Notes under the pieces: model-generated
Database searches by the model: none
The model's input: only the letters and a program-made list of their open reading frames with translations
What the model was told of the DNA's origin: nothing
From: Desulforamulus aquiferis
GTDB lineage: Bacteria > Bacillota > Desulfotomaculia > Desulfotomaculales > Desulfotomaculaceae
Assembly (NCBI GenBank): GCA_004143605.1
Contig: AWVY01000021.1
Coordinates: 1 to 34,037, forward strand
Reading direction: 5' to 3'
DNA: 34,037 nt
Position numbers and translations under genes: made by a program
Shown: positions 1 to 34,037 of the stretch, piece after piece
Layout of the letters: each line of letters begins with the position of its first letter
Position numbering within the stretch: the first letter of the stretch is position 1

Positions 1-139
1 AAGCCTGAGGTAAACACGATGTTTACTCGAAGGCGGCCCATTTTCGCCCGAAGCAAGCGATTAGCGCTGTCCGCTGCGGAGAGAGGAGTCGTGAGGGATT
101 ATTAAAACCCGAATATAGGTAGTTTCTCGACAATCTGAA
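1..139 (+). other. Unassigned G+C-rich stretch ending in a terminator
   Basis: This edge of the window is richer in G+C than the next kilobase and lies directly before a rho-independent terminator on the + strand, so it is probably the 3' part of a transcript entering from the left. It contains a 7-bp hairpin at 11-27 and a short TCCGC/GCGGA hairpin near 79-89. Frame 1 stays open for about 34 codons without recognisable homology. It could be the end of a coding sequence or a structured RNA; I cannot decide which. Confidence 0.3.
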
Positions 140-164
140 GGTACGCTTAAATGCGTACCTTTTT
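140..164 (+). terminator. Rho-independent terminator
   Basis: A perfect 7-bp stem (GGTACGC/GCGTACC) with a 6-nt loop is followed by five T. It would end a + strand transcript coming from the left edge. The minus-strand side has no T-run, so it does not serve the EamA gene. Confidence 0.8.
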
Positions 165-176
165 GGATCATCGGAC

Positions 177-1090
177 TTAATGTTTTTGTATACTGACTGT
201 GGGGTGGCCTTTAATTAAATGCACTGGCCTATTCACCAAATATACGCCACCAAGAATTAAAAAACCACCCAGGGGATGAAAACTCTTTAAGTGCTCCCCT
301 AATAGAATGATAGACAAAATAGCTCCGGATAGAGGCACAATGTTTTGGAAAATAGACGCTCTGCCAGCCCCCACCCTCTGAATTCCCACAAACCAAAGCA
401 CAAAGCCTAAGGCTGAAGCAATAATGGCTAAATAACCCAATCCTAAGATTGATTTATAGGACATGCTATGGATAATATCTCCCGATAGCTGGGGCAGTGC
501 TGCTAATGTTAGCATTATTGCTCCAATACCTAAGGCATAGGTTGTGGAGACCACTGGAGAAAGACTCTTCATGCAATCTTACCTCCAATGGAATACAAAC
601 TCCAGGCAAGTACACTTATGGTAAGCATGATATCTCCTGGGTTTAAATCCCATCCAACAAGTGAAGCCGGATGACCCTTAGTCACAATAACTATTACGCC
701 GGTCAAAGAGATAATAAAGCCTAAAGCCTGACGAATATTAATCCTTTCCTTAAGTATTATACCGGACAAGACAACAGTAAAAACAGGGCCACAGGCCACT
801 AATAATGAACCATCCATGGCGGCAGATATCTGTAGTCCTTTAAAAAATAAAACATTGTACAAAAATACTCCGGTCAAGCCCAAAAATATTAGGATTGGCC
901 AGTCTTTAAGAGCTACCTTTGCCTTACCCCTCTCCTTCCAAAGCATGAAGGGCAATAAACAAAAAAAAGCCAGCCAAAAACGTCCTGTGGCCGCCACTAA
1001 AGGATGAAGCTCACCAACCACAACCTTAGCTGCTACAAATGCTCCTCCCCAGGATACAGTAGCACAGATTAACATTAAATAACTAAGCAT
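177..1090 (-). CDS. EamA/DMT-family transporter (frame broken as sequenced)
   Basis: This is an integral membrane permease of the drug/metabolite transporter superfamily; the substrate cannot be told from sequence. Two five-helix EamA halves are visible. The first half (translated from 1090 down to about 572) contains the signature ATVSWGGAFVAAK and ends in AWSLYSIGGKIA. The second half (572 down to 177) starts MKSLSPVV and ends in a basic tail. The halves lie in different frames and overlap at an ATGA-like junction near 571. One missing base there (GC-ATG) would rejoin them into one protein of about 303 residues, the usual family length. The start chosen is the ATG at 1090, preceded by AAGGGG; the frame also opens upstream with a GTG at 1117 that lacks a good ribosome binding site. 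Confidence 0.85.
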
Positions 1091-1208
1091 GTTTCCCCTT
1101 AATATCAAGCTTTCCACCCCGGTCTTAAAGTTATTAGGCTATCATTCATTAATCATAGCACATCTAATAACACATCTTAAACATTATTTTCTAAGTGCCT
1201 TAAAGTAA

Positions 1209-1244
1209 GCAAGACACGCATTAACTATTTAATGCGTGCCTTGC
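1209..1244 (-). terminator. Long inverted repeat, probable terminator
   Basis: A nearly perfect 15-16 bp stem (GCAAG-CACGCATTA with its complement) encloses a short loop between the end of the coiled-coil gene and the EamA gene. The T-run on the minus side is weak (TTACTTTA). It sits 14 nt after the stop codon of the upstream minus-strand gene. Confidence 0.6.
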
Positions 1245-1257
1245 TACATCAGATATT

Positions 1258-2637
1258 TTATAGTCCAAAAATACTGCTTATTTTGCTGAAGAATTTAACA
1301 AGAGGTCTATTTAATGTTACTTCTAATTCTCTCTTCTCTGTTTGAACCTTACTTAATTCCTGCTGTGTTAGCTTTAAAGATTTTTGTAAATCCTCACCGC
1401 CCTCCAAAGCCTCCTTTAAATCATTACTGAGGATATTTATGTCCTGATGAAGTCTGCGCTCTTCTATATTTGTCATCTCTTGATATTTTTGTATTTTTTG
1501 CTTAAGCTCCACTATCTCTGTTTGTAGTTCTGCTACCCTTGTACTATACCTCTCCTTTAGTTCAGCCAAACGAGCCTTGTTTTCCCTGTCCCTCTCTTTA
1601 TATTGCTGCAGCTTTGAAAATAAACCCTCCAGGCTGTTTTGATTTTTATCCATTGAACTCTTTAATCTTTGGTTTTCATTTTCTGATTCTTTAGCCTTAC
1701 GTACCCAAAGTCGACATTGGTATAAAATACTGTTTGCTTTATTCTCTGTTCTTTCCAATTCATTGCGGTACCTTAATATCTCTTTCTTCCTTAAATTAAG
1801 CAGTAAATCCTTTTCAGATAATTGGGTTGCTAACTGATTATATTGAGTTACCACCGAGGCCCGCTGGGCTAGGGCGGCTGCAGCTTCCCTCTGGGCCGCT
1901 CCAATTTCATTTAACTGTCGGGACATGTTCTCTGCCTTCTGTACCCATTTTGTGCGATCCTGCTGCCATTGTTTCTTTTGTTTATTTAAAATATTTAGGT
2001 ATCTTTTAACTAATTCATCATATAATAATTGTGCCTGCTGGTTATAATTCCAGACATCACTTCCCATTCTTTCAAAGTATGGAAACTTACCTAATACCTG
2101 TTGGACAGCGGGCTTGCTGGTGGGACGCCACTCGTTTACACACTCAAATATTTGTTGAGTGGACAACCCCCCTTGGTGTAATTTAAGGGCCTTTATTACC
2201 AGGTGCTTTAATGAATATTGTCCAGCCTCAACATTCCATTCCGTTAGTCCCCAATTTCCATTATCTAACTGAATAAATCTCCCATCAGACATTAGAGAAG
2301 CTTCTTCAGCTAGTTTTCTAATTCTTTTCTTTTTGGCAACAGGATTGCTGACTACCTGACGCAGGGCAATGGGTTGCTGTCGTTTAATCAGCATGGCATA
2401 TAAGTGATCATTTTCAGAGTGCCCCTGCAACTTTAGCCGCCACTTTCCATTCTCATCTGTGTAAAAGCAGGGGTGTTGCTTTAGGCATAGCCGGACCTTC
2501 TCAATAACCTGCTGCTGACCATAATCCTGCAGCATTTTTCTTTGCACATAAGGGGCTATCTCTTGAACGGACAGGCCGTCAAAAAAGAATAGAGTCTTTT
2601 TAAGGACATCAGTAAGAGAATTCAATTTAGCCGTCAC
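1258..2637 (-). CDS. Large coiled-coil protein with N-terminal winged-helix-like repeats
   Basis: I do not recognise this 459-residue soluble protein. Residues about 8-200 appear to hold three related segments of about 55 residues, each with an LSxQEI-like helix and ending in a Trp-containing strand: GKWRLK near 64-69, GNWGLTEW near 127-134 and SDVWNY near 193-198. This resembles the HARE/RNA-polymerase-delta type of winged helix. Residues about 205-445 are heptad-rich, charged and Gln/Glu/Lys-rich, so a long coiled coil is expected; a short hydrophobic tail ends at FFSKISSIFGL. There is no signal peptide or membrane segment. The start is a GTG preceded by AGGAAGGTG. The frame is intact, unlike many neighbours. 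It may be a nucleic-acid-binding or structural protein; function is unassigned. Confidence 0.7.
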   Translation of the reverse strand: MTAKLNSLTDVLKKTLFFFDGLSVQEIAPYVQRKMLQDYGQQQVIEKVRLCLKQHPCFYTDENGKWRLKLQGHSENDHLYAMLIKRQQPIALRQVVSNPVAKKKRIRKLAEEASLMSDGRFIQLDNGNWGLTEWNVEAGQYSLKHLVIKALKLHQGGLSTQQIFECVNEWRPTSKPAVQQVLGKFPYFERMGSDVWNYNQQAQLLYDELVKRYLNILNKQKKQWQQDRTKWVQKAENMSRQLNEIGAAQREAAAALAQRASVVTQYNQLATQLSEKDLLLNLRKKEILRYRNELERTENKANSILYQCRLWVRKAKESENENQRLKSSMDKNQNSLEGLFSKLQQYKERDRENKARLAELKERYSTRVAELQTEIVELKQKIQKYQEMTNIEERRLHQDINILSNDLKEALEGGEDLQKSLKLTQQELSKVQTEKRELEVTLNRPLVKFFSKISSIFGL

Positions 2638-2921
2638 TTCTACCCATCACCTTCCTGATTATAATAAAAGGTATATTTGGAATTTAATCCCTTTTTATTA
2701 CTCTTATTATTCCTCTTTTTTGTCCAGTTCCCTGCGTCTTCACTGTAAATTTTTTCCTACAACATTCCCAAAATAGTCTCAACAGGCTGACTAAGTTTGA
2801 CTTATAACTACTTAGTTTTGTCGTATTTATTAAAACAATAATGGCCCATGTCAATAACTTTTTATGTTACTGACTATCCCTCAAGAAGGATTAAAGTAAT
2901 AAATAAAAAACCATTAAATGC
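2638..2921. other. A+T-rich divergent intergenic region
   Basis: This stretch separates the divergent coiled-coil and acuA genes. It is A+T-rich with no plausible small gene, and the rightmost part leads into the acuA promoter. I see no riboswitch motif or repeat. Confidence 0.5.
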
Positions 2922-2951
2922 TTGTAATTATCGGCACAAGTAACATATAAT
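2922..2951 (+). promoter_or_regulatory. Probable sigma-A promoter of acuA
   Basis: TTGTAA (2922-2927) and TATAAT (2946-2951) are separated by 18 nt. The leader of about 70 nt ends in GGGAGGTGATATT before the ATG at 3027. Confidence 0.5.
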
Positions 2952-3026
2952 AAGTTAAAAGGTCATTTTTATTGCTCAAACGGTCAATACTGACCCCCTA
3001 ACGGTAATTACCTGGGAGGTGATATT

Positions 3027-3687
3027 ATGAGCATTGCCCTTAACTCCGAAACTAACAGTCAAAAAGGTTTCCCACCCATTCGCCCCGAAAATGGTGTGCT
3101 CACAACTTCCCGTGGTTTACTTCATTTAGAAGGTCCCTGCACAGCAGATTATATCTCTAGGTTAACCATGGATGAAGGACTGCGGAGTTTTAGACCACCG
3201 GCAAGACAACAGGAAGCCTTGATGCTGATTTCAAACCTCCCGGAGGAAAGGTGTTTATTGCCAGATTTCAGGATAGCATCATCGGCTATGTAACTTTCCA
3301 CTATCCAGATGATTACAGTAGATGGAGTAAGCACCCTATGTACTTGAGTTAGGTGCAGTTGAAGTAAGTCCTGAATGGCGCAAAGACAAAGTAGCCCACT
3401 TTTTATTAACTGAAGCATTTATGCACGATTTTGTTGAAAATCATATTATAATTACTATAGAGTTTTGTTGGCATTGGGATCTAAAAAACAGTGGCTTAGG
3501 CATGATTGAATACCAAAGAATGCTAACCCGGCTATTCTCAAGTGTTGGATTAAAAAAACGTGCCACTGATGACCCTGATATCACTGAACATCCAGCCAAT
3601 GTCATGATGGTTAGATTCGGAAAGAACATACCAAAAGAAGCAATTTTAAAGTTTGAAGAGCTTACATTTTTAAATCGAGGAAGATAA
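3027..3687 (+). CDS. acuA: AcuA-type GNAT acetyltransferase (two frame breaks as sequenced)
   Basis: AcuA is a cytoplasmic GCN5-related acetyltransferase that, in Bacillus, acetylates and inactivates acetyl-CoA synthetase. Family landmarks in order are LLHLEGPC, LRSFRPPARQQEAL, the GNAT core IIGYVTFHYPDDYSRWS, LELGAVEVSPEWR, EFCWHWDLKNSGLGM, the tail ITEHPANVMMVRFGKN, and a final LTFLNR. These are spread over three frames. Restoring one G near 3244 (GAGGGAAAG) and one base near 3343 (TAC-CTT-GAG) yields one continuous protein of about 220 residues, close to the family length. The start ATG has a strong GGGAGGTG site. No acsA, acuB or acuC lies beside it, so this is an orphan acuA. The gene ends just before a strong terminator. 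Confidence 0.88.
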
Positions 3688-3689
3688 AC

Positions 3690-3723
3690 AAAACCTGCAA
3701 TCCAAGATTGCAGGTTTTGTTTT
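3690..3723. terminator. Bidirectional terminator between acuA and guaB
   Basis: A perfect 13-bp stem (AAAACCTGCAATC and its complement) has a 3-nt loop. A T-rich tail follows on the + strand and an A-run precedes the stem, giving U-rich tails on both strands. It lies between convergent genes. Confidence 0.85.
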
Positions 3724-3734
3724 CTTATTTTCAA

Positions 3735-5186
<1,452 letters not shown>

Positions 5187-5232
5187 CTGCCCTCTCTCCC
5201 TTCTTGAAATTATTTAAAAAATGTATTCGTTT

Positions 5233-5262
5233 ATTATAGCACAGGTATGTTAAAGTTTGTCA
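5233..5262 (-). promoter_or_regulatory. Probable guaB promoter
   Basis: On the minus strand, TGACAA (-35, 5257-5262) and TATAAT (-10, 5233-5238) are 18 nt apart. The -10 is preceded by TGC, an extended -10. It lies about 47 nt upstream of the guaB start. Confidence 0.55.
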
Positions 5263-5344
5263 TAAAAAATATTATAAAGAAGTTGCTGTTACCAACGAAT
5301 TCTCACTATTCTTCCCGGCAAAAAAACCTTTATTAAAATATTTT

Positions 5345-5680
5345 TCAAAATATTTTTGCATAATTCCTAACAGGGGGAATTAAAAGGGTTAGCCCAATAA
5401 AGTCGGTTAATAACCCGGGTGTCAACAGTAATAATCCGCTGGCTATAATAATCATGCCTTCAAGTACCGAAGAAGTTGGGATCTGCCCATGGGCAAGCTC
5501 AAGCTTAATATTATTGATCACCACAAACCCCTGGGATCTTATTAAAACAATACCTATAATACCCATTACAACAATAAAACCTAAGGTAGGCCAAAAACCA
5601 AATCTCCGTCCTGATTCTATAAGTATTAACATTTCTATAACAGGAACAATCAATAATAACGCTAAAATCCTTTTAAACAT
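5345..5680 (-). CDS. fxsA: FxsA-family membrane protein
   Basis: This 111-residue polytopic inner-membrane protein belongs to the FxsA family (named for suppressing F exclusion of phage T7); its molecular role is not established. Hydrophobic segments cover residues about 3-22, 28-47 and 70-102. Family hallmarks are the N-terminal VPVIEMLILIESGRRFG, GFWPTLGFIVVMGIIG and the late LLLTPGLLTDFIGLTLLIPPVR. The C-terminus is abrupt (RNYAKIF) and short for the family. It stops inside an A/T-rich run, and one extra base there would extend it by about 15 mostly basic and hydrophobic residues, so another frame error is possible. It is followed by guaB in the same direction, but guaB has its own promoter. 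Confidence 0.85.
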   Translation of the reverse strand: MFKRILALLLIVPVIEMLILIESGRRFGFWPTLGFIVVMGIIGIVLIRSQGFVVINNIKLELAHGQIPTSSVLEGMIIIASGLLLLTPGLLTDFIGLTLLIPPVRNYAKIF

Positions 5681-5712
5681 AATATCTCCTTAACTGATTA
5701 AGCTATTTTACT

Positions 5713-5754
5713 ATGACATGAAAGGTGCAAGAATTTCAGCACCCTTCATGTCAT
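5713..5754. repeat. Long inverted repeat without a T-run
   Basis: Arms ATGACATGAA-GGTGC and GCACC-TTCATGTCAT pair over about 15 bp around a short loop, starting 4 nt after the small HTH gene's stop. Neither side carries a good T-run, so it is a weak terminator candidate or an RNA-stabilising 3' hairpin. Confidence 0.5.
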
Positions 5755-5757
5755 ATA

Positions 5758-5981
5758 TTAGTCTTGTCCAACAATGGAGCCAATACCTCTAGTCATAAAG
5801 TGCTCCCTGAGATGACCAATAGTTTTGGGATTTACACCAAATTCTTCACCCATTTGCTCATCTGATTTATCATTTTGATTCCATCAATAAGGGCATCAAA
5901 GTTAATTCCAACTTCCTTGGCCTTAGTTTCGAGACTTGGTTCTGTACTCCAGGGTACCCTTGATCTTAAATACTCTTCCAT
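5758..5981 (-). CDS. Small HTH protein (frame broken as sequenced)
   Basis: ATG at 5981 follows a strong GGAGGTAATATT site and opens MEEYLRSRVPWSTEPSLETK. The frame is lost at an A-run near 5870 (ATC-AAAA-TGAT). Adding one A lets it continue as IKNDKSDEQMGEEFGVNPKT and IGHLREHFMTRGIGSIVGQD to the TAA at 5758-5760, giving 74 residues. The second half (DEQMGEEFGVNPKTIGHLREHF) has the spacing and residue pattern of a helix-turn-helix, so it is probably a small DNA-binding regulator. No target is evident. I cannot name the family. The ribosome binding site and the clean repair make a real gene likely. Confidence 0.68.
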
Positions 5982-6088
5982 AATATTACCTCCAGTACCA
6001 ATATTTCAAGATGAAATTAGTTTTTCTCAAGCTTTATTATATTATCCCCTACATACCTTTATAAAATGAGTAGCTAGTCGCATTTACA
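5982..6088. other. Upstream region of the small HTH gene
   Basis: This A+T-rich spacer precedes the small HTH gene on the minus strand. A TATAAT sequence is present on that strand near 6030-6040, but I found no convincing -35. I see no further gene. Confidence 0.35.
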
Positions 6089-6128
6089 GCAAAAGCCACC
6101 TTAACGGGGATAACCCGGTAGGTGGCTT
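6089..6128 (-). terminator. Terminator after cobC
   Basis: AAGCCACC and GGTGGCTT (6093-6100, 6121-6128) form the outer stem, with CGGG/CCCG inside. It is followed on the minus strand by TTTTGCTG. The stem overlaps the cobC stop codon. Confidence 0.75.
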
Positions 6129-6756
6129 AATCACAAGCTTTTTGCCCATCTAAGTGACAGGTATCATTATAAAGCTCTAGAATAGCTTTATCACTTTCAA
6201 AAATTTCAATAACAGTTAAAGATACATTATCTAAACGTAATTTCCAGAAATAATTCAAATCCATCCCCAGGACCGTTCCAACCAGGGCACGAATCACCCC
6301 GCCATGGGCAACTACCACAGAGCTTTTATCAACCTGCTCCTCAGCAATTCTTAAGATAGCCTCCTGGCAACGATGGACAACATCTAAAAGCCTTTCACCA
6401 GACGGAATTTGCGTCGTCAGTGGTTTTGACCACCACTCTGAGCTAATTTCACTGAAATTTTCCGATATTTCTCTGCTTGTTAGACCTTCCCATTGTCCAA
6501 AGTTGATTTCCCTTAGTTCCTTTACGTTTTGAACAGGCAAACCATGGGGTTTAGCTAATATTTCAGCAGTCTCCCGTGCCCTTAACAGGTCACTGCTGTA
6601 AAAAGCATCAATTTTTTCTTTCCGTAGACGTTCTGCTAAGTATTGGGCTTGTTCCTTCCCCTTGTCTGTCAATGGAATGTCGGAATGACCCTGAAATCTT
6701 CCCCCTGCATTCCAGGAGGTTTCACCATGTCGCACTAAATATATTCTTGCTCCCAA
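6127..6756 (-). CDS. cobC: Histidine phosphatase, likely alpha-ribazole phosphatase
   Basis: This intact cytoplasmic protein of about 209 residues belongs to the histidine phosphatase (phosphoglycerate mutase-like) superfamily. The phosphohistidine motif YLVRHGETSWN is at the N-terminus, followed by RFQGHSDIPLTDKG, SSDLLRARETAEI and the second catalytic motif VVVAHGGVIR near residue 155. The adjacent cobU gene upstream argues for CobC, which removes the 5'-phosphate of alpha-ribazole phosphate late in cobalamin assembly. By sequence alone a general phosphatase or cofactor-independent mutase would also fit. AAAGGGG lies 8 nt before TTG at 6756, the start chosen here; a GTG and a TTG slightly upstream are too close to that site. 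Confidence 0.78.
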   Translation of the reverse strand: MGARIYLVRHGETSWNAGGRFQGHSDIPLTDKGKEQAQYLAERLRKEKIDAFYSSDLLRARETAEILAKPHGLPVQNVKELREINFGQWEGLTSREISENFSEISSEWWSKPLTTQIPSGERLLDVVHRCQEAILRIAEEQVDKSSVVVAHGGVIRALVGTVLGMDLNYFWKLRLDNVSLTVIEIFESDKAILELYNDTCHLDGQKACD

Positions 6757-6783
6757 AGGCACCAACCCCTTTATTCTAGATTT

Positions 6784-7343
6784 TTACCTCTTGAGACTTA
6801 TCTCTATGGGAATTCCTGCAGTGACCAGATATACTTCATCAGCAATTTTCGCAATTTCTTGATTGGTTATTCCATTTAAATCACGAAATAATCTAGCCAA
6901 CCTGTTTCCGGGAACAATTGACATACCCACTTCACTGCCAACTATAATTATATTGCACTTAACTTCTTGACAGCTTTGGGCAAATTGTTTTACCTGTTCA
7001 ATTATATATTTTTCCCTAGCAACCCAGTTTGCTTCAACATCCGGTTCACTGCCCATAGTCAGCAAGTTGGAGATCCATAATGTTAGACAATCTAAAAGTA
7101 TAACATCACAATATTGCTCCATTTCTTGTATTGCTTTACCTATCTCCAGGGTCTCTTCCTTTGTTATCCAAGCTATAGGTCGCCTTTGCCGATGTAGCTC
7201 GATACGTTTGATCATTTCCCCGTCCCCAGCAAGGCTGTAGCCAAATAGCCTATCCTCTGCCCTTTTGATGCTAATCTTTCAGCAAAGCTGCTTTTTCCTG
7301 ACCTTGTGCCACCTAATACTAAAATTATTTTCCCTCTTTCCAT
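6784..7343 (-). CDS. cobU: Adenosylcobinamide kinase/guanylyltransferase (frame broken)
   Basis: CobU phosphorylates adenosylcobinamide and then transfers GMP to it, activating the corrin ring for attachment of the lower ligand. The N-terminus (ATG at 7343 with AAGGAG) reads IILVLGGTRSGKSSFAERLA, including the Walker A motif, then YLATA. The frame breaks near 7230, where one G appears lost (TTG-GCT-GGG-GAC-GGG). It then continues as EMIKRIELHRQRRPIAW, DVILLDCLTLWISNLL and the signature VGSEVGMSIVPGNRLAR. The repaired length is about 186 residues, normal for CobU. It lies 27 nt upstream of the cobC start, in the same direction, likely one operon. No cobS, cobT or cobalamin riboswitch is visible nearby. 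Confidence 0.9.
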
Positions 7344-7437
7344 TATTCTCCTTCTTTCGTTAACATTGCAACAAAAATAAATATATATTATTCTTAAGTG
7401 AGACTTTGCTTCTTTATTACATTAACGGAGGTCCAGT

Positions 7438-7955
7438 GTGTTTAATAGAGCAAGACAGTTTTGGAACGCCTTGTTTAGTAAAATGGGTACAGAAGAGCTT
7501 ACCTTTGTAAAAAAGCACCTTAATGCAAAGGAGCAACACCTTTTTTTTTTACCATGGATCGGCCAACCCAAACCCATTGTGTAAGGGTGGCCCAAACATG
7601 TCTAAAATTGGCAACACAGCATAAGGTGAATATAGAGTTGTTGGTGAAAGCCGCTTTACTGCATGATATAGGCAAACCGGCGAATGTAATAAAAACATTC
7701 CACCGAATAATTATTGTACTGACTTCAACCCTAGTCCCAAAGCTATCAAAACATCTTATTAACCAGCACAGTGATTTCCAATTATATAAAGCCTTTCATG
7801 CCCACTATTGTCACCCTGCTACAGGGGCAAATATTGCCAGAATGTCAAAGCTCCCTGGGGAAATGGTATATCTAATCGAAAACCACCATCATAAGTCCAG
7901 ACCTAATGACTCCCTTGAACTCCAGCTTTTGCAGCAGGCTGATGATTTAAACTAA
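7438..7955 (+). CDS. HD-domain phosphohydrolase (frame broken at a T10 run)
   Basis: GTG at 7438 follows GGAGG with 6-nt spacing and opens VFNRARQFWNALFSKMGTEE. The frame is lost in the T10 run at 7541-7550; eleven T would join it to TMDRPTQTHCVRVAQTCLKL. The HD core is visible: His in THCVRVAQ, then the HDIGK motif (LLVKAALLHDIGKPAN), then YCHPATGANIARMSKL and a final ENHHHKSRPNDSLELQLLQQADDLN with Asp ligands. Such proteins are metal-dependent phosphohydrolases, usually acting on nucleotides or cyclic nucleotides; the substrate is unknown here. The repaired length is about 172 residues. It is divergent from cobU, and no neighbour clarifies its role. Confidence 0.82.
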
Positions 7956-7985
7956 TTATACCATGACATCCCCTTTATAACACCG

Positions 7986-8005
7986 TGACCGCCATAAGGC
8001 GGTCA
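7986..8005. repeat. Short perfect hairpin between convergent genes
   Basis: TGACCGCC-ATAA-GGCGGTCA is a perfect 8-bp stem with a 4-nt loop, located between the convergent HD-domain and small coiled-coil genes. Neither flank has a good T-run, so it is only a possible terminator. Confidence 0.45.
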
Positions 8006-8034
8006 TCTTGCTACTTGCATTTATTAAACATTGT

Positions 8035-8313
8035 CTACCTTGCTTCGTCTTCTAACATTGTTTCCAACTTAGCCTGCAATTCAACAATACGCCTGTTCTG
8101 CTGCAATAGATTTTGGGCATAACGGTAGTTATCCTTATGCAACTTACGGTTTTCCTTTTCTAGGCGAGATACAAAACCTGATTTATCTTTTTCAATCTTC
8201 TCAATTAGGTTCATCAATACCCGGCGGCTAAGTCGAAGCTGCTCAATTTTTTCCTCTAATTCCTGAATCCTTTTTTGCAGATAATGGATATCAGCACTGC
8301 CATTCAAAACCAC
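8035..8313 (-). CDS. Small coiled-coil protein
   Basis: This 92-residue, highly charged protein has heptad patterning along most of its length (residues about 10-88: LQKRIQELEEKIEQLRLSRR, then LEKENRKLHKDN, then LLQQNRRIVELQAKLETMLE). It has no cysteines, signal or membrane segment. I do not recognise a family. It starts at a GTG with AAGGGGTG directly upstream, and the frame is intact. It lies about 60 nt downstream of the aminotransferase gene in the same direction and may be co-transcribed with it. It probably oligomerises; function is unknown. Confidence 0.65.
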   Translation of the reverse strand: MVLNGSADIHYLQKRIQELEEKIEQLRLSRRVLMNLIEKIEKDKSGFVSRLEKENRKLHKDNYRYAQNLLQQNRRIVELQAKLETMLEDEAR

Positions 8314-8373
8314 ACCACCCCTTAAATCTGCTTAAACTAGTATATGCCGGGTGGTGGAATTATAGACTTTTAA

Positions 8374-9547
8374 CTAGCTAAATTGGAAGGATGAACCAAT
8401 TCTTACCAGTGCCTCTTTAAGATTTTCCTCGTTTTGAACCATGGCGATCCTTACATAACCTTCTCCCTGTTCACCAAAGGCTACTCCCGGCACCATTAGA
8501 ACCCCTGCCTTATTCAGTAGCTCTAAACAAAAGTCTACGGATGATTTATATCCTTTTGGTAAAGGAGCCCAAATAAACATTGAGGCCTGGGGCCGAGGCA
8601 TTTGCCAGCCCAGTTGACCCAAACCGTCAACAAGTATATCTCTGCGGCGCTGGTAAGTTTCTGCCGTTTTCCTAACACACTCCTGGTCTCCCATCAAGGC
8701 CGCAATACCTGCTTCCTGTACAGCAAAAAAGACTCCATAATCGATATTGGATTTAATCTGTCCCAGGGCACTTAGAACCCTTGAATTACCTACGGCGAAG
8801 CAAGCCTGCAACCTGCCATATTGTAAGTTTTTGAAAGGGAGTAAAATTCTATGCCTACCTCCTTGGCACCAGGAATTTGCATAAAGCTTGTTGGTTTAAA
8901 ACCATCATAGGCCAACTCAGAATAGGCTATATCGTGACAAATTAATATATCATATTTTTTGGCAAATTCCACAACCTCAGTAAAGAAGCCTTCGTCAGCA
9001 GAGGCAGCCACAGGGTTATTTGGGTAATTTATGGTCATCATTTTAGCCCTCTGGGCAATTTCAGGTGGAATAGCAGCAAGATCTGGTAAGAATCTATTAC
9101 TTGCCAGCAGAGGCATTGGGTATAATTCTCCTCCTGCCAGCAGAATTGATGCTGAGTAGATAGGATAACCGGGATCAGGAACCAGGGCAATATCACCTGG
9201 GTCAATGTAGGCCATGGAAATATGCGCCAGACCATCCTGGGAACCCATTAATGTTATCACTTCTGTCTTGGGATCAAGCTCAACATTAAATCTTTCCTTA
9301 TACCAGGTTGCTAAGGCTTGATGAAGCTCTAACTTACCTCTAGGGGATAAGTATAATTATTGGGGTTTTCTACCCCTTTGCGAAGTGCCTCAATAATATG
9401 GGGAGCGGGCGGAAGATCAGGACTGCCCACACTTAGATTAATAACCTTTAAACCCCTTGCCTCCACCTTGGCCTTTGCCCGTGCCAACTCTGTGAATATT
9501 CCCGGCGTTAGAGATTGCATTCTCTGTGCCAATTTCAATTCCATCAT
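8374..9547 (-). CDS. dapL: Aminotransferase, LL-diaminopimelate type (two frame breaks)
   Basis: This is a PLP-dependent fold-type I aminotransferase of about 390 residues. Landmarks in order are [87 protein letters not shown] and the PLP-lysine loop [15 protein letters not shown]. The C-terminal part ends [19 protein letters not shown]. This pattern closely fits the DapL2 class, which makes LL-diaminopimelate from tetrahydrodipicolinate, although related aminotransferases share much of it. One base is missing near 9344 (CTA-AGA-GGT) and one G near 8801 (CTT-GGC-TTC). The residue after NMAG reads Cys, where the family has Trp. Two ATGs overlap at the start; the second, at 9544, is better spaced from AGGGG. 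Confidence 0.8.
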
Positions 9548-9565
9548 CCCCTAATTCAATTTTTT

Positions 9566-10404
9566 CTAATTATAAGCCTGTGCTAAATCCTTTAATCTCT
9601 GTACAGACTCGTAGGGTGCCCCAGTAGTTCCAAAGTGTTGCAGGCCTCATGTCCCGTTCCATGGTAATCAGATCCACCGGTGGGTACTAAGTTATACTTC
9701 TTGGCTTTTTCCAAATAATACTGTACCATTAATGGTGAATGTTTTAAATGCCATACCTCTAATCCCTTTAGACCAACTTCCAGTAGTGATTTAATAATAG
9801 GGCCACTATCTTTTAATAGTCCCGGGTGAGCCAATACTGGTACGCCACCGGACCTTAAAATCAGCTCTACGGCTTCCCTGGGGGTAAGTTTCTCCCTTGG
9901 TATATATGCCGGCTTTTCAGCACCAATATATTTACTAAAAGCCTCCTGGGCTGAAGATACATAGCCTTTCTCCTGCATAGCTCTAGCCACGTGAGGTCGT
10001 CCTACTGAGCCACCCTTTGAAAATTCTAAAATTCTATCTAATTCTAAGAATATATTTAATGCTTTAAGCTTACAAAGCATCTTCTTAATCCTGTCTAATC
10101 TATCTCCCTGAAGTTCTCGTAATTTTGATATAAATTCATCATTATTGGGGTTTATCAGATATCCAAGTACATGGATTTCATTACCCTTCTGGTAGGTATT
10201 CACCTCTACACCGGACAATACTTCAAGGTTAAAACCATTGGCTGCCTGTTGAGCTGGGATTATACCTTCCATGGTGTCATGGTCAGAAATAGCAATGGCC
10301 TTAAGACCCAATCTTAAGGCCCTGCTTACTACTTCACCAGGTGTATCGCTCCCATCTGAGGCAGTTGTATGAATATGCAAATCAGTTAACAAGTCTATCA
10401 CCAC
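9566..10404 (-). CDS. PHP-domain phosphoesterase (probable C-terminal frame break)
   Basis: This is a soluble PHP-family metallo-phosphoesterase of the kind that includes 3',5'-nucleoside bisphosphate phosphatases (YciV/RnaAM-like). Metal-binding motifs are DLHIHTTASDGSDTP, SDHDTMEG, a Glu in GVEVNTY, VLAHPGLL and the late GGSDYHGTGHE. As sequenced, the frame ends at 9592 with LELLGHPTSLYRD. Another frame reads FGTTGAPYESVQRLKDLAQA and runs to a stop at 9566, ending 19 nt before the aminotransferase start. That sequence fits the family's usual C-terminus, so one base is probably missing near 9645. GGTGAT precedes a TTG at 10392, a better start than the GTG at 10404. Substrate is unproven. Confidence 0.83.
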
Positions 10405-10482
10405 TTTTTAGTTACAGTATGCCCCTTTAAGAACATATTCATTTTTCTAGCTAGTTGTACGAAATTCCTTCTAAATATTTCT

Positions 10483-11423
10483 TTATCCGCAAACTTCTTT
10501 AAATAAACGTAGCCAATTAAGACCCAATATATGCTCTATTTCACCGGACTTATAGCCTCTTTTACTCAAACTTTGTTCTATGTTTGGTACTGCAACTCCT
10601 GCATCATCTAACCCTTCGGGTATTATGTCAATACCATCAAAATCTGAGCCAAGCCCTATACAATTCAGACCACCAATTTTATATAAATGATCAATGTGGT
10701 CTATTAATCTATTAATATTTGGCTCTCGTATATCTATGAACTGCGGAACATAGGTTACACCTATGACACCACCCTTGTCTGCCACAGCCTTTATTTGATT
10801 ATCTGTCAGGTTTCTCAAATGGTTGCAAATAGCTTGACAATTTGAATGTGAGGCAGCTATTGGGGTTTTGCTCTCCTTAACAACATCCCAAAAGCTAGGT
10901 TCTGACAAATGTGAAATGTCTATCATCATTCCCAGGGCTGACATTTTATAAACTACTTCCCTGCCGAAGGGAGTCAATCCCGTGGCCATTTGCCCCATAC
11001 CAACGCCATCTCCCAGGTCATTTCTTCCGTTCCAGGTTATAGTTAAACCCCTCACCCCCAGGCGTAATATTCTTCCAGTTGCTCAATATTACCGTTTAAG
11101 GCCTCCCCACCTTCTATAGTAAGAACCGCAGCAATTTTACCTTTTTCTGTGCAAGCTATTATTTCATCATAATTATTTACAGACTCAATATCAGAGTAAT
11201 TTTTTATTACTTCACTATTATATAAGTTGATCATTTCCTTTGCATATAACAATGGACTGCTGTAATATTCTGGACCTATAAAAATAGCAAAAAATTGGAC
11301 ATCAACCCGTCCTTTTTTTAACCGGGGGATGTCCAAGTGTCCCTGGGTAGATATTTTACCAAGACTTCTATTTTGGCTTTGCAGTACAGTTATGGTATCA
11401 CAGTGTGCATCAATAACAGGCAT
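10483..11423 (-). CDS. M19-family (membrane-type) dipeptidase, frame broken
   Basis: This belongs to the renal dipeptidase family of zinc peptidases that cleave dipeptides, including some with D-residues. ATG at 11423 follows AAGGAGG at good spacing and opens PVIDAHCDT, which holds the HxD zinc ligands. Then come DIPRLKKGRVDVQFFAIF, TIEGGEAL (bridging Glu), RGLTITWNGRND, DISHLSEPSFWDV, AASHSN (zinc His), GVIGVTY and GLGSDFDGID. The C-terminus is LGLNWLRLFKEVCG. The frame breaks near 11070, where one C is missing (GCC-CTG-GGG-GTG); repair gives about 313 residues, normal for the bacterial family. No signal peptide is present, so it acts in the cytoplasm despite the family name. It follows spoVS after a terminator. 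Confidence 0.9.
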
Positions 11424-11462
11424 TTTAAACCTCCTTGAATCACACAGGAAGCCCAAGCAAGT

Positions 11463-11493
11463 AAGAAACCTGTCTGCATTTTTGGCAAACAGG
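11463..11493 (-). terminator. Terminator after spoVS
   Basis: CCTGTTTGC and GCAGACAGG (one G-U pair) form a 9-bp stem at 11469-11493, followed on the minus strand by TTTCTT. It begins 24 nt after the spoVS stop. Confidence 0.75.
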
Positions 11494-11517
11494 CTGTACC
11501 GAATTAGTTATATTAGT

Positions 11518-11778
11518 TTACCGGGGCTCCACTATTAGTTTAATGGCGGTTCGTTCATCACCATCAATTATAACGTCAGTAAATGCAGGGATGCAAATCA
11601 GATCTACTCCACTGGGTGCTACAAAACCTCTGGCAATCGCAATAGCCTTAACAGCCTGGTTTAATGCACCCGCACCAATTGCTTGCATTTCGGCACAACC
11701 GCGTTCCCTTAGAACTCCAGCCAGTGCTCCGGCAACAGAATTTGGATTGGATTTTGCTGAGACTTTTAACACTTCCAT
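11518..11778 (-). CDS. spoVS: Stage V sporulation protein S
   Basis: This 86-residue protein is a near-canonical SpoVS: MEVLKVSAKSNPNSVAGALA, RERGCAEMQAIGAGALNQAV, KAIAIARGFVAPSGVDL, then ERTAIKLIVEPR. SpoVS has an Alba-like fold and is needed for progression of sporulation in Bacillus; it also occurs in some non-spore-formers, with unknown function. The frame is intact and full length. ATG follows AAGGAGG. A sigma-H-type promoter lies about 53 nt upstream, matching the control known for Bacillus spoVS, and the gene has its own terminator, so it is largely a single transcription unit within the ymdB region. Confidence 0.97.
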   Translation of the reverse strand: MEVLKVSAKSNPNSVAGALAGVLRERGCAEMQAIGAGALNQAVKAIAIARGFVAPSGVDLICIPAFTDVIIDGDERTAIKLIVEPR

Positions 11779-11830
11779 GCTGTAACCCTCCTTAGTTAGT
11801 TGGATGATTGCTCTAATCCCTGTATTGATT

Positions 11831-11859
11831 TTATTCTGCTAAATCCTAAAAATTCCTGC
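11831..11859 (-). promoter_or_regulatory. Sigma-H-type promoter of spoVS
   Basis: On the minus strand, GCAGGAATT (11851-11859) and GCAGAATAA (11831-11839) are separated by 11 nt, an excellent match to the sigma-H consensus RnAGGAwWW, N11-12, RnnGAATww. The spacing to the spoVS start is about 53 nt. Confidence 0.65.
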
Positions 11860-11888
11860 CTTTTAAAGAAATTTAAAAATTTTGCAGC

Positions 11889-12667
11889 TTATTCCAAATT
11901 AAATACCCGTTCTATGGTAGTGGCCTCACCCGTATCGGGATCAACTTCTATTAGTACTGCGTTTAATTGATAGGCTGTATCGGCTACCTCAAACCTTCTT
12001 GGCATTTGTGTTATAAATTTTTCAATAACTACCTCAGTGTTAACGCAATTACCGAATCCCTTGGCCCAGTCATACCTATATCTGTTATGTAGGCACTACC
12101 GTTAGGCAGAATTCGTTCATCCGCCGTTTGGACGTGTGTGTGGGTTCCGCATATTGCTGATACCTTACCATCTAAAAACCATCCCATGGCCATTTTTTCC
12201 GAAGTTGCCTCAGCATGAAAGTCAACCACAATTATTTTAGCTTTACCGTTTATCTCTTCAAGAATTTGACTTATGGTACGAAAGGGACAATCCAATTCTT
12301 GCATAAATACCCGACCGGATATATTTATAACAGCAATTTTATTCCCACAAGGACTGTTATATATGTTATATCCAAGACCCGGCGTACCCGGGGGGTAATT
12401 GGCTGGCCTTAGTAAACGTTTCTCTTTATCAATATAATCAATAATTTCTTTTTTATTCCATACATGATTTCCCATTGTAAATACATCAATGCCAGCTGTA
12501 AAAAGTTGCTTTGCTATATCTTTAGTTATTCCGTGACCACCGGCAGCATTTTCCCCATTGGCAATTACAAAATTAACCCTTAGTTCTGACCTTAGGTAAT
12601 TTAAGTTGTCAATTATGGCCCTCCTGCCAGGGTTGCCAACAATATCTCCAATCATTAAAAAGCGCAA
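11889..12667 (-). CDS. ymdB: YmdB-family metallophosphoesterase (frame broken)
   Basis: YmdB proteins are dimetal phosphoesterases acting on 2',3'-cyclic nucleotides; in Bacillus YmdB affects biofilm formation. Landmarks are MIGDIVGNPGRRAI, VIANGENAAGGHGIT, DVFTMGNHVWNKKEI, RPANYPPGTPG, VDFHAEATSEKMAMG, GTHTHVQTADERILP and DIGMTGPRDSVIG. The frame is lost near 12043, where GGC appears as GC. After repair it continues NTEVVIEKFITQMPRRFEVA and ends EATTIERVFNLE at a TAA at 11889, giving about 259 residues, the usual length. Its link with rny upstream (through one conserved hypothetical gene) is the classical ymdA-ymdB pairing. The first codon is a TTG, with GGGAGG 12 nt upstream, so the exact start is uncertain. 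Confidence 0.93.
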
Positions 12668-12684
12668 AGTCCTATGAATCCTCC

Positions 12685-13218
12685 CTACTTGTTAAAAACC
12701 AAAACGCGACCTTCTTCTCTAAAGGCATAAAGTCTTTTATTCTCGGACTTAGCTTTTACGCTTTCAAGCATATGCTCAATTAATTCCTCTTGTACAACTA
12801 AATCCTCGTCTATTAGATGATCGGTTTCTTCTGTAACAAGCTTATTGTTTATGTACTGTCGAAACAGCTCAACCATAAGGGCTATCTCTTCCTGTACTAG
12901 TGTATCCACATCCCTCTGAATCTCAATCATGGTGAAACCTTCAGATTGTTTATACTCCAGGTATACAACCTCAGGCTTTTTTCCCTCAAGGGAATTATAA
13001 ATTTCAATGCTTGTTAATATTTTGTTCTTTAATCCGTCCAGCTCTGTAATGCCTAGAGTCCCAGCATAGATAAATGTAAACCTTAATACCTGCCTATCCG
13101 GGTCAAAATTAATCTTGGCCACCTCGGGATGTCTTATTAAAATTGAAATCAGTAGGCTTACACTGCTGGTCACATCTTCTTTACCTTTGTATCGAAAATC
13201 CAAAACCTTAGTCACCAC
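12685..13218 (-). CDS. Conserved hypothetical protein between rny and ymdB
   Basis: This intact 177-residue soluble protein is one I cannot assign. It starts MVTKVLDFRYKGKEDVTSSV and carries a central acidic and hydrophobic helical region (about 105-160, QEEIALMVELFRQYINNKLV, then DEDLVVQEELIEHMLES). It ends EEGRVLVFNK. There is no signal, membrane helix or metal motif. It lies 17 nt upstream of the ymdB start and reads in the same direction, so translation with ymdB is likely. The position between rny and ymdB suggests a link to RNA turnover, which is inference only. The start is one of two adjacent GTG codons with a poor site. Confidence 0.65.
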   Translation of the reverse strand: MVTKVLDFRYKGKEDVTSSVSLLISILIRHPEVAKINFDPDRQVLRFTFIYAGTLGITELDGLKNKILTSIEIYNSLEGKKPEVVYLEYKQSEGFTMIEIQRDVDTLVQEEIALMVELFRQYINNKLVTEETDHLIDEDLVVQEELIEHMLESVKAKSENKRLYAFREEGRVLVFNK

Positions 13219-13335
13219 CCATTATGCAGTCAAATAATTATTAATTCTTTTATTTACTTGACATTCCTGCTAAAAACACACAATCCTTGATAAAAACTTT
13301 CTTCCATTTCTGGCAGATTTCCCTTTTAAGAAAAT

Positions 13336-13366
13336 AATTTAGACCCAAGAAACTTGGGTCTAAATT
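13336..13366 (-). terminator. Terminator after rny
   Basis: AATTTAGACCCAAG and its complement form a perfect 14-bp stem with a 3-nt loop, 7 nt after the rny stop. The minus-strand tail reads ATTTTCTT. Confidence 0.85.
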
Positions 13367-13372
13367 TAAGTA

Positions 13373-14913
13373 TTATTTTGCATACTCAACATATCTGGTT
13401 TCTCTAATAATTATTACTTTTATTTGACCCGGATAGTCGAGTTCATTCTCAATTTTCTTTGCCACATCCCTGACCAACCTAATTGCTGCCAGGTCATCAA
13501 TCTTATCCGGTTTAACCATAATCCTAATTTCTCTACCGGCTTGTATAGCAAAGGACTTCTCTACACCTTCAAATGTGCCTGCAATCTCTTCAAGCTTTTG
13601 AAGACGTTTAATATAGGACTCGAGGGTTTCCCTTCTAGCTCCTGGCCTAGCTGCTGAAATGGCATCTGCTGCTTGAACCAATACTGCTTCAATGGTCCTT
13701 GGTTCTTCATCACCATGGTGAGCAGCAATGGCATGAATAACCTCTGCACTCTCTTTATACTTTTGACAGAGATTTACACCAATAGCTACGTGAGGTCCTT
13801 CCACTTCATGGTCTACAGCTTTTCCAATATCATGGAGTAATCCTGCACGTTTTGCCAATTTGACATCAATACCTAACTCAGCCGCCATTAATCCTGCTAG
13901 ATGACATACCTCTATGGAATGTTTAAGTACATTCTGTCCATAACTGGTCCGGAATTTAAGCCGTCCCAATAATTTAACCAACTCAGGATGAGTCCATGCA
14001 CTCCTGTCTCAAAGGTTGCTTGTTCTCCGGCCTCTCTGATTTGTACCTCAACATCTTTTTGCGCCTTTTCGACCATTTCTTCAATTCTAGCCGGGTGAAT
14101 ACGCCCATCAGATATTAATCTTTCTAATGCTAATCTAGCTACTTCACGACGGATTGGATCAAATCCTGATAATATAACGGCCTCAGGGGTATCATCAATT
14201 ATTAAATCAATTCCGGTAAGGGTTTCAAAGGCCCTAATATTACGCCCTTCCCGTCCTATGATACGGCCCTTCATTTCATCGTTAGGCAATGGAATAACGG
14301 CAACAGTCGCCTCTGCAACATGATCAGCCGCACACCTCTGGATAGCCGAGGATATAATATCCCTGGCTCGTTTTTCTGATTCTTCTTTCGCCCTGTTTTC
14401 ATGTTCCTTGATCATGACCGCCACATCATGCTGCAGATCCTTTTCGATATCATTTAGCAATACTTGACGTGCCTCTTCGGACGAAAGGCCGGAAATTCGT
14501 TCCAGTTCGGTTAATTGGCGATTTAAAACATTGGTTAATTCACCTTTAGCATTTTCAATTTCAGATTCCTTTTTGCTAAGAGTTTCCTCTTTCTTTTCCA
14601 TGGAATCCATTTTTCTGTCTAGAGTTTCCTCTTTTTGAAGTAACCTACGCTCTAATCGCTGCAATTCATTCCTGCGCTCTCGGATATCCCGCTCCATTTC
14701 ATTGCGCAGCTTTAGAACTTCTTCTTTAGCTACTACTATAGCTTCACGTTTTTTGCCCTCAGCATCCTTCTCAGCTTCATCCAGAAGTCTTTTTGCCTGG
14801 ATTTCAGCAGATGCAATTTTACCTTCGGCAATATTCTTTCTAATTACATAACCCACAGCCAAGCCGACTATGAGAGTAATTATTATTACTAAAACTACTT
14901 GAGTAAGGTCCAT
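13373..14913 (-). CDS. rny: Ribonuclease Y (frame broken as sequenced)
   Basis: RNase Y is the membrane-anchored endoribonuclease that initiates mRNA decay in many Firmicutes. The order is an N-terminal membrane helix (residues about 6-24, [18 protein letters not shown]), a long charged coiled coil (about 28-180), a KH domain with [15 protein letters not shown], then the HD domain with [29 protein letters not shown] and AHHGDEEP, and a C-terminal domain ending [13 protein letters not shown] to RYVEYAK. The frame breaks near 13992, where one C is lost (CTC-CAT-CCT-GAG). Repaired length is 513 residues, typical. ATG follows AGGAGGTGAG. A long leader with its own promoter and a terminator precedes it (see the RNA entry), so rny expression may be attenuated. 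Confidence 0.97.
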
Positions 14914-14968
14914 TTTTTCTCACCTCCTGTAATATAAGCTTTGTTTACACACGTTTAATTTTCCCAAT

Positions 14969-14993
14969 AAAAAATACCGAGTAAAACTCGGTA
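14969..14993 (-). terminator. Terminator upstream of rny
   Basis: TACCGAG-TTTTA-CTCGGTA forms a 7-bp hairpin followed by six T on the minus strand, 56 nt before the rny start. It closes the RNA that begins near 15168 and could act as an attenuator for rny. Confidence 0.75.
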
Positions 14994-15168
14994 GAAAACG
15001 AACAGATATCTGGTTGTCCATATCACAGGTAAGCTACTATACCATTTAAAGGTATAGCTATAAACATAAAAAGCCAAAGATCCCTAAACAAGGGTTATGC
15101 CTAAAGGATATTGGATTTGTTATATATAAAAAACCTGTTGCCAGATATCAAATTCTATTTTCTCCCAA
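14994..15168 (-). ncRNA. Putative structured RNA between recA and rny
   Basis: A strong promoter at 15174-15202 would start an RNA near 15168. The transcript can fold into a rod with paired ends: AGAAAA with TTTTCT, GATATCTGG (about 15140-15148) with CCAGATATC (about 15004-15012), and ACAGGT with ACCTGT. The interior holds two more hairpins, CCCT-TGTTT-AGGG and CTATACC-TTTAAAT-GGTATAG. A terminator follows at 14969-14993, giving about 200 nt in total. No reading frame with a ribosome binding site is seen inside. It may be a stand-alone small RNA or an attenuated leader of rny. The rod-like, end-paired layout is reminiscent of 6S RNA, but I see no diagnostic 6S sequence. Confidence 0.45.
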
Positions 15169-15173
15169 ACGTA

Positions 15174-15202
15174 ATTGTACATCTTTTTGTACTAACTGTC
15201 AA
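15174..15202 (-). promoter_or_regulatory. Strong sigma-A promoter for the rny-upstream RNA
   Basis: On the minus strand TTGACA (15197-15202) and TACAAT (15174-15179) are separated by exactly 17 nt. It lies 62 nt beyond the recA stop codon, about 260 nt upstream of rny. Confidence 0.7.
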
Positions 15203-15263
15203 GGTGCTGCACCGCTGGCAACTCCGGGCAGGACCTATGGTTGGGAGTATAATTATCTATCCC

Positions 15264-15659
15264 TTAATTAGCTTCGTCATCAGGTTCAATTGCTCCAAAA
15301 TCAGTGGGCAAATCTACATTACCCAGGGATAGGCTTTCACGGACTTTTCTTTCTATCTCCCGGCAAAGTTCCGGACGCTCCTTTAATAAATCCTTGACAT
15401 TCTCTCGTCCTTGACCAAGTCTTTCATCCCCATAGGAGTACCAGGCTCCGCTCTTGTTAATTATCTTTAAATCCGCTGCCACATCCAGGACACTTCCTTC
15501 TCTAGATATCCCTGTACCATACATGATGTCAAACTCAGCAGTTTTAAATGGTGGGGCAACTTTATTCTTTACTACCTTTACCTTGGTGCGGCTACCCACC
15601 ATGTCCGCTCCCTGCTTAATATTCTCTTGCTTACGAACTTCTAATCTAATGGAGGCGTA
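15264..15659 (-). CDS. recA: recA, 3' exon
   Basis: This exon starts immediately after the intron with codons for [20 protein letters not shown] and continues [40 protein letters not shown], then [19 protein letters not shown]. It ends in an acidic tail with [11 protein letters not shown], as RecA usually does. It supplies the L2-proximal strand, the C-terminal domain and the tail: 131 residues in 132 codons including the stop. The frame is intact, but it has no promoter or ribosome binding site of its own, so it can only be made after splicing to the 5' exon (18390-19033). Together the exons encode about 346 residues, normal for RecA. No recX gene follows; the next item is the RNA upstream of rny. 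Confidence 0.95.
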
Positions 15660-15720
15660 GTTGGCTAAGTGCCCAACGCCTTTCTACATTGCTGTAGTAG
15701 GTTTTCAAACACTCGCCACC

Positions 15721-15754
15721 GAACCGTACTTGAAAGTTTCCAATCATACGGCTC
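15721..15754 (-). ncRNA. Group II intron domain V
   Basis: On the minus strand GAGCCGTATG pairs with CGTACGGTTC, including the AGC catalytic triad at positions 2-4. A GAAA tetraloop caps the upper stem, and a bulge falls near the AAG before TACGG. It is 34 nt long, the standard size, and lies 60 nt before the 3' splice site. Confidence 0.92.
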
Positions 15755-15807
15755 TCCAGTTGTTACTAAGATACTTTCAATTTCAATTCATTGGATGATT
15801 CTGCATT

Positions 15808-17740
15808 TTAGTCTAGTTCTCCGTTGTGAAGTTTTCTGTGACAGTTATTTTCTGAACCGTATCCACACAGAACTAGTGTTTTTCTATTCCTGGCGACCAT
15901 TGTTTCTTCCCATTTTTTCTTTCCTTTGAGGTCTTTTAGTTTCCTAACGTGGTGTACCTCGAAAGGACCTGTTTTATCTCCACACCATTCACATTCATCG
16001 GCGAGAAGTCTTTTGATTAGCCATTTCTGCTCCATAGTTGGTATTTGGCATGAAGTCTATGCTTTGGTCAGTTGGTTGGTCGTCAAATATTTTTTTGCAG
16101 AATATTATTTCATCGTAATGAAGTAATGGTACGAAATTAGAATGGCCTTTTTTGTTAGTCCATGTTATTCCCCATTGTCCATCCCTGTAGTATGCTTGTT
16201 CGCCTTGTTCCGTCTTTTTTGACATAAGTTTTGACACTTTTGTCCTATATTTTCCTGCTAGTGTTTTGCAGAAACTTTGTTTAAAGATAAAGTGTGCATT
16301 TGTTAGCTTTGTCTTGACATCAAAGGCAAATTTGTAATATTGATAGAATCCTCTGAACTCAGAATTGTATGCCTTGATTATTTCTAATTCGTCATTGTTG
16401 AGAAATTTAGGTCTGTGTGCGGGCTTCCAGTTCTTGCTATTGGCTTTTGTGTATCCATTTTTAGTCATGAAATTTACTAGAATTTCATGAGGAAGCGATA
16501 GCTTGATACTTTCCACTGCGGTTCTAGCTAATACTTTTCTACCGCTTATTTTCCGCCTTCTAAGGAGGTCTCCTCCTTGATTCACGAATATATCATATCC
16601 AAGGAATCTTACTTTTTCTGAGTTATGGGTTATCAATGTTTTTTCTTGGCTTAATTCTAGGGATAGTCTTTCTTTGAGGAAGATCGTTAACTCCTCTTTA
16701 ACCTTAATAGCATCTTCTTTGGTTCCAATGATACCAATTAAGAAGTCATCGGCGTATCTGACATAATTCATCCGCTTGTATTCAGAGTCATTTTGCTCAT
16801 AAGTTCTGTGTTTTTGAAGTTCTTTTGTAAGCTCCTTTATTTCTCGGATAATTTTTCTCCTTTCCTCTTTCGTGGGTTTTCTGAGGAATAGGTTTTGTTC
16901 TATTTTTTCCATAGCAACTTCCGTTTTATCTGGTGGAAGGGTTTCGAGGAATCGTCGTCTTTTGAATATCTTATCCGCTATAATCTTATATGTTCTATTG
17001 TTCTTCCTCTTTTTACCCTTGTTAAACCCGAGGATGTAATCTTCTACATATCTGTCTAATTCATTGAGATATATATTGGCTAAGATTGGGCTAATTATTC
17101 CACCTTGTGGAGTGCCTGAGTAGGTTGGATAGAACTTGAAATCTTCCATATATCCAGCTTTAAGGAACTTCCAAATAAGTCTTATGAACTTTTCATCCTT
17201 GATACGCTTTCTGAGAAGGTTTATTAGGACTGTGTGTTTAATGTTGTCAAAAAATCCTTTGATGTCACCTTCAACCCACCATCTTGTTCCTGTATATGCT
17301 CCTTTGATTTGAAGTAGAGCCGAGTGACAACTTCTCTTAGGTCTAAATCCATGAGAGTTTTCTGAGAAGTTTTTTTCATAAATGGCTTCTAGGATTAACC
17401 TTACGACTTCTTGTATGAGTTTGTCGTAAAAGGAGGATATTCCCAAAGGCCTTTTCTTATCACTATTTTTCTTAGGAATGTATTGTCTTTTAGCAGGTTT
17501 AGGTTGATAGGATTCATCCTTTAGAACTCTGATTACATCTTCGATCTTTTGTAGACTAAAACCATCTATTGTTTGACCGTCAGAACCTGGTGTCATATTT
17601 CCTTCTTTGGCATAAATTTTTTCATATGCTTTAAGATAGAAATCTCTATTATATAGGTTCCTGTACAATCCTTCGAATACGTACCCATCTTTTTGTGAAT
17701 TGTTATTTAGTATCTCTAAAACATCATCCGGGTTTCTCAT
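15808..17740 (-). CDS. Intron-encoded reverse transcriptase/maturase with HNH domain
   Basis: This protein should promote splicing of the surrounding intron and its mobility by target-primed reverse transcription. In order: an N-terminal region with GNMTPGSDGQTIDGFS, RT motifs with KPAKRQYIPKKNSDKKRPLG and NSHGFRPKRSCHSAL, then WWVEGDIKGFFDNI, SGTPQGGIISPILANIYLNE and the catalytic YADD in MNYVRYADDFLIGI. Maturase domain X covers roughly residues 400-540. The HNH endonuclease domain has CEWCG, FEVHHVRKLKDLKG and KTLVLCGYGSENNCHRKLH, with all zinc and HNH residues visible. The two parts are in different frames: 15995-17740 and 15808-16035. One extra A near 16048 would explain the break (MPIPTMEQKWLIKR). 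The repaired length is about 643 residues. Confidence 0.9.
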
Positions 17741-18384
17741 GGTCTCACACCATAACCTTTCTTTTGTTTTAGATTCACAACCTGTCCCCCTTTGCCATGT
17801 AGTAGTTATTAACTACCTCAGACTACTACGGGGACTCCGTTACCATATAAGGCATTTTCATATCAACATTTCAGGTTATATGTTATCTATGGGTAGTTTA
17901 ACCAAATCGAACATATGTTTTAAGACCTAGTATCTTTTTGTTTCCATAGACGCCCTACTTAGGTAATCCCAGGTTATCCTTATATCATAATTTATCTCTT
18001 TCGTTTAGGTTCCTTTTCGACATTTACCTCTGATAGAGGTTGTGAAGGAAGTGTCCTTTAAGCCTTAATGCAAATTTTAAACATTAGGCATCTTCCTCAG
18101 CTACCAATACTAGACATCTTAGGTAGCCCCAGCCCTTACTTGGCACTTTGTCTGGGATTCAAGCAGTGTAGCTTTGACCATGCGAAAGATTTCCGTCTTG
18201 CCATTCATCTGTACCCTAGATGACTTAGGGTAGGTTATGACTTTCCAACCATGTGGTGGTCGCCCATTCCTTTCGGTTAGGGGTAAGGTTGCTGACGGTA
18301 ACTCATAGGACTGAGTTATCTACTTTCCAGTAGCAATGATATATAGGACTCGTTACAGAATAAGGTTATGCTGCAACTTCCTGG
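17741..18384 (-). ncRNA. 5' non-coding part of the intron (domains I-III and start of IV)
   Basis: This 644-nt stretch between the 5' splice site and the maturase start has no coding sequence and many short complementary segments, as expected for the ribozyme domains I-III. It carries conserved-looking blocks such as CCTAACCGAAAGGAATGGG. The exon-binding loops should lie here; a segment with AAACT (plus-strand near 17890-17900) could pair with the end of the 5' exon (AGTTT), but I could not verify it. Confidence 0.7.
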
Positions 18385-18389
18385 CACAC

Positions 18390-19033
18390 AAACTTTAGCG
18401 CTCTGCCGCCAGTGGTAACTTCAGGCGAGCCATAGATTACGCCCACCTTCTCCCTAATCTGGTTAATGAAAATTACAATGGTCTTGGACTTACTTACTAT
18501 ACCGGTAAGCTTCCTCAAAGCCTGGGACATTAATCTTGCCTGCAGTCCCACATGGGTATCACCCATTTCCCCTTCAATCTCAGCCCTAGGTACTAGGGCG
18601 GCAACCGAGTCAACCACCACCACATCAACTGCGCCACTACGCACCAGAGCTTCACAAATTTCCAAAGCCTGCTCACCTGTGTCCGGTTGGGAAACAAGCA
18701 GGTTTTCAGTGTCTACCCCTAAACGCCTGGCATAAACAGGTCCAGGGCATGCTCTGCATCAATAAAGGCAGCCATACCGCCTTGTTTTTGGGCTTCAGCT
18801 ATTACATGCAGGGCTACTGTGGTTTTACCGGAAGATTCAGGACCATAGACTTCTACCACCCGTCCCCTAGGTACTCCTCCAACTCCCAGGGCAATATCCA
18901 GCGACATGGCGCCTGTTGAAATGGATTCGATGTTAAGTTTGGTAGACTCTCCCAATTTCATGATAGATCCTTTACCAAACTGCTTTTCTATTTGTGACAA
19001 GGCGAGTTCCAGAGCTTTTGATTTATCTGACAT
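18390..19033 (-). CDS. recA: recA, 5' exon (one frame break as sequenced)
   Basis: RecA forms filaments on single-stranded DNA, drives homologous recombination and triggers LexA self-cleavage. This exon carries the N-terminal domain ([27 protein letters not shown]), the Walker A motif [11 protein letters not shown] and FIDAEHALD. Then come [60 protein letters not shown] and TTGGRALKF. The frame is broken near 18740 because one C is missing in a run (GAC-CCT-GTT); repair joins AEHALD to [20 protein letters not shown]. It ends at a phase-0 5' splice site, immediately followed by GTGTG of the intron. ATG at 19033 has an AAAGGAG site. Expression should be SOS-inducible (see operator). Confidence 0.96.
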
Positions 19034-19055
19034 AGAATCACTCCTTTATATAATA

Positions 19056-19069
19056 TAAACATATGTTCG
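19056..19069 (-). promoter_or_regulatory. LexA (SOS) box of recA
   Basis: CGAACATATGTTTA on the minus strand matches the Gram-positive LexA/DinR consensus CGAACRNRYGTTYC with one or two deviations. It sits a few bases downstream of the predicted transcription start and about 23 nt before the recA start codon. Confidence 0.75.
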
Positions 19070-19078
19070 GTCTCTTCC

Positions 19079-19108
19079 ATTATAAGGTATCTTTAAATAA
19101 CTGGTCAA
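19079..19108 (-). promoter_or_regulatory. recA promoter
   Basis: On the minus strand TTGACC (19103-19108) and TATAAT (19079-19084) are 18 nt apart. The LexA box begins about 10 nt after the -10, so a bound repressor would block initiation. Confidence 0.6.
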
Positions 19109-19120
19109 TTAAAAACTCCT

Positions 19121-19167
19121 AAAAACAAAAGTTCAAATTTAAGCATCCATGCCCAAATTTGAACTTT
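19121..19167 (-). terminator. Terminator after deaD
   Basis: AAAGTTCAAATTT (19128-19140) and its perfect complement (19155-19167) form a 13-bp stem. A minus-strand tail TTGTTTTTAGG follows. It separates deaD from the recA promoter. Confidence 0.85.
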
Positions 19168-19177
19168 ACATTAAGTC

Positions 19178-20775
19178 TTATTTTCTTGCGCGGGCTGGTT
19201 CGACAAATAATCTCCGGCCCCTTATAGTTTGTCTGTGCAGACATCCGATTACACAATTTGCCCAATCCTCGGGGACTTCTACAAAGCTAAAGTTTTCGTA
19301 GATATTAATGCTGCCAATTTTGGCACCGGGTATTCCTGACTCCTCGGAAACAAGCTTGATAATCTCTGCAGGGGAGGTACGATCCTTGCGCCCAAGGGTA
19401 ACAAATAATCTTACCATGCCGGGTCTGGCACCTGTATTGCCAAAGTTAAATGTATCTAAATCAACATCCTCGCTGGCCGGTTCTAAATCCAGTGAAAGTT
19501 TTAGAGCAGCAGCTGCTATATCTATGGGATCGTACTCATCAACCAATGAATCTACAATGGAACGATAATAACCTAGCTTTCCTTCCTCAATGATTTGTAA
19601 AAGCCGGTCTTTAATACCCTCCCTTTGCCTTTCCGCAACATCAGCGATACTTGGCAGCCTTTCCCTGCGGATTTTCGTCTTAATAATATTTTCTATCAAT
19701 CTTAATTGACGATATTCCCTTGGAGTTATGATGGTTATGGCTACACCGGATCTGCCTGCCCGTCCGGTTCTTCCAATGCGATGTACATAAAACTCCGGAT
19801 CTTGGGGAATATCATAATTGATAACATGGGACACACCTTCAATATCAAGTCCCCTTGCTGCCACATCGGTAGCCACCAGCAATTCCACTTCACCTGATCT
19901 AAACTGTCTCATAACTGTGTTTCTCTGTTGCTGGCTAAGATCACCATGTAATGATACAGCTGTATAGCCCCTGGCCTGCAGACCTGCCACCAGTTCGTCT
20001 ACGCCCCGCTTAGTTCGGCAAAATACAATTCCCTGGGTTATTTCTGTTATGTCCAGCAATCTACAAAGTGCTTCTAGTTTATGCTTTTCGGGTGCCTCAT
20101 AAAAGACCTGTTCGATTTGAGGGACAGTTAAATTAGCCTTACTTACAGTTACATATCTCGGCTCAGTCATATACCTGTGGGCCAACCGGGAAATTTCCTC
20201 CGGCATTGTGGCCGAAAACAAAAGGGTCTGTCTCTCATTGGGTGTATGTTTTAGAATATCTTCAATATCATCAACAAAACCCATATCAAGCATTTCATCA
20301 GCTTCGTCCAAAATTACTAAATTCACCTGATCAAGCTTTAATGTCTGGCGGCGCAGGTGATCCAATAAACGTCCAGGGGTACCTACAACCACCTGAACAC
20401 CCTGCCTCAAGGACCTAATCTGGCGATCAATGGATTGACCTCCGTAAATGGGCAGTGCCCTGATTCGCCGATACCTACCGATTTTAGATATCTCTTCCCC
20501 CACCTGAATGGCTAGTTCCTAGTGGGAGTAATAATAATAGCCTGCACTCCTCTTCTTTTAAAATCAATTTTTTGACTTAGAGGAATACCAAATGCTGCTG
20601 TCTTTCCTGTGCCGGTTTGGGCCTGTCCAATAATATCATAGCCAGCTAGCACCAGTGGTACCGCAAGCTGTTGAATTGGAGTGGGTTCTTCAAACCCCAT
20701 TTCAATTAATCCATCTACAATCTTAGGGTCCAGTTCAAGCTCACCAAAAAACTTAGGAACATTTTCGTGACTCAT
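19178..20775 (-). CDS. deaD: DEAD-box RNA helicase with DbpA-type C-terminus (frame broken)
   Basis: This ATP-dependent RNA helicase probably acts in ribosome assembly, RNA decay or cold adaptation. Visible motifs are the Q motif PTPIQQLAVP, motif I AQTGTGKTAAF, PTRELA at the break, TPGR, DEAD in VILDEADEMLDMG, FSATMP, IVFCRTKRGVDELV, ATDVAARGLDI and HRIGRTGRAGRSG. The C-terminal domain (from about residue 450) matches the DbpA RNA-binding fold. The frame breaks near 20519, where one G is missing (AGG-GAA-CTA). Repaired length is about 532 residues. The ATG overlaps the cinA stop by one base (TAATG), so translation is probably coupled. With rny nearby, a shared role in RNA decay is possible but unproven. 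Confidence 0.93.
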
Positions 20776-22033
20776 TAATTTCCTTCTTTCCAGCTATAAT
20801 TATTTTCCTTGCAAAAAGTGCTTTGCCATCTTAAGGCTGCATTTACTGTGCCATTTCTTATGGCTGTTCTTTCACCAGGGAATATGTACTCTCGGAAACA
20901 GGTTCCTGTTGGTGAAGACAACCCAATATATACAAGTCCTATAGGTTTACCCTCTGATGAGGATGGCCCGGCAATACCGGTAACCGCAAGACCAATATTA
21001 CTACCAAGTTCTCTACGAACACCCTCTGCCATGGCAATGGCAGTCTGTCTACTTACAGCGCCAAACTGTGTCAATATCTCCTGGGGTACTCCTAATATTT
21101 TTTCCTTAACATGATTATTATAAGCAACTATGCCACCCATTAAATAGCGTGAGGCCCCAGGTATATCTGATAATCTAGCTTCAATTAGCCCCCCAGTACA
21201 AGTTTCAGCAACCCCTAAAGTTAGACCGGCATCAATTAACAGTTGTCCGACAACCTGTTCAATCTTCTCTTGATCCTCAGCAAATATATACTGAAAAAGT
21301 CTGCGTCTTACCTGCTCTGAAAGGAGATTTACCAAATTTGAAGCCTCTTCTAAGGTCTCCCCCTGGGCTGTAATCCGTACTTCCACAACACCCGGTTGAA
21401 CTAAGAAAGCAATCTCCGGGTTACCCATACCACATAAATCATAAATTAACTCTTGGACTGTGCTTTCACCAATTCCTGTAAGCTTAAAGGTTTTGGACGT
21501 ACATAATACACCCCTGTGTGGGAGGTTGTTTAAATATGGTACTACGGAGGCCTCGAACATGGTCTCTAATTCCCAGGGAGGACCTGGCAATATAATAATT
21601 GCCTTCTTTTCTACCTCAACAATAGCGCCTGGCGCTGTCCCCCTACTATTAGGTAAGATTCTGGCACCTTCCGGGAAATAAGCTTGCTTTGTATTATTAG
21701 AGGGCATTTCTATGCCTCTTTTGGCAAAATGACCCTTAATGGCCTCTAGGGATAACTGGTCCAATTTCATGTCCAGTTCTAATACTTCTGCCACAGTTTC
21801 CTTTGTTAAGTCATCTATGGTTGGCCCAAGCCTCCGGTAATAAATATTAAATCAGCCCTTTCCAAGGCCTGAAGTAAAACTAATCCCATTCTTCCCCAGT
21901 AGTCGCCAACTGTGGTATGTTGTATTACCTCAATGCCCATTTCCGTTAGCCTACGGCCAAGATATTGGGCATGGGAGTTTAGGACTTCTCCTACCAACAG
22001 CTCGGTTCCAGTAAAAATTATTTCTGATTGCAC
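20775..22033 (-). CDS. cinA: CinA competence/damage-inducible protein (frame broken)
   Basis: CinA has an N-terminal MoCF/COG1058 domain and a C-terminal nicotinamide-nucleotide amidohydrolase (PncC) domain that recycles NMN made during DNA ligation. Visible are [71 protein letters not shown], then the PncC signature [37 protein letters not shown], and [19 protein letters not shown]. The frame breaks near 21829, where one C is lost (GGC-CCA-ACC). Repaired length is about 420 residues. GTG at 22033 has AAGGTGATC at ideal spacing; an upstream GTG at 22042 overlaps that site. cinA next to recA is a widespread arrangement tied to DNA uptake and repair. Confidence 0.94.
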
Positions 22034-22146
22034 AGAGATCACCTTTTCTAACTTAATCTGTTAATAATTCGCCGGTACTTTTTATTTTCCTGTTTGACTT
22101 TAACACATATATTACTTATTTTAAACCTTATATACATAAAAATACA

Positions 22147-22185
22147 AAACACTGAAAGAACCTTATTTGGTTTCTTTCAGTGTTT
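22147..22185 (-). terminator. Terminator after the FtsH-like gene
   Basis: AAACACTGAAAGAA-CC pairs with GG-TTTCTTTCAGTGTTT (one bulged T) around a 6-nt loop. The minus-strand tail is TTTTGTATTTTTATG. It starts 16 nt after the gene's stop codon. Confidence 0.85.
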
Positions 22186-22200
22186 ACTTTAATTCTTTCT

Positions 22201-23678
22201 TTATGCAACTGCTAATCCATTCATAATGCTTCTGAATTCTTCACCGTTTATTTTTTCTTTTTCTAAAAGGATTCCCATTACCGTGCTTAAAAATTCCTTT
22301 TTTTGAAAAAGATAACTCAAAACTCTTTGTTCTTGATTTTTTATAATATCAGCAACTACTCGATGTTTTGTTTCCATAGGCAGGTGTTCAAAATTTACAA
22401 CTCCCATTTCAGACATACCTGTTCTGATTATTGTCTCTGCAGTTTGCAAAGCTTTTTCATAATCATTTGATGCACCTGTGCTGCGATTGCCCAACACTAC
22501 TTCCTCAGCAGATGAGCCAGCTAGCATAATGGCAATTTGATTTTCAAGATAGTCTTTAGTATATAAATAGGTGTCATCCTCTGGATTTTGACGCATATAT
22601 CCTAAGGCCCCTCCCGGGATGTTACTGTCAATGTTGATACTGAACCGGGTCTTACCATCTCGCTTATCAAGCATGTCCAATTTCATGAATGGCTACCCTC
22701 TTTAGCTCCTCCGGATTAGGCCTCCGGTCAAGTCTTTCACCCATGATAACCTTATCTACGGCTTCATGAAAATGTCGATAATGAATCTCTTTAAGACTCT
22801 CACGCATAGCCAAAATGGCCGCCTCGTTGGCTAAGCTTTCCAAGTGTGCTCCGGAAAAGCCAAAGGTTTCCCTGGCTACTAATTTCAAGTCAACATCACT
22901 GGCTAAGGGCTTATTACGGGAATGGAGTTTTAAAATTTCTAAGCGCCCCGTCTTATCCGGTAATTCCACCTTGATCTGACGATCAAATCTACCAGGTCTT
23001 AATAGCGCTGGGTCCATCATGTCCACTCTGTTTGTGGCAGCCATGATCAAGAGTCTAACAGAGTCATCAACCTTTAGACCGTCCATCTCCACCAGCAGAG
23101 CGTTAAGTGTTTGATCATATTCCATATGGCTGGAGTTTTGACCCCTTTTTGCTGCTAACACTTCTATCTCATCCACAAAGATAATGGCAGTCTTTTTGCT
23201 TTTTTTCTTAGCAGTGTCCCTGGCTGTTTGGAAAAGTTTACGCACCTTTGGGCACCCACTCCTGCATACATCTCAACAAAATCAGAACCACTGGCTGAAA
23301 CGAACACCGAGTCAGTATAACTGGCTGCTGCCCTAGCCATTAAGTTTTGCCTGTTCCCGGAGGACCGGTCATAAGAATACCTTTAAGTGGTCTAATTCCC
23401 AGACTCTGTATTTCTCTGTGATTTCTAATAAAGTCTAAAGCCTCTTTTAGCTCTTTAATGGCCGAACCTTGTCCACCAATATCATCAAAGGAGATCTCTT
23501 GCTTCTTTTCAGGCCGGGAGGTATTGCCAAAGCCCTTAAGCATTCCCCTAGCATTGGCCATATAAAGAAACACTCCCCCAACCAACAGCAAGAATATAAA
23601 TGGCGTTACATCATAACCGGCTATTAAAGCAAAGACTAAAAGGGCTGCTCCTAATCCAAGGCTAATTTCCTTTAGCAA
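22201..23678 (-). CDS. Short FtsH-like AAA+ metalloprotease (four frame breaks)
   Basis: This is a membrane-bound AAA+ protease of the FtsH type. Two N-terminal membrane helices (residues about 9-25 and 29-47) are joined by only a few residues, so the usual periplasmic domain of FtsH is absent. Then come the AAA module with GPPGTGKT, TAIIFVDEIEVLAAKRG, AATNRVDMMDPALLRPGRFD, and the M41 protease with AIHEIGHAL (zinc motif HExxH) and GASNDYEKALQTAETIIR. Missing bases near 23340 (T), 23248 (G), 22689 (T) and 22620 (G) all fall in runs. Repaired length is about 493 residues, versus about 600-650 for FtsH. TTG at 23678 follows AAGGAGGTG and overlaps the preceding gene by 17 nt. It may be a housekeeping or sporulation-specific FtsH paralogue. 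Confidence 0.85.
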
Positions 23679-24227
23679 CTTGGCCACCTCCTTGTCCTGC
23701 AACCGGCTTATCTAAATTTTGTCTGGGTATCACTTTATTAAGAGAATAACCATCATTTTTCATTTCAATATATATATTATTTTGGTCAATAAATACCTTT
23801 CCATCCACACCATATTTTACTGATGCTTCTTCAACCTTACTGGCTACCTCTGGAAAATTGCCGGCTATTTGAGCCTGGTATATTACATAGTGGCTATCAA
23901 AAATGCATTCTCCAGTGCACTATTAGGCTCACTTTCTATTTCTAATACATAGGGAGTTTTACCCATAACCTCATTGGTTAGTTGGGCTATTTCCTGGTAG
24001 GAAGTCATTAGGTCTGGTGCTTCTTTCGATAGTTTTACTTTTACAACCGATTGGCTGCTGTTGTTTAGTACTGTATAGTCCTCAACGATTTGGTTGCCTC
24101 CTAAAACCTTATTTAATGGTTGTTGGAAGATAAATTCTTTGTAAACTATTTGGCCCCCAAAGGCTAAAGCCAATCCGCCAACAAAAGCCAGGCAGACAAT
24201 TGATAGTTTAAGGCCGTGCCATTGCAT
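23662..24227 (-). CDS. Membrane-anchored protein overlapping the FtsH-like gene (frame broken)
   Basis: I do not recognise this protein. Residues about 7-26 (LSIVCLAFVGGLALAFGG) form one membrane helix near the N-terminus, followed by about 160 probably extracytoplasmic residues rich in Asn, Ser and Val. The original frame stops at 23883; one missing C near 23895 (ATA-GCC-CAC-TAT) lets it continue as HYVIYQAQIAGNFPEVASKV and SVKYGVDGKVFIDQNNIYIE. It ends GGGQVAKGN at the TAG at 23662. Repaired length is about 188 residues. Its stop lies inside the beginning of the FtsH-like gene, so the two are translationally coupled. Since the FtsH-like partner lacks a periplasmic domain, this protein may supply one; that is inference. 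Confidence 0.72.
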
Positions 24228-24373
24228 AAGCCATCATCCTTTCCGTTTCACATACCTACTACTATATAAACACACTGAAAGGCACCCAGTGAGTAAATAA
24301 TATTTTGGCGTGCCTTATTGCTATACCAGTATAACATGATAGTATATACGATTCTCCAAGAAAGTATTGCCAA
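24228..24373. other. Upstream region of the membrane protein gene
   Basis: This spacer holds an imperfect hairpin with arms AAGGCAC and GTGCCTT (about 24278-24315) and a minus-strand TATACT that could be a -10. No convincing -35 is seen and no small gene. Confidence 0.35.
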
Positions 24374-24402
24374 CAAAAAAACCGGGAAGCATGCTCCCCG
24401 GT
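24374..24402 (-). terminator. Terminator after pgsA
   Basis: ACCGGGGAGC-ATGC-TTCCCGGT (24381-24402) forms a near-perfect stem followed by seven T on the minus strand. It begins at the pgsA stop codon. Confidence 0.88.
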
Positions 24403-24947
24403 CAATAATCTCCCTTTTTTAATAAATGCCAACCTTTACTCATGTAGTCCGCTCCGGACCAAATGGTAAAGAATACTGCAACAGACATGGCTACCATACC
24501 AAAGTCAAAACCAAATATTTGAATAGCAAAGGTATGTAAAAACATAGCCACAATGGCAACAATCTGAGTTACAGTTTTCCATTTCCCCAATTTACTGGCT
24601 GATATAACTACCCCTTCGGAAGCTGCAATTGCCCTCAAGCCGGTTACCATAAACTCACGTCCAATGATAATGACTGCTACCCAGGCGGCCAATTTATCGA
24701 GCTCCACTAAAACTATTAGTGCTGCAGAAACAAGAAGCTTATCAGCAAGGGGGTCCATAAACTTACCCAGGGTTGTAACCTGCTTATTCTTCCTGGCAAA
24801 ATAGCCATCTAACCCATCGGTGCTGGCTGCAAGTATAAATACTGCTGCCGCAATAAAATCTCCATATTTTATTCTCATGGTAACCACAGCCAGAAAAACT
24901 GGAATTAAAAAGATTCTGGCCAGGGTTAATCGATTTGGTAGATTCAT
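24402..24947 (-). CDS. pgsA: CDP-diacylglycerol-glycerol-3-phosphate phosphatidyltransferase
   Basis: PgsA makes phosphatidylglycerophosphate, the committed step to phosphatidylglycerol. This intact 181-residue polytopic membrane protein starts [20 protein letters not shown] and carries the CDP-alcohol phosphatidyltransferase motif DGLDGYFARKNKQVTTLGKF with MDPLADK, matching DGx2ARx8Gx3Dx3D. Further membrane helices lie around residues 85-105 and 125-165, with REFMVTGLRA as the family-typical segment. ATG overlaps the rimO stop (ATGA), so the rimO-pgsA pair is translationally coupled, a common Firmicute arrangement. It ends directly before a strong terminator. Confidence 0.97.
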   Translation of the reverse strand: MNLPNRLTLARIFLIPVFLAVVTMRIKYGDFIAAAVFILAASTDGLDGYFARKNKQVTTLGKFMDPLADKLLVSAALIVLVELDKLAAWVAVIIIGREFMVTGLRAIAASEGVVISASKLGKWKTVTQIVAIVAMFLHTFAIQIFGFDFGMVAMSVAVFFTIWSGADYMSKGWHLLKKGDY

Positions 24948-26277
24948 TGGGCCAACTCTCCCATCAAATCATACTCCAGAGCACGGTTTATTGTTACCTT
25001 TACGATATCACCCACGCTCAATTCCCTTGGACTCGAAAACTCCACAGTCCCATCAATTTCCGGGGCATCTAATGATGACCGTCCAATATATATATTCCGG
25101 GACCCCTCTACTAACTCCTCCACCAGTACCTCTAAAACCTGGCCTATCCTAGCCTGGTTGTGAGCCAGGGCTATGTCCTTCTGCAAACTCATGGCCCTAT
25201 GGTAGCGCTCTTGTTTTACATCATCAGAAATTTGATCCGTCATGGTTGCTGCCGGGGTTCCTTCCTCCTGGGAGTAGGTAAATACACCGGCGCGGTCAAA
25301 CTTCATTTCCTTCATAAAGGCAAGAAGCTCTTGAAAATCATTTTCAGATTCGCCGGGAAAACCTACAATAAATGAAGTTCTGAGCACAACCCCTGGGATC
25401 TTTTTCCGAAGATCCTTTACTAGGCTGCGTATCTGTTCTTGATTTACCGGACGTCCCATGGCTGAAAGAATTTTGTCACTGGCATGCTGAATAGGTAAGT
25501 CAATATATTTACAAATGGTGGGAGTTTCTGCAATTATATCAATTAATTCATTGGTAAATCTGTTTGGATAACAATACATTATACGTATCCACCGGAGACC
25601 TGTGACTTTCCCCAACCTATTAAGCAGTATATCAAGGCTGTATTTGCCATATAAATCCAATCCATACCTTGTAGTATCCTGGGCAATTAATATTACTTCC
25701 TTAACACCCTTTGCTACCAAGTTTTTTACTTCAACTTCAATGGACTCAATGGGTCTGCTTCTAAACTTACCTCGTATATCTGGTATAGCACAGTAAGCAC
25801 AACGATTATCACAGCCTTCAGCTACCTTTACATAGGCAGTATAATGAGGTGTGCTTAATAATCTTGGTAAGTGCTCATTATAAATGAATTGTGGCTCGCT
25901 TATATGGGATATGCGTTCTTGGCCCAAGGCCTTATTGACTATATCTGAAATCTCCTGAACATGTTCCGGCCCAACCAGGCATCGATCTCAGGCATTTCTT
26001 CCAGAAGCTCTGAAGAATATCTTTGGGCTAAACATCCTGCCACCACCAGCACCTTACATTTACCAGCCTCTTTATACTTTGCTAACTCAAGAATATGACG
26101 AATGGACTCTTCCTTTGCCGGCTCAATAAAACCACAAGTATTTACTATTAAAACATCGGCATTTTCTTCTTTACTGGTAATTTCAAATCCTGAATCCTTT
26201 AAAATGCCAAGCATTACTTCAGAATCAACCAGATTTTTAGGGCAGCCTAAACTTACGAATCCAACTTTAGTGGGCAT
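24944..26277 (-). CDS. rimO: Ribosomal protein S12 methylthiotransferase (frame broken)
   Basis: RimO adds a methylthio group to the conserved Asp of ribosomal protein S12, using two iron-sulfur clusters and SAM. The N-terminal domain shows [33 protein letters not shown] and [14 protein letters not shown], giving the three cluster cysteines. The radical-SAM motif is [11 protein letters not shown], with IRGKFRSRP after it, and the TRAM domain near the end has [18 protein letters not shown]. The frame breaks near 25972, where one C is missing (GGC-CCG-GAA-CAT); repair gives [20 protein letters not shown]. Repaired length is about 444 residues, typical. ATG at 26277 follows AAAGGA with 6-nt spacing; an in-frame start further upstream is less likely. 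Confidence 0.96.
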
Positions 26278-26320
26278 AGCTGCTTCCTTTCTCATTTCTC
26301 GTTGACGTTATGTCAAATGA

Positions 26321-26821
26321 CTAAAATGTTCTGTAGTTTGTAAATTCAACGGGAATATTTAAATCCATTTCTTTAATAACACTAATAGCGGACTGTAAGT
26401 CATCCCTATTTTTCCCTGACACCCTTACCTGATCACCTTGAACGGATGCCTGCACTTTTACCTTACTGTCCTTAATTCGTTTTACAATCTTTTTGGCAAT
26501 ATCCTGCTCAATTCCCTGTACCAAGGTTATTACCTGTTTAACAGTATTGCTGGCTGCAGGCTCAACCTTTCCATAACGCAGGGCCTTTAAATTAATCCCC
26601 CGTTTAACCATTTTACCTTCCAATATATCTATAACGTTACGTAATTTAAAATCATCATCACTTACCAGTGTAATTTCTGGGTTTCCCTCAAAGCTAATAC
26701 TACTTTTACTACCCTTGAAATCAAACCTGTTTTCAATCTCCCTGGTGGCTTGATTCACTGCGTTGAGAATTTCCTGCATATCAACTTTACTAACAATATC
26801 AAAGCTATTTTCTTTAGACAT
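26321..26821 (-). CDS. yajQ: YajQ-family nucleotide-binding protein
   Basis: This intact protein of 166 residues is a clear YajQ: SFDIVSKVDMQEILNAVNQA, ENRFDFKGSKSSI, GKMVKRGINLKAL, KKIVKRIKDSKVKVQASVQG and DQVRVSGKNRDDLQ, ending VIKEMDLNIPVEFTNYRTF. The family has two small ferredoxin-like domains and binds nucleotides; a role as a cyclic-di-GMP receptor is reported in Xanthomonas. It has its own strong promoter, divergent from the DprA-like gene, and it is transcribed toward rimO with a 43-nt gap, so it may read into rimO. Confidence 0.97.
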   Translation of the reverse strand: MSKENSFDIVSKVDMQEILNAVNQATREIENRFDFKGSKSSISFEGNPEITLVSDDDFKLRNVIDILEGKMVKRGINLKALRYGKVEPAASNTVKQVITLVQGIEQDIAKKIVKRIKDSKVKVQASVQGDQVRVSGKNRDDLQSAISVIKEMDLNIPVEFTNYRTF

Positions 26822-26850
26822 TTATTTACCTCCCAACCTAAACTCTTTAA

Positions 26851-26878
26851 ATTATAACACAATGGGTAATGTTGTCAA
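26851..26878 (-). promoter_or_regulatory. yajQ promoter, divergent with the DprA-like gene
   Basis: On the minus strand TTGACA (26873-26878) and TATAAT (26851-26856) are 16 nt apart. On the + strand an extended -10 (TGTTATACT, about 26896-26903) could drive the DprA-like gene; the TTGTCA at 26872 would be a 20-nt-spaced -35, which is weak. Confidence 0.65.
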
Positions 26879-26933
26879 AAATCCTTTGGTTTTTTGTTAT
26901 ACTAGGATCAAGATATTTTAGGAGTTGCTTAAG

Positions 26934-27508
26934 GTGTTGCATTTTCATGGTAGCTTTCCTGTAGATTATAACATCATAGCCATCATTGGGCCTAGAACCC
27001 CTTTAAGTAATGTGCCGGCTACTGTGATGACCCAGCATCAGCGAGACTGTCAAGTTGCCTACGAGCTTGCCCGTCTGGCGGCAAAAAAAGGAATCGTTGT
27101 ACTATCAGGCTAGCTACGGGTATTGATACAGCCGCTCACCAAGGGTGCCTTGAAGGTGGAGGAATCACCGTGGCCGTCCTTCCCAATGGTCTCTCTGCTC
27201 CTGTGTACCCGCCGGAGAATACCGAACTGGCAGAACAAATTGTTGCAGCAGGCGGTTGTCTAGTAAGCCAGTTTAAACCTGAGCAAACTCCAAAAAAGTG
27301 GACCTTTATTGCCCGGGATAAAACCCAAGCCCTTCTTTCCCAAAAAATTATTGTGGTAGGTACATTTCCCCCGGAAGGAATCATTACAGGTGGAACAAAA
27401 TACTGTGCTCACTGGGCTAGAAAAATGAATAAATCCTTATACCATTATAGGCAGGTTAATAACTGCTATAAAGTTTTTAAGGATGATCAAGTAATAATAA
27501 GAAAATAG
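26934..27508 (+). CDS. Short DprA/Smf-like protein (frame broken)
   Basis: This gene encodes the Rossmann-fold core of DNA-processing protein A, which loads RecA on incoming single-stranded DNA. Landmarks are IIAIIGPRTP, the helix CQVAYELARLAAKKGIVVLS, GLATGIDTAAHQGCLEGGG, VAVLPNGLSAPVYPPENTEL, GGCLVSQFKP and TQALLSQKIIVVGTFP. One T is missing near 27112 (GGC-TTA-GCT), which splits it. It is only about 190 residues, whereas full DprA is about 290-370; the N-terminal SAM/HhH region and C-terminal winged helix are missing. GTG at 26934 has AGGAG nine bases upstream. The position beside cinA/recA is not close enough to claim a shared operon. It may be a distinct short DprA/LOG-like family, not the competence DprA. 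Confidence 0.78.
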
Positions 27509-27549
27509 CCGAAACAATATCTTTAGATTATATCTATATAGGGAATAAT

Positions 27550-27580
27550 AAACTCGTCTATGTGACGAGTTTATTATTTG
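27550..27580 (+). terminator. Terminator after the DprA-like gene
   Basis: AAACTCGTC-TATGT-GACGAGTTT forms a perfect 9-bp stem, followed by ATTATTTG. It lies about 40 nt after the stop. Confidence 0.75.
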
Positions 27581-27672
27581 TATAAGTATTTGTAATTTTT
27601 AAATAATTTAAGTATGACTTGATATTTTTTCACTATTCTATATTATATGAAAAACCTTGGGAGGTGCTTAAT

Positions 27673-27936
27673 TTGTTAGTTGTTCGTAGATTATCCTTAG
27701 AGGAAATAATAGACTTAGAATGGTTAGCCATGTTGGTAGATCAAGTCTTGGAATATAACAATTACACTGTTCCATTGGAAGAAAAACATCTTAAAATGAT
27801 TCAACTCTCAGTGAACGGTTCTCTAGATATTGAAACAATTGCCAGCTATGTTGTTGACTACCTTTCTCCTGAAGCTATTGATTTTCAATATCAATATACA
27901 AATCATACACTGATACCTCAGGATGAGGTTGGATAA
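27673..27936 (+). CDS. Small acidic hypothetical protein
   Basis: This 87-residue soluble protein is one I do not recognise. It starts at TTG (27673), 8-9 nt after GGGAGGTG, and reads MLVVRRLSLEEIIDLEWLAM, then VLEYNNYTVPLEEKHLKM, IETIASYVVDYLSPEAIDF and a C-terminal NHTLIPQDEVG. It is acidic, likely all-helical, and has no signal or membrane helix. The frame is intact and also opens upstream to 27619, but that start lacks a ribosome binding site. It stands alone between terminators, so it is probably monocistronic or paired with the next small gene. Confidence 0.68.
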   Translation: MLVVRRLSLEEIIDLEWLAMLVDQVLEYNNYTVPLEEKHLKMIQLSVNGSLDIETIASYVVDYLSPEAIDFQYQYTNHTLIPQDEVG

Positions 27937-28023
27937 GCAAATTAAGAATGTTGTAAATCCTTGGTCAGTTAATTTAAATGTGGTATACTTTTTCTTAAAA
28001 TGGCTAAGGAAGGTTGAAAAGAG

Positions 28024-28182
28024 TTGAAGAGAAAGTACGACTGGAAATTTATTGTTGGTACTATAGGTTTTATCTTAATTGGCGTAAGTATCATTTTCCC
28101 CGAACAGTCCTGGATACTAATATTCGGAGCAGTCTTATTTGCTGTGGGTATGTTTAGAAGAAAGCCAAAGAAAAAACGTTAA
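28024..28182 (+). CDS. Small membrane protein
   Basis: A TTG at 28024 opens a 52-residue protein, MKRKYDWKFIVGTIGFILIG then SIIFPEQSWILIFGAVLFAV and a basic tail RRKPKKKR. Two hydrophobic segments (residues about 8-25 and 30-45) suggest a two-helix hairpin with positive ends on the cytoplasmic side. AAGGAAGG precedes it by about 10 nt, and a terminator follows 15 nt after the stop. Codon use and the flanking signals make it a likely real gene. Its family and function are unknown. Confidence 0.6.
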   Translation: MKRKYDWKFIVGTIGFILIGVSIIFPEQSWILIFGAVLFAVGMFRRKPKKKR

Positions 28183-28196
28183 AAGAATTTCAATCT

Positions 28197-28226
28197 AACA
28201 GTTGCTTAAAAGGCAGCTGTTTTTTG
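28197..28226 (+). terminator. Terminator after the small membrane protein
   Basis: AACAGTTGC-TTAAAAG-GCAGCTGTT (one G-T pair) is followed by T5, 15 nt after the stop. Confidence 0.82.
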
Positions 28227-28282
28227 TGAAAATATCGGAGTAAAATAAATTTCACCTTGGCAAACTAGGATTAATAAATTTA

Positions 28283-28489
28283 ATGGGGGTGATAATTATT
28301 ATTTATCGAGATAGTACTTGGAGATACCCAAATGCTGGTTTTTGGGCAGTTCATGCCGTTTCTTTGGCTGCTATGGGATTATTAGCCTATAAGGCTATGG
28401 ATAGGCATTGTGGCATGGGCTTTACAGAAAACATGTCCTATCCAGAGCAAGTACCTCAGACAAAAGAGCCCCAGGAAGACCAGTTTTAA
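28283..28489 (+). CDS. Small membrane-associated hypothetical protein
   Basis: This protein of about 63-68 residues has a central hydrophobic segment (FWAVHAVSLAAMGLLAYKAM) and a polar C-terminus (EQVPQTKEPQEDQF). I do not recognise it. The usual start is unclear: ATG at 28283 has no ribosome binding site, yet GGGGGTGAT directly follows it and would suit a start at one of the ATT codons at 28295-28301. Either a rare ATT start is used, or a base is missing in the ATTATTATTTAT tract. The C-terminus overlaps its terminator, and the frame is intact. Confidence 0.6.
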   Translation: MGVIIIIYRDSTWRYPNAGFWAVHAVSLAAMGLLAYKAMDRHCGMGFTENMSYPEQVPQTKEPQEDQF

Positions 28490-28513
28490 CCCGACCATAG
28501 GTCGGGTTATCTT
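28488..28513 (+). terminator. Terminator overlapping a stop codon
   Basis: AACCCGACC-ATA-GGTCGGGTT forms a 9-bp stem, followed by ATCTTTT. It starts inside the TAA of the preceding gene. Confidence 0.82.
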
Positions 28514-28589
28514 TTCCATAGATCAATAATCCCAGTCACAAAAAGGATTTTATTCACTTCCTGTAGAAACTTTAATCGAGGTGATGAGC

Positions 28590-28892
28590 TTGCATATTCT
28601 TTGGATTGTATTTGGTTTGATAGGAGCCATTTGGATCTTTTGGGACACGCGCAATCAGGGATATACTTTTCCTGCCTCTTTTCGCTGGGCCATAGGGACG
28701 TTTTTAGTTCCTGCAGCGGTAATACCCCTATATTTAATGCAGTCAAACCTAAAGTCGAGACAAAAACCTCCCAGGGGAAAACCACAAGACGTTACTTCAG
28801 AAATGTTTCAACGCTGTAATTATTGCGGAGAGTTTTATCAAGGAAATCCAGAACATTGCCCAAAATGCAAAAGATTGTTAAAAGAAGATTAG
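28590..28892 (+). CDS. Two-helix membrane protein with a C-terminal zinc ribbon
   Basis: This protein of about 100 residues has two membrane segments (HILWIVFGLIGAIWIFWD and RWAIGTFLVPAAVIPLYLM), a basic linker, and a four-cysteine zinc ribbon (CNYCG at about 74-78 and CPKC at about 90-93). The start is TTG at 28590, five bases after AGGTGAT; the frame opens slightly upstream at GTG 28581, which overlaps that site. No family assignment is possible. The zinc ribbon points to the cytoplasmic side and may bind nucleic acid or a partner protein. Its stop codon lies inside the following hairpin. Confidence 0.72.
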   Translation: MHILWIVFGLIGAIWIFWDTRNQGYTFPASFRWAIGTFLVPAAVIPLYLMQSNLKSRQKPPRGKPQDVTSEMFQRCNYCGEFYQGNPEHCPKCKRLLKED

Positions 28893-28919
28893 GGTCTAAA
28901 TATAATCCCTAATCTTCTT
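28882..28919. terminator. Bidirectional terminator between the zinc-ribbon gene and rodZ
   Basis: AAGAAGATTAGGG (28882-28894) pairs perfectly with CCCTAATCTTCTT (28907-28919). It overlaps the + strand stop codon and lies just after the rodZ stop on the minus strand. Confidence 0.8.
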
Positions 28920-28926
28920 AATTATC

Positions 28927-29676
28927 TTAACCCCTATCCACCTCTGGAGTTTGACCAGCAAAGAAGTCTTTCTTAACTACTTTACCCTTTTCGCCTAATT
29001 TCCCTAAATCCTGACCATTTACGTTTGCCTCAACTGCCCCGGCATTTCCTACATGAAGGAATATTTTTTCCCTGGCCTGAAAATCTTTCATCTCACCAGG
29101 GGCAACCAGTCCTGAGAAAACTGTATTTCCATCTGCAACAACTTGCATCCAACTTTCATTTTCGGTTACCCTTAATACCACCCTTACTCCATCATTAGGC
29201 TGGACTGGTCCCTGAGATTGTCCATTGGAGGACGGTGTACCGGCGTTGTTAGCATCTCCTGGCTGTCCTTCTACAACCCTTGGTACATCAGGCTTGTTTT
29301 GTTCGGGGCGTGCTCCGGCGTTATAAATAGCATTAATGCCTATTAATGCCACCACAGCAAAACCTGCAACAATATATCTCCATCTTTTAGAGGCTGTAAG
29401 ATTTGTAGCTTCTTCACTCACCCTATTTTCAACAACAACAGGTGTATCTTCCTGCCCACTATTATACTCAGACATTATTTCATCGATATTTAAGCCAAGA
29501 TATTTCGCATAGGTTCGTAGAAATGCCTTTGCATAAATTGGTCCTGGTAGAACGTCGTATTTCTCGTTTTCTAAAGCCTCAAGATATTTTGCCCTGATTT
29601 TAGTGGCTTCCTCAAGGTGTTCGAAAGAATACCCCTTTGCTATTCGTGCGCTCCTTAACGCTTCTCCAATAGGCAT
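28927..29676 (-). CDS. rodZ: RodZ-type cell-shape protein (HTH-TM-DUF4115)
   Basis: This intact 249-residue protein has the RodZ layout: an N-terminal Cro/CI-type helix-turn-helix (residues about 1-75, PIGEALRSARIAKGYSFEHL, then PIYAKAFLRTYAKYLGLN), one membrane helix (about 97-117), a Pro/Asn/Gly/Gln-rich linker (about 120-162), and a C-terminal DUF4115 domain (RVVLRVTENESWMQVVADGN, FLHVGNAGAVEANVNGQDLG). RodZ links the MreB cytoskeleton to the membrane and helps set rod shape. ATG follows GGAGGTGAAGGGCC. It sits 17 nt downstream of mnmH, in the same direction, and after ftsK, so the three may be one transcript. RodZ beside FtsK occurs in many Firmicutes. Confidence 0.9.
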   Translation of the reverse strand: MPIGEALRSARIAKGYSFEHLEEATKIRAKYLEALENEKYDVLPGPIYAKAFLRTYAKYLGLNIDEIMSEYNSGQEDTPVVVENRVSEEATNLTASKRWRYIVAGFAVVALIGINAIYNAGARPEQNKPDVPRVVEGQPGDANNAGTPSSNGQSQGPVQPNDGVRVVLRVTENESWMQVVADGNTVFSGLVAPGEMKDFQAREKIFLHVGNAGAVEANVNGQDLGKLGEKGKVVKKDFFAGQTPEVDRG

Positions 29677-29693
29677 GGCCCTTCACCTCCGTT

Positions 29694-30749
29694 TCACAAT
29701 GGGACACCATACTCAGGTAAAGTTTTAACCCACTCCGCTATTCTCATAGAGCATTCCTCAATATTAGTGCAGTCAACAGATAGACTATAGCTATCACTAG
29801 GTTTGTCCGGATATTTATATAATGGGTCATAATAACTTGATAATAGAAAGCTAAATACCTCTTCAAAATTCCTTTGGGCTAACTTTTCATTTAACTCTTC
29901 CACTTTGTTAGTACCTAAAGATTTTCTTAGCATACTGGTGCATTTTTGTAATTCTTCGATATTACTATCAGGTCCCACAGTATATTCATCAATTATTCTC
30001 TGGACACGTGTATGTAAATCAGTATAAAGAAGAATTTTGTATCCGCCACCCATAGAATTCATTACCGAAGCCGGCACAATTAGTTTACCCACTCTTCTAC
30101 TTTCGCACTCAACAAAAACAACACCAGCTGCCTCTGCTGAAACAAGAGCCTTGACAGCTTCAGCCTCAAAATCCTTTTGGGAAGGTGATGGTGGCAGGCC
30201 AATTTTACCATAGGCCGACCCTCTGTGTCTTGCTATATGTTCAAGATCCAGAATAGGTAGTCCCATATCAGCTAACCTATTTAATACCAATGTCTTGCCA
30301 ACTCCCGTAAGACCACATAAAACAATACTTTTGTGAGGAATGGCTTCCCTGTCCAGATAGCCATGAACATACCTTCGATAAGCCTTGTACCCGCCCTGAA
30401 TTCGGCATACATCTAGCCCGAGGGAATTCATCACGGCCCAGGTATATTTGCTTCTCATACCTCCACGCCAACAAAATAGTAAAACCTTTTTTTCATTGGC
30501 CAGATTACTTATCTGTTGGAACAGCTTTGGTCCTTTAGGTCCTGCAATTTCAAGTCCTAACGCCTTAGCCTCTGCAGTGCCAATTTGTTTATAAACGGTA
30601 CCTACTTTAGCCCTTTCCTCATTGTTAAATAATGGTATATTTACTGCTCCGGGAATTGAGCCATCTTCAAATTCTCCTTCAGAACGCAAATCTATCAAAC
30701 ATGCATTCTCTAATTTGAGTGCTTCTATAATTGGAATATCCTTTAGCAT
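29694..30749 (-). CDS. mnmH: tRNA 2-selenouridine synthase
   Basis: MnmH (SelU/YbbB) converts 2-thiouridine at the wobble base of certain tRNAs to 2-selenouridine through a geranylated intermediate, using selenophosphate. The N-terminal rhodanese domain (IIEALKLENACLIDLRSEGE, AVNIPLFNNEERAKVG) has its catalytic loop LLFCWRGGMRSK with Cys near residue 92. A P-loop ATPase-like domain follows, with CGLTGVGKTLVL and DLEHIARHRGSAYG, ending EWVKTLPEYGVPL. It is intact, about 351 residues from ATG 30749. The frame opens 51 nt earlier with a TTG at 30800, which has no better site. Its presence implies selenium metabolism in the host. No selD gene is nearby. Confidence 0.93.
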   Translation of the reverse strand: MLKDIPIIEALKLENACLIDLRSEGEFEDGSIPGAVNIPLFNNEERAKVGTVYKQIGTAEAKALGLEIAGPKGPKLFQQISNLANEKKVLLFCWRGGMRSKYTWAVMNSLGLDVCRIQGGYKAYRRYVHGYLDREAIPHKSIVLCGLTGVGKTLVLNRLADMGLPILDLEHIARHRGSAYGKIGLPPSPSQKDFEAEAVKALVSAEAAGVVFVECESRRVGKLIVPASVMNSMGGGYKILLYTDLHTRVQRIIDEYTVGPDSNIEELQKCTSMLRKSLGTNKVEELNEKLAQRNFEEVFSFLLSSYYDPLYKYPDKPSDSYSLSVDCTNIEECSMRIAEWVKTLPEYGVPL

Positions 30750-30853
30750 AATCTTTACATCCTTGCCGACATCTATTCTTCTGCCTATCCTGTATTGCAA
30801 CGACAGTATAGCATGTGATTAGTGGAAGATCAACTTTGGAACAATCGATAATT

Positions 30854-33162
30854 CTATTGACCGGGTGTTTTTTTCCCTTTAAATGTCTGAAGGTATTGTT
30901 CCATAGTCATTAAGATGGCTCTGGGTTTGCTACCTTCATATCCACCTACAATACCTTTCTTTTCCATGATATCAATTAGTCGAGCAGCCCTGGCATAGCC
31001 AATGTGCAGCCGTCGCTGGAGCATAGAAATAGAGGCATGACCAGTTTCAATCAATATTCTAACTGCCTCGGATAGTAGTTCATCTTCTACCTCCTGTTCT
31101 ACTTGCTCCTTTGGTTCTTCCTTAGCAACTGACTCGTCATAGGTAGGCTCCGATTGTTTCTTTAAGAAATTCACAACATCTTCTACCTCACGATCCGATA
31201 AATATGCTCCTTGAACCCTTAATGGTTAGATGCACCCACCGGGAAAAACAGCATATCTCCCTTACCTAAGAGCTTTTCAGCCCCAGCCATATCCAGAATT
31301 GTCCGGGAGTCTACCTGAGAAGACACCGCAAAGGATATCCGGGAGGGAATATTGGCCTTAATAAGGCCGGTTATTACATCAACTGAGGGACGTTGGGTAG
31401 CTACCACCAAGTGAATACCGGCAGCCCTGGCCATTTGTGCCAATCTGCAGATGGCATCTTCCACATCAGCCGGTGCAACCATCATTAAATCTGCTAACTC
31501 GTCGATGATTACAACAATGAGGGGTAATTTCTTTTGACCTGGACCTGGGTCCTTATCATTAAAGAGGCTATTATATCTACCAATATCACGCACCCCTGCA
31601 TTGGCAAATAATTCGTATCTTTTCTCCATCTCCCTAACAGCCCATCTAAGTGAAGTAGCAGCCTTTTTAGGGTTAGTAACAACTGGAGATACCAGGTGGG
31701 GAATTCCATTATAGGTTGCTAACTCCACCATTTTAGGGTCAATCATTAAAAATTTAACTTCCTCTGGTGTTGCCTTAAATAAGATACTGGCAATCAAGGT
31801 GTTAATGCATACACTTTTTCCTGCTCCTGTGGCACCTGCAATTAAAAGGTGCGGCATTTTTGTTAGATCCGCCAGAATAGGTGTACCCGCAATATCTTTT
31901 CCGAGGGCGACAGTTAACCTGGATTGGGCTCCGCCAAATTCCTTGGATTCAAGGAGGTCCCTCAAATTAACCATGGAGATTTCTCTGTTGGGTACCTCAA
32001 TGCCTACCGCTGCCTTCCCCGGAATGGGAGCCTCAATTCTAACATCCGGTGCAGCCATGGCAAGGGCAATATCATCAGCCAGGCTTACAATTCTGCTTAC
32101 CTTAACACCTGCCGGGGGCTGTATCTCATAGCGTGTAATGGCTGGTCCCCTGGAAACCTGAGTTACCTTTGCTTTGATACTAAAGTTGTCTAATGTTTCT
32201 TCAAGCTTGGAAATATTATCAGTAATATCTTTAGCACTTGAAATATTCTTATTGCCCCTTAAGGGACGAGACAATAATGACAATGGCGGCAGCTTAAAGG
32301 CGGTAATATCGTTTAAGGACATTTGGGTATAGGAAACGTTTTCGTCTTCCTCCCAGTGTTCCTTTTCGCCTAATTTTTCAGGTAATATTCCCTCTTCGGA
32401 TTTAAGTTCACAAGTAAGATCTATTGGTCCTGTTCTTTCTAAAGTATCTGCCAAGGGGTATTTTTCAATATCGTTTGTGCTATCCATAAATTGCACCTTA
32501 CCCTCGGAATTATTGATAATTACAGCTCCAGGAGGCAAAGTATCCTCAAGGCTATTTTTACGTGACTTAGAATCCTCCTCAACATCTGTAAACAGGAAGT
32601 TATTTAATCTGCTTCCCGTACCCTTAATAGATGTCTTAACTTTTGAGGTGGTTTTTCTGGCCATAACTGAAACAGAAAGGTTAGTCATCAGCAATATTCC
32701 CACTACAAATCCTGAGGTGAGCAATATGTAAGTACCTGCCTGTCCAAAGGACTGCAGCATTAAAAATGCCATAATTGAACCGATTAGCCCACCTCCTTCA
32801 CTGGCTTTAACGGGATCTACAATTGTCATAAGTACTTCTAGAAAAGTATTTTCCATGGGAGTCATAAGACTTAATGTGGTTAGGGCAATTATAAATATCA
32901 AAATTGCACCGTAGGCTTTTATGTTTACTGGCGTACGTCCCCTCTCAACGATGAGCTTTATACCAAACATCGATAAGAACACCATTAATGTAATACCACC
33001 AAAGGTTCCAAATAACCCCTTGATTACTCTGCCTACAAATCCTCCCACTGCTCCAAGGGGCGTATCTGCGAAACTAATAAGTCCTAATACAGAGGCAGAA
33101 ACCAGGAGAATACCAAATATTTCATATTTTAGGTCATCCTTTAGTTTTTTAAGAAACTCCAA
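30854..33162 (-). CDS. ftsK: DNA translocase FtsK/SpoIIIE (frame broken)
   Basis: FtsK/SpoIIIE pumps chromosomal DNA through the division or sporulation septum. The first 170 residues hold about four membrane helices. A Ser/Glu-rich linker (about 175-285) follows. The motor domain starts near residue 290, with GAVVGIEVPNR-type beta motifs, the Walker A loop LLIAGATGAGKSVCINTLIA, then LPLIVVIIDELADLM and HLVVATQRPSVDVITG. The C-terminal gamma winged helix, ISMLQRRLHIGYARAARLID, reads directing sequences in DNA. The frame breaks near 31227, where one A is missing (TCT-AAA-CCA-TTA); repair gives ASKPLRVQGAYLSDREVEDV. Repaired length is about 769 residues, typical. TTG at 33162 follows AAAGGAGGTG. 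Whether it acts in vegetative or sporulation division cannot be told from sequence. Confidence 0.95.
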
Positions 33163-33246
33163 TGTCAGGCACCTCCTTTGTAATATATACTACAGAAATT
33201 TCCAAAATCCTTTTGGCTCTGCCCTCTCAGTTACTGATATAAAAGT

Positions 33247-33277
33247 GCATAATTTTCACCATTATTAATCATATTAA
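33247..33277 (+). promoter_or_regulatory. Possible sporulation (sigma-E-like) promoter for the coat genes
   Basis: GCATAAT (33247-33253) and CATATTAA (33270-33277) are 16 nt apart, resembling a mother-cell sigma-E -35/-10 pair. It lies about 45 nt before the coat gene start. The match is only partial, so this is tentative. Confidence 0.35.
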
Positions 33278-33323
33278 CACAGGATAGTTAAATATTCCTA
33301 ATTTAAGAAAGGAGGCTACTACC

Positions 33324-33536
33324 TTGCCACATGCTAAAGGGCAAATTACTACCAGGGAATTAATTGACTTACAGGCACATCTTATGTTAGAGACTAATTT
33401 GGTTGGCCAGTTTAACCACTTTGCCAGGGAATGCACTGATCCCCAACTCCAAAGAATGTGCCAAGATATGGCTAGAAGCCGTATGAGTTGTTACCAGCTT
33501 TTATCCCAGCACATGAATATCGGGAATATGCAATAA
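33324..33536 (+). CDS. Small CotF-like spore coat protein
   Basis: This 70-residue protein resembles the N-terminal half of CotF-type coat proteins: HAKGQITTRELIDLQAHLML, then ETNLVGQFNHFARECTDPQL and QRMCQDMARSRMSCYQLLSQ, with a C-terminal HMNIGNMQ. It is helical and Gln/Met/Cys-containing, without signal peptide or membrane helix. TTG at 33324 follows AAAGGAGG. It is followed after 18 nt by a second coat-type gene, so both are probably one transcription unit made in the mother cell. Confidence 0.78.
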   Translation: MPHAKGQITTRELIDLQAHLMLETNLVGQFNHFARECTDPQLQRMCQDMARSRMSCYQLLSQHMNIGNMQ

Positions 33537-33554
33537 GAAAGGAGGCACATTTAT

Positions 33555-33992
33555 ATGAAACAGGACCAAGTAACAGATAAAAACCTTTGTATGTCCATGA
33601 TCAACCAATTAAAGTGGGATGCCACCTGCCTTACTCAAAAAATTCTTGAGACAAGTGACCAGCAACTGCGTCAAGACTATATCAATGTACTAGATCGTAC
33701 CTTTGCTGAGCAAAAGCAATTATATGATCTAGCCAATCAATATGGCTGGCATCAACCCATGATGGCTGATCAAAGCATGATTAGCAAGGTTCAAAGTGGT
33801 TTGCACAATTTGAGCAATGAAATTCAGCAGAGCATGATGAGCATTCATCATCAGCAAGCTCAACAGCAGGGTATTCAAGCACCGACCTATTATAACACAA
33901 TGGATTTTGGTCAGGGAATGACCAATTCCGTTAACCAGCAGCAGCAATTACAATACCAGGGATTAGGACAACAACAGAACTATAATCGCTAA
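33555..33992 (+). CDS. CotF-family spore coat protein
   Basis: This 145-residue protein has a CotF-like helical core (residues about 5-80: QVTDKNLCMSMINQLKWDAT, then LETSDQQLRQDYINVLDRTF and AEQKQLYDLANQYGWHQP) and a Gln-rich, low-complexity tail (residues about 95-145). Such proteins belong to the outer layers of the endospore. ATG follows AAAGGAGG with about 9-nt spacing. It ends 4 nt before a strong hairpin. Confidence 0.83.
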   Translation: MKQDQVTDKNLCMSMINQLKWDATCLTQKILETSDQQLRQDYINVLDRTFAEQKQLYDLANQYGWHQPMMADQSMISKVQSGLHNLSNEIQQSMMSIHHQQAQQQGIQAPTYYNTMDFGQGMTNSVNQQQQLQYQGLGQQQNYNR

Positions 33993-33996
33993 ACAT

Positions 33997-34029
33997 AAAT
34001 TAGTCGGCACCCCACGGTGCGACTAATTT
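33997..34029 (+). terminator. Terminator after the coat genes
   Basis: AAATTAGTC-GGCACC pairs with GGTGC-GACTAATTT around a 4-nt loop, with one bulged G. The T-run after it is short, so it may be moderately efficient. Confidence 0.68.
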
Positions 34030-34037
34030 ATCAGCCT

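Follow-up and report, generated by a model that had tools for sequence, protein, structure and literature searches.

How can recA be interrupted within a conserved codon pair, and how did the interrupting element reach this place? The question is raised by the recA locus of Desulforamulus aquiferis, in which the RecA reading frame stops after Phe215 and resumes at Tyr216 on the other side of a 2730-nt insert. The whole stretch of DNA analysed here (the window) is 34,037 nt long and contains no tRNA. Comparison at the level of sequence suggests that the insert is probably a mobile group IIA intron of the Ll.LtrB type, and that its homing site is the conserved recA codon pair Lys-Phe | Tyr. We give this reading a probability of about 0.9.

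A group II intron in recA of Desulforamulus aquiferis

The features of the locus are given below, with RecA codons numbered after L024, a congener whose RecA is intact.

19033..15264, minus strand: whole split recA
18390..19033, minus strand: recA exon 1, M1 to F215, ending in GGRALKF, with a frame change near 18740
15264..15659, minus strand: recA exon 2, Y216 to stop (RecA profile match)
15660..18389, minus strand: group IIA intron, 2730 nt, GTGTG...AC, phase 0 (boundaries and Rfam)
15660..15756, minus strand: domains V and VI, with a bulged A at 15666 (-7) (Rfam match and fold)
18390..18395, minus strand: IBS1 AAGTTT on the Lys-Phe codons, exon partner of EBS1
18072..18078, minus strand: delta base A, then EBS1 AAATTT (intron positions 313-318)
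15995..17740, minus strand: intron protein, RT (YADD) and maturase domain X, LtrA-like (profile matches)
15811..16056, minus strand: HNH open frame of the intron protein, in a frame different from that of the RT part (PF21368, E 5.6e-23)
19057..19069, minus strand: LexA/SOS-box-like site upstream of recA, CGAACATATGTTT
17908..17920, plus strand: identical SOS-box-like 13-mer in the intron, upstream of the intron protein

Exon 1 ends with GCG CTA AAG TTT at 18390 and exon 2 starts with TAC GCC TCC ATT at 15659. In the TIGR02012 RecA alignment of the window, positions 122-213 lie upstream of the intron and positions 214-321 downstream, so the junction neither lacks nor repeats a residue. The order of conserved genes around recA is that of the complete congener G003, indicating that this is the native recA locus. 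The RecA model gives three matches in the assembly, all of them pieces of the split gene, and no second recA was found in this assembly, which is rated 72% complete. RecA should therefore depend on splicing. The initial annotation had placed a phase 0 group II intron between ALKF and YASIR of recA, which is borne out by the boundaries, the RF00029 match and the TIGR02012 continuity. It had also proposed that RecA production depends on splicing, and had named an intact second recA, with this copy silent, as one of the findings that would speak against this; with no such copy found, the proposal is supported as an expectation. In a survey of nine genomes of the genus, recA is in pieces in two (G000 and G002), and the other seven show a match over all 262 positions of the RecA model (two such complete matches in G001). 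In the same order, one genome (G038) is matched eight times by the RecA model, in three cases almost over its whole length.

The intron runs from 18389 to 15660 on the minus strand with the termini GTGTGCCAGG...GCCAAC. Its ends, GTGTG and AC, agree with the GTGYG 5' end and AY 3' end of group II introns. The RF00029 match at 15756..15660 covers all 77 model positions with 59.4 bits (gathering score 40, E 2.1e-9), and RF00029 is the sole Rfam family above its gathering score in the window. The fold of this region shows domain V, with its arms where the initial annotation had located them, and domain VI with one bulged A 7 nt from the 3' end. In this model the bulged A at 15666 (-7) is likely the branch point. 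EBS1 AAATTT pairs with IBS1 AAGTTT with one G.U pair, and the delta A can pair with the exon +1 T. No clear EBS2-IBS2 candidate was seen by eye in this intron. An EBS1 with an adjacent delta base is the group IIA arrangement.

The intron-encoded protein fits the same assignment. Its best match among solved structures is that of LtrA (5g2x, E 1e-118, residues 7-533 of 581). The RT and HNH parts lie in different frames in the window, whereas in the congener copy (L040) they are open in a single frame of 702 codons. Searched against its own genome, the protein matches once at E<=1e-30, and TIGR04416 finds two places there, both of them pieces of the recA intron protein. EBS1 with its adjacent delta base, together with a protein of RT, domain X and HNH, place the intron in group IIA, Ll.LtrB type.

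A candidate homing site shared among species

The same junction was sought with a degenerate pattern (GRALKF, then GTGYGNC) over one genome each of 84,980 species. The pattern matched 16 stretches, of which nine are recA; the seven without a RecA match were dropped. The nine carriers are Bacillus renqingensis, Clostridia DTU065, Cytobacillus sp. S13-E01, Neobacillus paridis, an uncultured Desulfotomaculum, Bacilli AS01, Bacilli AS07, Bacillota STF2_155 and Streptohalobacillus salinus. The RecA search found no intact recA in any of them. Nine species is a lower bound, as the pattern is strict and specific to site 215|216 and to this 5' end. Introns at the ALKF-YAS pair of related recA genes are what the initial annotation had anticipated when it supposed that the site could serve as a homing site common to several species, and this idea is strengthened by their presence in nine further species and by the single clade of their proteins described below. 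The scan was designed on site 215|216, so the recurrence is to some extent built in, which does not apply to the clade or the divergence gap. The strict junction pattern gave 0 matches in viral contigs, and spread of the intron by phage was set aside on this one pattern.

The pairing with the exon allows for synonymous targets. The EBS1 consensus of the site-215 introns, RAAUUU, with its delta base can pair with AARTTY|T. Opposite the Lys wobble position there is a U, which can pair with either Lys codon, and opposite the Phe wobble position an A or G accompanies T or C. Such a difference is seen between the window and its congener, with A versus G in EBS1 where the exon has T versus C. Across the ten site-215 introns, the EBS1 base facing exon position -1 makes nine Watson-Crick pairs and one G.U pair (p 0.033, ignoring kinship). 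Site 123 covaries likewise: L133 has GAACAGG with CCTGTT, and L135 has GAGCAGG with CCTGCT. EBS1 candidates are present in 27 of the 28 recA introns described below, but the stretch searched was wide and unshuffled, so single matches are weak, and a fixed EBS1 position within a site is better evidence. The same candidate search found no EBS1 for the intron within codon 205 of L092.

Eight of the ten site-215 introns encode a protein, and the other two have no long ORF. In a tree with 20 other RT-maturases, the eight proteins form one side of a branch with support 91/99.8. The 20 others comprise 13 from 250 sampled Bacilli genomes, four from plasmids and three from the genus; a protein from another recA site was also included, and L121 was left out for its broken frame. 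The clade bootstrap of 91 is below the usual 95, and long-branch warnings apply to L110, L082 and the protein of the other recA site. RecA adjoins only one of 23 RT-maturase loci within 1.5 kb flanks, and this is the locus whose place in recA had been established before. Two other Bacilli loci, L104 and L105, have related introns that seem to interrupt other genes, with the flanking peptides GDFYEMF and GTLGGGNHFI, which are reminiscent of MutS and RtcB, respectively. Cytobacillus sp. S13-E01 (L008, G043) has 24 TIGR04416 places, many of which share one score and are truncated where a contig ends, as would be seen if a group II intron were repeated in the genome.

Intron age and alternative explanations

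Synonymous divergence separates the intron from the genes around it. Between the window and its congener, pS is 0.275 for the intron protein, 0.62-0.73 for the recA pieces (0.76-0.77 for exons only) and 0.85 for the upstream gene. Between B. renqingensis and N. paridis, it is 0.097 for the intron protein, 0.50-0.52 for recA and 0.64 for a neighbouring gene. The recA pieces run slightly into the introns, and exon-only values are given where computed. Fisher p values for intron protein versus recA, from rounded counts, are 7e-26 and 1e-32 for the two pairs, respectively. The intron protein is well below recA in both pairs, so the intron is younger than the surrounding genes, and this points to movement of the site-215 intron between species. 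Inheritance only, that is a single ancestral entry into recA followed by many losses with no horizontal homing, would agree with the one clade of site-215 proteins, and the pairs L089/L091 and L086/L090 do look vertical. It does not account for the two species pairs in which pS of recA exceeds that of the intron protein by a factor of about 2.2 to 5.4, with the neighbouring gene higher still, and we consider it the least probable of the readings weighed here. A recA that is a dying pseudogene, with an intron and a frameshift and no functional RecA from the locus, has little more in its favor and is very unlikely. Its support comes from two frame changes, one in exon 1 near 18740 and one in the intron protein, and from the lack of any other recA in the assembly. 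But 15 of 24 conserved window genes contain at least one frame change versus proteins of G003, while the same protein set gives 0 of 29 against a second complete congener, G007. The genome, though rated only 72% complete, has 3.57 Mb, within the genus range of 2.7-4.0 Mb. RecA identity to the congener is 88 and 96% on either side of the exon 1 frame change, and the congener's intron-bearing recA has no break besides its introns. The D. aquiferis assembly seems to carry many small indels. Because so many window genes change frame when the control shows none, assembly error is the simplest reading of the frame changes in recA exon 1 and the intron protein; this census argues for error overall and cannot prove each base. 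The exon 1 change is found some 9 nt away from site 96, a position occupied by an intron in relatives, but its reading as the scar of a lost intron was rejected, as such changes are spread over the window.

The intron could instead be a regulatory switch, in line with the layer of control on DNA repair that the initial annotation had inferred, in which splicing efficiency would tune RecA and an internal LexA box would couple maturase supply to SOS. The two identical 13-mers, before recA and in the intron, resemble the SOS-box consensus, and such 13-mers are found likewise upstream of recA and inside the intron of the congener. Matches with at most one mismatch number four in the window versus 0.72 expected, and 2 of 100 shuffles are as high. 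However, the introns of window and congener are near-identical and recently shared, so they are not independent, and no exact match to the 13-mer is present in the introns of the other eight site-215 loci. A switch of this kind is improbable, if somewhat less so than a pseudogene. We therefore retain the mobile group IIA intron with a recA homing site as the preferred reading.

recA genes with several introns and RT-dead maturases

The 215|216 intron is not the only group II intron in recA. In 13 genomes we find 28 such introns at six positions, each with an RF00029 match above the gathering score: five in codon 96, four in codon 123, three in codon 166, five at 205|206, one within codon 205 and ten at 215|216. 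The initial annotation had called insertion into recA rare. This holds for the exact site, given nine species found as a lower bound. In relatives, group II introns occupy several other positions of the gene. Among G042 and 30 relatives, recA is in pieces in five of 31 genomes and gives a complete or nearly complete match in 26. Clostridia DTU065 (L086, 1-5801) and Bacillota STF2_155 (L090, 1-6101) have four group II introns each in recA, and the exon between the 205|206 and 215|216 introns is only 30 nt. Their introns at codons 96, 123 and 215 are 712-962 nt long and have no open frame over 85 codons. In the congener (L040), codon 96 of recA is the site of a second group II intron (1557-4443), which encodes its own, only distantly related RT-HNH protein. 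Group I-like inserts are also found beside group II introns. In L085, the insert of 325 nt follows recA codon 203 (RF00028, E 2.6e-7, below the gathering score). In L088, it is 397 nt long and follows codon 64; it is recognized by its boundary bases only and has no Rfam match at E<=0.1.

Eight of the 13 intron-bearing recA genes contain an intron ORF from which the RT active site is gone but which is still open, under purifying selection where this was measured. These are at site 205|206 in L086, L090 and L133-L135, at 215|216 in L089 and L091, and within codon 205 in L092. YADD is absent, by reading, from L089, L091, L092 and the five site-205 frames. No RVT_1 match is found at E<=1 in the three of these eight proteins that were scanned (L089, L086 and L090). 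All three retain an Intron_maturas2 or GIIM match, with GIIM in both site-205 proteins scanned (L086 and L090). The 205|206 frame has 313 and 316 codons in L086 and L090, and is open over 308-324 codons from stop to stop in all five genomes in which this intron was read. In ten pairs of site-205 frames, pN is 0.27-0.35 versus pS of 0.63-0.87, and dN/dS is 0.16-0.30 in the four of ten pairs in which it is estimable, the other six being saturated. These estimates exclude domains V and VI, which take up the final 110 nt. The 215|216 intron of L089/L091 has a 400-codon frame with dN/dS of 0.12, and the L092 frame has 567 codons.

These settled frames do not look younger than their host gene. In L089/L091, pS is 0.62 for the intron frame versus 0.47-0.56 for recA (p 0.013); in L086/L090, it is 0.74 versus 0.50-0.80 (p 0.11). 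In both pairs the frame at least matches recA in pS, which fits vertical inheritance. Antisense frames and frames outside genes, for L086/L090 among others, were excluded from the comparison. A 79-codon frame downstream of recA (L089:3662-3901, oriented as recA) has a pS of only 0.078 versus L091. Set against the recA value and 0.66 for an upstream frame, it is at odds with the vertical reading of this pair.

At least two further introns with no long ORF accompany the site-205 maturase intron in L086, L090, L133 and L135. L134 has one such intron (longest frame 124 codons), while L089 and L091 have a single intron only. In genomes G042, G046, G048 and G049, TIGR04416 has a single match (E<=0.001), that within the recA intron; additional matches are present in G047 and G043. 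The site-205 maturase may thus act on several introns of the same recA. A wider reading is that several Bacillota have an organelle-like, multi-intron recA, in which the 215|216 lineage homes between species, an RT-dead, MatK-like maturase of settled lineages splices up to four introns and is vertically inherited, and, in the D. aquiferis lineage, a LexA box of the intron may link maturase to SOS. We give this reading slightly less than an even chance.

Proposed mechanism and comparison with known systems

In the mechanism that we propose, the intron would be transcribed together with recA, and its RNA would fold with its own maturase and splice out, leaving RecA function intact. The intron RNP would then reverse-splice into intronless recA alleles, HNH cleavage would prime reverse transcription, and the host would repair the remainder. 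In other lineages the same kind of resident intron has settled, with the RT motifs lost and the maturase domain kept under purifying selection. In one group, further ORF-less introns are present in the same recA, as with chloroplast MatK.

Group II introns are regarded as the ancestors of spliceosomal introns. One essential gene here shows a series from a species-crossing intron, through RT-dead maturases under selection, to genes with four introns (three with no long ORF). How a selfish element turns into a settled intron thereby becomes testable in bacteria, and the D. aquiferis intron would be a natural homing system with a conserved codon pair as target. According to the excerpts of a 2015 review (PMC4424553), most bacterial group II introns lie outside housekeeping genes, those in housekeeping genes are known particularly in cyanobacteria and in the CL and ML lineages, including recA of G. 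kaustophilus, and a degenerate IEP was seen once in a survey of 225 genomes. The same excerpts state that bacteria do not seem to keep non-mobile group II introns for long, a view that a multi-intron, MatK-like recA, if true, contradicts. No description of such a recA or of a shared recA homing lineage was found in a search of open-licence PMC papers or in excerpts of PMC4424553, PMC3522654, PMC4355141 and PMC4853749. What is new is the shared recA homing lineage and the multi-intron recA genes; the D. aquiferis intron itself joins a known kind of recA intron.

The likeness to known systems varies with the part compared. The Ll.LtrB intron of Lactococcus lactis and its LtrA protein (group IIA, ML lineage) share with the D. 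aquiferis intron the EBS1 with adjacent delta base and a protein of RT, domain X and HNH. Ll.LtrB resides in a relaxase gene, while the D. aquiferis lineage sits at recA codons 215|216. Group I introns occur in Bacillus recA, the same gene, but their ribozyme class differs from group II; the L085 and L088 inserts are of this group I-like kind. Geobacillus kaustophilus, like D. aquiferis, has a group II intron in recA, reportedly that of Chee and Takami in 2005. The excerpts of PMC3522654 describe this intron as active, and those of PMC3522654 and PMC4424553 mention one recA intron in this species and no shared site. The settled recA introns resemble the chloroplast trnK intron with MatK, as described in excerpts of PMC4424553, in encoding a maturase with no RT motifs. 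Unlike it, they are bacterial and lie in recA, and any action on neighbouring introns is inferred. C.te.I1 and other ORF-less bacterial group II introns likewise have no ORF. The excerpts of PMC4424553 call ORF-less bacterial introns rare and C.te.I1 the sole known one with no related IEP in its genome. In recA, by contrast, several ORF-less introns share their gene with a degenerate maturase.
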